DNA of 64,000 bases. Origin: Bacteroides fragilis. Lineage in GTDB: Bacteria; Bacteroidota; Bacteroidia; Bacteroidales; DTGW01. Below are positions 1-64,000 of this stretch, piece by piece. The stretch lies in the NCBI GenBank assembly GCA_945889005.1, contig CAMDBI010000002.1, forward strand, positions 1 through 64,000. The letters run 5' to 3'. The translations under genes were made by a program, and so were the position numbers. Each line of letters starts with the position of its first letter. Positions within the stretch are counted from its first letter, which is position 1. Below the pieces are notes generated by a model that saw only the letters and a program-made list of their open reading frames with translations, did no database searches and was not told the DNA's origin.

Positions 1-16
1 ACATCTTTATTCTATT

Positions 17-1144
17 ATGAAAGATTTGAAAATGTGCGACCTCAATGGTCAGTACCAAAAAATTAAACCTGAGATCGATGCTGCTATTCAAAAGGTATTG
101 GACTCAACAGCATTTATCAAAGGTCCAGAAGTGGGCACTTTTGAAAAAGATCTTGCAGAGTATTTAGGTGTAAAGCATGTTATTGGTTGCGCCAATGGCA
201 CAGATGCTTTGCAAGTTGCCCTTATGGCTCTAGGTCTGAAACCAGGCGACGAGGTAATTACTACCAATTTTACTTTTATTGCTACTATCGAAGTTGTTGA
301 ACTACTTCGATTAAAGCCGGTTATAGTCGATGTTGACCCCGACACATTTTTAATTGACATAGAAAGTATTAAAAAAGCTATTACACCTAAAACTAAAGCG
401 ATTATCCCGGTACATTTGTTTGGCCAAAATGCCGATATGGAACAAATCTCCTTATTGGCTCAACAACACAACATTGCAATAGTCGAAGACTGTGCACAAT
501 CGATAGGCTCCGATTATATTTTTAAAAACAACACTAAGAAAAAATCGGGAACCATTGGGCAAATAGGATGCACATCTTTTTTCCCATCAAAAAACCTGGG
601 TTGTTATGGCGATGGAGGAGCTATTTACACCGATTGCGACCAATTGGCCGAGGAAATTCGCTGTATCTGCAATCATGGCATGAAAACCCGTTATTATTAC
701 GAAACATTAGGTATCAATTCGCGCCTCGACACCATACAAGCTGCTATACTTCAAGTAAAACTAAAACACTTAGACGCTTATAATGCTGCACGCCTTGCTG
801 TAGCCGACTATTATGACAAATTTCTTGGCAAAATAAAAGGAATTAAAATTGCCAAACGTGTTTTAAATTCCACTCAAATATACCACCAATATACATTTCG
901 AGTACTCAACGGGAAAAGAGATGCCCTGAAAAAGCATTTGGAGGAAAATGGTGTACCTGTTATGATTTATTATCCAGTCCCCTTACATCTTCAAAATGCA
1001 TACAAACATCTGGGATACAAAGCTGGCGATTTCCCTGTAACCGAAATGCTTTGTCAAGAAGTGCTATCGCTTCCTGTTCATACCGAAATGAACGAAGAAC
1101 AATTGGCATTTATCACCAATCAAATACAAAAATTCTACAACTAA
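17..1144 (+). CDS. DegT/DnrJ/EryC1/StrS sugar-nucleotide aminotransferase (WbpE-like)
   Basis: A 375-residue PLP-dependent transaminase of the fold-type I DegT family, cytosolic, transferring an amino group from glutamate to a keto-sugar nucleotide. Visible family marks are the GCANGTDAL cofactor-phosphate motif (about residues 57-65), the VEDCAQSIGS segment holding the pyridine-ring Asp, and SFFPSKNLG with the likely Schiff-base Lys at about 192. Four bases after its stop starts a WbpD-like N-acetyltransferase, so the product is probably a 3-amino sugar that is then acetylated, as in the UDP-2,3-diacetamido uronic acid route; a dTDP-3-keto-6-deoxyhexose substrate (QdtB/FdtB type) cannot be excluded. 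The first ATG in frame is used. Family sure, exact substrate inferred. Confidence 0.93.
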   Translation: MKDLKMCDLNGQYQKIKPEIDAAIQKVLDSTAFIKGPEVGTFEKDLAEYLGVKHVIGCANGTDALQVALMALGLKPGDEVITTNFTFIATIEVVELLRLKPVIVDVDPDTFLIDIESIKKAITPKTKAIIPVHLFGQNADMEQISLLAQQHNIAIVEDCAQSIGSDYIFKNNTKKKSGTIGQIGCTSFFPSKNLGCYGDGGAIYTDCDQLAEEIRCICNHGMKTRYYYETLGINSRLDTIQAAILQVKLKHLDAYNAARLAVADYYDKFLGKIKGIKIAKRVLNSTQIYHQYTFRVLNGKRDALKKHLEENGVPVMIYYPVPLHLQNAYKHLGYKAGDFPVTEMLCQEVLSLPVHTEMNEEQLAFITNQIQKFYN

Positions 1145-1147
1145 TAT

Positions 1148-1732
1148 ATGGCAGATTATTTTGCACATCCAACAGCCGTAATCGACGAAGGATGCACCAT
1201 AGGGAAAGGCTCAAAAATTTGGCATTTTTCGCACATTATGCCCAACTGCCAACTTGGCGAATTTTGTAATATTGGACAAAATGTGGTAATTTCGCCCGAT
1301 GTAGTGTTGGGCAACAACGTGAAAGTTCAAAACAACGTATCGATTTATACCGGGGTAATCTGCGAAGACGATGTTTTTTTGGGACCCTCCATGGTATTTA
1401 CCAATGTGTTTAATCCGCGAAGTGCAGTAAATCGCAAAAGCGAATACATGAAAACACTTGTAAAACAGGGAGCAAGCATTGGAGCAAACGCTACTATTGT
1501 TTGCGGTATAACAATTAACGAGTTTGCTTTTATTGGAGCAGGTGCAGTAGTTACGAAAGATGTACCAAAATATGCCCTTGTAATGGGCAACCCAGCTCGA
1601 CAATCAGGTTGGATGAGCCAATTTGGACACAAACTCAAATTCGACAATAACGGAATAGCACACTGCCCTGAGAGCAATGAAAAATATGTACTTAAGGACA
1701 ATAAAGTCGAAGTGTTAAATAATGTTTGTTAA
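1148..1732 (+). CDS. wbpD: Left-handed beta-helix sugar N-acetyltransferase (WbpD/WlbB-like)
   Basis: A 194-residue acyltransferase built of hexapeptide repeats (for example [23 protein letters not shown]-type turns) with the WbpD/WlbB signature [14 protein letters not shown] near residues 78-91 and the C-terminal NPARQSGWM. Known members acetylate the 3-amino group of UDP-GlcNAc3NA using acetyl-CoA in O-antigen and related glycan synthesis. It starts 4 bases after the aminotransferase stop, which fits a transaminase-acetylase pair working in sequence. The gene ends 13 bases before the GDP-fucose synthase start, so all three are probably one transcript. Family sure; the precise sugar is inferred from the neighbour. 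Confidence 0.92.
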
Positions 1733-1744
1733 ATAAAATTTTCA

Positions 1745-2839
1745 ATGGAAAAAAATTCGAAAATATACGTAGCCGGGCATACAGGTCTTGTAGGAAGTGC
1801 ACTTGTGAGAACGCTACAAGCTAAAGGTTACAAAAATATTATTGGCAAAACCCTCGAAGAACTAGATCTTTTAAGACAAGCAGATGTTGAACAGTTCTTT
1901 GCCACCGAAAAACCCGAATATATTCTTCTTGCTGCCGCAAAAGTAGGAGGCATTGTTGCCAACAACACATATAGAGCACAGTTTTTGTACGAAAACTTGC
2001 AAATACAAAACAACATAATTCACAATTCCTATAAATATGGCGCAAAAAAGTTATTGTTCCTAGGTAGTTCATGTATTTACCCAAAAAATGCTCCTCAACC
2101 GCTTAAAGAAGACTATTTGCTAACTTCGGAACTCGAATATACCAACGAACCTTATGCAATTGCAAAAATAGCCGGCATGAAAATGGCCGAATCGTATGGT
2201 ATACAATATGGTTGCAATTTCATCTCGGTTATGCCAACCAATCTTTATGGCCCCAACGACAATTACGATTTAGAAAAATCGCATGTTCTTCCAGCCCTTA
2301 TTCGTAAGATGCATTTGGGCAAAATGCTCGAAATGGGCAATTGGGAAGCTGTACGCGCCGATCTCGACAATAGGCCCATCGAAGGTGTTAATGGCAAAGC
2401 CTTACAGACCGATGTTGTTAACATCCTTTTGAAATATGGCATTAGAATGGAGCCTTCGTTGAAAGGCTGTATGCCCAATGTATTCGTAACACTATGGGGT
2501 ACAGGTGCACCACGTCGCGAGTTTTTGCACTCGAACGACATGGCCGATGCTTGTGTTTATCTTTTAGAAAATGTCGACTTTAATGATGTGAGCAAAAACA
2601 AACCCGTTATAAATACCCATATCAATATTGGTATAGGGCGCGACCTAACCATCAAAGAATTGGCCGAAAAAGTTAAAGAAATTGTAGGTTTTAATGGAAA
2701 ATTGATTTGGGATACTTCTAAACCCGACGGAACCATGCAGAAACTACTCGATGTTAACAAACTCAACAGTCTAGGCTGGAAAGAAAAAATATCGATGGAC
2801 GAGGGCATCAAAGGTGTGTATGAGAATTATAAGAAATAG
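1745..2839 (+). CDS. fcl: GDP-L-fucose synthase
   Basis: NADPH-dependent epimerase/reductase that makes GDP-L-fucose from GDP-4-keto-6-deoxy-D-mannose. Extended SDR fold: GHTGLVGSAL at residues 11-20 binds the cofactor, LFLGSSCIYP carries the catalytic Ser and Cys at about 108-110, and YAIAK gives the Tyr137/Lys141 pair. At 364 residues it is longer than the roughly 320-residue E. coli enzyme because of an insertion at about 198-246 (NWEAVRADLDNRP onward), which I know from Bacteroidota homologues. Likely last gene of the polysaccharide cluster that enters the window from the left. Its TAG stop shares its G with the first unit of a GTGGACA repeat array. Confidence 0.96.
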   Translation: MEKNSKIYVAGHTGLVGSALVRTLQAKGYKNIIGKTLEELDLLRQADVEQFFATEKPEYILLAAAKVGGIVANNTYRAQFLYENLQIQNNIIHNSYKYGAKKLLFLGSSCIYPKNAPQPLKEDYLLTSELEYTNEPYAIAKIAGMKMAESYGIQYGCNFISVMPTNLYGPNDNYDLEKSHVLPALIRKMHLGKMLEMGNWEAVRADLDNRPIEGVNGKALQTDVVNILLKYGIRMEPSLKGCMPNVFVTLWGTGAPRREFLHSNDMADACVYLLENVDFNDVSKNKPVINTHINIGIGRDLTIKELAEKVKEIVGFNGKLIWDTSKPDGTMQKLLDVNKLNSLGWKEKISMDEGIKGVYENYKK

Positions 2840-2887
2840 TGGACAGTGGACAGTAGACAGTGGACAGTGAACAGTGAACAGTGGACA
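2839..2887 (+). repeat. Heptanucleotide array, family A (GTGGACA), after fcl stop
   Basis: Seven units in unbroken 7-nt phase: GTGGACA twice, GTAGACA, GTGGACA, GTGAACA twice, GTGGACA. The first G is the last base of the fcl stop codon. The same words occur at 16251-16410, 33803-33942 and 54766-54912. Orientation is that of the upstream gene. Confidence 0.9.
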
Positions 2888-2914
2888 GTAAATTGTCTAT
2901 ATATTTTGATGATT

Positions 2915-2957
2915 CATTAGTAATTAGTAATTTGTCATTAGTAATTTATTTGTCATA
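2915..2957 (-). repeat. Heptanucleotide array, family B (TTAGTAA/TTAGTCA), running into ispD
   Basis: Degenerate repeats of TTAGTAA, TTTGTCA and related words, the reverse complement of the ACTAATTACTAATGA arrays seen after stop codons elsewhere. It occupies the place where the ispD start codon is expected. Confidence 0.8.
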
Positions 2958-3617
2958 ATAGTTGCCGGGGGTAGGGGTTTGCGAATGGGAACCGAAACTC
3001 CCAAGCAGTTTCTCGAAATTGCCGGTATTCCTGTGCTTATGCACACCATCAATGCATTCAAAGCATTCGACTCCAATAGCGAGATAATTATTCCTATGCC
3101 CGACTCTCATATCGATTTTTGGGAAAAACTTTGTTTAAAACACTCATTCAACGTAAAACACAAAGTCGTAATTGGCGGAGAAACCCGTTTTCATTCGGTT
3201 TTGAATGGACTAAATGCCATAAAAGCCTCAGAAGGCATTGTTGCGGTGCACGATGCTGTTCGACCATTGGTTTCGCAGCAAACCATTAAAAACAGTTTCG
3301 ATTTGGCAAACAAAAAAGGAAATGCTGTTCCGGTTATTGAAATGACCGATTCTGTAAGAATAATTGATGGGTTAAATTCGGAAATTATTGACAGGGATAA
3401 ACTTAGAAGAATTCAAACACCCCAAATGTTTGAATTAAACCTTTTGAGAGAAGCTTATCGACAAACATTCAACGAATCATTTACCGACGATGCTTCGGTA
3501 GTTGAAGCACTAGGATTTATTATTAATATGTGCCTAGGCAATGCCGAAAACATTAAAATAACTAATAAAAGCGACTTACTGATTGCCGAAGCTCTTATAA
3601 ATTCTATTGCTCGGTAA
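2937..3617 (+). CDS. ispD: 2-C-methyl-D-erythritol 4-phosphate cytidylyltransferase, start codon unclear
   Basis: IspD of the non-mevalonate isoprenoid pathway; forms CDP-ME from CTP and MEP. Seen: PKQF after the nucleotide loop, VHDAVRPLVS, RRIQTPQMFE and FTDDASVVEA, all family hallmarks. The first conventional start is TTG at 2979, but that would delete the essential CTP-binding loop, because the frame upstream reads FVIIVAGGRGLRMG, exactly the expected N-terminus. Between the in-frame TAA at 2928-2930 and 2979 there is no ATG, GTG or TTG; the best sized start is ATT at 2937 (ATA at 2955 or 2958 also possible). A repeat array overlies this region. The 3' end overlaps the convergent neighbour by 14 bases. 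Function sure, start doubtful. Confidence 0.9.
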   Translation: MSNLFVIIVAGGRGLRMGTETPKQFLEIAGIPVLMHTINAFKAFDSNSEIIIPMPDSHIDFWEKLCLKHSFNVKHKVVIGGETRFHSVLNGLNAIKASEGIVAVHDAVRPLVSQQTIKNSFDLANKKGNAVPVIEMTDSVRIIDGLNSEIIDRDKLRRIQTPQMFELNLLREAYRQTFNESFTDDASVVEALGFIINMCLGNAENIKITNKSDLLIAEALINSIAR

Positions 3618-4302
3618 GCATTTCTACCTTTCCTCCTAATGTCTCTTTCACCTTTTTCATTTTTGGCTCGCCATCGTAAATAATATTGCCCTTGGTGGTT
3701 GCCGATGCATTGAGCGAACCAGTAACTTTGACTTTTGCCAATCCTCCCGAATTTGCTTTAACATTGGCATTGTTACAAATAAACTCGTAACCCGAAAATG
3801 TGGCTCTTGTTCCCACTTCTATATCCAACTGACCTGCTGTACCTTCGATTGAAACCAACGAACCAGAGCTAATGTCAATATCTATTGAATCGCATTTGGC
3901 ATATACATACAAACTTGAACCACTAAAAGACTCGAGTTCAAAACCTTTGCCCACTAATGTGTCAACTGTATTGACTTCACTACCTGCATTAGCACTTATC
4001 TTTTTAATACTATTGTATGTAATGGTTATCTTAGCCTTTTTGGTATTACTCAAAAGTTTTTCAGACAAAGAAATTTTCAGCTCTTTACCATCGGTGCGAG
4101 TTGTAATATTGTCGAGATCAATCTCGTCGCTTTCGAGTTTAACATTGGTTTTGCTGCCTTTCTGAATATATACTTCCAACTTACCAAAAACGGTTATTTG
4201 ATCGAATGGATCGGTTTCGCGGTTCTGTACTTTTTGACCCATAAGAAATCCAGCGCAAATAATTGCCAAAACCACTGTTAATAAGTACTTTTTTTCATTC
4301 AT
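3604..4302 (-). CDS. DUF2807 (GIN-domain) secreted protein
   Basis: 232 residues starting at the Met before EKKYLLTVVLAIICAGFLMG, a clear Sec signal peptide; an upstream in-frame Met would add seven residues. The mature part is a repetitive beta-rich domain (short motifs such as SGSSLYVYAKC, DSIDIDISSGSLV and ANSGGLAKVKV) that I recognise as the putative auto-transporter adhesin head GIN domain, DUF2807, common in Bacteroidota. Exported to periplasm or outer membrane; molecular role unknown for the family. It ends convergently inside ispD. A small gene lies 27 bases upstream of this start on the same strand and may be cotranscribed. Confidence 0.82.
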   Translation of the reverse strand: MNEKKYLLTVVLAIICAGFLMGQKVQNRETDPFDQITVFGKLEVYIQKGSKTNVKLESDEIDLDNITTRTDGKELKISLSEKLLSNTKKAKITITYNSIKKISANAGSEVNTVDTLVGKGFELESFSGSSLYVYAKCDSIDIDISSGSLVSIEGTAGQLDIEVGTRATFSGYEFICNNANVKANSGGLAKVKVTGSLNASATTKGNIIYDGEPKMKKVKETLGGKVEMLTEQ

Positions 4303-4329
4303 TTCAATAAACATTTTCAACAATTAATA

Positions 4330-4635
4330 CTATAAATTCATTACAATATTTTGCAGCGATAATGTAACAGCCGATTTCGAATTAAAAAACTCAGTTTTTT
4401 GACGCTCTAGAGGCAATTGCAAAAATGAATCGTCAAATTTTATGGCGTTTCCTTCGAGCTCTTCGAGAGCCATTGGAGCCCACGCTGAATATATTGGACT
4501 TTGTGCGTCATGATCGGTTTCTTTCAATAATGCAATAGAATTGACAAGCAATGCCTTATATTCACCAACTAAATTGGGACTATACGAAATAATGGCATTT
4601 ATTTTTACTAAGTTCTGTTGTAGTTCCGATTTCAC
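4330..4635 (-). CDS. Small hypothetical protein
   Basis: 101 residues, mostly helical in composition, no signal peptide and no domain I recognise. The reading frame opens with GTG at 4635. An ATG at 4645 lies ten bases upstream, out of frame by one base, separated by a run of six A (4636-4641 on the complementary strand), so one base less in that run would give a conventional ATG start. A TAnnTTTG box at 4659-4666 supports transcription. Lies directly upstream of the DUF2807 gene. Function unknown. Confidence 0.6.
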   Translation of the reverse strand: MKSELQQNLVKINAIISYSPNLVGEYKALLVNSIALLKETDHDAQSPIYSAWAPMALEELEGNAIKFDDSFLQLPLERQKTEFFNSKSAVTLSLQNIVMNL

Positions 4636-4658
4636 TTTTTTCCATTAATTAACACAAA

Positions 4659-4666
4659 CAAATATA
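4659..4666 (-). promoter_or_regulatory. Bacteroidota -7 box (TATATTTG)
   Basis: Exact TAnnTTTG match on the reverse strand, 14 bases upstream of the possible ATG and 24 upstream of the GTG of the small hypothetical gene. Confidence 0.55.
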
Positions 4667-4832
4667 CAGAAACTTTTTCAAACCGATTACCTTTTAATGG
4701 ATTCAAGTTTTTACACTTTTTTATACGTTTTTCAAATTTCAATTCAACCCAAAAAAAAGTCATTTCACCGATTGATTTCATCCATTGGAAACATTTATCG
4801 CAAAAAACGTTTCCCAACTAAAATATACATCA

Positions 4833-4840
4833 TATCTTTG
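4833..4840 (+). promoter_or_regulatory. Bacteroidota -7 box (TATCTTTG) before the TetR gene
   Basis: Exact TAnnTTTG match ending only four bases before the ATG at 4845. As the transcription start in this phylum usually lies a few bases after the box, the mRNA would be leaderless or nearly so. Confidence 0.6.
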
Positions 4841-4844
4841 CCGT

Positions 4845-5456
4845 ATGAACGACGATTTGAATAACATACTAGAAAAAGTTCAGTGCTTGTATTTAAAATA
4901 CGGTATCAAGAGCATTACAATGGACGATGTGGCCCACGAATTGGGCATCTCGAAAAAAACACTTTACACATTTGTTACAGACAAAACCGATCTGGTAAAA
5001 AAAATATTGGACAAACAACTCGAAGAAGGAAAATGCTATTTCGATACAATTTCCAATCAAACATTAAATGCAATAGAGGAAATAATTGAGGTTCACAAAC
5101 ATGTAAACAATGCCATTAAGAAATACAATCCAACTACAGAATACGATCTACGAAAATATTATCCCGAAATATACAAACCCTTTTTAGAAGAAAAGCGCAA
5201 GCGCATGTATAGCTGGATTTTGTCAAACATTAAAAAAGGCAAGTCTCTTGGGCTCTATCGCGACGATGTAAACGAAAACGTCATTTCTAAGTTGGTTGTG
5301 TCGCGTAACGAATTTCTGGTAGAGTCCGATCTATTTTCGGAAAATGAATTTAACTCAAGCGACTTTTTCAACGAGATATTAAAATATCACATTAGAGGTG
5401 TTGCGACTACAAAAGGCATTGAATTGTACGAAAGTTATTTAAAAGAATTGAAATAA
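4845..5456 (+). CDS. TetR/AcrR family regulator of the efflux operon
   Basis: 203 residues. The N-terminal third is a TetR helix-turn-helix: GIKSITMDDVAHELGISKKT followed by LYTFVTDKTDLVKKIL, the usual YxxFxxKxxL recognition-helix continuation. The rest is an all-helical ligand/dimer domain without sequence signature. The start is taken at the ATG after the TATCTTTG box; an ATG 60 bases further upstream would place the promoter inside the gene. It is directly followed, in the same direction, by TolC, membrane-fusion and RND genes, so it is most likely their local drug-responsive repressor. Confidence 0.9.
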   Translation: MNDDLNNILEKVQCLYLKYGIKSITMDDVAHELGISKKTLYTFVTDKTDLVKKILDKQLEEGKCYFDTISNQTLNAIEEIIEVHKHVNNAIKKYNPTTEYDLRKYYPEIYKPFLEEKRKRMYSWILSNIKKGKSLGLYRDDVNENVISKLVVSRNEFLVESDLFSENEFNSSDFFNEILKYHIRGVATTKGIELYESYLKELK

Positions 5457-5483
5457 TATAATAATCCTGAAAAGGAATTGAAA

Positions 5484-6926
5484 ATGAAAGGAAAAAAGAT
5501 AATGAAGAGAATTTTAGTCGCCGGTATAAGCTTGTTGCTATTAAGTACAAGCATTTGGGCACAACAAACCGACAGTACGTTGTCGTTTACCTTAGAACAG
5601 GCACAGCAATATGCTTTGCAAAACAGCCCTGTTATTAAAAATGCCAATCTCGACCTCGAGTCTGCCAAGAAAAAAGTATGGGAAACAACCGCAATGGGTC
5701 TTCCACAGGCTAGTGCTAAATATTCATACACCTATATGCTTACAGTTCCAGAAATTGTAAAAAGTTTCTCGGGTTCAGATTTCTCTTCAATAGGCAATAA
5801 TATTGGCGACATCTATCAGTATATCGGAATGTTAGCCAATGGAGCCGACGGGGCTGTCAAACACATTCTAGACAGTATTAGTAATATACCTCAAACTCCA
5901 AAAAAGGACAATACCGACGATGTTAGGTGGTCTTCGAATATCGATTTCACTGTTTCTCAACTCATTTTTAGCGGCGCTTATATTGTTGGCTTACAAACAT
6001 CTAAAGTTTTCAAAAGCCTATCGGAAATAGGCGTTACCAAATCGAGCAACGACTTAAAAGAATCAGTATCAAATGCATACTTCTCTATATTGGTTATGAA
6101 AGAAAACAAAGAAATAACCGACTCGAGTTACATGAACGTATTGAAATTGTACAACGATATGCAGTCGATGCAAAAACAGGGCTTTATAGACGAAACCGAT
6201 GTCGATCAACTTTCAATAACCGTAAGTAATTTGAAAAGTGCTTCAGATATGCTTGCCCGTCAGGTCGAAATTATGGAAAACCTTTTAAAATTCCAGATTG
6301 GATTAGATTTAAAAAGAAAAATAGTCTTACAGGACAATATAGAAGGTCATTTGATGAAATTTGAACAAAATATAGCATTAAAAGAATTTGTTGTCGAAAA
6401 CTACTCCGACTATCAACTACTCGATGCTCAGGCTAAGATGATGAATTTGAATGTTAAACTTCAAAAAAGTGCATTTCTGCCTGATATAGCTGCATTTTAC
6501 ACATACCATAAGGCAATGAACACAAATGCCCTCGATTTTCAGGCTAAAGACATGGTTGGAATTAGTGTTTCGATGCCTATTTTCAGCTCAGGTCAACGCC
6601 TTTCGAAGGTAAGCCAAGCTCGAATGGGCTACCAAAAAGCCATTAACACTCGCGAACAAGTGGCAACCGGGCTCAAAATTGAGTTTGAAACCACAAAATC
6701 GAATTATATCTCGGCCAAAGAAAAATATTTGACCGACAAGAAAAATCTTGAGGTATCGAAACGCATTTATAACCGCTCGATTATAAAATATAAAAACGGA
6801 ACTATTTCGAGTACAGAGCTTACACAAGTTCAAAACCAATACTTTACAACACAAGGCACTTATTATAGTTCACTCCTAAGCCTCATCAATGCCGAAAACA
6901 AACTCAACAAACTTTTAGGAAATTAA
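5484..6926 (+). CDS. TolC-family outer-membrane efflux protein
   Basis: 480 residues. Signal peptide MKRILVAGISLLLLSTSIWA ending before QQTDS. The mature part has the two long coiled-coil repeats of outer-membrane efflux proteins (first LTLEQAQQYALQNSP-like motif at about residues 33-45, second half around QARMGYQKAINTREQ). It forms the trimeric exit duct for the fusion protein and RND pump that follow. Start at ATG 5484 (AAAGGAA lies just upstream); a TTG at 5478 and an ATG at 5502 are alternatives. Belongs to the operon TetR-TolC-MFP-RND. Confidence 0.92.
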   Translation: MKGKKIMKRILVAGISLLLLSTSIWAQQTDSTLSFTLEQAQQYALQNSPVIKNANLDLESAKKKVWETTAMGLPQASAKYSYTYMLTVPEIVKSFSGSDFSSIGNNIGDIYQYIGMLANGADGAVKHILDSISNIPQTPKKDNTDDVRWSSNIDFTVSQLIFSGAYIVGLQTSKVFKSLSEIGVTKSSNDLKESVSNAYFSILVMKENKEITDSSYMNVLKLYNDMQSMQKQGFIDETDVDQLSITVSNLKSASDMLARQVEIMENLLKFQIGLDLKRKIVLQDNIEGHLMKFEQNIALKEFVVENYSDYQLLDAQAKMMNLNVKLQKSAFLPDIAAFYTYHKAMNTNALDFQAKDMVGISVSMPIFSSGQRLSKVSQARMGYQKAINTREQVATGLKIEFETTKSNYISAKEKYLTDKKNLEVSKRIYNRSIIKYKNGTISSTELTQVQNQYFTTQGTYYSSLLSLINAENKLNKLLGN

Positions 6927-6959
6927 CAATTTGCAAACAATAAAAAACACAATATACAC

Positions 6960-8075
6960 ATGAAAACAAAAGTATTACTCATCATTATGGCTCTTGCAAT
7001 TTTGGCATCGTGCGGAAAACCAGACAAAGCAAGCGAGTTGGCCAATTTAAAAAAACAACGCGACGAAATTTCTGCTCAAATAAAAATATTGGAGCAAGAA
7101 CTAGCTGTATCAGACACAGTTATCGACAATTCGAAAGCTAGGCTTATAGCTGTGAAAGAGTTGAAAAACGAAGAATTTAACCACTACATCGAAGTTCAGG
7201 GCAAACTCGATGGAGACGAAAATGTATCGGTAAGCACTCCAATGGGTGGAAATATTCAGGAAATATTGGTTAAAGTAGGTCAGAAAGTAACAAAGGGACA
7301 ACTTATGGCCCGTCTCGACGACAAAGTGCTGGTGCAAACCCTCAAAGAGCTTCAAACCGGGCTCGATTTTGCAACCGAAATGTATAACAAACAAAAATCA
7401 TTGTGGGATCAAAAAATTGGTTCGGAAGTTCAATATTTGAATGCAAAAAACCAAAAAGAATCGCTCGAACAACGAATAGCAACCGTTCAAAATCAATTGG
7501 ACATGATGCATATCAAATCGCCCATAAACGGTTCGGTCGAAGACATACCTGTAAAAGTGGGACAAATGTTAGCTCCCGGTTTTGTAGCATTTAGAGTGGT
7601 CAACTTTTCGAAACTCAAAGTAACGGCAGATGTTGCCGAATCGTATGCTTCTAAAATCAAAGAAGGAGACAATGTAATTGTTTATTTCCCCGATATTCAG
7701 AAGGAAATTGAAGCAAAAGTAACGTTTGCCAGCAAATTTATCAACAACATCAACCGCACTTTTGGCATCGAAATACGCTTTCAATCGGAAAACAATTCTC
7801 TAAAAGCCAACATGATAGCCATGCTCAAAGTAAACGACTACAAAAATCGCAAAGCCATTGTAATACCAATAAATAATGTACAAACCGACCAAAAAGGCAG
7901 CTTTGTATATATTGCTCAATCGACAGAAAAAGGTTATGTTGCAAAAAAAATATATGTAGAACAAGGCGTTACTTACAACGGACAAGTTGAAATTGCAAAA
8001 GGGCTGAACATAAACGACAAAATGGTTACTGCCGGATATCTTGAACTTGAAGACGGAGAAGCAATAAAATTTTAA
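6960..8075 (+). CDS. RND membrane-fusion lipoprotein (HlyD/AcrA family)
   Basis: 371 residues with a lipoprotein signal: hydrophobic stretch then LASC, Cys at residue 19, so membrane-anchored in the periplasm. A short coiled coil (residues about 22-50) precedes the lipoyl half-motif GGNIQEILVKVGQKVTKGQ; the second half HIKSPINGSVEDIPVKVGQ follows the helical hairpin, then beta-barrel and membrane-proximal domains. It bridges the RND pump and TolC. The stop codon is immediately followed by a repeat array that fills the gap to the pump gene. Confidence 0.93.
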   Translation: MKTKVLLIIMALAILASCGKPDKASELANLKKQRDEISAQIKILEQELAVSDTVIDNSKARLIAVKELKNEEFNHYIEVQGKLDGDENVSVSTPMGGNIQEILVKVGQKVTKGQLMARLDDKVLVQTLKELQTGLDFATEMYNKQKSLWDQKIGSEVQYLNAKNQKESLEQRIATVQNQLDMMHIKSPINGSVEDIPVKVGQMLAPGFVAFRVVNFSKLKVTADVAESYASKIKEGDNVIVYFPDIQKEIEAKVTFASKFINNINRTFGIEIRFQSENNSLKANMIAMLKVNDYKNRKAIVIPINNVQTDQKGSFVYIAQSTEKGYVAKKIYVEQGVTYNGQVEIAKGLNINDKMVTAGYLELEDGEAIKF

Positions 8076-8158
8076 ATAGACATAAGACACAGGATTGATA
8101 GACAAAAGATTTCAAATTTTAGAAGTCCAATGTCTTGTGTCTGAAATCTTATATCTTT
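8076..8158. repeat. Inverted pair of family C heptamer arrays
   Basis: Right after the stop: GACATAA, GACACAG, GATTGATA, GACAAAA, GATTTCA. Near the next start: GTCTTGT, GTCTGAA, ATCTTAT, ATCTTTA, i.e. the complementary words. The two halves can pair into an imperfect hairpin inside the efflux operon. Confidence 0.75.
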
Positions 8159-8170
8159 AAAAAGAAGAAA

Positions 8171-11100
8171 ATGGAACAAAAATTAAAAGAATTTAAACCA
8201 ACCAGTTGGTCAATCGACAATAAAATCAGCATTTACGTGTTGGTAGCAATTTTGACCATATTCGGGATCATGCAATACAATGCCATTCCGAAAGAACAAT
8301 TTCCCGAAATAGTGATTCCTACCATTATTGTAAACACTATTTACCCCGGCACATCGCCAACCGACATCGAAAATCTTATTACCCGTCCGCTCGAAAAAAA
8401 TATTAAATCGATCAACGATGTAAAAAAGATTAAAAGCAAAAGTATTCAGGATGTATCGACCATTATTGTTGAGTTTAACACAGGTATTGAAATATCGGAA
8501 GCCAAGCAACGAGTAAAAGATGCTGTAGACAAAACCAAAAGCACCTTGCCCAACGACCTCAACGACGATCCTATGGTGAAGGAAATTGACTTTGCAGAGT
8601 TCCCTATCATGTTCATTAATCTGGCAGGCAATTACGACCTCAGTACCCTGAAAAAACATGCTGAATATCTGCAAGACAAAATAGAAACTCTTCCAGAAAT
8701 AACAAGAGTCGACATAGTAGGTGCATTGGATCGCGAAATACAGATCAATGTAGACATGTACAAGATGCAAGCCGCTAGCGTTACTTTTAACGAAATACAA
8801 AGGGCCATTTCGAGCGAAAACGTAACAATATCGGGCGGTAGTATTGAGCTTTTTGGTATGAACCGCACTATTCGAATCGTTGGCGAAATACCGGATATAG
8901 AAACCTTGAAAAACATCTCTTTTACTTCGTCGAGTGGCGCAATTGTTCGCCTTGCCGATGTTGCGGAAGTCAAAGATGGTTTCGAAAAACAAGAGAGCTA
9001 TGCACGTTTGTTTATCCCCGACTCGTCGAATACTGCCGAAACAAAGTCGCACAATGTGGTTACGCTTAATGTTATTAAAAAAAGTGGCACCAACCTTCTC
9101 GATGCCGCCGATGGCATCACTGAAATATTGGAAAGCGCGAAAAAAAACCTACCTAAAGACATACAAGTAAATATATCGGGCGACCAAAGTAAATTTACAC
9201 GTTCAACATTGAGCGAATTGTGGAACACCATTATAATCGGCTTTATTATGGTTACCATTATTCTGATGTTTTTTATGGGCTTGACCAATGCGCTTTTCGT
9301 TGCATTGTCGGTTCCCTTGTCAATGTTTCTTTCGTTCTTGGTGCTACCGGGTATCGATTTTACAATGAATATGCTCGTGATGTTCTCATTTATTTTCGCT
9401 CTGGGAATTGTTGTCGACGATGCCATAGTTGTAATAGAAAATACCCACCGTATTTTCAAAAAAACAAAAATGGACATAGTCAAATCGGCCAAGTTTGCTG
9501 CCGGTGAGGTGTTTGTGCCCATTCTTTCGGGAACACTTACCACATTAGCTCCATTTTTCCCATTGGCTTTTTGGCCAGGAGTTGTAGGTAAGTTTATGTA
9601 TTTTATACCTGTTACCCTCATTATCACTTTGTTTGCTTCACTTATTGTGGCATATATTATCAATCCAATATTTGCCATCGATTTTATGACACACGACGAC
9701 GATGACGAGAGCAAGAAAATGTCGAAGAAAAAGTTCCGTACAATACTCGGAATTTTTGGAGGATTGGCTGCAATTGCTTATTTAGCAGGCAGTTTTGGTA
9801 TTGGAAACTTTGTTGTATTAATAGCACTTATTTTTATTTTTCACAATATTATTGGCTACAAACTCATTATTCGTTTTCAGAAAAAAATGATACCAGCCAT
9901 TCTGAATGGTTACGAAAAGCTGATTCGATGGGTGCTAAAAGGCAGCAGACCCTATTGGTTAATGTTTGCCATGTTTGTATTGTTTATTGCATCGTTCATA
10001 ATATTTGGAGCCAGTAAGCCCAAAGTAGAGTTTTTCCCCGATGGAGACCCTTCTACAGCCTATGTTTATGTTGAACTACCCATTGGTACCGATGTAAAAG
10101 TTACCGATTCGGTCACACGCATAGTCGAACAAAGGGTGATTAAATCGCTAGGTTACGACAATCCCATAGTTGAATCGGTAATTACCAATGTAGCACTTGG
10201 AGCATCGGCCGACATGTTCGACCAAAGTACCACTTCGAACAAAGGAAAAGTTACCATGAACTTTGTTGAGTTTGCCAAACGCCATGGCGTTTCGTCGCAA
10301 ATGTACATGGACAAAGTACGCGACGAACTTAGCGAAATGCCCGGCGTGAAACTTTCGGTCGAGAAAGAAGCTGGAGGTCCTCCTACCGGGAAACCCATTA
10401 ACATCGAGCTGAGTGCCGACAATATCGAGCAACTCATGCTTTCGGCAAACTCGCTTGTCAGATTTTTGGATTCGATGAAGATACCCGGTGTCGAAGAGCT
10501 CAAAACCGATTTCGACAATCAAAAACCCGAACTCATTATCGATATTGACCGCGAGAGAGCCAATCACGAAGGCTTAAGCCACGGACAAATAGGTATGGAA
10601 GTTCGTACAGCAATATTTGGTTCTGAAGTATCGAAATTTCGCGACGGAGAAGACCAATACCCAATTCAACTGAGGTTTAACGACTATCAACGCAACAATA
10701 TTGACCGTTTGATGAACCTTAAAATTTCGTATCGCGACATGAATTCTGGTTTATTACGTCAAATACCTCTTTCGTCGGTTGCGACCATCAAATATCAAAA
10801 TGCTTATGGAGGTATCAATCGTCAAAACCTGAAACGTGTTATAACCGTATATTCCGAAGTTACAACCGGACATACCGCAAACGAAATTATTGCACAAATT
10901 ACAAAAGCGTTGCCCAATTTCAGCAAACCCGAAACAGTCGAAATAAAAATTACCGGAGAACAGGAAGACCAAAAAGAAACTTCCGACTTCTTGGGAAAAG
11001 CCATGTTGCTGTCGTTGTTCCTGATATTGTTTATACTTATTACACAGTTCAACTCATTGACCAAACCTATTATTATTATTGCAGAGGTTGTGTTTAGTAT

Positions 11101-11581
11101 TATTGGAGTATTGTTGGGCTACGCGTTTACCGGCATGACCTTCTCTATAATGATGACCGGTATGGGTATAGTTGCACTGGCTGGTATTGTGGTACGAAAT
11201 GGCATTCTGCTTGTCGAATTTACCGATGTATTGAAAGAGCAAGGTATGCGAACCCGCGAAGCCATTATCCAGGGCGGAAAAACACGTCTTACTCCTGTTG
11301 TTCTTACTGCTACTGCTGCTATTTTGGGACTTATACCATTGGCAATAGGTCTGAATATCGATTGGATAGGTTTGTTTACCAATCTTGATCCTAACCTTCA
11401 CTTCGGAAGCGATATTACTGCATTTTTCGCTCCGTTGGCGTGGACTATTGTGTTTGGCTTGAGCTTTGCAACTGTACTGACATTGATTTACATCCCAATC
11501 ATGTATTATATTCTCTTTGGTGCTACCATTGCATTCAAACGAAATTCGAGAAAGTTGATAAAACATGGAATGGATTTATAA
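8171..11581 (+). CDS. RND multidrug efflux pump (AcrB/HAE family)
   Basis: 1136 residues, the size of a full RND subunit: two halves, each with one plus five membrane helices and a large periplasmic porter/docking loop. GIVVDDAIVVIENTHR in the first half carries the paired Asp of the proton relay; the second half has GIVVRNGILLVEFTD. Inner-membrane proton-driven pump of the tripartite system with the two preceding genes. Start set at the ATG of MEQKLKEFKPTSW; a frame 12 codons longer exists but begins in the repeat. Residues 524-570 form an extra hydrophilic stretch rich in Asp and Lys before a hydrophobic segment. Substrate unknown. Confidence 0.94.
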   Translation: MEQKLKEFKPTSWSIDNKISIYVLVAILTIFGIMQYNAIPKEQFPEIVIPTIIVNTIYPGTSPTDIENLITRPLEKNIKSINDVKKIKSKSIQDVSTIIVEFNTGIEISEAKQRVKDAVDKTKSTLPNDLNDDPMVKEIDFAEFPIMFINLAGNYDLSTLKKHAEYLQDKIETLPEITRVDIVGALDREIQINVDMYKMQAASVTFNEIQRAISSENVTISGGSIELFGMNRTIRIVGEIPDIETLKNISFTSSSGAIVRLADVAEVKDGFEKQESYARLFIPDSSNTAETKSHNVVTLNVIKKSGTNLLDAADGITEILESAKKNLPKDIQVNISGDQSKFTRSTLSELWNTIIIGFIMVTIILMFFMGLTNALFVALSVPLSMFLSFLVLPGIDFTMNMLVMFSFIFALGIVVDDAIVVIENTHRIFKKTKMDIVKSAKFAAGEVFVPILSGTLTTLAPFFPLAFWPGVVGKFMYFIPVTLIITLFASLIVAYIINPIFAIDFMTHDDDDESKKMSKKKFRTILGIFGGLAAIAYLAGSFGIGNFVVLIALIFIFHNIIGYKLIIRFQKKMIPAILNGYEKLIRWVLKGSRPYWLMFAMFVLFIASFIIFGASKPKVEFFPDGDPSTAYVYVELPIGTDVKVTDSVTRIVEQRVIKSLGYDNPIVESVITNVALGASADMFDQSTTSNKGKVTMNFVEFAKRHGVSSQMYMDKVRDELSEMPGVKLSVEKEAGGPPTGKPINIELSADNIEQLMLSANSLVRFLDSMKIPGVEELKTDFDNQKPELIIDIDRERANHEGLSHGQIGMEVRTAIFGSEVSKFRDGEDQYPIQLRFNDYQRNNIDRLMNLKISYRDMNSGLLRQIPLSSVATIKYQNAYGGINRQNLKRVITVYSEVTTGHTANEIIAQITKALPNFSKPETVEIKITGEQEDQKETSDFLGKAMLLSLFLILFILITQFNSLTKPIIIIAEVVFSIIGVLLGYAFTGMTFSIMMTGMGIVALAGIVVRNGILLVEFTDVLKEQGMRTREAIIQGGKTRLTPVVLTATAAILGLIPLAIGLNIDWIGLFTNLDPNLHFGSDITAFFAPLAWTIVFGLSFATVLTLIYIPIMYYILFGATIAFKRNSRKLIKHGMDL

Positions 11582-11588
11582 CTGAACT

Positions 11589-11628
11589 AAAAGAAAAGCT
11601 ACTTGTTCATTCATGTAGCTTTTCTTTT
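11589..11628 (+). terminator. Rho-independent terminator of the efflux operon
   Basis: Perfect 14-bp stem (11589-11602 with 11615-11628), 12-nt loop, U-rich right arm. Starts 8 bases after the RND stop and ends before the ABC ATPase start, so it separates the two exporters. Confidence 0.85.
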
Positions 11629-11641
11629 TAATAATAAAACA

Positions 11642-12574
11642 ATGTCGAGACCCATACTAGAAATTAGCAATGCTGTAAAGCATTTCAAAGACGTTAAAGC
11701 AGTCAATGGTCTTAGTTTTAAGGTCGGCGAAGGCGAGTTTATTGCATTGCTCGGACCCAATGGAGCCGGCAAGACCACTACCGTTGAGATGATCGAAGGC
11801 CTTCAGCATCCCGACTCGGGCAACATACTTATTGATGGCAAAAACTGGGAAGGAAACCAAGACGAACTACAGCGTTTCATTGGAGTTTCGTTGCAGGAAA
11901 CAAAATTTATCGAGAAAAACACAGTAAAAGAAACCCTTACCCTTTTTGCAAGCTTTTATGGTCTTGGCTCGGCGAGGGTCAATGAAATACTAGATTTGGT
12001 AGGACTTACCGAGAAGAAAAAAACTTTTGTCGAAAAACTTTCGGGTGGTCAACGACAGAAACTGGCACTAGGCATAGCATTGCTCAACAATGCTCGTTTA
12101 CTGTTGCTCGACGAGCCAACTACAGGACTCGACCCTACTGCACGCCGCGAAATATGGAATATTCTGATTAAGCTCAAGCAAACCCAAAAGGTATCGCTGA
12201 TACTGACCACCCACTACATGGAAGAGGCAGAGTATCTCTGCGACCGAATCATTATTATCGACAAAGGCGTTATACTTGCTCAAGGAACACTCGACGAATT
12301 GCTATCGGCCAACAATAGCAAGGAAATTATTGAATTTTCGTTCGAGAAACCAATTCCTGAGCCACTTTTCCTCTGCGAAATAGGTGTACATAAGCTTATT
12401 TGGTATGAAAAGCAAAACTCTGGAACGCTCATTGTTAAAAACATTGTAGACCAGCTACCATCATTTCTTGCAAAAATTAAAGAACAAGGACTCGTCTTGC
12501 AAAGACTCGAATGTAGAAAACTTACGCTCGACGATTTGTTTATATCGCTTACTGGCAAACACTTGAACGACTAA
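11642..12574 (+). CDS. ABC exporter ATP-binding protein
   Basis: 310 residues. Walker A GPNGAGKTT at about 38-46, ABC signature LSGGQRQ at about 133-139, Walker B LLLLDEPTTGLDP just after, and switch His in TTHYMEE. C-terminal DUF4162-like tail typical of the DrrA/NatA/YhaQ type. Energises the ABC-2 permease encoded next. Start at the ATG of MSRPILEISN right after the terminator; the longer frame would run through the hairpin. Probably exports a drug, lipid or glycan; not determinable. Confidence 0.93.
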   Translation: MSRPILEISNAVKHFKDVKAVNGLSFKVGEGEFIALLGPNGAGKTTTVEMIEGLQHPDSGNILIDGKNWEGNQDELQRFIGVSLQETKFIEKNTVKETLTLFASFYGLGSARVNEILDLVGLTEKKKTFVEKLSGGQRQKLALGIALLNNARLLLLDEPTTGLDPTARREIWNILIKLKQTQKVSLILTTHYMEEAEYLCDRIIIIDKGVILAQGTLDELLSANNSKEIIEFSFEKPIPEPLFLCEIGVHKLIWYEKQNSGTLIVKNIVDQLPSFLAKIKEQGLVLQRLECRKLTLDDLFISLTGKHLND

Positions 12575-12718
12575 AAATGTGTAAATGACCAATTTGAAAA
12601 TGTGAAAATGAATTGGTCTTTTGTCAATTAACTTGTTATTTTACAAATTCTCACACTTCGACAGCACATTGCACTGAATTTTCACATTTTCAAATTCTCA
12701 CATTTTCAAATTATTTTT
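12575..12718. repeat. Family D array (AATTTGAAAATGTG) and inverse, filling the ABC gap
   Basis: From the ATPase stop: copies of AATTTGAAAATGTG; before the permease start: TTCTCACATTTTCAAATT twice, the reverse complement, period about 16. Includes GACCAATT/AATTGGTC (12587-12594 and 12611-12618) followed by TTTT, a possible weak attenuator. Confidence 0.7.
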
Positions 12719-12719
12719 T

Positions 12720-13829
12720 ATGAAACGACCATTTATTCAACTAGTTCTAGTTCAGTTGCGTGAGTTTTACCGCGAACCTGCAATATTGTTTTGGGCATTG
12801 CTTTTTCCAATACTCATGGCTTGGGGATTGGGAGTGGCGTTCAACAAAAAACCGGCAACTACAAAATCGGTTGCTTTGATTGAAAAATCGGCAAGTACAA
12901 CAAACGAAATAAGTCAGTTTCTTGCAAAAAATAACATAGCCAAATCGACCAATTTGAAAGACGGTTTGCACTTTTTCGAAATAAGCTCAGGAAGCGACAA
13001 CGAAGGTATTACCCAATTTAAGCTCCTCGAAACCCAATGGGACAATGCTGTGAAACTGCTCAAAAAAGGCACAGTTACTATTATTATTGTACTCGATGGC
13101 GATAAAACCGAGTACCATTACGACAAATTTAATTCGGAAGCGCAACTATCATATCTTCAATTGACCCAAGCACTCAAAGACAAACCACAAACCTCTACCC
13201 TCACCGAAATAAAACCCATGACCCAAAAGGGCACACGCTATATCGACTTTCTAATTCCCGGACTATTGGCTATGAACCTAATGATGAGTACCATGTGGGG
13301 AATCAGTTACACACTTATCGAAGCCCGAAGCAAACACATGCTTCGACGCATGGTAGTAACCCCAATGCCCAAATGGGAATACATAGCTTCGCACTTTGTC
13401 GCTCGTCTATTGCTGAGTAGTGCTGAAGCTTTTATTATTTTCACATTTGCCAAGTTTTATTTCGACATGGAGATTTCGGGCAATACACTGGCATTTATTG
13501 CCATGTTTGTTTCGGGTCTTATTGCTTTTACAGGCTTGGCAGTACTTATAGCATCGCGCACCTCAAAAACCCAGATCGGCAATGGACTTATCAACTTTGT
13601 CATTATGCCCATGATGATTTGTTCTGGCATTTTCTTTAGTTACCACAATTTTCCCGACAAGGTCATTCCTCTCATTCAAAGCCTTCCACTCACGATGATT
13701 GCCGATGGCATACGTTCGGTATTCAACGAAGGTGCCGGTTTCGAAGACATTTGGAAACAACTACTTATTCTCAATGTATTTGGACTAAGCTGTTTTACAG
13801 TGGGTTTGAAGTATTATAAATGGTATTGA
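12720..13829 (+). CDS. ABC-2 type permease
   Basis: 369 residues: one N-terminal membrane helix (ILFWALLFPILMAWGLGVAF), a periplasmic domain of about 140 residues, then five helices starting at about residue 175 (FLIPGLLAMNLMMSTMWGI), with the ABC-2 motif region MRRMVVTPM between them. Membrane half of the exporter with the preceding ATPase. The 145-base gap to the ATPase is wholly repeat sequence. Confidence 0.9.
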   Translation: MKRPFIQLVLVQLREFYREPAILFWALLFPILMAWGLGVAFNKKPATTKSVALIEKSASTTNEISQFLAKNNIAKSTNLKDGLHFFEISSGSDNEGITQFKLLETQWDNAVKLLKKGTVTIIIVLDGDKTEYHYDKFNSEAQLSYLQLTQALKDKPQTSTLTEIKPMTQKGTRYIDFLIPGLLAMNLMMSTMWGISYTLIEARSKHMLRRMVVTPMPKWEYIASHFVARLLLSSAEAFIIFTFAKFYFDMEISGNTLAFIAMFVSGLIAFTGLAVLIASRTSKTQIGNGLINFVIMPMMICSGIFFSYHNFPDKVIPLIQSLPLTMIADGIRSVFNEGAGFEDIWKQLLILNVFGLSCFTVGLKYYKWY

Positions 13830-13908
13830 GAGGTTTTGTTATATTCAGAAAAGACATGTTGAAGACTTCCTTTTTATAGACATTGTTAACAATCACTTTT
13901 AATTAATA

Positions 13909-13946
13909 TGTGTGAAAAAATCAGAATATTTTGATTTTTTCACACA
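13909..13946. terminator. Hairpin, probable bidirectional terminator
   Basis: Perfect 15-bp inverted repeat (13909-13923 with 13932-13946), 8-nt loop, six A on the left and six T on the right arm. Lies in the 312-base gap between the ABC permease and the convergent Fic gene. I see nothing else in that gap. Confidence 0.7.
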
Positions 13947-14141
13947 TTTTGGTTTTGAAAACAATATAAAATCAGTTCCACTGTATGCTGTTTTTTGTAT
14001 TTAGTAAAAATCGGCAGGAAGTAATATCCTTGTAGGTTTTCCTAAATAAATGGGATTTAAAACCAATGAAACGCTATCAGAGAACTTATGCAATTGTTTA
14101 TATTCAGCACTCAACTGATGGTTTGTTGTGGTAGTGCTTTT

Positions 14142-14921
14142 TTATTCGCTGTTTAATCCAGTTACTGTCATCAATAAAAAATCTAAGCTTTTTGAATAAT
14201 CTAGCTTATCATACTCTACGCCAAGTTTTTTTATATTTTTGTAGTAACTGTCCAAATTTTTATAATAATTCTTTTCCAATTGAACTGAAGTTGCTTTTTC
14301 TCCAAGCTTTTCAATCAAAAACCACTTTTCTAATAATCTTGCTGTACGCCCATTACCATCTTGGAATGGGTGAATCTTTACAAAAACCAGATGAATATAT
14401 GATGCAAAATAAAAAGTATCAAAATCATTTAAGTTAGCTTTTAATAGCAACTCTATATCATTAAACAACTTGTCGAGTTCAAAATTAACTATGTTTGGTT
14501 CTGCCGCAACATATTCAATCCTATCATCACTGTTTATTACAAACATTGGATTATTGCGAATAAATCCTTGTTGACTTTTAGGCAATAAATTTGAACTTAA
14601 AATCGAATGAGTTCTTTGGAGATTTTGAAATGTCAATCTATTCTTATAGATAAACTCATAAGCTGCAAATAAATCATCCGCTTTTTTTGTGTAATCAGGT
14701 TTATATTTAACATTTAGAAACTTGTGTTTAAAGAAACTGTCAAAATCAATATTTTCACCTTCAATCTTAGATGAATAAACAGATGAAACTGAATTATAAA
14801 ACTTAAAATAATCGACAGGAATATCAAGTTTTTCGTTTTTGCGTAAAGTCTCCATTGGCGAAACTTTTACAAAATCCTTAAAACTATCTATGAGGTCATA
14901 TTTTATTATCTCTAATTCCAT
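14142..14921 (-). CDS. Fic-domain protein
   Basis: 259 residues. Fic motif HPFQDGNGRTAR at 184-195 with catalytic His184, so AMPylation (or related nucleotidyl transfer) activity is expected. An N-terminal inhibitory helix motif of the (S/T)xxxE(G/N) type is visible at Ser50-Glu54-Gly55 (YSSKIEGEN), so it is a class II, self-inhibited Fic protein. No antitoxin gene next to it, which agrees with built-in inhibition. Convergent with the ABC exporter. Start chosen at MELEIIKY; a Met seven codons upstream is possible. Target unknown. Confidence 0.9.
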   Translation of the reverse strand: MELEIIKYDLIDSFKDFVKVSPMETLRKNEKLDIPVDYFKFYNSVSSVYSSKIEGENIDFDSFFKHKFLNVKYKPDYTKKADDLFAAYEFIYKNRLTFQNLQRTHSILSSNLLPKSQQGFIRNNPMFVINSDDRIEYVAAEPNIVNFELDKLFNDIELLLKANLNDFDTFYFASYIHLVFVKIHPFQDGNGRTARLLEKWFLIEKLGEKATSVQLEKNYYKNLDSYYKNIKKLGVEYDKLDYSKSLDFLLMTVTGLNSE

Positions 14922-15023
14922 TTTATAATTAAATATTAGCACAAAGATAATTTATTAAGGAAAGAAAATCAGCTTTTAAGATAAACTATCCAACGAAGAA
15001 CGGATTTTCAGCTTTAACCACAA

Positions 15024-15509
15024 CTATTTAATGTAGTTTGTATATCGATACGGAATATCGTTATGAACTACAAATTCTGTTTGAGATTCAAGCTTCCAGT
15101 TGTTAAAATCTATTTTTGGGAAAAAAACATCGCCTTCAAATGCTTGGTCGACATCGGTAATATACATTTTTTGCACAAAAGGCATGAATAATTGGTAAAT
15201 TGAGGAACCTCCAATTATAAAATTTTCTCTATCGTTATCGGCAATTATTATAGCTTCTTCGACCGATTTAACAACTTCGCAACCGGGAAGTTTCAAATTT
15301 TCATCTCTTGAAATAACTATATTTCTTCTATTAGGTAGGGGTTTTATTCTCAAGGAATCGTAAGTTTTCCGACCCATAATAATGGTATGGCCAGTTGTTA
15401 AGGCTTTAAAACGTTTTAAATCATCGGGAATATGCCAAATGAGGTCATTGTCGCGTCCAATCACATTGTTTTGGCTAATAGCAACGATTATGGAAAATTG
15501 TTTATTCAT
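15024..15509 (-). CDS. folA: Dihydrofolate reductase
   Basis: 161 residues, standard length. IIVAISQNNVIGRDNDLIWH at the N-terminus, WHIPDDLKRF with the substrate Asp at about 30, IMGRKTYDS, and FIIGGSSIYQLF for NADPH. Reduces dihydrofolate, the by-product of the thymidylate synthase encoded three genes upstream in the same direction. Only 43 bases separate it from the lipB stop, and these are six family C heptamers plus one base. Confidence 0.96.
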   Translation of the reverse strand: MNKQFSIIVAISQNNVIGRDNDLIWHIPDDLKRFKALTTGHTIIMGRKTYDSLRIKPLPNRRNIVISRDENLKLPGCEVVKSVEEAIIIADNDRENFIIGGSSIYQLFMPFVQKMYITDVDQAFEGDVFFPKIDFNNWKLESQTEFVVHNDIPYRYTNYIK

Positions 15510-15552
15510 CTAATCTTGTATCTAATATCTTTTATCTAACGTCTTGTGTCTT
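15510..15552 (-). repeat. Family C heptamer array exactly filling the lipB-folA gap
   Basis: Reading from the lipB stop: AAGACAC, AAGACGT, TAGATAA, AAGATAT, TAGATAC, AAGATTA, then G and the folA ATG. No other sequence is present between the two genes. Confidence 0.85.
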
Positions 15553-16227
15553 TTACCCAATCTCAAATTTAAACAATTCCATCATATTTGTAAGCACCTT
15601 TTGACTCAATTGTTCGAAATCGACTTGCTTACCAAGTTCCTTTTCCATCGATGTTACGGCTTTGTCGGTAAATCCGCAAGGGTTAATATGACCAAAATAC
15701 GATAAATCGGAGTTTACATTTAGCGCAAAACCATGCATGGTAACCCAATTACTGCTTCTAACGCCTATGGCACAAATTTTACGGGTTTTGCCAGGCACTT
15801 TGGTGTCGATCCAAACACCAGTGGCACCATCGAGGCGTTCGGATACTATTCCATACTCGGCAATAGTCATTATTATTGAATCTTCCAGAAGATGAATATA
15901 TTCTTTTAAACCAATATTGAATTGATGCAGGTCAAAAATGGGATAACCCACCAATTGCCCCGGGCCATGATAGGTAATATCCCCTCCCCTGTTAATCTTA
16001 TAAAACTGTGCATTTTTTGCTTGTAATTGAATATAGTTGAGCAACATATTATCCTCAGAACCACTTTTCCCCAAAGTATAAACATGAGGATGTTCGACAA
16101 AAATCAGGTGATTCTCGGCATGAACTCCTTTTCTTTTGGCATCTACAATAGCATTGAAAAGTGTTTCTTGATAATCCCAGGTTTCTTTGTAATCGTTAAG
16201 ACCTATATTGTGAAAATGTACTTTCAT
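15553..16227 (-). CDS. lipB: Lipoyl(octanoyl) transferase
   Basis: 224 residues. Transfers octanoyl from acyl carrier protein to lipoyl domains. RGGDITYHGPGQLVGYP (80-96) is the family signature; catalytic Lys150 in TRKICAIGVR and Cys184 in INPCGFTDKA. Start at MKVHFHNIGLND; the frame stays open 47 codons further upstream only because the repeat array there has no stops when read in this direction, so that extension is not protein. Follows lipA, which completes lipoate by sulfur insertion. Confidence 0.96.
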   Translation of the reverse strand: MKVHFHNIGLNDYKETWDYQETLFNAIVDAKRKGVHAENHLIFVEHPHVYTLGKSGSEDNMLLNYIQLQAKNAQFYKINRGGDITYHGPGQLVGYPIFDLHQFNIGLKEYIHLLEDSIIMTIAEYGIVSERLDGATGVWIDTKVPGKTRKICAIGVRSSNWVTMHGFALNVNSDLSYFGHINPCGFTDKAVTSMEKELGKQVDFEQLSQKVLTNMMELFKFEIG

Positions 16228-16250
16228 GAAATTTGGGTATGTTGTTTTTC

Positions 16251-16410
16251 GTGAGCTGTGGACAGTGGACAGTGGACAGTGGACAGTGGACAGTGAGGCG
16301 TGGATCGTGAGTCGTGGGTCGTAGACTTTAGATTTTACACGAAACACTGTCGAAGGTTCACAATTCACGAATCACGGTTCACGGTCAACGGTTCACTAAT
16401 TAAGGTTCAC
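16251..16410. repeat. Family A array with inverted halves between lipA and lipB
   Basis: 16251-16327 holds eleven units of GTGGACA/GTGGATC type in phase; 16355-16396 holds six units of GGTTCAC type, the complement, with one more at 16404-16410. The lipA stop TGA lies inside that last GTGAACC word. The halves could fold into a long imperfect hairpin. Confidence 0.85.
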
Positions 16411-17255
16411 GATTTTATATGCTTCTCGGCATGATACGAACTTCTCACCAATGGTGCGCTCTCGACAAACGAAAAGCCTTTCGACAATCCTATTTTTTGA
16501 AGTTTATCAAACACATCGGGATGAACATATTCTTGTACCTCGATATTTTCTTTTGTTGGCCTCAAGTACTGACCAATTGTAAGTATTTGACAACCGACAT
16601 CGCGCAAATCGTCCATGGTTTCGAGCACTTCGTCTTCGGTTTCGCCCAAACCAAGCATAACACCCGATTTGGCAACTATCCCCTGAGTTGCAATGTATCG
16701 CAATGTCAATAAGCTAATATCGTATTTGGCTTTGGTTCTAATCATTGGAGTTAAACGCCTTACGGTTTCCATGTTGTGCGAAATGATATCGGGTTTAGAG
16801 TCTATAACTTGCTGAATGAGCTCTGCACGACCTTGAAAATCGGGAATAAGCACCTCTATTGTCGTTGAAGGATTCATCCTTTTAACTTCAGATATTGTAT
16901 TCGCCCAAGCTGTTGCGCCCAAATCGGGCATATCGTCGCGATCGACCGAGGTAATTACACAATGCTTTAAACCCATTAACTTAATTGACATAGCCAGTCT
17001 CGCCGCCTCGCCCTCATCTATTGGAAGAGGTTTGCCTGTAGGCACATTGCAAAACCTACATGCGCGGGTGCATATATTACCTAAAATCATAAAGGTAGCG
17101 GTGCCATTGCTCCAACATTCGCTCATATTGGGGCAATCGCCACTCTGACAAATTGTATGAAGTTGGTGTGTTCTAACTATTTCTTTAACCCGGGCATAAT
17201 CGCCACTTGTTGTAAGTCTAATTTTGAGCCAATCGGGCTTCTTTTGAATATTCAT
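16407..17255 (-). CDS. lipA: Lipoyl synthase
   Basis: 282 residues. Radical SAM enzyme inserting two sulfurs in octanoyl groups. Auxiliary cluster Cys36, Cys41, Cys47 (CQSGDCPNMSEC) and SAM cluster Cys62-x3-Cys66-x2-Cys69 (CTRACRFC); C-terminal RSSYHA with the conserved Ser that ligates the auxiliary cluster. Part of the group thyA-lipA-lipB-folA. Family sure. Confidence 0.97.
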   Translation of the reverse strand: MNIQKKPDWLKIRLTTSGDYARVKEIVRTHQLHTICQSGDCPNMSECWSNGTATFMILGNICTRACRFCNVPTGKPLPIDEGEAARLAMSIKLMGLKHCVITSVDRDDMPDLGATAWANTISEVKRMNPSTTIEVLIPDFQGRAELIQQVIDSKPDIISHNMETVRRLTPMIRTKAKYDISLLTLRYIATQGIVAKSGVMLGLGETEDEVLETMDDLRDVGCQILTIGQYLRPTKENIEVQEYVHPDVFDKLQKIGLSKGFSFVESAPLVRSSYHAEKHIKS

Positions 17256-17262
17256 AAAATCA

Positions 17263-17345
17263 ATGACTAATGACTAATGACTAATGAAAAACAAAATCAA
17301 ACGAAATTGCTTTTGTACTTTCAACTTTACAAACTTTATACTAAT
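17263..17345. repeat. Family E and B arrays between thyA and lipA
   Basis: Just after the thyA stop (reverse strand): AAAGTTTGTAAAGTTGAAAG, family E. Just before the lipA start: four units of CATTAGT, family B in its start-side orientation. Confidence 0.75.
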
Positions 17346-18140
17346 TTACACCGCTACATCGCCTTTAATATGCGGATGCGGATCGTAACCGACGAGTTCA
17401 AAATCTTCGATCTTGAAACCAAAAATATCGGTAACGGCCGGATTGATTTTCATTGTTGGCAAAGCACGTAAATCGCGACTAATCTGCAAGTTGACTTGTT
17501 CAATGTGGTTGCTGTAAATATGTGCATCGCCAAGCGTGTGAACAAATTCACCGGGTTTCAAACCGCATACTTGAGCTACCATCATAGTTAACAACGCATA
17601 CGACGCAATGTTGAAAGGCACACCCAAAAAAATATCGGCACTTCGCTGATACAGTTGACACGAAAGCTTCCTATCTGCCACATAAAACTGAAACAATGCA
17701 TGACAAGGCGGAAGTGCCATTTTTTCAATTTCTCCAACATTCCATGCACTTACCATTAGCCGGCGCGAATCGGGATTTTTCTTAATCGTATTAATCAATT
17801 CAGTTATTTGGTCGATATGTCGCCCATCGGCAGTAGGCCACGAACGCCATTGATGCCCATATACCGGCCCCAGATTGCCATCCTTATCGGCCCATTCGTT
17901 CCAGATACCCACTTTGTTGTCGGTCAAATATTTTATATTGGTATCGCCCATCAAGAACCACAACAATTCGTGAATAATTGAACGAGTATGCAGCTTTTTA
18001 GTTGTTAACAGCGGAAAACCTTTCTGCAAATCGAAGCGCATTTGATAGCCAAAAACACTAATAGTTCCGGTTCCTGTTCGGTCGCTTTTCTGAGTACCAT
18101 TGTCGAGTACATGTTGTAAAAGATCGAGATATTGTTTCAT
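17346..18140 (-). CDS. thyA: Thymidylate synthase
   Basis: 264 residues as usual. Catalytic Cys146 in [20 protein letters not shown] and the folate-binding [12 protein letters not shown]-like [12 protein letters not shown] are present. Makes dTMP and dihydrofolate. First gene of the reverse-strand group; a TAACTTTG promoter box lies about 73 bases upstream. The pairing with folA is functional; lipA and lipB sit between. Confidence 0.97.
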
Positions 18141-18213
18141 TTTCGATTTTTATTACTGTTTACAATGTTTTTTTGTCTTTATTCTATTGTCAAAAAACTA
18201 TTGTCTCATTTAG

Positions 18214-18221
18214 CAAAGTTA
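18214..18221 (-). promoter_or_regulatory. -7 box (TAACTTTG) for thyA
   Basis: TAnnTTTG match on the reverse strand, about 73 bases before the thyA ATG, with TTGG about 19 bases further upstream as a possible -33 element. Confidence 0.5.
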
Positions 18222-18346
18222 GGTGAAGCAACGACAAAGCCAAGCAATTGTTAATAAAATGCAAACTTGTTGAAAAATAATAGGTTTGTAAAGGCAAAAA
18301 AACCAAACGAATTTATATTTTTACGCAAAATCAATTTATTTACCTG

Positions 18347-19201
18347 ATGAATAGGTTAATTCTACCATTAATATACTTTTGCCTACTCTTTCTAAAGGCT
18401 CAAAGTCAAACCATCGACTTTAAAGCCGATACCACAAAGGGGTGTGGTGTATTGGATGTAACTTTTACAAATACATCGACATCTTTAGTAGGCAACGAGA
18501 ATTGGGCCTGGACTTTTGGCTACAAAGAGCAAAGTTCTAAAGAAAAAAATCCTAAAACCGTCAAATACGACACAGCAGGAGTTTTTACAGTTACTCTTAC
18601 AGCTAGAGATACCGACTTACAATTACTTGGCACAAAATCAATTCAAATAAAAGTGCGACCCAAACTCAATGCCTATTTTAAATATCGTGACACTATAAGC
18701 GACAGAAAATTTATTTTCAAATCGGTACAAGGTTCCGACTCTGCAGGTATTAAATATAAATATAGGTGGGACATTAAAACAAAAAACAACTTAAATATTT
18801 CTGCGCTCAGAGATACCATTCCAATTATTTTAAAAACATTTGATAACGAAGGTATTTACATAGTTAGATTGAAAATTTCGGACAATCTCGGATGTGCCGA
18901 TTCGGTAAGTCAAACAGTAAGTGTAGTTGACGGCTTAAAAGCCCCAAATGTATTTACGCCAAATAACGACGGCATTAACGACTTTTTCTCTATAGTAACC
19001 AAAAGCAATTCTGTTTATGCTTTTCACGTATTTAACAGAAATGGACAAATGGTTTTCAAGTCAGAAGCACCTACCATTATTTGGGATGGCACCAATTTCA
19101 CGGGAGACCCTTTGGATAGTGGAACTTATTTCTTTACAGTAGAAACAACTAAAGGCGAATTGCCAAGCAAACTATCGGGATTTATTATTTTAACGAAATA
19201 A
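18347..19201 (+). CDS. Secreted PKD-domain protein with T9SS type B sorting domain
   Basis: 284 residues. N-terminal signal peptide (LILPLIYFCLLFLKAQS), a PKD-like domain at about 25-110 (CGVLDVTFTNTST, WAWTFGYKEQSS, YDTAGVFTVTLTA), a second similar domain to about 195, and a C-terminal CHU_C/type B sorting domain starting APNVFTPNNDGINDFF and ending in GTYFFTVETTKG, LSGFIILTK. Exported by Sec, then carried across the outer membrane by the type IX system whose translocon SprA is encoded at the far end of this window. Role on the cell surface unknown. Confidence 0.9.
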   Translation: MNRLILPLIYFCLLFLKAQSQTIDFKADTTKGCGVLDVTFTNTSTSLVGNENWAWTFGYKEQSSKEKNPKTVKYDTAGVFTVTLTARDTDLQLLGTKSIQIKVRPKLNAYFKYRDTISDRKFIFKSVQGSDSAGIKYKYRWDIKTKNNLNISALRDTIPIILKTFDNEGIYIVRLKISDNLGCADSVSQTVSVVDGLKAPNVFTPNNDGINDFFSIVTKSNSVYAFHVFNRNGQMVFKSEAPTIIWDGTNFTGDPLDSGTYFFTVETTKGELPSKLSGFIILTK

Positions 19202-19205
19202 AAAA

Positions 19206-19475
19206 CTATCTTCTTGAAGCTCGAACCTGATAGCTGGTTATAGGTTTCACACGATTGTCGGCAAACAAACCTGGCTGATCCCACAAAGTAGGATAATCGT
19301 CGTCAAATTTTTTCAACACAGCAGAAATTATAGCCTCTCTAAAAAAACGCGACTTGTTACTTACGCGGTATTTTTTACAGTACTTTGAAATGGCTTGCAT
19401 TTCCAAGTTATTGAATGACAATGTTTGTTTATTAACCCTCTTGAGATTAATATCTTTTACTGCTTTTTTCTTCAC
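19206..19475 (-). CDS. Small basic protein, ribbon-helix-helix-like
   Basis: 89 residues, strongly basic N-terminus (MKKKAVKDINLKRVNK) followed by LSFNNLEMQAISKYCKKYRV and SNKSRFFREAIISAVLKKF, the beta strand-helix-helix layout of RHH DNA-binding proteins, then a Trp/Pro-containing tail. No toxin partner beside it. Ends four bases from the convergent PKD gene. Likely a DNA-binding regulator; this is inference from pattern only. Confidence 0.65.
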   Translation of the reverse strand: MKKKAVKDINLKRVNKQTLSFNNLEMQAISKYCKKYRVSNKSRFFREAIISAVLKKFDDDYPTLWDQPGLFADNRVKPITSYQVRASRR

Positions 19476-19602
19476 AGATTATTTTTTTCTTGCGTAAAAA
19501 TACCCATTCAGCAATTACTTTCACCAAAGGCTTCTAACAAGATACTAACCAAACGATGTTAATAACTTTGAACACATCGCAAAAAACAAGTTCACAGACA
19601 AA

Positions 19603-20637
19603 TTAAATACTTATTTCGCCACGAATAGAAAGGCTTAAGAAATGTTTCAGTTCTTCTACTCTAGTACATTTACCAAGCAACACCATAAGTTTGGTAATAG
19701 CAGCTTCTGTAGTAGAATCGTAGGCACTTATGACTCCTATTTTTTCGAGTTGAATACTGGTTTCGTACTTACCCATATCGACATGTCCCGAATCGCATTG
19801 AGTAACGTTAAGCACTATTAACCCTTTGTCAATAGCTATTTTTAAAGAATTAATGAACCAGGGCAAACTACAAGCATTACCGGCACCATAAGTCTCGAGT
19901 ACAATGGCTTTTAAGCCTTCAATATTTATAATAGCATTCACCACTTGAGGTTGAATACCCGGAAATACTTTCAAAATAGCAACGTTTGAATCGATCGAAT
20001 AATTGACATAAAAGGGACGTGCCGCCGCTTCGGGATAACGGATAAACCGTGAGTTAAATACAATATTCACACCGGTTTCTGCCAAGGGCGGATAATTGGG
20101 CGATTGAAAAGCATTAAAATATTGTGCTTTGTTTTTTTTGGCTCTATTGCCTCTAAAAAGTCTGTTTTCGAAGTAAACGCACACCTCCGGAACAACCGGA
20201 CCATAAGCGGTTCTCGAGGCAGCTATTTCGATGGCTGTAACGAGATTTTCTTTTCCATCGGTTCGCAAAGAACCTATTGGCAATTGTGCACCAGTAAAAA
20301 TTACAGGTTTGCTCAAGTTTTCTAACATAAAACTAATAGCAGATGCAGTATACGCCATGGTATCGGTTCCATGCAAAACAACAAAGCCATCGTAATCGTT
20401 GTATTTATCCTCGATAAGTCTGGCTATGCGCTGCCAAGTTTCGGGAGTTACATTTGCAGAATCGACGGCTGGAGAAAAAGCTTCGGTGTCGAGTTTAAAA
20501 CCAAAACGCTTTAATTCAGGCACTTCTTTTTCGATATGCGAAAAATCAAATGGAACCAACGAGGAATTTTCTGGATTATAGACCATCCCAATAGTTCCTC
20601 CGGTATAGATAATCAATATACTTGTTTCGCGGTTCAT
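19603..20637 (-). CDS. ansA: Type I L-asparaginase
   Basis: 344 residues. TGGTIGM near residues 12-18 with the first catalytic Thr, and HGTDTMAYTA with the second catalytic Thr-Asp pair; no signal peptide, so cytosolic type I. Hydrolyses asparagine to aspartate. It starts ten bases after the TatD gene ends on the same strand, so the two are probably cotranscribed. Confidence 0.95.
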   Translation of the reverse strand: MNRETSILIIYTGGTIGMVYNPENSSLVPFDFSHIEKEVPELKRFGFKLDTEAFSPAVDSANVTPETWQRIARLIEDKYNDYDGFVVLHGTDTMAYTASAISFMLENLSKPVIFTGAQLPIGSLRTDGKENLVTAIEIAASRTAYGPVVPEVCVYFENRLFRGNRAKKNKAQYFNAFQSPNYPPLAETGVNIVFNSRFIRYPEAAARPFYVNYSIDSNVAILKVFPGIQPQVVNAIINIEGLKAIVLETYGAGNACSLPWFINSLKIAIDKGLIVLNVTQCDSGHVDMGKYETSIQLEKIGVISAYDSTTEAAITKLMVLLGKCTRVEELKHFLSLSIRGEISI

Positions 20638-20646
20638 ATAGATAGT

Positions 20647-21423
20647 TTAATCTTTCATCAAATTTAATTTAAACAAATCTATGGCGTTTTTCGATGTTTT
20701 ATTAACAACATAGTTTTTGTCAACTTCATAAATTTCAGAAAGCTTCTCAACCACCTGAACTATATAAGCCGGCTCGTTTCTTTGACCTCGAAAAGGCGAA
20801 GGAGCCAAATACGGAGCATCGGTTTCTAACACGATATCGTTTAAAGTTACGCTTTTTAAGGTTTCGGCCAAACCCGAATTTTTGAAAGTAACCACTCCGC
20901 CTATACCTAGCTTAAATCCATAATCGACAAGTCGTTTGGCTTGCTCTGCATTTCCCGAAAAGCAATGAAAAACACCTTTCAATCCTTTCTCTTTATATTT
21001 TGATACTACATTAAAAGCTTCGTCAAAAGATTGACGGGTGTGAACAACGATAGGCAAGTCGTATTTCAATGCCATTTTTATTTGTAAATCGAATGCAATA
21101 ATTTGCTCCTGTAAAAATGTTTTGTCCCAATGCAAATCAATACCAATTTCTCCAATAGCTGTATATTCGCGAATCTCTAACGCTCGTTCGACCAATTCGA
21201 TTTCTGAAATAAAGTTTTCATCAATTGATGTAGGATGCACTCCAATACAAGGAAAACATACATTTGGAAATTGATCGCTAAGTGTAAGTAAAGCATCGAT
21301 GGTTTTGCTATCGACATTGGGCATTACAAAAGCTTTCACTCCAATGCTTTGAGCGCTTTTTACAATATAATGTCGGTCATTATCAAACTCTTCTAAAAAT
21401 AGGTGAGCATGTGTATCAATCAT
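20647..21423 (-). CDS. tatD: TatD-family metal-dependent deoxyribonuclease
   Basis: 258 residues, amidohydrolase fold. MIDTHAHL metal ligands at the N-terminus, AIGEIGIDLHWD, VVHTRQSFDEA, GVFHCFSGN and LETDAPYLAPSPFRG are all in order. Likely 3'-5' DNA exonuclease/quality-control hydrolase. First of a two-gene unit with ansA. The 208 bases upstream, to dprA, are AT-rich and show no feature I can name. Confidence 0.94.
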   Translation of the reverse strand: MIDTHAHLFLEEFDNDRHYIVKSAQSIGVKAFVMPNVDSKTIDALLTLSDQFPNVCFPCIGVHPTSIDENFISEIELVERALEIREYTAIGEIGIDLHWDKTFLQEQIIAFDLQIKMALKYDLPIVVHTRQSFDEAFNVVSKYKEKGLKGVFHCFSGNAEQAKRLVDYGFKLGIGGVVTFKNSGLAETLKSVTLNDIVLETDAPYLAPSPFRGQRNEPAYIVQVVEKLSEIYEVDKNYVVNKTSKNAIDLFKLNLMKD

Positions 21424-21631
21424 AGTATAAATTGTAAGGACACAAATTTAGCTTTTTAATAAATTCATTTTTCAATTTGCTTCAACTACTTTTTTAACAA
21501 AAACTTTTAAAATAGTCACCAATAAAACAAATATTTTTTTACCATCTACTAATATTAAAATGCTCAAAACTAAAAAACTACATTAATTGCAGACAGATTT
21601 GAATAAGAAGAAGAGGTTTTTGAAAAACAAT

Positions 21632-22738
21632 TCACAAAAGTCTGTACACCTTCCCTGGCAAACTTTTCACAATATCAGAAAACTCGAGATTGAGTAAAAG
21701 AGGTGACACTTTGCTAACTGGCAACAGGGCGCGACTACAAATTATATCTATTGCCAATTCGTTTTCAGCTTTAAGCACATCGACAATTTTTTGCTCCTCT
21801 TCCGAAATATTTAGAAACAGTTGCTTCTGAACAGGTGTTTTATTGGTTTTAGGCTCCCAATGCATCAAAAATTCGATATCGTCGGCACACTCGACCATCG
21901 ATGCCTTATTGGTTTTGATAAGTTTATTACACCCTTTCGATGCCAAGTCATTTGTTCTTCCGGGTATTGCAAGTAATTCGCGATTATAACTTAGCGCCAA
22001 TTCAGCCGTTATAAGCGCTCCACCTTTATCGCTCGACTCTACAACCAATGTAGCATCGCACATACCGGCAACAATTCTGTTTCGCCTAACAAAAAAAGCC
22101 CTTTCGGGACTCTCCGAACTTGTAAACTCGGTTAACAAAGCCCCTTGTTCAACAATATTTTTCGCATAATTGGTATGTGAAGGCGGGTATATGGTATGCA
22201 AACCATGTGCCAATGCGGCTATAGTAGGCAAATTTGACTTTAACGAAGCTCTATGTGCAGCAATATCAACACCATAAGCCAAGCCACTAACAATAGTAAC
22301 CGAATAACGTTGCGATAAGTCCGACACTATTTTTTCAATTACTTCTTTCCCATAATTTGTAGCATTTCGAGTACCAACAATGGCAAGCATTTTGGGTGCA
22401 TTAAAATCGGTTTTGCCTTTACTATACAACAAAACAGGACAATCGTCACAAGATTTAAGTCGTTGAGGGTAATTTGAATCGAGGTAAAAATGGGTCTCAA
22501 TATTATATTTCTCGATAAAAGCCAATTCCTTCTCAACTATAGGAAACACTTTTTGATTGGCAATCTCATCGGCAAGAACATCGCCAATACCAGGTATTTT
22601 GAGTAATGCTTGCTTTTTCTCTTTAAAAATTGCTTCGACGCTTCCAGTATAAGCAATTAACTTTTTGGCAATCACAGAACCAACCCCGGCCAATTGTGTT
22701 ACGGCTATCTGATAGGCAAGTTGCGGGTATTGTGTCAT
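21632..22738 (-). CDS. dprA: DNA-processing protein DprA
   Basis: 368 residues. Extended Rossmann core: LAIVGTRNATNYGKE, TIVSGLAYGVDIAAHRASL, TIAALAHGLHTIYPP and FPVRNR-type FFVRRNRIVAGM. A helix-hairpin-helix (ALLKIPGIGDVLADEI) precedes the core and a winged-helix DprA tail follows. Loads RecA on incoming single-stranded DNA in transformation. Overlaps the stop of the upstream small membrane-protein gene by four bases. Confidence 0.95.
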   Translation of the reverse strand: MTQYPQLAYQIAVTQLAGVGSVIAKKLIAYTGSVEAIFKEKKQALLKIPGIGDVLADEIANQKVFPIVEKELAFIEKYNIETHFYLDSNYPQRLKSCDDCPVLLYSKGKTDFNAPKMLAIVGTRNATNYGKEVIEKIVSDLSQRYSVTIVSGLAYGVDIAAHRASLKSNLPTIAALAHGLHTIYPPSHTNYAKNIVEQGALLTEFTSSESPERAFFVRRNRIVAGMCDATLVVESSDKGGALITAELALSYNRELLAIPGRTNDLASKGCNKLIKTNKASMVECADDIEFLMHWEPKTNKTPVQKQLFLNISEEEQKIVDVLKAENELAIDIICSRALLPVSKVSPLLLNLEFSDIVKSLPGKVYRLL

Positions 22739-23214
22739 TTTAAAGAGTTTAATGCTTCAACAAGTTTAATTTTATCGTCCTTATTGAGTGCCGAAATAGA
22801 TATTGATGGATATTTTGCAATTTTTCCCCCAACTTTTTGATAAATTACTATTCCTTCTTTTAAACCTAACATTTGATTTTGAAGTTCATACTTCTTAAAA
22901 GTTTCCTTTTTTATTTCTATTTGTTTGTGTTGAGAATTAAAAGAAAATGGTTTTAATGAATAGTATCTAAAAACGAGGCTATCGCCCTGATTGTTAAAAT
23001 AAAAATATCCATAATCTCTTATATATGAAAGCACTACCAAAACCACATATACAATACAAAGTAAGATAATAATGTGATAGCGACTCACTCCAAAAATTGG
23101 ATAAATCCAAATATTTGAGAATAATAAAATTGCAATAAAAAGTATTAAAATAATGGGCTGCATCAACAGCATTTTTCTATTCTTAATTACTCTTGTTTTA
23201 TTGTCGATAATCAT
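22735..23214 (-). CDS. Small membrane protein, unknown
   Basis: 159 residues. Two adjacent hydrophobic helices (residues about 17-35 and 45-62), short connecting turn, then a soluble C-terminal half with beta character (GDSLVFRYYSLKPF, GIVIYQKVGGKIAKYPSISI) that looks like a PH-like membrane-associated domain. Overlaps dprA by four bases and so is translated with it. No family name assigned. Confidence 0.75.
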   Translation of the reverse strand: MIIDNKTRVIKNRKMLLMQPIILILFIAILLFSNIWIYPIFGVSRYHIIILLCIVYVVLVVLSYIRDYGYFYFNNQGDSLVFRYYSLKPFSFNSQHKQIEIKKETFKKYELQNQMLGLKEGIVIYQKVGGKIAKYPSISISALNKDDKIKLVEALNSLK

Positions 23215-23295
23215 AATAATCTTAATAATTTTGGTGAAAGTTATAATAAAAAGCGCAAATTAGTATTGGTCGCATAAAAATTTGATCACAAAATC

Positions 23296-24063
23296 ATGCA
23301 AAAATCTAAATATAAGATACATAAATCTATCATTTTTTTTGCTATTGCAATAAACATTGCTATTGCTATATGCTTTTTAATCTATTGCCTTACATACAAT
23401 TCTGAAGCGAAAACGACTTTAAACAATAGCAATATTGACACCTATATTACTACAGATAGCATAGAGCATCGAAGTAATGTATCAATTTCAAAAGAATTAA
23501 AATCTATACAGAAAATCGAAAAAAAACTTTCACAAAAAAAAGTTGAGTTAAAAATAAGTACAGTAACAGATTCAAATAAAATTGAAAAAAACACAAATTT
23601 ACAAACAACCAACACTACAAATTCAACAATCGTTGAATCTCAAAAAGCTCCAGTTGAACAAAAAAATCTTGAGGAAAAAGCCATTACAAGGAACAAGAAA
23701 CAAGCACTCGGCAATTATAATGAAAATTCAATAGATGTAAGCGACAACGACCCGGGCAAAAGACTTTTCTTTGCTTTACAATTGGCAACAAAAGGCGATA
23801 CATTAGAAGCCCGAAAAATAATTGCCGAAATAACCGATAAAAACAAAAAATTCATGGAAGCGTGGAATGAAATGGCTCGATTTGCCTTGCTTCAAAACGA
23901 CAAAAAAACGGCCACAAAAGCCCTAAAACGACTTCTTTCTATGGCATATACAAAAAAACTCAAAAAAAACATTGAAAAATCTATCGAATTAACCGCAAAC
24001 AACAATTTTAATGAGGCCATATTAATAATAGAATCACTTAAAACCGAAAAACAATTTAAGTAA
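23296..24063 (+). CDS. Membrane-anchored protein with C-terminal TPR-like region
   Basis: 255 residues. One N-terminal membrane helix (IIFFAIAINIAIAICFLIYC), a low-complexity linker rich in Thr, Asn, Ser and Lys (about 40-140), then a helical-repeat region (LFFALQLATKGDTLEARKII, AWNEMARFALLQNDKKTATK) suggesting one or two TPR-like hairpins. Anchored in the inner membrane facing the periplasm, or the reverse. Monocistronic, divergent from the dprA pair. Function unknown. Confidence 0.75.
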   Translation: MQKSKYKIHKSIIFFAIAINIAIAICFLIYCLTYNSEAKTTLNNSNIDTYITTDSIEHRSNVSISKELKSIQKIEKKLSQKKVELKISTVTDSNKIEKNTNLQTTNTTNSTIVESQKAPVEQKNLEEKAITRNKKQALGNYNENSIDVSDNDPGKRLFFALQLATKGDTLEARKIIAEITDKNKKFMEAWNEMARFALLQNDKKTATKALKRLLSMAYTKKLKKNIEKSIELTANNNFNEAILIIESLKTEKQFK

Positions 24064-24112
24064 ATCAGTGTTTTTTTAACTAGAGTACCTAGATCGTTTT
24101 CGGGAAACCGAT

Positions 24113-24120
24113 TAAATTTG
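24113..24120 (+). promoter_or_regulatory. -7 box (TAAATTTG) before miaB
   Basis: TAnnTTTG match 20 bases upstream of the miaB ATG. Confidence 0.5.
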
Positions 24121-24140
24121 CACCCAATCTTTCAAAAAAC

Positions 24141-25529
24141 ATGAATTCTTCAATCCTAAGCATTTCGGCCGATTTAAAAAAATTAAGTCCCATTCGACAA
24201 GGCAATTCGCCCAAGCTATATATTGAAACATACGGTTGCCAGATGAATGTAAGCGACAGCGAAGTTGTAGCATCCATTATGAAAGCCGAAGGCTATGTAA
24301 TGACCGATGAGCTTAACGAAGCCGATGTTGTACTAATAAACACATGCTCTATTCGCGAAAATGCTGAGACACGTGTTTGGGGACGACTCGATTTGTTCCG
24401 CACACAAAAGAAAAAACGCCCCGATTTGATTATTGGTGTAATAGGCTGCATGGCCGAACGTTTGAAAGAGACATTGCTCGAAGAAGAAAAAAGCGTCGAC
24501 ATTGTTGTAGGTCCCGATGCATACCGAGACTTACCTCAATTGGTTTCAACTGCCGATTCGGGACAAAAGGCTGTAAATGTTATCCTTTCGCGCGAGGAAA
24601 CCTATGCCGACATTAGTCCAGTTCGTTTAGACAAAAATAAAATATCCGCTTTTGTCTCAATTATGCGAGGCTGCAACAACTTTTGCACATACTGTGTAGT
24701 GCCTTATACCAGAGGGCGCGAACGCAGCCGCGATGCATATACCATTGTTCGCGAAGTGAAAGAAATCATAGATATGGGCTACAAAGAGGTAACTTTGCTG
24801 GGTCAAAATGTAGATTCGTATCGTTGGAAAGCAAACAATGGCGAGGAAATAGATTTCTCGGAACTATTAGAAATGGTCGCTTTGGTCGATCCCAAACTAA
24901 GAGTCAGATTTTCCACTTCGCATCCTAAAGATATGTCGGATAGAGTGTTGCACACTATGGCAAAACACAACAATATTTGCAAAAGCATCCACCTGCCCTT
25001 TCAGTCGGGTAGCTCTGCAGTACTCGCAAATATGAAACGAGGCTATACCCGCGAAGAATATATAGACCGAATAGAAGCTGTGAGGCGTATTTTGCCCGAA
25101 TGTGCCATATCGACCGATATTATTGCAGGCTTTTGTAGCGAAACAGATGCTGACCACCAACAAACACTCTCGCTCATGAGGTGGCTCAATCTCGAATATG
25201 CATTTATGTTCAAGTATTCTGAACGACCAGGTACCTTCGCATCGAAAAACCTAAAAGACGACGTTTCGGAAGAAGTAAAGTCGGCACGTTTAACTGAAAT
25301 CATTGATCTACAAACAGAACTTTCGCTCGAAAGTAAAAAAATTGACAAAGGAAGAATTTTTGAAGTACTTGCCGAAGGTACTTCCAAAAAGAATAAAGAC
25401 GAACTTTACGGACGCACCACTCAAAACAAAGTGGTAGTTTTCCCAAAAATGAATTACAAACCCGGCGACTATGTTAATGTAGAGATTACCAGCTACACAT
25501 CGGGAACACTTATAGGCAAAATTTCTTAG
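24141..25529 (+). CDS. miaB: tRNA-2-methylthio-N6-dimethylallyladenosine synthase
   Basis: 462 residues, methylthiotransferase. N-terminal cluster Cys33, Cys69, Cys103 ([23 protein letters not shown]), radical SAM Cys178-x3-Cys182-x2-Cys185 (GCNNFCTYC), C-terminal TRAM domain. Modifies A37 of tRNAs reading U-starting codons. Own promoter box at 24113. Convergent with the next gene, one base apart. Confidence 0.96.
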
Positions 25530-25530
25530 A

Positions 25531-26226
25531 TTAAATTACAAAGCCTCGTTTTTCGGCTAATTGTACAATACTTTCCGCAATCTCATCTTCAGACAGGGTC
25601 ATGGTGTTAAAAACAATATCCGGACGGGTATAATCATTGTCTTTACCCTCGAAGAAATCGCGAAATTCCTTTCGCTTTTTATCAATTTCAAGTGCCTCTT
25701 TTCTAGCAGCTTCAATCGACAGATTATTGATTGCACTCATGCGTGTAGCACGCCAATCTAATGGTGCTTCGAGCGACACATGCAACGAGTATTCCATATC
25801 GCGCGTTATAGCAATTCCACCACGACCAACAATAACCGAATGGCCTTGTATAGCAATGTCTCGTATTACTTTTGCAATAGTAGTGCGTATTTTACGATCG
25901 CTCTTATAGTATTTTTGAGAAAAAGAGCTCATAATATCGTCCCATGTCGTTTTTTTGATATACCCAAAAACGTATTCTATTTGCTCGGGCTCCAATTGAA
26001 GCTGCTTGGCAGACTCTTCGAGTATTTCTTTACTGTACCATTTCCAATTGTGCTTTATACCTTTACGGTCGGCCCTTTCGGAAAGTAAAGCTGCAACTTT
26101 ATCGGCTATATACTTAGCCTGACAGCCATATTCGCGAGAAATCGTAATAACAGGTCCTTCAATTTTCTTTTCAATTTCGGAACCAGCGTATCGCTTTTTT
26201 AAATATGAAAGCAAATCACCTTGCAT
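25531..26226 (-). CDS. Cytidylate-kinase-like protein (Cytidylate_kin2)
   Basis: 231 residues. The N-terminus PVITISREYGCQAKYIADKVA takes the place of a P-loop, the mark of the cytidylate kinase-like family found widely in Bacteroidota beside the genuine Cmk; HSVIVGRGGIAITRD and the LID-like Arg-rich helix agree with a nucleotide kinase fold. Substrate uncertain. Start at MQGDLLSYLKKRY; a Met 21 codons upstream lies in AT-rich, poorly coding sequence. Confidence 0.82.
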   Translation of the reverse strand: MQGDLLSYLKKRYAGSEIEKKIEGPVITISREYGCQAKYIADKVAALLSERADRKGIKHNWKWYSKEILEESAKQLQLEPEQIEYVFGYIKKTTWDDIMSSFSQKYYKSDRKIRTTIAKVIRDIAIQGHSVIVGRGGIAITRDMEYSLHVSLEAPLDWRATRMSAINNLSIEAARKEALEIDKKRKEFRDFFEGKDNDYTRPDIVFNTMTLSEDEIAESIVQLAEKRGFVI

Positions 26227-26334
26227 AGCGTTAAGTTTTTGAGGATGTTTTGGAATATTAAATTTAATATGAAAAAATGAATAAAGCAAAAAGATTCTTT
26301 TTAATTATTCGTATTTTCGTATTCTTTTTTAAAA

Positions 26335-26342
26335 TATTTTTG
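26335..26342 (+). promoter_or_regulatory. -7 box (TATTTTTG) before aspS
   Basis: TAnnTTTG match 26 bases upstream of the aspS ATG. Confidence 0.45.
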
Positions 26343-26368
26343 AAATAAATTAAAATACACGTAAAATA

Positions 26369-28126
26369 ATGTACAGAACACATACTTGCGGCGAACTTAG
26401 AATAGAGCACAAAGGTCAAAATACAAGCCTCAGTGGCTGGGTACAACGCATTCGAAATATGGGCGGCATGACTTTTGTCGATCTTCGCGACCGATATGGC
26501 ATTACCCAACTGGCATTCAATATAGATCGCGATGCAAGCCTATGCGAAGAAGCACGAAAACTAGGGCGAGAATATGTTATCCAGATTTCGGGCTCTGTAT
26601 ATGAACGCGAAAGCAAAAATGCCAAGATGGAAACCGGCGATATAGAAATATTTGTCGAAAAGCTCGTAATATTAAACTCTTCAGAAACTCCGCCTTTTAC
26701 AATAGAAGATTCGTCGGATGGCGGCGACGAGTTGCGAATGAAATACCGATATTTAGACCTTCGTCGCAATCCGCTCAAAAACAACCTTCAAATGCGTCAC
26801 AATTTGGCTCAGGAAATACGCCGATATCTCGATGCTCAAAAATTTATGGAAATTGAAACTCCAGTTCTAATAAAATCGACACCCGAAGGTGCACGTGATT
26901 TTGTAGTTCCATCGCGCATGAACCCTAGTCAGTTTTATGCACTGCCCCAATCGCCCCAAACATTTAAACAAATATTGATGGTAGCCGGGTACGACCGTTA
27001 CTTTCAGATTGTTAAATGTTTCCGCGACGAGGATTTACGAGCCGACCGACAACCCGAATTTACACAGATCGATTGCGAAATGTCATTTGTAGACACCAAC
27101 GATGTACTCGATATGTTTGAAGGTTTGACCCGTCATTTGTTCAAAAATTTAAAAGGCATTGAATTTGACGCATTCCCACGTATGACATACAACGATGCCA
27201 TGACCTACTATGGCTGCGACAAGCCCGACCTTCGTTTCGACATGAAAATAAACAACATTTCAGAATTAGTAAAAAACAAGGGTTTTGGAGTTTTCGACAA
27301 TGCAGAATATATAGGTGCAATATGCGCAAAAGGCTGCTCAGAACACACACGTAAAGAGCTCGATGCCCTTACCGAGTGGATTAAACGCCCACAGATAGGT
27401 ATGCAAGGCTTAATTTATGCCAAATACGGAAACGATGGCACATTGAAGTCGAGTGTTGATAAGTTTTACAATGCCGACGAATTGAAAAAATGGGCTGATG
27501 CATTGGGTGCAGAACCTGGCGATTTAATATTGACATTGGCAGGCGACAAAAAGAAAACTCTCTCTGCCTTGTGCGAATTGCGTTTGGAAATGGGTAACCG
27601 TTTGGCATTGCGCGACAAAAACAACTATGTACCTTTATGGGTAGTCGATTTCCCATTGTTAGACTGGAACGAAGAGAGTCAACGTTTCCATGCCATGCAC
27701 CACCCGTTTACAGCTCCAAACGATGCCGACATTGCCTTGTTCGATAGCGATCCGGGGAAAGTACGCGCCAAAGCATACGATTTGGTTATCAACGGCGTTG
27801 AAATTGGCGGAGGATCAATACGTATACACGACCGCCAACTTCAACAAAAAATGTTTGCCACACTGGGCTTCACTCCCGAGCAAGCAGAATATCAGTTTGG
27901 CTTCTTGATGAATGCTTTTCGCTACGGTGCACCCCCACATGGCGGATTGGCATTGGGCTTCGACCGCTTATGCTCAATGTTTGCCGGTCTCGACAGCATT
28001 CGCGATGTTATAGCCTTCCCCAAAAACAATTCGGGTCGCGATGTTATGATCGATTCGCCTTCGACCATAGCCGATGAACAACTGAAAGAGTTGGGAATTG
28101 AGGTTAAAGCAAAGGAAAAACTATAA
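26369..28126 (+). CDS. aspS: Aspartyl-tRNA synthetase
   Basis: 585 residues, bacterial-type class II enzyme. N-terminal OB fold ([20 protein letters not shown]), motif 2 [21 protein letters not shown] insertion domain, motif 3 [10 protein letters not shown]. Charges tRNA-Asp (or Asx). Three bases separate its stop from the SDR gene, so they are probably cotranscribed. Confidence 0.97.
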
Positions 28127-28129
28127 ACC

Positions 28130-28801
28130 ATGAAAATAAAAGCAATCATAACAGGCGCTACCGGCATGGTAGGCAAGGGTGTGCTATACGAATGCTTCGA
28201 CAGCAATGATGTTGATGAGGTATTGGTTATTAATCGTCAGTCGCTTGGCATTAAACATCCTAAACTCAAAGAAATAATACATCACGACTTTTTTAATTTA
28301 GATCCTATTAAAGAACAACTCAAAGGTTACAATGCTTGTTATTTTTGTTTGGGAGTAAGCTCAGTAGGCATGTCTGAGACCAACTTCCATAAAGTAACAT
28401 TCGATCTAACATTACACATGGCTAAAATACTGGCAGAGCAATCGCCCGAGCTTACATTTTGCTATGTATCGGGCACGGGGACAGATAGCACCGAAAAAGG
28501 TCGAACAATGTGGGCTCGTGTAAAAGGAAAAACAGAAAATGCAATAATGGCTTTACCTTTCAAAGCATCGTATATGTTTCGACCCGGATATATTCAGCCT
28601 CAGCGAGGAATTAAGTCCAAAACTGCTCTTTACAATGCAATTTACATTGTATTTAAACCATTATATCCAATACTAAAAAGACTTTCGCCTAGCTATTTTA
28701 CATCAACCACTAAAGTAGGACAAGCCATGATCAATGTGACATTGAATGGCTATGAAAAAAGGCATTTGGAGAATAAAGATATAAACACAGCTGCTGAATG
28801 A
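28130..28801 (+). CDS. NAD(P)-binding Rossmann-fold protein (atypical SDR)
   Basis: 223 residues. TGATGMVGKGVLYE at about 8-21 is the TGxxGxxG dinucleotide motif; the catalytic Tyr-x3-Lys is not obvious, the best candidate region being FCYVSGTGTDSTEKGRTMW, as in TIP30/CC3-like atypical SDRs. Cotranscribed with aspS. Could be an NAD(P)-dependent epimerase or a regulatory cofactor-binding protein. Confidence 0.8.
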   Translation: MKIKAIITGATGMVGKGVLYECFDSNDVDEVLVINRQSLGIKHPKLKEIIHHDFFNLDPIKEQLKGYNACYFCLGVSSVGMSETNFHKVTFDLTLHMAKILAEQSPELTFCYVSGTGTDSTEKGRTMWARVKGKTENAIMALPFKASYMFRPGYIQPQRGIKSKTALYNAIYIVFKPLYPILKRLSPSYFTSTTKVGQAMINVTLNGYEKRHLENKDINTAAE

Positions 28802-28826
28802 CAAATTATTGAATCTAATTACAATA

Positions 28827-29942
28827 TTAAATCTTAAAATACGAGATTAGATCAATAACCTGCACCGATTTTTCGTACAGTTGCACCGAATTGCCGGCCA
28901 AATCTTCTGCCATTGAAGCATTTTGTTGCGATGTTGAATTCAGTTGTTGAATAGCATTGTTTATTTGCTCAACTCCCGACTGCTCTTCTTGTCCGGCCAT
29001 AGATATTTCTTGAATAAGCTTACCGGTTTTCTCGACCTCGGGCATCAGTTCAGAAAATATTTTTGATGTTTTGCCTGCTATTTCTACACTTCGTTTCGAC
29101 AAAACAACAATTTCATCGGCAGCGAATTTACTTTTTTCGGCAAGTTTTCGAACTTCCGAAGCAACTACTGCAAAACCTCTGCCATATTCTCCGGCGCGAG
29201 CAGCTTCAACAGCAGCATTTAGTGCCAAAATGTTTGTTTGAAAAGCAATATCGTTGATAATACCAATACGTTCCGAAATTTTACCAACAGACTCAAAACT
29301 TTCTGTCAAAGCCTTATTCATTTGTTCAATATCTTCCAACGCATCTTTAGATATTTTTTCGGTTTCCTTCGAATGCTGTGTATTTAATTGAATATTTGCC
29401 GTAATCTCTTCTAAAGTACTTGAAATTTCCTGAATAGCCGACGCCTGATTACTGCTGCTCTGCGAAAGAATTTCAGAATTTTTGTTGGTTTTCCTGCTTA
29501 AGGAATTAATCTGATCGATCAAATCATTTACTCCATCGAGACTCGACTTCATTTTACTTGCAGTAATATCGAGCGACTGAGCCAATACTCCAATTTCATC
29601 GTTGCGTTGCAAAATTTCTTTTTCAATAGATAAATTTAAATGACCTTTTCCAAGACGAATCACGTGATTAACCAAACTATCGAAGGGTCGGCGAATTCTT
29701 AATGAAACTACATAATAGCAAACTGCCATAGTTGCCGCTGCAATAGGCATTCCCCACCACAAATGAACCAAGCCAAATTTTCCTACAATATATGCCAAAA
29801 ACAAAACAAAGGCATAACCAATATTTAATATGAAACCTAATTGTACAAGAAACGATTTCCTAAAAAAGAATCTTAACATAAAAAAAATACACAAAGGCCC
29901 AATTACAAATGCTGAAAAGGCAAACAATAATAATTCTTTCAT
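28827..29942 (-). CDS. Methyl-accepting chemotaxis-type protein
   Basis: 371 residues. Two N-terminal hydrophobic segments (residues about 3-22 and 34-80) with almost no periplasmic loop, so it senses at the membrane or inside; HAMP-like segment about 85-140, then the coiled-coil signalling domain with the conserved hairpin [20 protein letters not shown]. No pentapeptide tether for CheR is visible. No che genes nearby. As this phylum mostly glides, the output may be other than flagellar. Confidence 0.88.
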
Positions 29943-30013
29943 CTAATATTTTTTCAAAAAGTCAAACTTACAAACTGTTTATTTCTTATTGGCAAAAAAC
30001 AAATTTAGTTTTT

Positions 30014-30051
30014 GATTTATGTCTAATTTAGCAAAAAATTTGACATAAATC
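30014..30051. promoter_or_regulatory. Perfect inverted repeat upstream of dnaG
   Basis: GATTTATGTC (30014-30023) and GACATAAATC (30042-30051), 18 bases apart, flanked by TTTTTGATT and AATCAAAAA which also match with a small offset. It lies between the divergent chemoreceptor and dnaG genes and ends 11 bases before the dnaG ATG: operator or 5'-leader hairpin. Confidence 0.55.
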
Positions 30052-30062
30052 TAATCAAAAAA

Positions 30063-32012
30063 ATGATTAGTCAGGGGACAATTGACAGAATTTTTGACAC
30101 ATCGCAGATAGCCGATGTAGTAGGCGACTTTGTTAACCTCAAACGAAGAGGCACTAACATGCTAGGGCTATGTCCTTTTCACAACGAGAAAACCCCTTCG
30201 TTTATCGTATCGCCAGCTAAAAACATTTTCAAGTGTTTTGGTTGTGGCAAAGGAGGCAATCCGGTCAATTTCATAATGGAGCACGAAAAGTTTTCGTATT
30301 ACGAGGCTCTGAAATATCTAGCCAAAAAATACCATATTGAGGTTGAAGAAACAGAAGTCTCGAGCGAAGAACTTGAAAAACGCAACGAACAGGAAAGCCT
30401 TCTCATTGTAACCGAATTTGCCCGAAAACACTTTATCGACAACCTTCACAAACATGCCGAAGGGCAAGCTATTGGTCTTTCGTATTTTAAAGAACGAGGT
30501 TTTCGCGACGACATAATCGAGAAATTTCAATTGGGCTATGCCATAGAAAAACGCGATTTTTTTACCGAATCGGCAAAAGCCAACGGTTTCAAGGTCGACT
30601 TCATGGTCAAGACCGGACTTACCATTGAGGGAGAACGCGGTTTGTTCGACCGCTTTGCAGGCAGGGTAATGTTTCCGATACATTCTCTTTCGGGCAAAAC
30701 CATTGCTTTTGGAGGACGAATACTTAAAGTCAACGAAAAAACCGCCAAATACCTCAACTCGCCCGAAAGCGAGATTTATCACAAAAGTCGTGTTTTGTAT
30801 GGCATTTACTTTGCAGCCAAGGCTATTCAAAAACACAACCGATGCATTTTAGTCGAAGGCTATACCGATGTAATATCGATGCACCAGTGCGGAATCGAAA
30901 ACGTGGTAGCATCGTCGGGCACATCGCTCACCGAAGACCAAATAAAACTGATAAAGCGCTTTACCAATAACCTTACTATTTTGTACGACGGCGACAATGC
31001 CGGCATAAAAGCTGCAATACGAGGCATTGATATGGTGTTGGAACAAGACATGAACGTAAAAGTGCTGTTGCTACCCGATGGACACGATCCCGACTCTTAT
31101 GCAAGTAAACACAGTGCAACGGAGGTAATCTCATACATCGAAAAAAACGAAACCGACTTCATTCAATTCAAAACACGTTTGTTGGTCGAGGAAGTTAAAA
31201 ACGACCCCATTAAACGTGCTACACTTATTACAGATATTGTAAAAACCATTGCTATAATCCCCAATGGCATAGTGCGATCCGTATATATTAAGGAATGTGC
31301 GGCAATACTTAAAACCGAGGAACAAGTTCTTTATACCGAAATATCTAAAATACGCAAAGAGAGTTACGAACAAAAGTTCAAACCTTCGTATGGCAAGCCA
31401 GCAATGGAGCAAACGCTATTGCCACAAAACAATAATAAAACAAGTATATACGAAGCTGAAGGACAGGAACGCGAACTGTCGCGTATAATGATGCTGTATG
31501 GCAATCGCGAACTTATACACGAAACCGATCCTGACACTAAAGAAGTGCACCCAATTACTCTTGCACAATACATTACCTCGTCGGTCGATATGGACGACAT
31601 GACTTTCGAACATCCTGTATTTAAGAATATTTACGACGAAATAAAAAACCTGATAGCCGAAAACAAACCTATTGAAGAGCGCTTTTTTACACAACATCCC
31701 GACCCGACCATATCGCAAATAGCTGCCGATCTGCTCAACAGCAAATACGAGCAAAGCAAATTATGGACAAAAAATAGCGCTCCAATACAAACAGAAGAAG
31801 ACAAGCTTTTTGACATGGTTGCTCAAACATTGATGAACTTTAAAAACAAACGTTTATTAAACCTAATAAGAAGCACAAACCAACAGCTTATTCAGTCATT
31901 TATCGACAACGATTTCGAATTGGTAGAAGAACTGCAAATCAAAATAGTGCAACTCAACCAAGTAAAAAAAAGCTTTGCTTTAGATTCGGGTAGTAAAGTG
32001 ATTATAAAATAA
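30063..32012 (+). CDS. dnaG: DNA primase
   Basis: 649 residues. N-terminal CHC2 zinc finger Cys37, His40, Cys58, Cys61 (CPFH, CFGC); TOPRIM core with VEGYTDVISMHQ and ILYDGDNAGIKA; C-terminal helicase-binding region. Makes RNA primers at the fork. Not linked to rpsU or rpoD. Its TAA stop begins a family B repeat array. Confidence 0.97.
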   Translation: MISQGTIDRIFDTSQIADVVGDFVNLKRRGTNMLGLCPFHNEKTPSFIVSPAKNIFKCFGCGKGGNPVNFIMEHEKFSYYEALKYLAKKYHIEVEETEVSSEELEKRNEQESLLIVTEFARKHFIDNLHKHAEGQAIGLSYFKERGFRDDIIEKFQLGYAIEKRDFFTESAKANGFKVDFMVKTGLTIEGERGLFDRFAGRVMFPIHSLSGKTIAFGGRILKVNEKTAKYLNSPESEIYHKSRVLYGIYFAAKAIQKHNRCILVEGYTDVISMHQCGIENVVASSGTSLTEDQIKLIKRFTNNLTILYDGDNAGIKAAIRGIDMVLEQDMNVKVLLLPDGHDPDSYASKHSATEVISYIEKNETDFIQFKTRLLVEEVKNDPIKRATLITDIVKTIAIIPNGIVRSVYIKECAAILKTEEQVLYTEISKIRKESYEQKFKPSYGKPAMEQTLLPQNNNKTSIYEAEGQERELSRIMMLYGNRELIHETDPDTKEVHPITLAQYITSSVDMDDMTFEHPVFKNIYDEIKNLIAENKPIEERFFTQHPDPTISQIAADLLNSKYEQSKLWTKNSAPIQTEEDKLFDMVAQTLMNFKNKRLLNLIRSTNQQLIQSFIDNDFELVEELQIKIVQLNQVKKSFALDSGSKVIIK

Positions 32013-32034
32013 TGACTAATTACTAATTACAAGT
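32010..32034 (+). repeat. Family B array after the dnaG stop
   Basis: TAATGACTAATTACTAATTAC begins at the stop codon itself, in the stop-side orientation; followed by ATTGAAAATTGAAAG just before the next gene. Confidence 0.75.
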
Positions 32035-32065
32035 GAAATAGAAATAATAATTGAAAATTGAAAGA

Positions 32066-32305
32066 ATGGAATGTAGAGAGAGTTGTGGAGCTTGTTGTAT
32101 TGGTTTGTCAATATCGTCGCCTATTCCGGGCTTACCCAATGGCAAACCTGCCGGCATGAGATGCATACACCTGAGCAACGATTTGAAATGCCAAATTTAC
32201 GATCAGCGACCCAATGTATGCAGAAACTTCAAAGCTGAACCCGACTTTTGTGGCAGTTCAAAGAATGAAGCTCTCGCTATTTTTTATTCACTCGAAAACA
32301 ACTAG
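32066..32305 (+). CDS. YkgJ-family cysteine-cluster protein
   Basis: 79 residues with Cys in CRESCGACC, RCIHL, KCQIYDQRPNVC and DFCG, the pattern of the YkgJ/CxxCxxCC zinc or iron-sulfur family (short version). Start at the ATG of MECRESC; a TTG five codons earlier belongs to the repeat. Role in this family unknown. Confidence 0.85.
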   Translation: MECRESCGACCIGLSISSPIPGLPNGKPAGMRCIHLSNDLKCQIYDQRPNVCRNFKAEPDFCGSSKNEALAIFYSLENN

Positions 32306-32358
32306 CATAAAAAAAATTAAAATTTTGGGCTTGCATATTTTCAAGTGCAGAAAAATTA

Positions 32359-32366
32359 TAATTTTG
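32359..32366 (+). promoter_or_regulatory. -7 box (TAATTTTG) before the aspartokinase
   Basis: TAnnTTTG match 46 bases upstream of the ATG at 32413. Confidence 0.5.
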
Positions 32367-32412
32367 CGAGCTAAATTTTATTAACTATTAAACAAACTCA
32401 AAATCAGAATCG

Positions 32413-33798
32413 ATGCTGACAGTAGAGAAAATTGGTGGGACTTCGATGTCTCAATTTCAAGATGTAATTAAAAATATTATATTAGGACAGCGTAAAGAAA
32501 GCGAATATTACAATCGAATATTTGTAGTGTCGGCTTATAACAATGTGACCAACTGGCTTTTGGAACACAAAAAAACCAAAGAGCCCGGCATTTACATGAA
32601 ATTTGTAAACCACGACAATTACAATGCCGCCCTAGACGAACTTGCCATAAAACTCAAAGAAATCAATAAAGGATTCGAGACGGCAGGTCTCAATCTAAAA
32701 ATTGCCGACCAATTTGTCGACGACCGCATTGGGCAAACCAAAAACTACCTCAACAGCCTTGCCGATGTACTTGCAACTGGCTATGTTAGCCGTAGCAACA
32801 TACTACTAGCAGCTCGAGAGATATTGTCGTCGGTCGGAGAAGCTCATTCGGCCTTTAACTCAGTAAATATGCTTGCAAAACAAGGCATAAATGCTCAGTT
32901 TATAGACCTTTGTGGATTTAACGATTCCGATTACCTTTCTATAAATGAACGCATACACAATGCCTTTAAAGGAATAGACTTTTCGAAAGTTCTTTGCATA
33001 GCAACCGGATACACCAAAGGAACCGAAGGCATTATGCGCGAATTTGACCGAGGATACAGCGAAGTAACCTTTAGCAAAATTGCAGTCGAAGTAAAAGCAG
33101 ACGAAGCCATCATACACAAGGAATTTCACTTATCGTCGGCCGACCCCAATATTGTTGGTGTCGACAACTCAATACCTGTAGGCTTTACCAATTACAATGT
33201 AGCGGATCAACTTGCCGATATTGGCATGGAAGCCATTCACCCAAAAGCAGCCAAACCAATCGAAATTGCAGGCATCAATATCAGAATTAAAAACACCTTT
33301 GAGCCCAATCATCCGGGAACACTCATATCGAAAAACTATGTGAGTTCCGAATCGAAAATCGAGATAGTTACCGGCTCCGACAAACTTATAGCCATAGAAG
33401 TGCACGACCCATTTATGGTAGGTGAAGTTGGCTTCGACCTATCGATGATGGAAATGTTTAAAAAACACAAAATTAGCTATATAACCAAAGCTACTAATGC
33501 AAACAGCATTACTTCGGTTATTTGGAACGACGAGCTATATCCCGAACTCATTAAAGAATTAAAAGATACTTATCATCAGGTAACTGTAAAGGAAATTGCG
33601 CTTGTTTGTGCACTGGGATCGAATATCGCAAAACCGGGAATTTTGGCAAAAGCCACCAACGCATTATCTGAAAACGGGGTTAACATTATTGCCATTTCGC
33701 AATCGATGAGTCAAGTCAATATTCAATTTGTAATAGAAAAAACTGACTATAAAAAAGCCATTATCGTTCTCAACGAAGCCCTTTGTGTAAAAGGATAA
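32413..33798 (+). CDS. Aspartate kinase, Ask_Ect-like
   Basis: 461 residues. N-terminus MLTVEKIGGTSMSQFQDV replaces the usual KFGGTSV with KIGGTSM, as I recall from the specialised aspartokinases of ectoine clusters (Ask_Ect). Kinase domain to about 290, then two ACT domains (KIEIVTGSDKLIAIEVHD, EIALVCALGSNIAKPGI). Phosphorylates aspartate for the Lys/Thr/Met pathway. No ect genes and no asd or dap gene adjacent, so it is probably a housekeeping enzyme of this phylum. Its stop is followed after four bases by a 20-unit repeat array. Confidence 0.88.
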   Translation: MLTVEKIGGTSMSQFQDVIKNIILGQRKESEYYNRIFVVSAYNNVTNWLLEHKKTKEPGIYMKFVNHDNYNAALDELAIKLKEINKGFETAGLNLKIADQFVDDRIGQTKNYLNSLADVLATGYVSRSNILLAAREILSSVGEAHSAFNSVNMLAKQGINAQFIDLCGFNDSDYLSINERIHNAFKGIDFSKVLCIATGYTKGTEGIMREFDRGYSEVTFSKIAVEVKADEAIIHKEFHLSSADPNIVGVDNSIPVGFTNYNVADQLADIGMEAIHPKAAKPIEIAGINIRIKNTFEPNHPGTLISKNYVSSESKIEIVTGSDKLIAIEVHDPFMVGEVGFDLSMMEMFKKHKISYITKATNANSITSVIWNDELYPELIKELKDTYHQVTVKEIALVCALGSNIAKPGILAKATNALSENGVNIIAISQSMSQVNIQFVIEKTDYKKAIIVLNEALCVKG

Positions 33799-33802
33799 AT
33801 TC

Positions 33803-33942
33803 GTGGACAGTGAATCGTGAACCGTGGACAGTGGACAGTGAACAGTGGACAGTGAACCGTGAACCGTGAACAGTGGACAGTGGACAGTGGACAGTGGACA
33901 GTGGACAGTGGACAGTGAATCGTGGATCGTGAACTGTGATGG
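33803..33942 (+). repeat. Family A heptamer array, 20 units
   Basis: Twenty consecutive 7-mers without a phase slip: ten GTGGACA, three GTGAACC, two GTGAACA, two GTGAATC, and single GTGGATC, GTGAACT, GTGATGG. Starts four bases after the aspartokinase stop. Units vary only at positions 4, 6 and 7 except the last one. Confidence 0.92.
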
Positions 33943-34022
33943 TTGAAAGAAAAAACAAAAAGTCATTTGTATTTTGTAATTATTCATTTTTTTCATTAAA
34001 TTTCAGAATCAATAAAAAATGA

Positions 34023-35852
34023 ATGAGCAAGTCGGAAATACAGAAAATAAAACTATTACTTATTGAGGACGATGAGACCCAGGTTTTTTTGATCAAAGAA
34101 TCGCTCAATCCCGACAAATATGAAATAACCAACATTCAGAACGGAAAAGATGCCTTTCAATTTTTGGTAAAAGCCGAAACCTACCCCGATTTAATCCTCC
34201 TCGACTACCACCTACCCATGATGGACGGACTTTCCATTATGGGGAAACTCCGAGAATTGGGTCGAATGCCCAATTTCATTTTCCTAACAGCCGACTATTC
34301 AATTGAAACTGCTTTAAAATCTATTAATGCAGGTGCATTGGAGTTCATACCAAAAGACGGACGGTTTATTAGAAGCATTCCCGAAATAATCAATCGAACA
34401 GTAGTCAATATTAGAATAAAAGCCGAGAAAGAACGCATTCAAAAGGCATTAAGCGAAAGCGAAGAGCGCATAAAAACGGTTATGGAAGCCTCGCGCGACG
34501 GCATACTTGAGCACGACTTAAAAACAGGAAAAATGTCGATGAATCCGAATTGCTCACTTATGTTGGGTTATTGGCCAAACGAAATACCCGATCATTACAA
34601 CGATTGGCTTGCATTAATTCATCCTAACGATCTGAATGCCTATAAGACCACTCTCGAAAACCAGATTTTGCATGGCGAATCGCTCTACGAAACAGAATTT
34701 CGGATCAAATGTAAAGACAACTCGTTCAAATGGGTTCACGAACGCGGCATTGTGATTCCCGACAAACAAACCAGTAAACCATTAAAAGTTATTTCGACCC
34801 GTACCGATATTTCGGAACGGAAGAAAAATGAAGAAAACCTAAAACACTCTGAATATCTATACAATACTACTATAAATTCTATCAAAGACCTCATTGTAGT
34901 GATTGACAACGAATACATTATATTATTGATCAACGATTCCATGCGTTTGTTCAACAAAACACACCTACAAATAAGCGATGTAATATTCAAAAATTTCAAA
35001 GAAATATATCCTACTTTGTTTGATCACAATCAAGATCTTTTCGAAAAAATATTTAAATATGGCGAAGAGCACCTAATTGAAGATCACATTATTACCGACC
35101 AACAGACCCATTTCTTCGAAATCCGATTTTCTCCAGTTGTACAAAATCACAATATTGTTCGAATCGTAATTACCATACGCGACATAACAGAGAAGAAAAA
35201 TCTTGAAAAAATAGTTATGAAAGCCATAATAGATACCGAAGAAAAAGAACGAAAACGATTTTCGGAAGACTTGCACGACGATTTGGGGGCCATACTTTCT
35301 ACCATAAAAATATACATAAACACCTTAAACAACGAAGAAATAGCCCGCGAAAAACGCGACCAAATGGTTACACTAACCAACGAACTTATAAACCAAGCAA
35401 TCCAAAATGCCCGCGAAATAGCCAACAACCTCAGTCCTAGTGTTATTAAGCGATTTGGACTTACATCGGCTATTCAAACATTTTGCGAAAACATACAAAT
35501 TGCTCATAATATTAGCATTGACTATACATTTACCCCCATTTTCAAACAATTATCTGACGACCAGGCAATTTCCGTCTACAGAATTATCAATGAACTAATA
35601 AATAACACTTTGAAACACGCCAATGCTAATAATATTAAATTAGATATCGAAGAAAAAAATCAAAAGATAAAAATCGATTACTTCGACAATGGCAAAGGCT
35701 TTGATTTTGAAAAAAGCCTGTTAAGAGTCAATAACTCGGGACATGGAATTAGTAATATAATTACCCGAATAAAATCGATGAATGGAAAATATTGGACCGA
35801 CAAGCTTACTGTTGGATTTAATATAAAAATTGAACTTTTTACCTTGGATTAA
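34023..35852 (+). CDS. Sensor histidine kinase with N-terminal receiver and PAS domains
   Basis: 609 residues, no membrane segment: cytosolic. Order: receiver domain (about 10-125, phospho-acceptor Asp61 in LLDYHLP), PAS/PAC (about 143-262, ending VISTRTDISERKKNEE), second PAS/PAC (about 265-395), HisKA_3 with His418 in FSEDLHDDLGA, HATPase to the end (NELINNTLKHANA, NSGHGISNI). NarX/DegS-type kinase. Seven bases before the LuxR-type regulator, its evident partner; the N-terminal receiver suggests an extra upstream kinase feeds in. Confidence 0.92.
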   Translation: MSKSEIQKIKLLLIEDDETQVFLIKESLNPDKYEITNIQNGKDAFQFLVKAETYPDLILLDYHLPMMDGLSIMGKLRELGRMPNFIFLTADYSIETALKSINAGALEFIPKDGRFIRSIPEIINRTVVNIRIKAEKERIQKALSESEERIKTVMEASRDGILEHDLKTGKMSMNPNCSLMLGYWPNEIPDHYNDWLALIHPNDLNAYKTTLENQILHGESLYETEFRIKCKDNSFKWVHERGIVIPDKQTSKPLKVISTRTDISERKKNEENLKHSEYLYNTTINSIKDLIVVIDNEYIILLINDSMRLFNKTHLQISDVIFKNFKEIYPTLFDHNQDLFEKIFKYGEEHLIEDHIITDQQTHFFEIRFSPVVQNHNIVRIVITIRDITEKKNLEKIVMKAIIDTEEKERKRFSEDLHDDLGAILSTIKIYINTLNNEEIAREKRDQMVTLTNELINQAIQNAREIANNLSPSVIKRFGLTSAIQTFCENIQIAHNISIDYTFTPIFKQLSDDQAISVYRIINELINNTLKHANANNIKLDIEEKNQKIKIDYFDNGKGFDFEKSLLRVNNSGHGISNIITRIKSMNGKYWTDKLTVGFNIKIELFTLD

Positions 35853-35859
35853 ATTAGAA

Positions 35860-36537
35860 ATGAGTGATACATATAATATAACAGTAATTTTGGTCGACGA
35901 CCATAAAATATTTAGAGAAGGACTTAAAATGTTATTAAGCTCTATCAACAATGTCGAAGTTATTGGCGAGGCCTCTAACGGAGCTCAATTTCTCAACATG
36001 CTCGACAATGCCTTGCCCGACATCGTTTTTATGGATATAAACATGAAAGAAATGGATGGGCTTGAAGCCTCTGAACTAGCATTAAAAAAGTTTCCTGACT
36101 TAAAAATTATTGCCCTAACCTCGTTCGACGACGAAGAATATTTTAACAGGATGACCGACTTGGGCGTAAAGGGCTACTTGTTGAAAAATACCGGGAAAGA
36201 CGATTTCGAAAAAGCAATTTCAAAAGTTAAGGATGGTTACAACTTTTATTCCGATGAAATAATAACCAAGCTTACCCAAAAAATGGCTTATTTAGAAAAA
36301 ATACGAAATTCGCCAAAAGAAAAAGATATTCTATTTACCGACGAAGAGCTCAAACTAATACAGTTTATATGCGAAGGGCTTACCAACAAACAAATTGCCG
36401 ACCAAATGCACCTAAGCTCACGCACCATTGAAGCCCACAGAGCTAAACTACTCGACAAAACAGGCACCAAAAACTCTGTAGCCTTGGCTGTTTATGCAAT
36501 TTCGAAGAAGCTGATAGATTACGAAGCAATAAAATAA
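35860..36537 (+). CDS. LuxR/NarL-family response regulator
   Basis: 225 residues. Receiver domain 8-125 with acidic pocket LVDDHKIFREGL and phospho-acceptor Asp59 (IVFMDINMKEMDG), Lys in LLKNTGK; LuxR helix-turn-helix at about 158-215 (LIQFICEGLTNKQIADQMHL). Start chosen at MSDTYNITVIL, seven bases after the kinase stop. Forms a two-component pair with the preceding kinase; regulon unknown. Confidence 0.93.
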   Translation: MSDTYNITVILVDDHKIFREGLKMLLSSINNVEVIGEASNGAQFLNMLDNALPDIVFMDINMKEMDGLEASELALKKFPDLKIIALTSFDDEEYFNRMTDLGVKGYLLKNTGKDDFEKAISKVKDGYNFYSDEIITKLTQKMAYLEKIRNSPKEKDILFTDEELKLIQFICEGLTNKQIADQMHLSSRTIEAHRAKLLDKTGTKNSVALAVYAISKKLIDYEAIK

Positions 36538-36540
36538 AGA

Positions 36541-36672
36541 AAGTTATTGAAAGTAAATTGAAGTAAAACGAAGTTAACGTAAGTTAATTAAAGTCAATAG
36601 AAGAAAAATACTGCTATTAAAATCTGTTTACTTCAACTAACTTCTATGATGAACTTCTTCTAACTTCCAATT
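36541..36672. repeat. Family E arrays, facing, between convergent genes
   Basis: From the regulator stop: GAAAGTAAATTGAAGTAAAACGAAG-type words of about 10-nt period; from the leuS stop on the other strand: GGAAGTTAGAAGAAGTTC-type words. The gap is thus a long imperfect inverted repeat made of stop-side arrays of both genes. Confidence 0.65.
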
Positions 36673-36673
36673 T

Positions 36674-39328
36674 TTACATTACAATATTCACCACCCTGTC
36701 TGGTACTATAATCACTTTTTTCACAGCACGATCTTCGAGCCATTTGGCGGTATTGTCATTTGTAAGTACCAATTTTTCTACTTCTTCAACAGCCATACCT
36801 TTTGCAAGCTCTATCTCGTAGCGGCGTTTGCCATTGAACGAAACTACATAGGTAACATTGTCTTCGATCAAATAACGCTCTTCGGCTACGGGGAAAGGTT
36901 CGTAAGCGAGTGTTTTGCTATTGCCAAGCATTTGCCACAACTCTTCGGCCAAGTGTGGTGCAAATGGCGACAATACTTTAGCAAAAGTTGCAGCAGTTGC
37001 ATTAGTAACTTTTCCCTTTTTCATGCACAAATTATTGAAAATCATCATTTGAGCAATGGCAGTATTGAAACGCAGTCCTTCTATATCGTCCGATACTTTT
37101 GCAATGGTTTTATGTAGAGTTTTCAATACTTCAATATCTTCTTCGCCATCAAAATAGCTGTCTTTATTGAGGAACAAACGAGCAACTCTGGTCAAAAAGC
37201 TAAATACACCTTTCACCCCATTTTCGGCCCAAGGTTTAGTAGCATCCAACGGACCCATAAACATTTCGTAAAGCCTAAGCGAATCGGCCCCAAACTGTTG
37301 CACTACATCGTCGGGATTCACTACATTTTTGAGCGATTTCGACATTTTTGCAACAATCTGTCGCAGTTCGTCGCCCGTTTCTTTGTGGTAATATTTACTT
37401 TCCCTTTCTTCGACCATATCAGAAGGAACCTTCGCACCTGTTTGAGTTTCGTAGGCATAAGCCAATATCATACCTTGATTGAAAAGCTTTTGATAAGGTT
37501 CGTCGGTCGAAACTACCCCAAGATCGAACAAGACTTTGTGCCAAAAACGGCTATACAGCAAATGCAACACGGCATGTTCGGCGCCTCCCACGTACAAGTC
37601 TACAGGCATCCAGTAGTTTTCCAGAGCTTTCGAAAAAGGTTCTTTGTCATTTAGCGGATCTATATATCGCAAATAATACCAGCAAGACCCGGCCCACTGG
37701 GGCATGGTATTTGTTTCGCGACGACCTTTACGGCCGTTTTTATCGGTTACAGCTAACCATTCTTGGGCATTGGCAAGGGGCGATTCGCCATCGGCTCCGG
37801 GTTGGTATTTCTCAAGACTAGGCAGAGTTAAAGGCAACTGAGCATCGTCGAGGGTTGTAACTTCGCCATCTTCCCAATGTATAACAGGGAAAGGCTCGCC
37901 CCAGTATCGTTGGCGGCTAAAGAGCCAATCGCGCATCTTGTAGTTGATCTTCTCGTTGCCTTGACCAGTTCGTTCGAGCCAATCGACAATGGTTTTAATA
38001 CCTTCGGCTTTGTTCATGCCGTTAATATTGAGCCCCATTTCGGCATTGGCCGAATTGATATAGGCTCCATCTTCGGTCCAACAGGCATCACCAGCTAGTA
38101 CCAAACATCTGTAAGAAGGATCGGCAGTTACCGGATCGAGAATACAAACAACAGGAATATTGAAATTCTTGGCAAACTCGAAGTCGCGGGTATCGTGAGC
38201 TGGCACAGCCATAATAGCTCCAGTTCCATAACCGGTCAATACATAATCGGCAATATAAATTGGTATATTATTGCCATTGACAGGGTTTATAGCATAACGT
38301 CCGGTAAAAACACCTGTTTTTTCTTTTGCCAAATCGGTTCGGTCTAGTTCCGATTTCATGGCAGCCTTTTTGATATAATCGGCAACGGCAGCAGCCTTAT
38401 CGGGAGTGGTAATGGTATTGACTAAAGCATGTTCGGGAGCTATAACCATATAAGTTGCACCAAACAAAGTATCGGGGCGGGTTGTAAATACACGAAGCTT
38501 CTCTCCCAGCCCATCGACAACAAAATCGACCTCGGCACCAGTCGAACGACCAATCCAGTTGCGCTGCATATCCTTAACACCTTCTGGCCAGTCGACACTA
38601 TCGAGCCCATGAATAAGGCGCTCGGCATAATGTGGTATACGTAGCATCCATTGTTTCAAATTCTTGCGAACAACCGAATTGCCGCATTTCTCGTGGCTTC
38701 CATCCATAAGCACTTCTTCGTTGGCACATACAATCTTACAATGGTTGCAATACCACACCTGGGCATTGTCGTAGTATGCCAAACGACAATCGTCGGTATA
38801 TTTTCTGACAGCATCTTTACCTTTAGCCTTAATTTCTTCAGGAATTGGCAATTCGCTAATGGGTCGACCTTTTTGCGTAGCAACATCGAACCAAGTATTG
38901 TAAAGGCGTATAAAAATCCACTGAGTCCATTTGAAATAGCCCGGATCGGTAGTGTTTATTTCGCGATCCCAATCGTAACTAAGCCCAAGCATTTTTATTT
39001 GACGGCGAAAGTTGTCGCAATTATTGTTTGTAGTTACTGCCGGATGCGTACCTGTCTGAATTGCATATTGTTCGGCCGGCAAACCGAAAGCATCCCAACC
39101 CATTGGGTGCAGAACATTAAAACCCTTCATACGTTTGTAGCGGCTAACAATATCGGTTGCAGTATAACCTTCGGGATGCCCAACATGTAAACCCGACCCC
39201 GATGGATAGGGAAACATATCGAGGATATAATATTTTGGTTTCGAAAAATCGTTACCGGTTTTGAATGTCTTATTGTTTTCCCAGTACTGTTGCCACTTGG
39301 GTTCTATTTCTTTAAAATTGTATTCCAT
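36674..39328 (-). CDS. leuS: Leucyl-tRNA synthetase
   Basis: 884 residues, class I. HIGH-equivalent in [16 protein letters not shown] near residue 45, editing domain in the middle ([36 protein letters not shown]), [15 protein letters not shown] as the KMSKS loop. Start at [13 protein letters not shown]; 14 more in-frame codons upstream contain the spacer and are not likely protein. A TATTTTTG box at 39368-39375 lies 39 bases upstream. Confidence 0.97.
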
Positions 39329-39367
39329 GTAAATTTTTATAATTTCGGCTTTGCCTGAATGAAAAAG

Positions 39368-39375
39368 CAAAAATA
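39368..39375 (-). promoter_or_regulatory. -7 box (TATTTTTG) for leuS
   Basis: TAnnTTTG match on the reverse strand, 39 bases from the leuS start; back to back with the box at 39416. Confidence 0.5.
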
Positions 39376-39415
39376 GAAGAAAAAATGTTGACTTGAAAAA
39401 ATAAAAATAAGAGAT

Positions 39416-39423
39416 TACCTTTG
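39416..39423 (+). promoter_or_regulatory. -7 box (TACCTTTG) for the VC0807-like gene
   Basis: TAnnTTTG match 19 bases upstream of the ATG at 39443; makes this a divergent promoter region. Confidence 0.5.
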
Positions 39424-39442
39424 CGCCATAAAAATAAAGAAA

Positions 39443-40159
39443 ATGACATTGGCTAAAAAAGAAGAAAACAAAGGTAGGGGAATGTTGGCAAACCTATTAT
39501 TTAACATTATAATTCCGGCCGTAATACTAACAAAATTGAGCAAACCCGAATACTTGGGACCGGTTTATGCATTAATCACGGCATTGGCTTTTCCACTTTT
39601 TTATGGCTTGTACGACTTCATTGTACTGAAAAAAAGCAATTTTATTTCAATTTTAGGATTCGTAAGCATACTTTTAACAGGTATTATTGGTTTATTACAA
39701 ATTCCAGCCGAATGGATTGCTATTAAAGAAGCATCTATCCCTCTCGTAATAGGTATTGTAATACTTGTGTCGTACTACACTCCTTTTCCAATTGTTCGCA
39801 AACTCTTGTATAACGACGAAATATTGGACATTGAGCGAATAGACAGTATTTTAACAGAGCGAAACCTAAAATCATCGTTCGACAAAATGATCAGCAGGGC
39901 ATCGATTTGGTTAGCACTGTCTTTTTTTGTATCGGCTGCACTCAATTATATACTGGCCAAAATCATGATTCAAAGCGCCCCCGGCACTCCACAGTTTAAC
40001 GAAGAATTAGGTCGAATGGCTGTAATGAGCTACCCGGTTATTGCACTTCCATCTACAATCATTACAGGTTTTATTTTTTGGCACATATTTAAATCAATCA
40101 AAAAACTGACACAGCTGTCGACCAATGAGATACTGGCCGAGAAGCTTAGGGAGAAATAG
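39443..40159 (+). CDS. VC0807-family integral membrane protein
   Basis: 238 residues with six or so hydrophobic helices ([87 protein letters not shown]). The pattern matches the VC0807 family of conserved membrane proteins of unknown function. Possible transporter. Stop followed directly by repeats, then tRNA-Arg. Confidence 0.78.
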
Positions 40160-40300
40160 TCGGAAGTAGAAAGTTTGTAAAGTTTATAAAGTAAAAATAG
40201 AAAAAATTAAATTTGAGAAAACAGGCAGAAAGCTTAAATTTGAACTTAAATTAATTCAAATGACAATTTGGAAATTTTCACATTTGTCATTTTCACATTA
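40160..40300. repeat. Family E then family D repeats before tRNA-Arg
   Basis: After the stop: AAAGTTTGT, AAAGTTTAT, AAAGTAAAA (period 9). Then AATTTG-containing words and, just before the tRNA, TTTTCACATTTGTCATTTTC, the start-side orientation of family D. Confidence 0.65.
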
Positions 40301-40304
40301 TTTC

Positions 40305-40376
40305 GGCTTCGTAGTTCAATGGATAGAATGTCAGATTCCGGTTCTGATGATATGGGTTCGAATCCCTTCGAGGTCA
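40305..40376 (+). tRNA. tRNA-Arg (anticodon CCG)
   Basis: Cloverleaf read by hand: acceptor 40305-40311 with 40369-40375 (two G-U pairs), D stem GTTC/GAAT, anticodon stem TCAGA/TCTGA with loop TTCCGGT giving CCG at 40338-40340, T loop TTCGAAT. The T stem has one T-T mismatch. Discriminator A at 40376; CCA is not encoded. Followed by a terminator. Confidence 0.9.
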
Positions 40377-40391
40377 CTATCTTAAATAATA

Positions 40392-40428
40392 AAACCCCTG
40401 TTTGTTAATACTTGCAGGGGTTTGTTTT
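40392..40428. terminator. Terminator after tRNA-Arg
   Basis: 9-bp stem AAACCCCTG/CAGGGGTTT (40392-40400 and 40415-40423), 14-nt loop, T-rich tail; may serve the convergent nspC too. Confidence 0.75.
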
Positions 40429-40497
40429 TAGTGTACAAATGAAAATACACATAAACTTTGAAAATTCGCTCTTTTTTACTGTTTTTAATCTATTTGC

Positions 40498-41643
40498 TTA
40501 CGACAGTTTATTCTTGTAATCTTCATATCCAAACTCGCGAATAAGTTTAAACTTCCCTTCTTTGGTCCAGATGCCGATAGATGGATGTCCGATACCATTG
40601 AAAAAGGTTGTTTTTACCATGGTGTAGTGAATCATATCGTTAAAGACGAGCTTTTGGTCTATCTCAAGAGGTTTGTCGAACCACCAATTGCCCATATAGT
40701 CGCCCGAGAGGCAACTGTTGCCTCCTATACGGTAACAATAGCCGTTGTTTTCTTCAGTGCTAGCACCTATAATAACTGGTTGGTAGGGCATTTCGAGACA
40801 GTCGGGCATGTGGGCGGTAAACGAAATGTCGAGCATAGCAGTGCTTATGCCTTTATTCTCGACAATATCGAGCACCTTGGCAACCAAATAACCCGTTTCC
40901 CAGGCAAATACAGCTCCCGGTTCAAGTATCACATGCAAGTGCGGGTGTCTTGCTTTAAAAGCTTTTAGAATCTTAACAAGATGATTGGTGTCGTAGTCTT
41001 TTCGGGTCATTAGATGCCCGCCTCCGAAATTGACCCATTTGCATTGGCCGAGCAGATGACCGAACTTTTCTTCAAAGGCTATCAAAGCCTTCTCGAGGTC
41101 GAACGACGACGATTCGCACAAGGAGTGGAAGTGCAAGCCGTCAATTCCTTTAGGAAGCGTGTTGTCAAGTTTGTCGGCCAAAGTGCCCAATCGGCTTCCC
41201 GGTGCGCAGGGGTTGTAAAGTGCTGTTTTCACTTCCGAAAATTCGTGATTAACCCTGAGACCAACCGATATGCCTCGATTCATTTCTGCAAGAACAGGCG
41301 AAAATCGCTCGAACTGACTCAAAGAATTGAAGGTTATATGGCTGCTTATGAGGGCTATTTTCTGGAAGTCTTTTGAATCGTAAGCTGCACAAAATGTATG
41401 AGCCGTAGTGCCCATTTTCTCGAATGCCAAACGAGCTTCGTTGTAAGAACTTGCTGTGCAATGGGTAAAGCCATATTCCTGTAGAATCGGAAAAACGCTC
41501 CACATGGCAAATCCTTTAAGGGCAAGGATTATTTCAACTCCAGCTTCGTCGCGAACGGTTTTTATAATTTCAAGATTGCGACGAAGAAGTTTTTCGTCTA
41601 ATACATAGCATGGAGAAGGTATCTGGGATAAATCGATATTCAT
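40498..41643 (-). CDS. nspC: Carboxynorspermidine decarboxylase
   Basis: 381 residues, alanine-racemase-type barrel. Signature IPSPCYVLDEKLLRRNL at the N-terminus and ILALKGFAMWS with the PLP Lys43; NFGGGHLMTRKDYD, ILEPGAVFAW and the C-terminal VFNDMIHYTMVKTTFFNGI complete the family. Last step of the alternative spermidine route from aspartate semialdehyde and putrescine. The dehydrogenase partner is not in this window. Promoter box TAGCTTTG just upstream. Confidence 0.96.
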   Translation of the reverse strand: MNIDLSQIPSPCYVLDEKLLRRNLEIIKTVRDEAGVEIILALKGFAMWSVFPILQEYGFTHCTASSYNEARLAFEKMGTTAHTFCAAYDSKDFQKIALISSHITFNSLSQFERFSPVLAEMNRGISVGLRVNHEFSEVKTALYNPCAPGSRLGTLADKLDNTLPKGIDGLHFHSLCESSSFDLEKALIAFEEKFGHLLGQCKWVNFGGGHLMTRKDYDTNHLVKILKAFKARHPHLHVILEPGAVFAWETGYLVAKVLDIVENKGISTAMLDISFTAHMPDCLEMPYQPVIIGASTEENNGYCYRIGGNSCLSGDYMGNWWFDKPLEIDQKLVFNDMIHYTMVKTTFFNGIGHPSIGIWTKEGKFKLIREFGYEDYKNKLS

Positions 41644-41656
41644 AAAAGCTTTTTTG

Positions 41657-41664
41657 CAAAGCTA
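41657..41664 (-). promoter_or_regulatory. -7 box (TAGCTTTG) for nspC
   Basis: TAnnTTTG match on the reverse strand, 13 bases before the nspC start. Confidence 0.5.
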
Positions 41665-41779
41665 AGAATTTTTGGTGAGAGGTAATTGGATTTTAAAACA
41701 CAGAGATACAAAGGCACAGAGCAATGTATTATTCTCAGTGTTCACAGGGCTAACTCATTAAAATTAAGCAAATACAAAT

Positions 41780-41826
41780 AAACCCCTACCCCTTATGTTT
41801 CGACTACGCTCAACAACAGGGGGTTT
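41780..41826. repeat. REP-like palindrome with TTTCGACTACGCTCAA core
   Basis: AAACCCC (41780-41786) pairs with GGGGTTT (41820-41826) around the 16-mer TTTCGACTACGCTCAA (41798-41813), itself bracketed by TGTT/AACA. The same 16-mer recurs in the palindromic element at 52972-53101. Lies just after the higA stop on the complementary strand. Confidence 0.7.
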
Positions 41827-42292
41827 AAATTATCGCTACACTGCTATTTTTTGTCAAATAATCTCTAATGGACGATATATTTAAGAGTTGTTCTCTTTTA
41901 ACAGGCTCCAACTTAATTTCTTTGTTACCATTAACTAATGATTCCAAAGGGATTCCTAAATACCTGTTCAACAAAGTTATCATTTTTAGGGTTAACGGTC
42001 TTTTGCCATGTAAAACTTCTGACACTCTTGTTTTTCCCCCAAATAGTGGTGCAATGTCTGTTTGTTTTAGGTTCATTTGTTCTAACCTGAAATTAATTGC
42101 ATCTATTGGATTAGGTGCTTTAATCGAAAAATGCTCATGTTCGTATTTTTCAACAAGCAATGATAAAAGCTCTATTTCTTCGCCTTCAGGGCTTTCTGGC
42201 TCTATGGCAATGGTACTGCTATTAATTAGCTTGTAAATGTGTTCGCAAGCTTCGTTATATTCTTGTTCTGTTCTAAATATTTTAGTTTTCAT
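41825..42292 (-). CDS. higA: HigA-like antitoxin (XRE helix-turn-helix)
   Basis: 155 residues. C-terminal-half HTH: MNLKQTDIAPLFGGKTRVSEVLHGKRPLTLKM fits the HigA/XRE fold; the N-terminal half is the usual HigA extension that contacts toxin. Overlaps the toxin gene by 11 bases, toxin first, as typical of higBA. Expected to neutralise HigB and repress the operon through the palindrome at 42612-42633. Confidence 0.92.
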   Translation of the reverse strand: MKTKIFRTEQEYNEACEHIYKLINSSTIAIEPESPEGEEIELLSLLVEKYEHEHFSIKAPNPIDAINFRLEQMNLKQTDIAPLFGGKTRVSEVLHGKRPLTLKMITLLNRYLGIPLESLVNGNKEIKLEPVKREQLLNISSIRDYLTKNSSVAII

Positions 42293-42593
42293 AACTAACT
42301 GTTTTAGCGTCTATTTTGTCATATTCTGTATGTGTGCCGAACCACACTATAAATACAACTTTTAGTTTGTATTCAATATCAACAATTAATCTAAAGTCAT
42401 TACCCTTAATATTAAACACAACTCTTTTAGAGCTTATTATACTGGCATTCCCGTACTTTGATTTTAATTCATTCGCATTTTCCCATATTGAAAACCGTAC
42501 TTCATAAACCCAAGCCCTTATAGATTCATCTGCCTGCTTGTATTTACTATGCTTACAATATTCGGCTAAGGTTTTTTCCTTGATGATTCTCAT
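42282..42593 (-). CDS. higB: HigB-like mRNA interferase toxin
   Basis: 103 residues of the RelE-superfamily HigB type: RIIKEKTLAEYCKHSKYKQA, then RVVFNIKGNDFRLIVDIEY and VVFIVWFGTHTEYDKID, where the His and Tyr near the C-terminus belong to the expected active site. Cleaves mRNA on the ribosome. Start at MRIIKEKTL; three codons upstream another Met lies within the promoter box. Confidence 0.92.
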   Translation of the reverse strand: MRIIKEKTLAEYCKHSKYKQADESIRAWVYEVRFSIWENANELKSKYGNASIISSKRVVFNIKGNDFRLIVDIEYKLKVVFIVWFGTHTEYDKIDAKTVSYEN

Positions 42594-42599
42594 ACTTTG

Positions 42600-42607
42600 C
42601 AAAGTTA
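42600..42607 (-). promoter_or_regulatory. -7 box (TAACTTTG) of higBA
   Basis: TAnnTTTG match on the reverse strand ending six bases before the higB ATG, so the transcript has essentially no leader. Confidence 0.55.
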
Positions 42608-42611
42608 ATAA

Positions 42612-42633
42612 AAGTTACCAAATAGGGTAACTT
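42612..42633. promoter_or_regulatory. Palindromic operator candidate of higBA
   Basis: AAGTTACC (42612-42619) and GGTAACTT (42626-42633), perfect 8-bp arms around AAATAG, placed between the -33 and -7 regions of higBA. Good site for HigA autoregulation. Confidence 0.65.
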
Positions 42634-42645
42634 AATTTAGAAATA

Positions 42646-42676
42646 AAAAAAGCCGAATAGTGTATTCGGCTTTTTT
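42646..42676 (-). terminator. Terminator after the TerB-like gene
   Basis: Perfect 13-bp stem (42646-42658 with 42664-42676), 5-nt loop, U-tract on the reverse strand, 18 bases after the TerB-like stop. It insulates higBA from that gene. Confidence 0.85.
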
Positions 42677-42693
42677 ACAAATATATTACAATA

Positions 42694-43128
42694 TTAATTC
42701 TGTGCTACAGTAATAAGGCTTTCAACAGCTTTTTCGTTTTCAACGCCCTTTTTAACCATTTCAATTACCTTAGCTACAATTACATCAATAACTTTAGGGT
42801 TGAAACCTAAACGTAAAGCTGTGTTTTTGCAATATAGAATTTCGGTATCGTCTATGTCGCCATTGATCATCATCATAAGTACCATATCGTACAAAAGAGC
42901 AATACGGTCGGCATCGTTGTCGGGTGCAGTAAGTTTTACACTTCCTGGGTTTTCAACTACACGTTGCAACTCGCTGTTCGATACTCCAATGCGTTGACCA
43001 ATTTGAAGAAATAAATCGATTTCCGATTTTTCTAACTTCCCATCGGCGCAAGCTACTGCCAATAGATTGAGCATGTGGCTCATACGGTTCTTTTTGTCTT
43101 TGCCGTCAAAAATATTAAATAATCCCAT
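42694..43128 (-). CDS. TerB-like (tellurite-resistance/DUF533-type) protein
   Basis: 144 residues, all-helical: HMLNLLAVACADGKLEKSEI then DLFLQIGQRIGVS and NGDIDDTEILYCKNTALRLGF, the two acidic ADG/DGxxDxxE-type loops of TerB domains. Short soluble cytoplasmic protein with no ter operon around, so tellurite resistance itself is not implied. Single-gene unit with its own promoter box and terminator. Confidence 0.8.
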   Translation of the reverse strand: MGLFNIFDGKDKKNRMSHMLNLLAVACADGKLEKSEIDLFLQIGQRIGVSNSELQRVVENPGSVKLTAPDNDADRIALLYDMVLMMMINGDIDDTEILYCKNTALRLGFNPKVIDVIVAKVIEMVKKGVENEKAVESLITVAQN

Positions 43129-43153
43129 TTTTCTTGTTTTTATAATTTTTGCG

Positions 43154-43161
43154 CAAATATA
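43154..43161 (-). promoter_or_regulatory. -7 box (TATATTTG) for the TerB-like gene
   Basis: TAnnTTTG match on the reverse strand, 25 bases before the start. Confidence 0.5.
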
Positions 43162-43292
43162 AATGTTTTCTTTTTATTCAATTATTTCTTTTATCAACAA
43201 AAGACTTACTTATGGGTTAGTAGTTTGGCTAAGTCAAATAATGCATTTTTCTTGTTAAATGGATTTTTGTATATTAGCAAAAAAATAAAATA

Positions 43293-43613
43293 ATGGTTGA
43301 CAGTAAACTGATATTAAATGATTTGAAATATTGCTTACAAAAACAATATTCTGATTCTGTAAAAAATATTATTTTATTTGGATCTCGTTCTAAAGATACT
43401 GCTACTGAATATTCTGATTATGATATTTTAATATTACTAAATACCGATTATAATAGTCAAGATGAAAATAAAATTCTTGATATATGTTACGATATTGATT
43501 TAAAATATAATATAATGATTGATGCTCATCTGTTGTCAATTAAAGAGTTAATGACTCGGCGAGGAAAACAACCTATATTCGTTAATGCACTTAAAAATGG
43601 GATCTACGCATGA
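43293..43613 (+). CDS. MNT-type minimal nucleotidyltransferase (antitoxin)
   Basis: 106 residues. IILFGSRSKDTATEYSDYD holds the GSx(n)DxD motif of the minimal nucleotidyltransferase fold; a third acidic residue is in MIDAHLL. Overlaps the HEPN gene by four bases (ATGA). MNT/HEPN pairs are type VII toxin-antitoxin systems in which MntA AMPylates the HEPN toxin. More AT-rich than the flanking genes, which fits acquisition. Confidence 0.88.
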   Translation: MVDSKLILNDLKYCLQKQYSDSVKNIILFGSRSKDTATEYSDYDILILLNTDYNSQDENKILDICYDIDLKYNIMIDAHLLSIKELMTRRGKQPIFVNALKNGIYA

Positions 43614-44038
43614 GTATTGAAGATACTGATAGATTGGATTTAATTAAATATCGTATAGGTGAAGCAAAGGATACTATATCTGATGTTGAATTGTTGCTTT
43701 CTAATGATAGATTGAGAGCAGCTATAAATCGAATTTATTATGGGATGTTTTATGCTTTATTGGCATTAGGTTTAAAATATCAGTTCGAGACTTCCAAACA
43801 TTTACAACTGTTAGGTTGGTTTAATAAGAACTTCATTCATGAAGGATTAATTGATACAAAGTATGGAAAGATTATTAACAAAGCCTACAATCGGCGAACA
43901 AAAGGAGATTATGATTCATACATTGAGTTTGAATATGAAACTGTAAAGGAAATGTTTGATGAGATGAAGGATTTTATATCCACATTAGAAACCTTTATAC
44001 AAAGTAATAATCTGCATACTTTTACTGATAATAATTAA
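43610..44038 (+). CDS. HEPN-domain protein (toxin of MNT/HEPN pair)
   Basis: 142 residues, all-helical HEPN of the COG1895 kind: LRAAINRIYYGMFYALLALGL with the Tyr-rich helix and RRTKGDYDSYIEF near the C-terminus. The canonical Rx4-6H ribonuclease motif is not clearly present: the Arg is followed by Asp-Tyr, as in other COG1895 proteins, so nuclease activity is uncertain. Translation is coupled with MNT. Confidence 0.85.
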   Translation: MSIEDTDRLDLIKYRIGEAKDTISDVELLLSNDRLRAAINRIYYGMFYALLALGLKYQFETSKHLQLLGWFNKNFIHEGLIDTKYGKIINKAYNRRTKGDYDSYIEFEYETVKEMFDEMKDFISTLETFIQSNNLHTFTDNN

Positions 44039-44163
44039 TAGCGTGTTTTAGATTGTTAATCTTCTTAAATTGAATGTAATTTTGTCAATTGATATCGTAA
44101 AATAATTGCGAATTCCACTATAGATTATATTCACTATATTAAATAAAATGAGTTCGAGAAAAT

Positions 44164-44233
44164 TCATTTGTAATTTGTAATTTGTCATTAGTAATTGTTC
44201 GATGTCCTCAACCATCAACCATCAACCATCAAC
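44164..44233. repeat. Family B array, then CATCAAC heptamers inside the ygiQ start
   Basis: 44168-44195 holds TTTGTAA/TTTGTCATTAGTAATT words, start-side orientation. 44206-44233 is CCTCAAC followed by three CATCAAC in phase, within codons 2-11 of ygiQ; the words resemble GATCAAC and TATCAAC at the end of the family A array at 54899-54912. Confidence 0.75.
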
Positions 44234-46049
44234 CAAGCGCCATTTTCTTCCTACTTCTGCCAAAGAAGTAAAAGAACGTGGTTGGGATAGTTGCGATGTG
44301 ATTCTTTTCTCGGGCGATGCCTATATCGATCATCCTTCGTTTGGTATTGCTGTGGTGGGTCGTTTGCTCGAGAAGCTGGGATTGAAAGTTGCCATTGTGG
44401 CGCAGCCCAACTGGCGTGACGATTTACGCGATTTCAAGAAGTTGGGAAAACCCAATCTTTTTTTCGGTGTTTCGGGCGGGAACATGGATTCGATGGTGAA
44501 CCATTACACAGCCAATAAGCGTTTGCGCAGCGACGATGCCTACACCTCAGGTGGTAAAGCAGGTTATAGACCCGATTATGCTGTTACTACTTACACACGA
44601 ATACTTAAAAAATTGTACCCCGATGTGCCTGTTGTCTTGGGTGGGATAGAAGCTTCGTTACGAAGGCTTTGTCATTACGATTACTGGAGCGATACTCTAA
44701 TGCCTTCAATACTCGTCGAATCGGGGGCTGACTTGTTGTTGTATGGAATGTCCGAAAAAACGCTGAAGGAACTGGTTGTTTTGCTTCAAATTGGTGCGAC
44801 ATTTGGCGCCATTACCAACTTGCGACAGTCGGTTTATATACTCAACAAAGGTCAACGTTTGTGGGAAACCAATGAGTATGAAACGATACATCTGAATAGT
44901 TTCGAGAAGTGTAAAAAAGATAAACGAGACTATGCTCACAATTTCAAGGTATTCGAAGTCGAATCGAACAAAATGAAGGCTGCACGTTTGGTAGAGGCTT
45001 CGGGCGATAAATTGGTGATTGTCAATCCACCTTTCCCATCGCTTACACAGGAAGAAATTGATGAAATATACGATTTGCCTTATACACGTTTGCCGCATCC
45101 ACGTTACAATGGCAAAGGCGATATTCCGGCTTTTGAAATGATCAAAAATTCTATTAATACACATCGAGGATGCTTTGGAGGTTGTGCTTTTTGTACTATT
45201 TCGGCACACCAGGGCAAGTTTGTGCAAAGTAGGTCGGAGGCATCTGTGCTTAAGGAAGTTGAGGCACTTGCAAATACTCCATATTTCAATGGTACTGTTA
45301 GCGATTTAGGTGGTCCGTCGGCCAATATGTACAAAATGAAAGGCCGTAACCTGGCTGCTTGCGAAATGTGTACACGCCCATCGTGTATTCATCCCGATGT
45401 TTGCCCAAACCTCAATACAGACCATGCTCCTATGACAGAGCTACTCAAAAAAGCATCGGATATTAAAGGTGTTAAAAACTTATATGTAGGCAGCGGAATT
45501 CGTTACGATTTAATATATGGCGCTCGCAACGATGCATACAAGAAGTCGGGTGTCGAATATCTGAAGCAAATAGTGACAAAACACGTGTCGGGTCGCTTGA
45601 AAGTTGCGCCGGAACATACTTCCGACAATGTGCTAAATTTAATGCGCAAGCCTTCGTTCGATATGTTCAAAAAAATGAAGTTCGATTTTGACCGTATAAA
45701 CCGTGAAAATGGGAAAAATCAACAGTTAATACCCTATTTTATCTCGAGCCACCCCGGTTCGGGACTTGCCGATATGGCCGATATTGCTATTCAAACCAAG
45801 CAGCTTGGCTATAAGCTCGAGCAGGTACAGGATTTTACGCCTACTCCAATGACCTTGGCTACTACCATTTATTATACTGGAATAGATCCTTATACCAGTA
45901 AAAAGATTTCTTCGCCCAAAACCATAGAGGAAAAACGTCAACAACAAAGTTTTTTCTTTTGGTACAAGCCCGAAATGCGACAAGCTATTAAAAATCTGTT
46001 GCAAAAAATGGGACGAAGCGATTTGTTGGGGCGATTGTTTTCGAGGTAG
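44202..46049 (+). CDS. ygiQ: YgiQ-family radical SAM protein
   Basis: 615 residues. N-terminal B12-binding-like domain (FLPTSAKEVKERGWDSCDV, VVLGGIEASLRRLCHYDYW), radical SAM CFGGCAFCTIS around 324-331, further Cys motif CEMCTRPSCIHPDVC, and C-terminal UPF0313 tail (FFFWYKPEMRQAIKNLL). Function of the family is unsettled. The first dozen residues come from heptamer repeats; homologues begin at about FLPTS. Confidence 0.93.
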   Translation: MSSTINHQPSTKRHFLPTSAKEVKERGWDSCDVILFSGDAYIDHPSFGIAVVGRLLEKLGLKVAIVAQPNWRDDLRDFKKLGKPNLFFGVSGGNMDSMVNHYTANKRLRSDDAYTSGGKAGYRPDYAVTTYTRILKKLYPDVPVVLGGIEASLRRLCHYDYWSDTLMPSILVESGADLLLYGMSEKTLKELVVLLQIGATFGAITNLRQSVYILNKGQRLWETNEYETIHLNSFEKCKKDKRDYAHNFKVFEVESNKMKAARLVEASGDKLVIVNPPFPSLTQEEIDEIYDLPYTRLPHPRYNGKGDIPAFEMIKNSINTHRGCFGGCAFCTISAHQGKFVQSRSEASVLKEVEALANTPYFNGTVSDLGGPSANMYKMKGRNLAACEMCTRPSCIHPDVCPNLNTDHAPMTELLKKASDIKGVKNLYVGSGIRYDLIYGARNDAYKKSGVEYLKQIVTKHVSGRLKVAPEHTSDNVLNLMRKPSFDMFKKMKFDFDRINRENGKNQQLIPYFISSHPGSGLADMADIAIQTKQLGYKLEQVQDFTPTPMTLATTIYYTGIDPYTSKKISSPKTIEEKRQQQSFFFWYKPEMRQAIKNLLQKMGRSDLLGRLFSR

Positions 46050-46252
46050 TGTTGGGTATTGTTGGAAATTGATAAATGCCCATGAAAATTTTTATTTTTG
46101 TGTTAGATGCATTGAACGAGTTGTCAACTTGTAAGGACTTTATATATGTAGTTAGATGGAATTTAAGTTTAATCGAAAAAGTATTAGCATCACAAAAATG
46201 AAACCGTAAAAATTTGTTGCGATTTGAAATGAACTGAAAACGAACAAAGTAT

Positions 46253-47107
46253 ATGGAAAAGAAAAATGAGATAAAATTATTTGAAGACAGGAATGTAAGG
46301 GCTTTGTGGGATAATGAACAAGAAAAGTGGTATTTCTCGATTATTGATGTAATTGAAGTGTTGACCGACAGTCCAAGACCACGAAAATATTGGAATGCCC
46401 TAAAAACTAAACTTAAAGTAGAAGGAAGCGAGTTGTCCCATAAATTGGGACAACTGAAAATGCAATCAGCCGACGGAAAATTTTATCTAACTGATGTTGC
46501 AGATACCGAACAGCTTTTTCGACTGATTCAATCCATTCCATCACCTAAAGCTGAACCTTTTAAACAATGGCTGGCACAAGTTGCAGCAGAGCGATTGGAT
46601 GAAATGCAGGATCCTGAACTTACTATTGATAGAGCTCTTGAACAATATATGAGGCTTGGATATTCAGAAAGCTGGATTAATCAACGCCTCAAAAGCATCG
46701 AGATACGAAAAGAATTAACAGACGAATGGAAAAAACGTGGATTGCAAGAAGGGGTTCAGTTTGCAACGCTTACTGATATTATTACCAAAGCATGGAGCGA
46801 TAGAAGCACCAAAGAATATAAAATTCTGAAAGGTTTGAAAAAGGAGAATTTACGAGATAATATGACCAATACTGAACTCATTCTCAATATGCTTGCCGAA
46901 GCATCTACAAAAGACATATCGGTAGCAACCAATCCGAAAGATTTTGAAGAAAGCAAGAAAGTAGCCAAACAGGGAGGTAATGTTGCAAAGGTTGCACGTA
47001 AAGAGCTAGAAGCTAAAACAGGTAAAAAAGTTGTTACCTCTCTCAATGCCATAACTCTATTGCAATTGAATGAGGATAACAAGAAAACCCCAAATAAGAA
47101 AAAATAA
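46253..47107 (+). CDS. BRO-N domain protein (phage-antirepressor-like)
   Basis: 284 residues. N-terminal BRO-N DNA-binding domain, residues about 7-110 (IKLFEDRNVRALWDNEQEKWYFSIIDVIEVL, FRLIQSIPSPKAEPFKQWLA read in parts), followed by a helical C-terminal region with GLQEGVQFATLTDII. Related proteins are antirepressors and damage-inducible proteins in prophages and accessory islands, but no other phage gene is present. Upstream 203 bases carry nothing I can identify. Confidence 0.85.
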   Translation: MEKKNEIKLFEDRNVRALWDNEQEKWYFSIIDVIEVLTDSPRPRKYWNALKTKLKVEGSELSHKLGQLKMQSADGKFYLTDVADTEQLFRLIQSIPSPKAEPFKQWLAQVAAERLDEMQDPELTIDRALEQYMRLGYSESWINQRLKSIEIRKELTDEWKKRGLQEGVQFATLTDIITKAWSDRSTKEYKILKGLKKENLRDNMTNTELILNMLAEASTKDISVATNPKDFEESKKVAKQGGNVAKVARKELEAKTGKKVVTSLNAITLLQLNEDNKKTPNKKK

Positions 47108-47204
47108 ATGGCAGGAATATTTTCTTAAATATATATAAATGTGGTTGTTATCTCGTGAGATTGTGTAGTGTGTCCGTAATATACCACTCTTTTACATTAA
47201 ACTT

Positions 47205-48377
47205 CTAATATTCAAACTCTCCAAACTCGCTCTTTATGGTTAGTTTTTTACCAACATGCTTTTCGCAACGGCCAACAATCTGAGCTTCGATATTGAAGCT
47301 TTTCGAAATGCTAATTATTTCTTGTGCTGTAGCGGCATCGGTGTAAAATTCCATGCGGTGTCCCATGTTGAAGACCTGGTACATCTCTTTCCAGCCTGTT
47401 CCCGATTGTTCGTGAATGAGTTTGAATAAAGGTGGAACTGGGAATAAGTTGTCCTTTGTAATATGCAAATTGTCGATAAAATGCAATACCTTGGTTTGTG
47501 CACCGCCAGAGCAGTGAACCATACCGTGTATTTGTTTGCGAAATTTGCTCAATATTTGTTTTACAACAGGGGCATACGTGCGAGTTGGAGACAATACCAG
47601 CTTACCTGCATCGATGCCCAGTCCTTCAATAGTATCGGTTAGTTTTTTGTTGCCACTATAAACTAAATTGGATGGAACAGACGGATCGTAGCTTTCGGGG
47701 TACTTGGTAGCCAAATAGTTTGCAAACACATCGTGTCGAGCCGAGGTAAGCCCGTTGCTGCCCATGCCGCCGTTGTATTCTTTTTCGTAGCTGGCTTTGC
47801 CCGACGACGAGAGACCTACAATAACATCGTCAGGCTGTATGTTGGCATTGTCAATCACTTCGTCGCGACGCATGCGGCAGGTAACAGTGCTGTCGACTAT
47901 GAGCGTACGAACCAAATCGCCAACATCGGCAGTTTCGCCGCCTGTTGGATATATGCCTATTCCAAGTGTCCTAAGTTCGTCGCATAGCTCATTGGTGCCA
48001 TTGATAATGGCCGATATAATTTCGCCCGGAACCAAATTTTTGTTGCGTCCAATGGTAGACGAAAGGAGTATATTGTCGGTTGCTCCAACGCAAAGCAAAT
48101 CGTCGAGATTCATTACAATGGCATCTTGGGCTATGCCTTTCCAGACCGACAAGTCGCCAGTTTCGCGCCAGTACATATATGCCAGCGACGATTTGGTGCC
48201 AGCTCCGTCGGCATGCATAATGTTGCAATAGTCGGGATCGCCGGTCAGCACATCGGGAATAATTTTGCAAAATGCTTTTGGGAAAATACCTTTATCGATA
48301 TTTTTTATGGCATTGTGAACATCTTCTTTTTGAGCAGAAACGCCGCGTTGACTATATCTCGATTGATTTTCGTTCAT
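47205..48377 (-). CDS. purM: Phosphoribosylformylglycinamidine cyclo-ligase, Bacteroidota type
   Basis: 390 residues of the AIR synthase family: SRYSQRGVSAQKEDVHNAI at the N-terminus, HADGAGTKSSLAYMYW, NLDDLLCVGATD, PTGGETADVGD and GLSSSGKASYEKEYNGGMG. This longer, divergent version is the one usual in Bacteroidota. Purine synthesis, fifth step. Start at MNENQSRYSQ; a 22-codon longer frame exists. Confidence 0.9.
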   Translation of the reverse strand: MNENQSRYSQRGVSAQKEDVHNAIKNIDKGIFPKAFCKIIPDVLTGDPDYCNIMHADGAGTKSSLAYMYWRETGDLSVWKGIAQDAIVMNLDDLLCVGATDNILLSSTIGRNKNLVPGEIISAIINGTNELCDELRTLGIGIYPTGGETADVGDLVRTLIVDSTVTCRMRRDEVIDNANIQPDDVIVGLSSSGKASYEKEYNGGMGSNGLTSARHDVFANYLATKYPESYDPSVPSNLVYSGNKKLTDTIEGLGIDAGKLVLSPTRTYAPVVKQILSKFRKQIHGMVHCSGGAQTKVLHFIDNLHITKDNLFPVPPLFKLIHEQSGTGWKEMYQVFNMGHRMEFYTDAATAQEIISISKSFNIEAQIVGRCEKHVGKKLTIKSEFGEFEY

Positions 48378-48646
48378 TGTCTCTTTTAATAAAAATTTTT
48401 GTCTAAATCCTTTAACAATTGCTCGCTGACCTTGAGAACTCATAAGTTAATTTATAGTTTTATCCTTTTTAAAAAACTCGAAAGCATTGCTAAACCTTCG
48501 TCGGCAAAAGGAATTCGCGTGAACTTGTTGATTTTGAATAGGGTGTCACAAATTGTGACCTTATATTGTATATCAGCAAGTTGACTTCGTTTTTACTCAA
48601 CTCAAACAAAAATAAAGCAAAGATAATAATTGTGTTTCAATAAAAA

Positions 48647-48669
48647 AGGCGTAGTGGAAAACTACGCCT
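48647..48669 (-). terminator. Terminator after tRNA-His
   Basis: 9-bp stem AGGCGTAGT/ACTACGCCT, 5-nt loop, followed on the reverse strand by six T. About 12 bases downstream of the tRNA. Confidence 0.85.
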
Positions 48670-48680
48670 AAGCTATATTT

Positions 48681-48758
48681 TGGGGTGGAAAATGGGGCTC
48701 GAACCCACGACCAATGGTACCACAAACCACTACTCTAACCAACTGAGCTATTCCCACC
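48681..48758 (-). tRNA. tRNA-His (anticodon GTG)
   Basis: Reverse-strand cloverleaf: extra 5' G (position -1) at 48758 opposite C73 at 48684, the tRNA-His identity pair; acceptor GTGGGAA/TTTCCAC, anticodon stem GTGGT/ACCAT with loop TTGTGGT, T loop TTCGAGC. CCA follows C73 in the DNA. Confidence 0.93.
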
Positions 48759-48821
48759 ATGTAAAATGTGGGTGCAAATTTAAACAAAAAATTTTGATTA
48801 CAAAGTTTTAGAATTCGTTTT

Positions 48822-50477
48822 TTATTCTGTTACGATTAGTTTTGTTAAATTCGATGGACTATACGAATCTATAAATCCATATTTTATACATACTCCGAGT
48901 TTGTATTCGCCCGGCAATTGGTTCGTATAATGTGAGATGTGGATGGTATCTGTAGAATTGGGTCTAATAATACCATTTAGTATATTTAATGGAGCAAAAA
49001 TAATTTCTCTTTTTTTATTTTGAATTAATAATTGCAAAACAATCTTATTTTTTGTGTCACAATTTATAATATATGTATATGGGTTTTTAATCTCAATATC
49101 GAAGCGAAGAGAGTCGTTTGCTTTAGAAGTTAAGGTGTCGTTTATTACTATGGCTTTGAGTTTATTTATTGCTTGAAAAGTGTCAATATAGTAATATTCA
49201 AAGAATTTGTTTTTAGATTGTTCACTATTCGCTATACCGGTAACATAACAGATATTGCGATTGTGATATCTTTCTTCGAATCTCCAAACATCGTATTGCG
49301 ATTTTCTCGAAAACATTGTATTGTTGGAGTGTATAGAGTCTTGATTGGTGAAATAGCCATACATAGAGGCATTCATGTATGAATTTTGAATCATAACAGG
49401 TCGGTTCTGAGCATTATTGTTAATCTCAGAAATAGCTTCGTCTGAATTCTTTATCAGAGAGCTAATTGTCAGCACGTTTGAAATCAATATAATCCGTGCC
49501 ACTATAAGAATGCCAAGAGTAATGTATGCATAAAGCAAAAACTTTTTTCGTGTCGTTTCGTTTTCGCAAATTTCTTCGTAAAATATTTTCAAAAAAGGTA
49601 GACAGGCAACTATAATCCATTGGGGTTGAATGTGCCATTTGAAGGTCATTGCCAAAAAGAAAATGATAAAACCCCAAAATGCCCAAAGTGAAGTATTGTC
49701 TGAGTTTTGAGTATTGTTCTTGTTTAAAAGTTTTTTGTATGAGAAAACTAAAAAAGCCGGATTGAATATAAGAAGAACGATCAATATATATTCGGGAAAA
49801 AAGAACCATTTAGCGCCTTTTGAACGGGTCAAAATGTGGTATGTAAACGATGGAAAATCGTTGCTATATTGCCAGTATATGTGTGGGAGAAATAGCAAAA
49901 ATCCAAATATTGCTGCCAAATAATAATATTTACATTTTAGTAGTTTTATATTTGAAAATAGTACAAATAATATAAGCAAAACTCCATGGTATTTGCTGTA
50001 GAGCAATAGTGCCATTGCCAACCCGAGTAAGAGTGAGTTGAAAATGTTTTTCTTTTCATTAAATATTTTATAAATATATAGAAAAAAGGCTGCTGTAAGT
50101 AATAATGGAGCGTCTGGGGTCGACACAAAGCCGTATATATTTAATAAAGGGATACAAAATGCGATTAAATAAAAATATGGAATGAATTCGTTCTTGCGAT
50201 TGTGCGAAATGGTTTTCCATACGAGAAACAGCGCCAGCGCTTGCGAAACGATGCAAGTTAGCTTTATTCCAAGCGGTCCGTTAATAAACGATCCTAAATA
50301 GATAAATAAAGCAATCATTGGAGGATGGTCGAAATAACCCCAATCTAAATGTAAAGAATATGCCCAGTAGTAAGTTTCGTCTTTCGCAAGTGGAGAGAAA
50401 ACAGCTTGAATAATATTTACAAGTATCCACAATATGCTAAACAGCCAAATTTGTTGGTTGGGTTTGAGTTTTGTCAT
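48822..50477 (-). CDS. GT39-type membrane glycosyltransferase
   Basis: 551 residues, about ten to twelve membrane helices. First loop has the GT-C acidic motif (PLAKDETYYWAYSLHLDWGYFDHPP) with Asp-Glu and the DHPP motif of the PMT/ArnT superfamily; a soluble C-terminal domain of about 160 residues. Transfers a sugar from a polyprenyl-phosphate donor on the periplasmic side. Its start codon directly abuts the stop of the outer-membrane protein gene, so they form one unit. Confidence 0.9.
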   Translation of the reverse strand: MTKLKPNQQIWLFSILWILVNIIQAVFSPLAKDETYYWAYSLHLDWGYFDHPPMIALFIYLGSFINGPLGIKLTCIVSQALALFLVWKTISHNRKNEFIPYFYLIAFCIPLLNIYGFVSTPDAPLLLTAAFFLYIYKIFNEKKNIFNSLLLGLAMALLLYSKYHGVLLILFVLFSNIKLLKCKYYYLAAIFGFLLFLPHIYWQYSNDFPSFTYHILTRSKGAKWFFFPEYILIVLLIFNPAFLVFSYKKLLNKNNTQNSDNTSLWAFWGFIIFFLAMTFKWHIQPQWIIVACLPFLKIFYEEICENETTRKKFLLYAYITLGILIVARIILISNVLTISSLIKNSDEAISEINNNAQNRPVMIQNSYMNASMYGYFTNQDSIHSNNTMFSRKSQYDVWRFEERYHNRNICYVTGIANSEQSKNKFFEYYYIDTFQAINKLKAIVINDTLTSKANDSLRFDIEIKNPYTYIINCDTKNKIVLQLLIQNKKREIIFAPLNILNGIIRPNSTDTIHISHYTNQLPGEYKLGVCIKYGFIDSYSPSNLTKLIVTE

Positions 50478-51473
50478 TTATTTAAATAATTTGTCAATGT
50501 CTGCATAAATAAAAAATTTCTGGGCAGAATCGTTGTATCCTTTTGTAAAGTGGAAATCGAGTTCTATACGAGAGTTTATGCCTTTGAATTTAAAGGGTAT
50601 CCAGTAAATAGCCAATCGAGAGTATCGATCTGCTTGATAAAATTTGTCGCCGAAAATTAGATGCTCACCTTTGCCTTGGAAATGAAGTGCGTTGAACCCA
50701 AACATTTTATAATTGGCACACATTTCAATAACTGCTCCTCGATTGAGAATAAAATCGGTTTTCCCGCGTTGCCGTTCCATAAATTGCAAGCAACCGCCCG
50801 ATAGACTTAAGCTATCGAAGGGTATCCATTGTTTAAGATCGAGACCCATACGAACCAAAATCCCTCCGTTGTCTTCAACATGATCATTTACAACCTTTAT
50901 CATGGCTCCGGCATTGTGCAGCATTACAAAGTAATTGTGAATAAAAACAGGACCAAGATTTAATGCGCCCGATGAACCAAACAGAAAATTTTCGCGGTCG
51001 GTAAGGGTTTGACGGCTGGTCCAATCGCACCACACGTTTTGATGGAAGATGTGTGTACTGTATTGAAAAAAGCCACCTTCGATATTGGGTCTGTAATATT
51101 GTAGGGTGTCTTCGAGCAATGCAAGGGGGTAGTTTAAAAGATTTTTGCGAGGAAAAGCCCCGAAATTCATCCTGAAACGTTTGTCGTTATATTGATAGTA
51201 GGCTGTTAGATCGGGCTCGAGGTGTTTTGAACGGGAGCCATACTCGTATAGAAACGATCCGCCGCCAACAAGCATACTGGTAGAATCAAATTTGTAACTA
51301 ACATCGGCATAACTTCTCATACCCAATATGGTCTGTGAATATTGGACTGGGGTGCGATATTCGCGATTGTCGAGTATTTGTTCCCATCCAAGGTGCAATT
51401 GGGTTTGACTGTAGCTGGGTAAAAAAAATAAGAAAAAAAGTGTTGTGATGACTATATATTTCGACAATTGCAT
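50478..51473 (-). CDS. Predicted outer-membrane protein, unknown
   Basis: 331 residues. Signal peptide (YIVITTLFFLFFLPSYS) before QTQLHLG, then many alternating aromatic/polar strands (MNFGAFPRKNLLNYP, AINLGPVFIHNYFVM-like, RMGLDLKQWIPF, RIELDFHFTKGY) which suggest a beta-barrel of around 14 strands. No named family. Cotranscribed with the GT39 transferase. Function unknown; surface glycan handling is only a guess from the neighbour. Confidence 0.75.
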   Translation of the reverse strand: MQLSKYIVITTLFFLFFLPSYSQTQLHLGWEQILDNREYRTPVQYSQTILGMRSYADVSYKFDSTSMLVGGGSFLYEYGSRSKHLEPDLTAYYQYNDKRFRMNFGAFPRKNLLNYPLALLEDTLQYYRPNIEGGFFQYSTHIFHQNVWCDWTSRQTLTDRENFLFGSSGALNLGPVFIHNYFVMLHNAGAMIKVVNDHVEDNGGILVRMGLDLKQWIPFDSLSLSGGCLQFMERQRGKTDFILNRGAVIEMCANYKMFGFNALHFQGKGEHLIFGDKFYQADRYSRLAIYWIPFKFKGINSRIELDFHFTKGYNDSAQKFFIYADIDKLFK

Positions 51474-51548
51474 GTTTGTGTTGATTTTAAGCTGTAAAAG
51501 TAATTTTTTTTCTAATATTATGGTAAGCCAGTAATTGCTTAAAATGAT

Positions 51549-51556
51549 TATTTTTG
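51549..51556 (+). promoter_or_regulatory. -7 box (TATTTTTG) before the flippase
   Basis: TAnnTTTG match. It covers the first possible TTG start (51554), which argues for the later TTG at 51581. Confidence 0.5.
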
Positions 51557-51580
51557 CGTTTTCACTACAAACCGACTCAC

Positions 51581-52933
51581 TTGGCTTTTAAATTTAGAAT
51601 TAGCAATATTTTTGGACTACAGATTTTTAATTTGTTGAGGTTTGTGTCGTTTTTATTAATTAGTATTTATCTTACTCGAGGTTCACTTACTAAAGGCGAA
51701 ATAGGCGATTTTGAGATGTTGTTGTTTATTGCCAGTGCCGTAAGTTTTTTTTGGGTTACCGGTATTATTCAAACTTTATTGCCACTTTATAACAACAACT
51801 CAAGTTTGTCGAGTCGAGGTTCCGATCAGCGTTCGCCCGAACTATTCAATGCATTTATTTTGCTCAGTATATTTAGTATTGTAATTGCGGCAATGCTTTT
51901 TTTGTTGAAAGGTCAAATAAGGGTATACAATACGGCTCAAAGTATGCCTTTTCTCATTCCTCTGCTGCTATACATAATTCTTAGCAACCCGGCTTGTTTG
52001 ATTGAATATATATACTTACTCAACGACAAACCTCTTCGAATGATGATTTATGGGATCATTAGTTTTGGTTTGCAAATACTTTTTGTTTTGTATCCTCTAA
52101 AAGCAGGTATGGGACTTGAGGCGGCTGTTTGGGGTTTGGTTATTATTACTGTTTTGCGTTATCTGTGGCTTTGGGCTATGCTTGCAAAGTTTTCGGAAAT
52201 GAGAATTTCTTTCACTTTTTTAAAAGAGCATTTATATTTAGCACTTCCCTTAGTTGTAAGTACTTTGCTGAGTGGATCGGCGCAATATATCGATGGTTTA
52301 ATTGCTACATCAAATTTTACATCAAATGGCTTTGCTGTTTTTAGATATGGAGCCAAAGAGCTTCCTATTGCCGTGATGCTAGCTAGTGGGCTCAACAATT
52401 CCATGCTGCCATGGTTTCGGTCGACCGATAAGATAAAATATGGCATGCTTGTGCTCAAAAAAAAGGCTGCACGTTTGATGCATTTGCTTTTCCCCTTGTC
52501 AATACTATTGCTGTTTTTTTCAAATATTATTTTTCGACTTCTTTTTACCGAAGAGTTCGACCGAAGTTCCGATATATTTATGGTTTATGTGTTGTTGGTA
52601 ACCAGTCGTTTGCTTTTTCCGCAAACCATACTTATTGGGTTGAAGAAAACCAAAATTATCATGTCTATTTCGTTTGCTCTAATTATAGTAAATATTGCGT
52701 TGTCTGTTATTCTTATTAAATTCTATGGTTTGGTAGGCGTTGCCCTTGCAACGGTAATTGTATTTTTCCTCGAAAAAGCAGCACTCATGGCATACAATTA
52801 TTATAAGTTGAATATCAAACCCAATGAATATACTCCTTTGCGTCTATATATATTCTATTCAATAGTGTTGTTGACTATTTTTATATTGATAGATCATAAG
52901 GTTATTATGGCTAGAAAGTTTTTGCCTTTTTAA
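51581..52933 (+). CDS. Polysaccharide flippase (Wzx/MVF superfamily)
   Basis: About 450 residues, 12-14 membrane helices (FVSFLLISIYLTRG, AVSFFWVTGIIQTLLPLY, LLLYIILSNPACLIEYIYLL, and so on). Moves lipid-linked glycans across the inner membrane. No ATG is available near the start: the frame opens after a TGA at 51545, and the next starts are TTG at 51554 (inside the promoter box) and TTG at 51581, which I choose. The first ATG would remove the first helix. Divergent from the outer-membrane protein gene. Confidence 0.85.
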   Translation: MAFKFRISNIFGLQIFNLLRFVSFLLISIYLTRGSLTKGEIGDFEMLLFIASAVSFFWVTGIIQTLLPLYNNNSSLSSRGSDQRSPELFNAFILLSIFSIVIAAMLFLLKGQIRVYNTAQSMPFLIPLLLYIILSNPACLIEYIYLLNDKPLRMMIYGIISFGLQILFVLYPLKAGMGLEAAVWGLVIITVLRYLWLWAMLAKFSEMRISFTFLKEHLYLALPLVVSTLLSGSAQYIDGLIATSNFTSNGFAVFRYGAKELPIAVMLASGLNNSMLPWFRSTDKIKYGMLVLKKKAARLMHLLFPLSILLLFFSNIIFRLLFTEEFDRSSDIFMVYVLLVTSRLLFPQTILIGLKKTKIIMSISFALIIVNIALSVILIKFYGLVGVALATVIVFFLEKAALMAYNYYKLNIKPNEYTPLRLYIFYSIVLLTIFILIDHKVIMARKFLPF

Positions 52934-52971
52934 ATGGTAGCCTGAATATCGATGCCTGAAATTGTATTTTA

Positions 52972-53101
52972 GGGCATCTCTAAAAACTCGTTTTAAACAC
53001 ATTTCGACTACGCTCAATGTGACTGAACATGGTCATACTGAGCGTAGTCGAAGTATGGTGCTTTTGAAAAAATATCTTAAATTTGAGTTTTAGAGATGCC
53101 C
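52972..53101. mobile_element. MITE-like palindromic element
   Basis: 130 bp with terminal inverted repeats GGGCATCTCTAAAAACTC at the left and its complement (one A less) at the right, flanked by TTTA on both sides (52968-52971 and 53102-53105), a possible 4-bp target duplication. The centre is a palindrome of TTCGACTACGCTCA (53002-53017 and 53039-53052), shared with 41798-41813. No coding capacity. Confidence 0.7.
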
Positions 53102-53137
53102 TTTATTAGTCATTAGTAATTTGTCATTAGTCATTAT
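53102..53137 (-). repeat. Family B array before the GH1 start
   Basis: TTAGTCATTAGTAATTTGTC and similar, start-side orientation, ending a few bases before the ATG at 53143. Confidence 0.75.
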
Positions 53138-53142
53138 TTTTT

Positions 53143-54570
53143 ATGTTCGATCGGAGAAGTTTTGTAAAATCTGCTGCACTTGGAGGTGTTGGATTGTCTT
53201 TGTTTCAAAAGGCTTTTGCAACTGATTTTAGAAATGAAGGTTTAAGAAAATCTGATTTTGGCGATTTTGCTTGGGGTGTAACCATAGCAGCAGCTCAAAA
53301 TGAAGGAGCATGGAACATCGACGGGCGAGGAGAATCTATTTGGGATCGGTTTGCACATACCAAAAGAAAAGTTCAAGATGGTTCTACGCCCGATATTGCA
53401 TGCGATTTTTACAACAATTATAAAAATGATATCGACCTGCTCAAAGCCTTGGGCTTCGATAACTTTCGGTTTTCTATTTCGTGGTCGCGCATAATGCCCG
53501 AAGGCAAAGGGGCTATAAATCAAAAGGGAATTGATTTTTACAATAATGTGATTGATTATTGTTTACAGCAAGGTATTACTCCTTGGCTTATGCTTTATCA
53601 CTGGGATTTGCCGCAGAAGCTACAAGATGAAGGCGGTTGGACAAATCGCGATATTACCGGTTGGTTTGCCGATTATACAGCCGTTTGTGCTAAATACTTT
53701 GGCGATAGGGTGAAAAATTGGTTGGTGCTTAACGAACCTCTTGGATTTACGTCTTTTGGATACATGCTCGGAATACATGCGCCCTCTAAATATGGCAATC
53801 ACAACTTCTTGCCAGCTGTTCACCATGCCGCGCTTTGTCAATCGATAGGTGGCAAGGTTCTTCGTCAATCACTGAGCGATGCGCATATTGGCACTACCTT
53901 CTCCTGTTCACCTGTCGAACCTTTGAACGATAGCAATAGGCATGTTAATGCAGCACGAAGGCTCAACGCTTTTTTGAATCGCCTGTTTATAGAGCCTTCG
54001 CTCGGTATGGGTTACCCAATAGCCGATTTGCCTTTTATTGAACGAATCGAGAAATACATAAAACCTGGAGATATAGAAAATCTTAAGTTCGAGTTCGATT
54101 TTATTGGATTGCAAACGTATTTTAGAGTGGTTGCCAAATTTGGTCTTATTCCTTTTTTGTGGGCTGCCGATGATAAGGAACACAAAAGCGATGATTCGAA
54201 ACTTACCACAATGAACTGGGAAGTATTTCCTGAAGGAATATATAAGGTTGTAGAGCAGTTTGCGCGTTACCCGGTCAAAAACATTTATTTTACCGAAAGT
54301 GGTGCCTCTTTTAACGATATGCTTGTCGAAAATACGGTAATCGACAATCAAAGAGTCGATTATTTCAAAGATCATATTAAACAATTGTTGCGAGCCAAAA
54401 AAGAATTTGACCAATTGAAAGGTTATTTTGTGTGGACACTTACCGATAACTGGGAGTGGGCAGGTGGTTATACGCATCGGTTCGGTTTGGTTTACAACGA
54501 TCGCGATACTCAGCAAAGAATTGTTAAAAAATCTGGTTTGTGGTTCAAAGAGTTTTTAAATAATTACTAA
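53143..54570 (+). CDS. Family 1 glycoside hydrolase (beta-glucosidase type), Tat-exported
   Basis: 475 residues. N-terminal twin-arginine signal MFDRRSFVKSAALGGVGLSL. GH1 barrel with acid/base Glu198 in VLNEPLGF and nucleophile Glu385 in YFTESGASF; FAWGVTIAAAQNEGAW and WDLPQKLQDEGGW are family motifs. Retaining beta-glycosidase acting in the periplasm or outside. The last codons and stop (Asn-Asn-Tyr-stop) coincide with the first family B heptamers. Confidence 0.94.
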   Translation: MFDRRSFVKSAALGGVGLSLFQKAFATDFRNEGLRKSDFGDFAWGVTIAAAQNEGAWNIDGRGESIWDRFAHTKRKVQDGSTPDIACDFYNNYKNDIDLLKALGFDNFRFSISWSRIMPEGKGAINQKGIDFYNNVIDYCLQQGITPWLMLYHWDLPQKLQDEGGWTNRDITGWFADYTAVCAKYFGDRVKNWLVLNEPLGFTSFGYMLGIHAPSKYGNHNFLPAVHHAALCQSIGGKVLRQSLSDAHIGTTFSCSPVEPLNDSNRHVNAARRLNAFLNRLFIEPSLGMGYPIADLPFIERIEKYIKPGDIENLKFEFDFIGLQTYFRVVAKFGLIPFLWAADDKEHKSDDSKLTTMNWEVFPEGIYKVVEQFARYPVKNIYFTESGASFNDMLVENTVIDNQRVDYFKDHIKQLLRAKKEFDQLKGYFVWTLTDNWEWAGGYTHRFGLVYNDRDTQQRIVKKSGLWFKEFLNNY

Positions 54571-54592
54571 TTACTAATGACTAATTACTAAT
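54562..54592 (+). repeat. Family B array after the GH1 stop
   Basis: ATTACTAATTACTAATGACT type words in stop-side orientation, beginning in the last sense codons of the GH1 gene. It continues at 54704-54716 beyond an inserted element. Confidence 0.75.
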
Positions 54593-54705
54593 CAATGTCG
54601 TTTAGTGAAGAAATATCAACTTTTTAATTACCACTAAAGGGGACTTCATTATCACCCCTTTAGGGGATGGGGGTAAAAAAGAAGAATGTTAACTAAACGA
54701 CATTG
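54593..54705. mobile_element. Short element with 14-bp inverted termini inside a repeat array
   Basis: CAATGTCGTTTAGT (54593-54606) and its exact complement (54692-54705). Inside lies CCCCTTTAGGGG and a second CTAAAGGGG, further palindromes. AATTACTAAT occurs directly on both sides, so the element splits the family B array. 113 bp, non-coding. Confidence 0.65.
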
Positions 54706-54765
54706 AATTACTAATGTAAAAATTACAAACCATAAGCTGACCACTTCTCATTTACTCCGGTCTAC

Positions 54766-54912
54766 TGTTCACGGTTCACAGTTCACAGTCCACAGTCCAC
54801 AGTCCACGGTTCACGGTTCACAGTTCACAGTCCACGGTTCACAGTCCACGGTTCACGGTTCACGGTTCACGGTTCACGGTTCACTGTCCACGGTTCACGA
54901 TCAACTATCAAC
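54766..54912 (-). repeat. Family A heptamer array, 21 units, before prfB
   Basis: Twenty-one consecutive 7-mers in phase: mostly GGTTCAC and AGTCCAC, with TGTTCAC, AGTTCAC, TGTCCAC, and finally GATCAAC and TATCAAC. Reverse complement of the arrays after fcl and the aspartokinase. Ends eight bases before the prfB promoter box. The rest of the 377-base gap holds the family B array and the inserted element. Confidence 0.92.
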
Positions 54913-54920
54913 TTTTTTCC

Positions 54921-54928
54921 TATCTTTG
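54921..54928 (+). promoter_or_regulatory. -7 box (TATCTTTG) of prfB
   Basis: TAnnTTTG match 19 bases before the prfB ATG at 54948. Confidence 0.55.
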
Positions 54929-54947
54929 CGCATCTAAATGAAATAAA

Positions 54948-56040
54948 ATGATTACAGCAGAACAGCTCAAAGAGCTTGTACAGCGCGAAGAAGCGTTGAG
55001 GAGGCATCTTTGACGTCGACAATAAACTTGTTCGTATAGAAGAAGAAGAACAACGTACACATGCTCCCAATTTTTGGGACAATCCGAAAGAAGCCGAGAA
55101 ACAACTCAAATTGGTTTCGAATTTAAAAGATTGGGTCAATTCGTACAACAAAGTGAAATCGTCGGTCGAAGATTTGCAGTTGATATTCGATTTTTATAAA
55201 GCAGGCGATGCAACCGAAGCCGATTTGGAGGCTCAGCAAAAAACCACCGTCGATTTAATCGAAGCCCTGGAATTTAAAAACATGCTTCGCAATGAGGAAG
55301 ATCGATTGGGGGCTATTCTGAAAATAAACTCTGGAGCCGGAGGTACCGAAAGTCAGGACTGGGCCGAAATGCTTTTCCGCATGTATATGATGTGGTGCGA
55401 GCGCAACAACTATTCAGTCAAGGAAATCGACTATCAGAAGGGCGACGAGGCCGGAATCAAAACCGTTACGGTTGAGGTTACAGGCGATTTTGCTTATGGC
55501 TATCTCAAAGGCGAAAGCGGAGTACATCGTTTGGTGCGTATTTCGCCCTACGATGCTAATGCCCGTCGTCATACTTCATTTGCTTCGGTATTTATATCGC
55601 CACTCATCGACGATACTATTGAAATCGTTGTTAGTCCGGCCGATATTTCTTACGAAACATACCGTGCAAGCGGTGCCGGTGGACAGAATGTCAATAAAGT
55701 CGAGACGGCTGTGCGCCTTCGACACCACCCGACAGGTTTTGTGGTCGAAAATCAGGAAGATCGTTCGCAGCTCAAGAATAAAGAAAACGCTATGCGTCTT
55801 CTCAAATCGATGTTATACGAGTTGGAGCTTCAGAAACGACGCGAAAAACAAGCAGAAATCGAAGGAAAAAAGATGAAGATCGAGTGGGGATCGCAGATTC
55901 GAAACTATGTGCTTCACCCCTATAAGTTGGTGAAAGACCTTCGAACCGACTACGAAACCTCAAACGCGCAAGATGTTCTCGATGGCGATATCAACGAATT
56001 TCTTAAAGCATTCCTGATGGAAAACTCAAGCGAAGGATAA
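54948..56040 (+). CDS. prfB: Peptide chain release factor 2 with programmed +1 frameshift
   Basis: 363 residues after the shift. The first frame reads 21 codons to an in-frame TGA at 55011-55013; the slip site is CTT TGA, with AGGAGG at 54999-55004 three bases before CTT, as in the classical RF2 autoregulation. Skipping T55011 gives [14 protein letters not shown] and the full factor to 56040. GAGGQNVNK is the peptidyl-hydrolysis GGQ motif; the codon-recognition tripeptide reads SPY in [12 protein letters not shown] rather than SPF. Terminates at UGA/UAA and senses its own level through UGA. Confidence 0.96.
54999..55013 (+). promoter_or_regulatory. RF2 recoding site
   Basis: AGGAGG, spacer CAT, slippery CTT, stop TGA followed by C (weak termination context). 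The internal Shine-Dalgarno-like AGGAGG is notable, as gene starts here lack such sites. Confidence 0.93.
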
Positions 56041-56108
56041 TAAAGTTGAAAGTTAAAAAGTTGAAAGTAAGAAGGTATTAATTTTTAATTTTTAATTTTT
56101 AATTGTCA
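56041..56108. repeat. Family E and AATTAAA heptamers between prfB and sprA
   Basis: After the prfB stop: AAAGTTG, AAAGTTA, A, AAAGTTG, AAAGTAA. After the sprA stop on the other strand: AATTAAA-type words of 7-nt period, four copies. Both are stop-side arrays of convergent genes. Confidence 0.7.
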
Positions 56109-56109
56109 A

Positions 56110-59100
56110 CTATTCCGTTAAGCTATATCGTAGGTTAAAGCCGATTTTTATATCTGATTGGTGAAACCTGTTTTTTAAATGGGGATTGGTTATCTGTTGA
56201 TTGTAAAAAAATTGAAAATTAAGTTTGTCGCTCAACATATAATCGCCAGTGAACTCAATTGCAATACTTTGGGTGCCAGCGTTAATATCCTCTTGATTGT
56301 TTTCATCAATTTTTCGTAGCATAGTAACTTCATCGTTGATCGATACATTGGCCTTAAGGTCGAGGTCGCTTTTAATCTGCTGTCCTCCTTGCCCGGTAAT
56401 GAATGTAAGAGGTACTTCGGCAAATCGATATCCCATACCCACCACATACGATTTGCCCCAGGTATCGGTTATCTGATTGTTGGTAAGGGTTAAGTTCATG
56501 GATCGGTTGGTTCGGTATTCGAATCGCGATGTAAAGCCATTTTTCCACGACATATCGACACCAATTAAAGGGCTAAATTGCTCGGTGATAGATACTGAGC
56601 TTACTTCGTATTTGGGAATGTATGTTCCCGATATATTGGTTTTTGAGGGATAATCGTGTTCTTTTGACAAAAAAGTATAATCGGAATTCGATATATACGA
56701 TCCAATGCTGTAATTGCACGAATAAGCATGATCGAGGGTTACAGATGTAAAATATTCTTCAATAATAGGTAGTTTAGACAATCCATCGAACGAAGCTCTC
56801 CAGTTTGGTCGCATTTGAGTATAACTTGGAAAAAGATCGAGCTGGGTATTCTTGTTTGTGGTATATGTTTTCAAAAATGCAGGAATAAGCACCCATTGTG
56901 AGGATTCGTTGTATCCTATTGAAATCGAATCGTCAGAATTATCTTCTCCGGTTTTTTCAATTCTTTTTCGTATTATCTCATCTCTAATTTCGGGGCGACT
57001 ATCTCTGAAAGTTTTAAAAGAGCTCGATACATAGTTGGTGTTGCTTGTAAGCTTTTCGAACGACATAAGCGAAATAACCGACATGCTAAAATTGCCATTT
57101 ACCCTGTGTTTTTGTTGCATATAGTTGTGGTCGAAGTCTATTATTTTGCCATTCAGATCCCTAGAAAAAGAAAAATACTCTTCTGTATTTTCGGTTTTCG
57201 AATGTGTGGCAGTTAGTTCTATTCTTAAGCTTTCGAATGGTTCTATTGAACTTCGGGCATTAATATTTTTGCCATTTACATACAAAATAGGAGATACAAT
57301 ATTTGTGTCTTTTTCAATAAGCTCATTGTCGGCAAATTCTTTAAAGTAACCGGTTTTCCGAATACCCGAAATAAATTTCAATCCAGGAGCTAGACCATCT
57401 ATAGGACCTTTTTTTGATCCAAAATAATTAATATCATTCTTATAGCCTGGCAAAGTTGTGGCTCCAGTGATTGTATAGCTCAATTGAACATTTTTGACTC
57501 CAATAAGCATGTTTACCGTATGGCGGGCAATGGTCTTTAAGATATTGTCTTTAATTTCGACTTTGCCTTCGACACGTACTTTCGCATTTTTTACATCGGC
57601 AGTTGGGGTAAAGCTTACTTTCGAGTCGCTCAAAATGTCGTATTTGCCTTCGACCAATGCACCCGAAGCATCGGTAACTATTACTTTAACATCTTCTGTT
57701 CCCAAACGGTGGTTGATGGTTTTTGGCCTATTGGCTCTCATACTCAGTATTTCAACCTCGTAAACTTCATCTTTGGTTTTCTTTGGACCAAATTGGCTTT
57801 TTACCGGTTTCTCGGTTACACGACGAATGAAATCGATATTGCTATAAATTGTCGAAAGATTTGCTTGTCCCGAAAGAGTTATGTTATTTGTGTTTTGAAT
57901 GGTGTTGCCGAGATTTATTGATTCTAAAGAATCATTTTCGGGATTCTTAATGGGTTTTATTTCAGGAGCTTTGTTCCATTCGTACGAACCGCCATAGCTT
58001 GCAGTTGCCGATGTCCAACTTAGCAAGGGCAGTTTGTTGATGGGAACATTGTAGTTGAGATTAAAGTTGTGCTTGTAAATAACTGATACTCTTTCTTTTG
58101 TTAAGAGTCGATTGTAATATTGCTTTTTATTGTAATCTGCTATTTTTTGGCTATTATCTTTTTCATCTTCAACTTTTTCAAAAATCCGATCGTTTACACT
58201 TGCCTGAAAATTGAAGCGGAGCGATTGCGCCAAGTCGAAGTTGAGGTCGTACATACGGTTCCACATATAGTTTTCTTCGAAACTAATAGGCATTACGAAT
58301 TCATTATTGCTTTGTGGATTATTGTCTGTTTTCGATGCGTTAAAATCCTGATTCCGGAGTTGAGTTATTCTTACGGTGCGGTTTACATCCGAGGTAAACG
58401 AAAACATCGATGGCAAATAGTAAAAGTTAAAATCGCGAATAATCGATAGTGCATTATTATTCAGAATACCTACGGATGAAAGTGGTCGCAGATTTTTGGG
58501 TCTTAAATTGTATAGGTAATTCAATCCCAAACGGTTGTTTTTCATCCGGTTAAATTCAATGGTCGGGTTATAAGCATACAAATCGTTGTATCCCCAACTT
58601 ACCGATAGGTTCCCGGGATCGTAAGGCATTGGTGTTTTGCTAAACTTATTGACCTTCACATTAGAAAAGTTTAAACTTCTGCGTTCCGAATAATCGCGTG
58701 AATTTTTCAATAATTCCTCGCTTTTATCATTTTCTTTGTTGTCTTCCAATACCTTTAAAGCAATATCGAGCGGAATGTCGGGGTCGAATGGATTGTATTG
58801 TGGGCGAACATCGGTAACCGAATACGACGTAAACATGGGTACTTTAACCTGTGCTTTCTCGGGGAAAAATTTGCCCAATTCGACATTGGCAGTAGCATCG
58901 TATTGTGTGGCGTCTTCTTTGGATCGTTCGTTAATTTTTTGTTCGATGCTTCCAAAGCCAGGTGTCGATTTGCTCCCGGCAAGGCTAATGAGGGCAAAGT
59001 CGGCCATTTTTAATTGAGCACGGGCATTGGCTGCCCATCCGCCAAAGTCGCTAAAATCGGTCAAGCGAAGCTCATTGACCCATATCTCGCCCGATTTCGA

Positions 59101-62100
59101 TAAGCCATCGTTTGGGTAGGGATTCAAATTGCCATTTGGATTGCGAACACCAATCATAATGGTTCGTATGTTGCTCATGCTGGGGTTTCCGCAAACAGTT
59201 ATTTTGTTTTTCTTTATTTTATTATTGATAGATACTTCATGAGATTGACTAAATACAGTTTGAAGCGTAACTGAGCTGTTGGTGCGCCTCATGGCATCGT
59301 TGCGTTTTTGTTTTAGTTCGAGCAGTTCCTCTAGGTCGAGTTCAAGGTTGTTACTCAAAGGCCAAACTTTCTTTTTGTCAACATCAGAATTCTTGTTATA
59401 AAAGCCATCGGGAGTTACTTCCAGCGGAATTTCGTATTCGTAATAATTGTTTTTGTAGTCGCTACCAAAACGCACAAAAACACTTAAATCATTGTTGTTT
59501 AAAGGCTCTTCGTTTCGCATCTCGGCGTGAATCGCCATTTTTAGTTTTTTGTACTGGCGCATATCGAGGCTGGCTGTTTTGAATACCGAGCGCGAATCGC
59601 CTTCGCCTAAGTTGTCGACCCTAAGCACCATCGACTGTTCGTTCAACGGGCGCTGTCCCTGATCGTAAGGATCGTTTATACGGTCGATACCCGGAGGAAG
59701 TATGTAATTGACAGGTTGTTTGGTAGCGTTTTCTTCCAAATTCACAGCCAACACATCGAAGCCTGCATTGGGTGTTTGTGCACTGAGACCTTCGCCTGCT
59801 TCGGCAAGTGATGCTTCGTATTTGCGCCATTCGCTGCGAACCAGGTCGATAGAGGCAAATCGTAAAATAACTCTTTTACTAAAACCTTTCAAATAAATAC
59901 GAGCAAAGCGTATCGATTTGAAATCGTCGATGTCGCCCACTATGCTTTTATATTGGTTGAGGGGTATTTTAAACTGGTACCAATCTACGTCTTTGGGGTT
60001 GCCTTTTACCCGCGAAGTAACTTTGTCGGTAATAAAATTCTTGCCAATTTGGAGTTCTAGCGGATCAATATCGACTTTATACTCGTAATAGCTTTCGTTT
60101 TCGTTCAGGGTATTGTCGCCGTTTATATCTTCGGTGTCGGGTGTGGTGGTTCCGGTAGTAGGGTACGATTCTGTAGACTGTTCGCTGGTGCGCGAGTTGC
60201 CCTCCATGTTGTTGTAATACTTATAGCGATCCAATATGCTTGTTTCGTCGTTGTCATAATCCGATCCTCGGAAATAGTGAAAATCGTCGCTCGATGGGTC
60301 GTTTATAAGTTTTTGGTATGCTGAAGACTCAAGATTGAGTGCTGTCAAATCGTTCACATATTGCTCAAAGATTTCATTTTCTTGAACGTTATTTACTCCA
60401 TCGAGTCCAACATCCTGTAATTTTCGGGAGGCATTGTTGTCGCCAAAGCTGGGTTGTTTCGAAGAGCTTACAGGTATTTTGCCCCAAATACTTGTTTCTA
60501 ATTGGTTTTCGAGCTGGCTCGAGCTGGGCAAGCCATTCTCGAACGATTTGCGCGAATCGCGCATAATGTCTTCCGAAATATTTCCAAAATTGAAATACAA
60601 TTCACCATTGTTTATTCCGGAGTCTTCAACAAATGGATCCATGAGCCAAAACTCGAGGTATTCGACGTTTGCCGATTCGAAGTCGTTGGTTGTAAGTTCG
60701 CGCATTATACCTCCCCAGCGAGTTTCAGGGTCTTTGAGTGTTCCGTCGGTATCGAGGTTGGTGTCGTAGTTGTATGGACCTTTTTCGTTGGGGTAAAAAG
60801 CCAGGTTGAGCAATTGCAGCGAGGTCGAAATATTGTTTTGGCTGTAACGATCGGGAAATATCTCTTGTTCGTATACTTCGCGAACGTAGTGGCTTTTTTG
60901 TTGCGCCGAATTGTATAGGTGTTTTGGCGTGTAGCTGTCGTTTCTGACAAAAAGCGGATCGACATGGTACCATGCCAACCGCGCTCTATTTTTACTAAAG
61001 TTAAAATCGCTAATGAGCTTGCCCTCTGGGAAGCTATGTGGTGTGCCTGCCAATTTCCATTCGGTCCAGTGGTGAAGGCTTATAGAGGTTTCGCTCGATT
61101 CGAAATCGTCGATATAAGCAACGCCATTTTTGTCGATCGATTTTGAAGTTCCGGGAACCAACTGAGCAAATTCGCCGCTAAGGGTGAGCGTCGAAACTTC
61201 TTTGGTTTGAATAAGTGGCAATTTGTCGATGAGTGTTGTTAGGTATTGCCATTCGGTGCGGTACGTACCATTGAGGCCCCATATAATGTTCGAAATGGGC
61301 TCATCGCCAATATTTACTTTCTTGGTCAAGGCTGTTTCGTTGAGTCGCAAAATGGTTGCTCCCAGGTTGAAATTTTCTGAAAAGCGGTAGTCGAGGTGGG
61401 TTCCAATAAGCGTTTTTTGCATAATGTTAAACATCGATTGGCTTTCGAGCGAAATATCAATTTTTTGTCCCGAATTTAAAAGTCCTTGATTTAAAATTTT
61501 TACCGTTCCTAGCGAGTAATCGACCGTGTAGTCGACATTTTCTATAAGTAGGTTGCCTCCTTGCGTAACTTTTACTGAGCCTTTAGGCACATTCATGGCA
61601 TTGAGGTAAATTTCCGACGACATCGACGATTTGTAGGTCCCTTTAATTTTATACTTGTTTTTCTCGGCTACCAAACGGGCTTTTGTTTGGGTCGAATCGT
61701 ATAGTTCCTGATATAAATAAGGCGTAATTTTTAATGAATCTAAAGTATTATCAATGTTTTCTATCCTTTTGAATAATGTTCTGCCAAAAGGTTCTTTCAT
61801 AGGAAAAATAATGCGTCCGTTGTCGGCGAGTATGGTTCGACCTTCAATAAAATCGAATCTGCCATCGGGGTAGGGGTCGAGTTGCGAGTTGGTGTTGTCG
61901 AGGTTCATTACCGAAATTAGTTGTTTTTTCTCTAACACTGTAGGTTCGGGCAAATATGCAATGTCTATTCCTTTTTTGTCGTAGCGGTAAAGTACATCGA
62001 GTGTAAAGTCTTCGCGACTCACTTGGTAGGCATTGATCGAGTATATATTCTTCATCATCAGGTTCCATGCCTTTGCATATCGGGGCGAGAGGTTTGTTCC

Positions 62101-63603
62101 TTTTATGAGTTTAAGTACCAGTGTGCTTTTGGGTATGTCCGACGAAAATTCACCCACTTTATAGGTTTGCCCTCTGTATTTATACTCATAAGCAACAGCC
62201 ACTATTTCATCGGCATTGAGCGATGTGTTTAGCGATATAAACCCGAGCTCTTTGTTGTAGGTGTATTCTCGTTCGGGAGTCAACTTGCGTGCGCTTTCTA
62301 CTTTTTCAAAGTCGCGACCTTCAACATATTTCATGCTTTTTAACATGGAGGAAATTTTCCCATATTCTCTTATATCGTTGTTGGCTATAACCGACGAGTA
62401 AATGTTATTGACTTTATTGTCTGGCACTTCAGAATTGTATACATTAACATTTACCGAATCGCGATTGCGTTGTAGGTATCCTTCCTTGTTTTCGCCCAAA
62501 TCCATAAAGGCAACAATATCCCTGTTTTCGATAAAGTTGCTGTTTTTGTTGGTAACCCAAACCTCCATTTTCTCAATTACGACACCCGACTGTAAAAGAG
62601 GGAGGTTTGAAAGAGCATTGTCGTAATTTTCGGCAAAATGTTGCGACAAGAAAAAGTGCTTGTTGGCATCGTAATCGTCGGCATTTATTTCGAAATCGCT
62701 AACCTGTGCCCCGCCTTGAATAGATATTGATTTCGATTCGCTTCGTTGTTGCGATAGAACGGTGCTAACAAAGAGTTTGCCAAATTGCAGCTCTGTTTTG
62801 ACCCCAAACAAACTCTGGCTACCCGATATGAGCGATCCCGACAATGGCAAGCTTACATCGCCCAATTCAATTTTTTTAATAATCTCGTCCTCGTCGCCCG
62901 CGTACGACAGGTTGGTTTTGTTTTCGAACTCAAACATAGCATCGGTATTGTACGATATGCCTAGTTTTACGCGTTCACCAATGCTGCCTTCGACATTCAT
63001 TTGTATGCGCATGTCGAAATTGAAAGAGGTCAAGGTACGAAGCTTTGGCGAAACTTGTGGGTTGTCGGTAGTGGCAATATTGACGCCAAATATCAGTTCT
63101 GCTTGTCCTTTAGGTACAATGTTTATGGTATTTCCGCCAAATATTTTATCGAAAGTTTCGCCGCCAATATTAAAGCTCGAGCGTAGTCCTCTTTGACCAC
63201 CTGCAGCACGACCTGTGGCTTGTTCGCGCCAGTAGTCCTGAACCGATCTGTTGAGCTCATATTTGCGATACTCTTTGAGCGACATTGACCATGGGTAGCG
63301 GTAATGTAAACCTCCAATTTTGTTTTCGATTACATATTCTCGATTTTCCGGGTCGTATTGAACATCGGATTTGAAATTGGTAGGATTGAGCAATTGAACT
63401 CCTTCCGGGTCTTTTATAGCACCGGTTGCAACTTTGGGCTCTTTGCGAAGTTTGAAATTGGCATTATATTCTTTTGTCGAATCAATGTTATCGACCTGAT
63501 CTTGTCCCGAAAAGCTGCTGTACGAGGCTTTTGACTCGATTAACAGTGCACTTAACGAAAACAATATGCTAAGCAAAAATATATTTCTCGCGAAACGGAT
63601 CAA
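56110..63603 (-). CDS. sprA: Type IX secretion outer-membrane translocon SprA (Sov)
   Basis: 2497 residues, the size of SprA/Sov, the giant 36-strand barrel through which T9SS cargo leaves; required for gliding in flavobacteria. Signal peptide at 1-27 (NIFLLSILFSLSALLIESKAS). Early region GGQRGLRSSFNIGGETFDKIFGG in parts, repeated aromatic strand patterns and domain NPYPNDGLSKSGEIWVNELRL are SprA-like; the C-terminus ends in a barrel strand (IGFNLRYSLTE). Directly downstream of ruvA, an order I recall from other Bacteroidota. It would export the sorting-domain protein at 18347. Confidence 0.94.
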   Translation of the reverse strand: MIRFARNIFLLSILFSLSALLIESKASYSSFSGQDQVDNIDSTKEYNANFKLRKEPKVATGAIKDPEGVQLLNPTNFKSDVQYDPENREYVIENKIGGLHYRYPWSMSLKEYRKYELNRSVQDYWREQATGRAAGGQRGLRSSFNIGGETFDKIFGGNTINIVPKGQAELIFGVNIATTDNPQVSPKLRTLTSFNFDMRIQMNVEGSIGERVKLGISYNTDAMFEFENKTNLSYAGDEDEIIKKIELGDVSLPLSGSLISGSQSLFGVKTELQFGKLFVSTVLSQQRSESKSISIQGGAQVSDFEINADDYDANKHFFLSQHFAENYDNALSNLPLLQSGVVIEKMEVWVTNKNSNFIENRDIVAFMDLGENKEGYLQRNRDSVNVNVYNSEVPDNKVNNIYSSVIANNDIREYGKISSMLKSMKYVEGRDFEKVESARKLTPEREYTYNKELGFISLNTSLNADEIVAVAYEYKYRGQTYKVGEFSSDIPKSTLVLKLIKGTNLSPRYAKAWNLMMKNIYSINAYQVSREDFTLDVLYRYDKKGIDIAYLPEPTVLEKKQLISVMNLDNTNSQLDPYPDGRFDFIEGRTILADNGRIIFPMKEPFGRTLFKRIENIDNTLDSLKITPYLYQELYDSTQTKARLVAEKNKYKIKGTYKSSMSSEIYLNAMNVPKGSVKVTQGGNLLIENVDYTVDYSLGTVKILNQGLLNSGQKIDISLESQSMFNIMQKTLIGTHLDYRFSENFNLGATILRLNETALTKKVNIGDEPISNIIWGLNGTYRTEWQYLTTLIDKLPLIQTKEVSTLTLSGEFAQLVPGTSKSIDKNGVAYIDDFESSETSISLHHWTEWKLAGTPHSFPEGKLISDFNFSKNRARLAWYHVDPLFVRNDSYTPKHLYNSAQQKSHYVREVYEQEIFPDRYSQNNISTSLQLLNLAFYPNEKGPYNYDTNLDTDGTLKDPETRWGGIMRELTTNDFESANVEYLEFWLMDPFVEDSGINNGELYFNFGNISEDIMRDSRKSFENGLPSSSQLENQLETSIWGKIPVSSSKQPSFGDNNASRKLQDVGLDGVNNVQENEIFEQYVNDLTALNLESSAYQKLINDPSSDDFHYFRGSDYDNDETSILDRYKYYNNMEGNSRTSEQSTESYPTTGTTTPDTEDINGDNTLNENESYYEYKVDIDPLELQIGKNFITDKVTSRVKGNPKDVDWYQFKIPLNQYKSIVGDIDDFKSIRFARIYLKGFSKRVILRFASIDLVRSEWRKYEASLAEAGEGLSAQTPNAGFDVLAVNLEENATKQPVNYILPPGIDRINDPYDQGQRPLNEQSMVLRVDNLGEGDSRSVFKTASLDMRQYKKLKMAIHAEMRNEEPLNNNDLSVFVRFGSDYKNNYYEYEIPLEVTPDGFYNKNSDVDKKKVWPLSNNLELDLEELLELKQKRNDAMRRTNSSVTLQTVFSQSHEVSINNKIKKNKITVCGNPSMSNIRTIMIGVRNPNGNLNPYPNDGLSKSGEIWVNELRLTDFSDFGGWAANARAQLKMADFALISLAGSKSTPGFGSIEQKINERSKEDATQYDATANVELGKFFPEKAQVKVPMFTSYSVTDVRPQYNPFDPDIPLDIALKVLEDNKENDKSEELLKNSRDYSERRSLNFSNVKVNKFSKTPMPYDPGNLSVSWGYNDLYAYNPTIEFNRMKNNRLGLNYLYNLRPKNLRPLSSVGILNNNALSIIRDFNFYYLPSMFSFTSDVNRTVRITQLRNQDFNASKTDNNPQSNNEFVMPISFEENYMWNRMYDLNFDLAQSLRFNFQASVNDRIFEKVEDEKDNSQKIADYNKKQYYNRLLTKERVSVIYKHNFNLNYNVPINKLPLLSWTSATASYGGSYEWNKAPEIKPIKNPENDSLESINLGNTIQNTNNITLSGQANLSTIYSNIDFIRRVTEKPVKSQFGPKKTKDEVYEVEILSMRANRPKTINHRLGTEDVKVIVTDASGALVEGKYDILSDSKVSFTPTADVKNAKVRVEGKVEIKDNILKTIARHTVNMLIGVKNVQLSYTITGATTLPGYKNDINYFGSKKGPIDGLAPGLKFISGIRKTGYFKEFADNELIEKDTNIVSPILYVNGKNINARSSIEPFESLRIELTATHSKTENTEEYFSFSRDLNGKIIDFDHNYMQQKHRVNGNFSMSVISLMSFEKLTSNTNYVSSSFKTFRDSRPEIRDEIIRKRIEKTGEDNSDDSISIGYNESSQWVLIPAFLKTYTTNKNTQLDLFPSYTQMRPNWRASFDGLSKLPIIEEYFTSVTLDHAYSCNYSIGSYISNSDYTFLSKEHDYPSKTNISGTYIPKYEVSSVSITEQFSPLIGVDMSWKNGFTSRFEYRTNRSMNLTLTNNQITDTWGKSYVVGMGYRFAEVPLTFITGQGGQQIKSDLDLKANVSINDEVTMLRKIDENNQEDINAGTQSIAIEFTGDYMLSDKLNFQFFYNQQITNPHLKNRFHQSDIKIGFNLRYSLTE

Positions 63604-63619
63604 TTCTTTCTGGGTTAAA

Positions 63620-64000
63620 TTACAATACTTTCAATGCTTGTTTCACTATCTCTTCAACTGTAAGGCTTTTGTTATCTTTAGTAATTTGCTCCAATGCCTT
63701 TTGAACATTGTTTCGGGCAAAGCCTAACATTACCAATGCAGATAACGCTTCATCGCGCAAAGTATTGTTTTGTACAACAGAAATTTTATTTTCAAGTTGT
63801 ATTTTATTCACTTTATCTCTCAATTCTACAATCATTCGTTGGGCAGTTTTCAAACCAATACCTTTAACTCCCTGAAGCATTTTAACATTCTCGTGGGCAA
63901 TTGCAGAGGCCAACTCGTCGGGTGTGAGCGACGACAGTATGATTCGGGCTGTATTAGCACCAATGCCCGATACCGAAATCAGCAAACGAAAAAGTTCTCG
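63620..64000 (-). CDS. ruvA: Holliday junction helicase subunit RuvA, 3' part
   Basis: C-terminal about 126 residues; the frame is open to the window edge, so the N-terminal OB domain lies outside. Two helix-hairpin-helix motifs (ISVSGIGANTARIIL and VKGIGLKTAQRMIVEL) and the C-terminal domain III (ALSALVMLGFARNNVQKAL) that binds RuvB. Ends 16 bases before sprA, so the two are likely cotranscribed. Confidence 0.94.
   Translation of the reverse strand, partial: RELFRLLISVSGIGANTARIILSSLTPDELASAIAHENVKMLQGVKGIGLKTAQRMIVELRDKVNKIQLENKISVVQNNTLRDEALSALVMLGFARNNVQKALEQITKDNKSLTVEEIVKQALKVL

Follow-up and report, generated by a model that had tools for sequence, protein, structure and literature searches.

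The window, the whole stretch of 64,000 nucleotides that was analyzed, encodes ispD downstream of fcl, with two arrays of heptamer repeats at the facing edges of these genes. The features of the locus are:

1745-2839, + strand: upstream gene fcl, GDP-L-fucose synthase-like (NCBIfam NF047922, 436 bits, below the cut-off of 500)
2838-2889, + strand: family A heptamer array (AGTGGAC, 7.4 copies; TRF), its left end on the edge of fcl
2916-2946, + strand: family B heptamer array, ATTAGTA ATTAGTA ATTTGTC ATTAGTA ATT (TRF), over the ispD start site
2928-2930, + strand: in-frame stop TAA, the upstream bound of the ispD frame (window sequence)
2931-3617, + strand: ispD open frame, 228 codons, stop at 3615-3617 (NF001186, 298 bits; TIGR00453, 207 bits; single copy)
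2937-2939, + strand: ATT, best candidate start, 9 codons before the A of AGG (position, context, strand beta-1 whole)
2940-2942, + strand: AGT at position -8, where the closest relative by family and most other relatives carry ATG (alignment)
2955-2960, + strand: ATA ATA, alternative near-cognate starts, 2955 lying at the distance that separates other arrays from their ATG
2961-2990, + strand: CTP-binding loop VAGGRGLRMG (sequence, invariant residues), where TTG 2979 and ATG 2985 are the earliest canonical codons

Read from 2931, the ispD frame runs TTT GTC ATT AGT AAT TTA TTT GTC ATA ATA GTT GCC GGG GGT AGG GGT TTG CGA ATG. The original prediction had stated that the gene lacks a conventional start and that its nucleotide loop is encoded upstream of the only TTG start. 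Both statements hold: the window sequence has no ATG, GTG or TTG in this frame between the TAA at 2928 and the TTG at 2979, and that TTG falls inside the CTP-binding loop. Because the coding sequence for VAGGRGLRMG lies 5' of TTG 2979 or spans it, a protein begun at 2979 or 2985 would lack the loop; both codons were ruled out by this loss, by their context and by RNA folding. An ATG at 2909, ahead of the family B array, was considered as a start displaced by an insertion and rejected, being out of frame and followed by a TAG stop after three codons.

The frame scores above the cut-offs of both IspD models, NF001186 (298.3 bits against 253) and TIGR00453 (207 bits against 181.3). Solved IspDs are among the relatives of its product, which keeps every residue invariant in the alignment (G12, G14, R16, K23, D106, R109, R153 and T161, among others). 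A canonical start before the loop is absent from the window ispD but is no defining feature of the IspD enzyme family, so the assignment stands. A second ispD, which the original prediction asked to have checked, was not found in the genome (3.26 Mb, 99.4% complete, a 62-contig draft), leaving one copy only. The same genome encodes dxr (465 bits), and the search of it for HMG-CoA reductase found none, ruling out a mevalonate route that would make IspD dispensable. From established knowledge of the pathway, IspD should be essential in a genome with dxr and without HMG-CoA reductase. The window ispD looks like a working gene and not a relic.

Heptamer arrays at gene edges

The family B array covers the place where relatives start ispD, in line with the earlier reading that family B words lie over the start site; its last, degenerate unit may extend to 2950. 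The family A array begins at 2838, within the fcl stop codon (TAG, 2837-2839). Runs of period 7 number 12 in the window compared with one in ten shuffles altogether. Other arrays of this period lie at 16258-16322, 33803-33939, 44166-44235, 54764-54913 and 56078-56104, with units GTGGACA, GTTCACG, TCAACCA and TTAATTT. Across the genome, the family B 17-mer ATTAGTAATTAGTAATT has 228 matches with up to 2 mismatches, the reversed control 6; for the family A word GTGGACA the numbers are 51 and 0.

To place the arrays relative to genes, we analyzed stretches of about 3 kb around the array hits; the genome holds at least 60 family B arrays. Read in the orientation ATTAGTA, the right ends of 48 of 60 lie within 12 nt of the edge of the next gene. 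Sliding each array at random within its own intergenic interval gives an expectation of 12.0, and the observed count was reached in none of 2000 such shuffles. Left ends are near a gene edge in only 4 of the 60. Family A is the mirror image: in 19 of 42 arrays a gene edge is no more than 12 nt from the left end (6.2 expected). The family B arrays mostly end short of the start codon, and the distance from the last AATT to the ATG of a co-directional gene is mostly 5-9 nt (13 of 26 cases). In convergent genes the array is placed on the stop codon. One family B array adjoins a putative tRNA gene (GGCTCTGTAGTTCAATGGATAGAACG...) and no protein gene (L090 ~1531, G000:C1 ~114720). A MITE-like element, about 110-120 bp long and bounded by the inverted ends CAATGTCGTTTAGTTAA and TTAACTAAACGACATTG, is present at 54593-54705 of the window and at about 20 other places in the genome, often directly beside a family B array; at L132 it seems to lie inside one.

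Arrays also run into the ends of other genes. About 11 convergent genes end in the array-coded tails QLLMTNY, LLMTND, LLITND or ITNY. As these residues are the array read backwards, the native 3' end of each gene appears to have been overwritten, with the stop codon supplied by the array. Because a convergently oriented array offers stop codons in every frame, any open frame reaching it must end there; the informative point for these genes is the near absence of arrays at a greater distance downstream. The same family B placement was found in another genus of the family (G001), again with a QLLMTNDK tail, and two genomes from other families (G067 and G088) have arrays at stop codons. Convergent genes with ends such as QLLMTNY or LLMTND are found at L070, L071, L132, L135, L150, L159 and L242; by eye, those at L070 and L071 resemble cell-wall genes.

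In two further genes a TTG start lies directly at the end of a family B array, as if the last T of the array had replaced the A of an ATG. They are ruvB (L067, G000:C1 ~107990) and an AglZ/HisF2-like gene (L158, G000:C45 ~1870). We considered an excess of non-ATG starts beside arrays, but the two TTGs and ispD among about 22 genes are not above the rate of TTG and GTG in the IspD survey described below (18 of 98) and are not counted as evidence.

Start sites of ispD in relatives and candidate codons in the window

We surveyed the starts of 98 IspD genes from related genomes and a GTDB scan. ATG begins 75 of them, GTG 9 and TTG 9, nearly always 7-11 codons ahead of the AGG loop and in relatives at least 7. 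Only the window ispD and one other gene (L039) lack any canonical codon from the upstream stop to the loop. Among 30 further IspD loci, two of them repeats of earlier ones, the 29 readable starts are all canonical and one start was not resolved. The near-cognate start is therefore not conserved in the orthologs: about 125 IspD genes use ATG, GTG or TTG, and an ATT at the start site is otherwise seen only at L039. A general use of odd starts by ispD in the Bacteroidota was ruled out (2 of about 125). The L039 gene is from a Crocinitomicaceae MAG (JABURP010000032.1, 600-640) and reads TAA TTT TCT ATT CAA CGA AGT GTT ATC ATA; an ATT occupies the normal start site, and there is neither a canonical alternative after the upstream TAA nor a repeat array. 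A class-wide search found no close relative of it (best match 54% identity). In another ispD frame, L239 (G073:C427), the closest ATG is 87 codons upstream and the frame carries a K/N-rich extension of low complexity, which makes its start uncertain.

The closest relative by family, G001, belongs to a different genus. Its ispD begins ATG AAG CTT TTT GTT ATC ATT GTT (M K L F V I I V), where the window reads ATT AGT AAT TTA TTT GTC ATA ATA GTT (I S N L F V I I V). With the window AGT aligned to the G001 ATG, the match begins at codon -6. At position -8, the ancestral site of the ATG, the window carries an AGT that lies within an array word.

We compared the candidate starts by position, context, folding and structure. 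ATT 2937 precedes the loop by 9 codons, a distance within that seen in relatives, compared with 3 codons for ATA 2955 and 2 for ATA 2958. Scored with a matrix built from 88 ATG starts of the same genome, ATT 2937 is at the 30th percentile of ATG starts, ATA 2955 at the 22nd, ATA 2958 at the 8th, and TTG 2979 and ATG 2985 at the 0th. The upstream context of ATT 2937 has no A at -3 or -6. The highest score of all candidates belongs to TTG 2932 in frame +1 (62nd percentile). Predicted RNA folding from -35 to +35 is -8.3 kcal/mol for 2937 and -19.6 kcal/mol for both 2979 and 2985. An AlphaFold2 model of the ATT-start protein has a mean pLDDT of 94.5 and places strand beta-1 at residues 4-9, so a start at AUA 2955 would remove the first half of this strand (residues 4-6). 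The array-to-ATG spacing seen elsewhere favors 2955 and not 2937. From this comparison AUU 2937 is the best candidate, as originally proposed: no other near-cognate codon lies at a plausible distance, its upstream context is normal, and it leaves beta-1 whole. That it is actually used we infer from position, context and structure.

Explanations for the missing start codon

Our preferred explanation, to which we give a probability of roughly 55%, is that the family B array, in overrunning the 5' end of the gene, took the place of the ispD ATG, and that an in-frame AUU of the array now acts as a weak start. A polar array of this family, normally ending a few bases before the gene, would have extended about 1-4 codons into ispD. 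The overrun would have replaced the ATG, located about 8 codons before the AGG loop in relatives, or merged with it through a shared AATT. The array's own AUU at 2937, the codon just before the lost start, would then serve as the initiation codon for a product fMet-SNLFVIIVAGGRGLRMG... The predicted N-terminus is Met-SNLFVIIVAGGR from AUU 2937 and Met-IVAGGR from AUA 2955. The array at ispD is most likely the 5' counterpart of the overruns at 3' gene ends. Low expression of ispD and sensitivity to IF3, like that of infC, are reasonable predictions from such a start. At ispD itself, replacement of the ATG, use of the AUU, low expression and control by IF3 are what we infer.

Several other explanations were weighed against this one. 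The start could be intact in the organism and hidden by an assembly or consensus error or a strain mixture, through one more heptamer, another net +1 change, or a base difference leaving an ATG. We regard this as unlikely, though the main competitor. The start region is tandemly repeated DNA in a draft of 62 contigs, frame +1 carries TTGs at 2893, 2932 and 2950, and the other array-adjacent genes examined retain ATG or TTG. Since 7 is 1 mod 3, a single extra heptamer after 2932 would bring UUG 2932 into frame (UUG UCA UUA GUA AUU AGU AAU UUA UUU GUC...). However, the arrays are short (31-52 bp) with unique flanks, the decisive bases (TTTGTCATAATAG) lie outside the array proper, and many other gene ends are overrun alike, which cannot all be errors. 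Translation from AUA 2955, or from 2958, with the product MIVAGGRGLRMG..., appears improbable. AUA 2955 does lie 8 nt after the last AATT, the distance at which half of the co-directional ATGs are found (5-9 nt; 13 of 26), its context is at the 22nd percentile, and AUA starts are known from ccpN and infC of S. aureus (PMC13009471). Against it, only 3 codons would precede the AGG loop compared with at least 7 in relatives, residues 4-6 of beta-1 would be lost, and the codons just upstream, TTA TTT GTC, equal the LFV of G001.

Ribosomes that start in frame +1, at UUG 2932 or UUG 2950, would take advantage of the best context among the candidates, that of TTG 2932, and of a frame that ends TTG TCA TAA, overlapping ATA 2955. 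Such a start would have to be followed by a -1 frameshift before UAA 2956 or by reinitiation at the overlapping AUA; two unusual events are required, and a search by eye for a slippery motif or stimulator found none, making this route very unlikely. That ispD is a dying pseudogene, the enzyme coming from another source, has the absence of a canonical start as the sole point in its favor. We consider it extremely improbable given a single copy, an encoded dxr and no HMG-CoA reductase, together with 228 open codons and all invariant residues kept. A broader extension of the array overrun is that heptamer arrays rewrite gene edges throughout the genome in this clade, at stops and, at ispD, at a start, with ispD tunable by slippage and coupled to IF3. 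With every heptamer moving the frame by one, the number of units at ispD would then set whether a UUG or only the AUU is available as a start. We consider this extension doubtful and speculative.

An overrun array with an AUU start would have several consequences. Gene callers that accept only ATG, GTG and TTG would truncate or miss an essential ispD. Should use of the AUU be confirmed, ispD would be a case of an essential enzyme gene that tolerates displacement of its start codon by an array, and of near-cognate initiation keeping a gene alive after such damage. The arrays at and inside gene edges, with the array-coded C-terminal tails, offer natural cases for array spread and for the tolerance of gene ends.

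Comparison with known non-canonical starts and heptamer repeats

The original prediction had named infC as the bacterial precedent for an ATT or ATA start; it is not the only one. E. coli pcnB starts at AUU, as cited in PMC13009471, the same paper describing an AUU start for S. aureus cvfC1 and an AUA start for ccpN, and Streptomyces sigR starts at GTC (PMC5472188). The S. aureus AUU and AUA starts give about 10% of the AUG level in poor medium (PMC13009471). A non-canonical start of infC is itself known (PMC5472188), and the infC of this genome fits: of the 209 codons in its open frame, the first 45, which extend to the conserved KINNEIRAKQVRLVGDN segment at the IF3 N-terminus, include no ATG, GTG or TTG. 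That gene (L238, G000:C22:41724-42227, minus strand) probably starts at ATT or ATA.

Like infC and pcnB of E. coli (both AUU), cvfC1 and ccpN of S. aureus, and sigR of Streptomyces, the window ispD has a conserved N-terminus without a preceding ATG, GTG or TTG and a near-cognate codon at the right distance, and weak, IF3-sensitive initiation is predicted for it. In contrast to those starts, which are conserved and regulatory, the ispD start is not conserved and seems to have been lost to an array. The S. aureus cases also depend on extended Shine-Dalgarno motifs, which the Bacteroidota lack; their leaders are A-rich and weakly structured rather than relying on Shine-Dalgarno pairing (PMC6847099). 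We found no description in the literature examined of the ATTAGTA family, of its extent here, or of a start lost to an array in an essential enzyme gene. Non-canonical starts and gene-edge heptamers have both been described separately; the two together on the gene of an essential enzyme appear to be new.

Heptamer direct repeats of the TAACTGA type are known from Beggiatoaceae, cyanobacteria and some Bacteroidetes (PMC4679880), and GGGAATC heptamers from Xanthomonas and GGGGATT from Nostoc (PMC4692102). The ATTAGTA-type arrays share the features of such polar gene-edge heptamers, being 7-bp direct repeats in many intergenic regions placed near starts and stops. Similar to the TAACTGA repeats, they are intergenic and polar and lie mostly a few nucleotides before starts, some overlapping the ends of open frames and some lying towards stops. 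They differ in the unit, in having about equal numbers of arrays at convergent stops and at starts, and in that one appears to take a start codon. Like GGGAATC and GGGGATT, they are heptameric, intergenic and polar to the neighboring open frames, some overlapping stop codons. Those repeats are G-rich and quadruplex-forming, whereas the ATTAGTA-type unit is A+T-rich. Direct comparison shows that neither TAACTGA nor GGGAATC can be turned into ATT[AT]GT[AC] by rotation or reverse complementation. The ATTAGTA arrays are therefore assigned to the kind of the polar gene-edge heptamers, and to neither of these two families.
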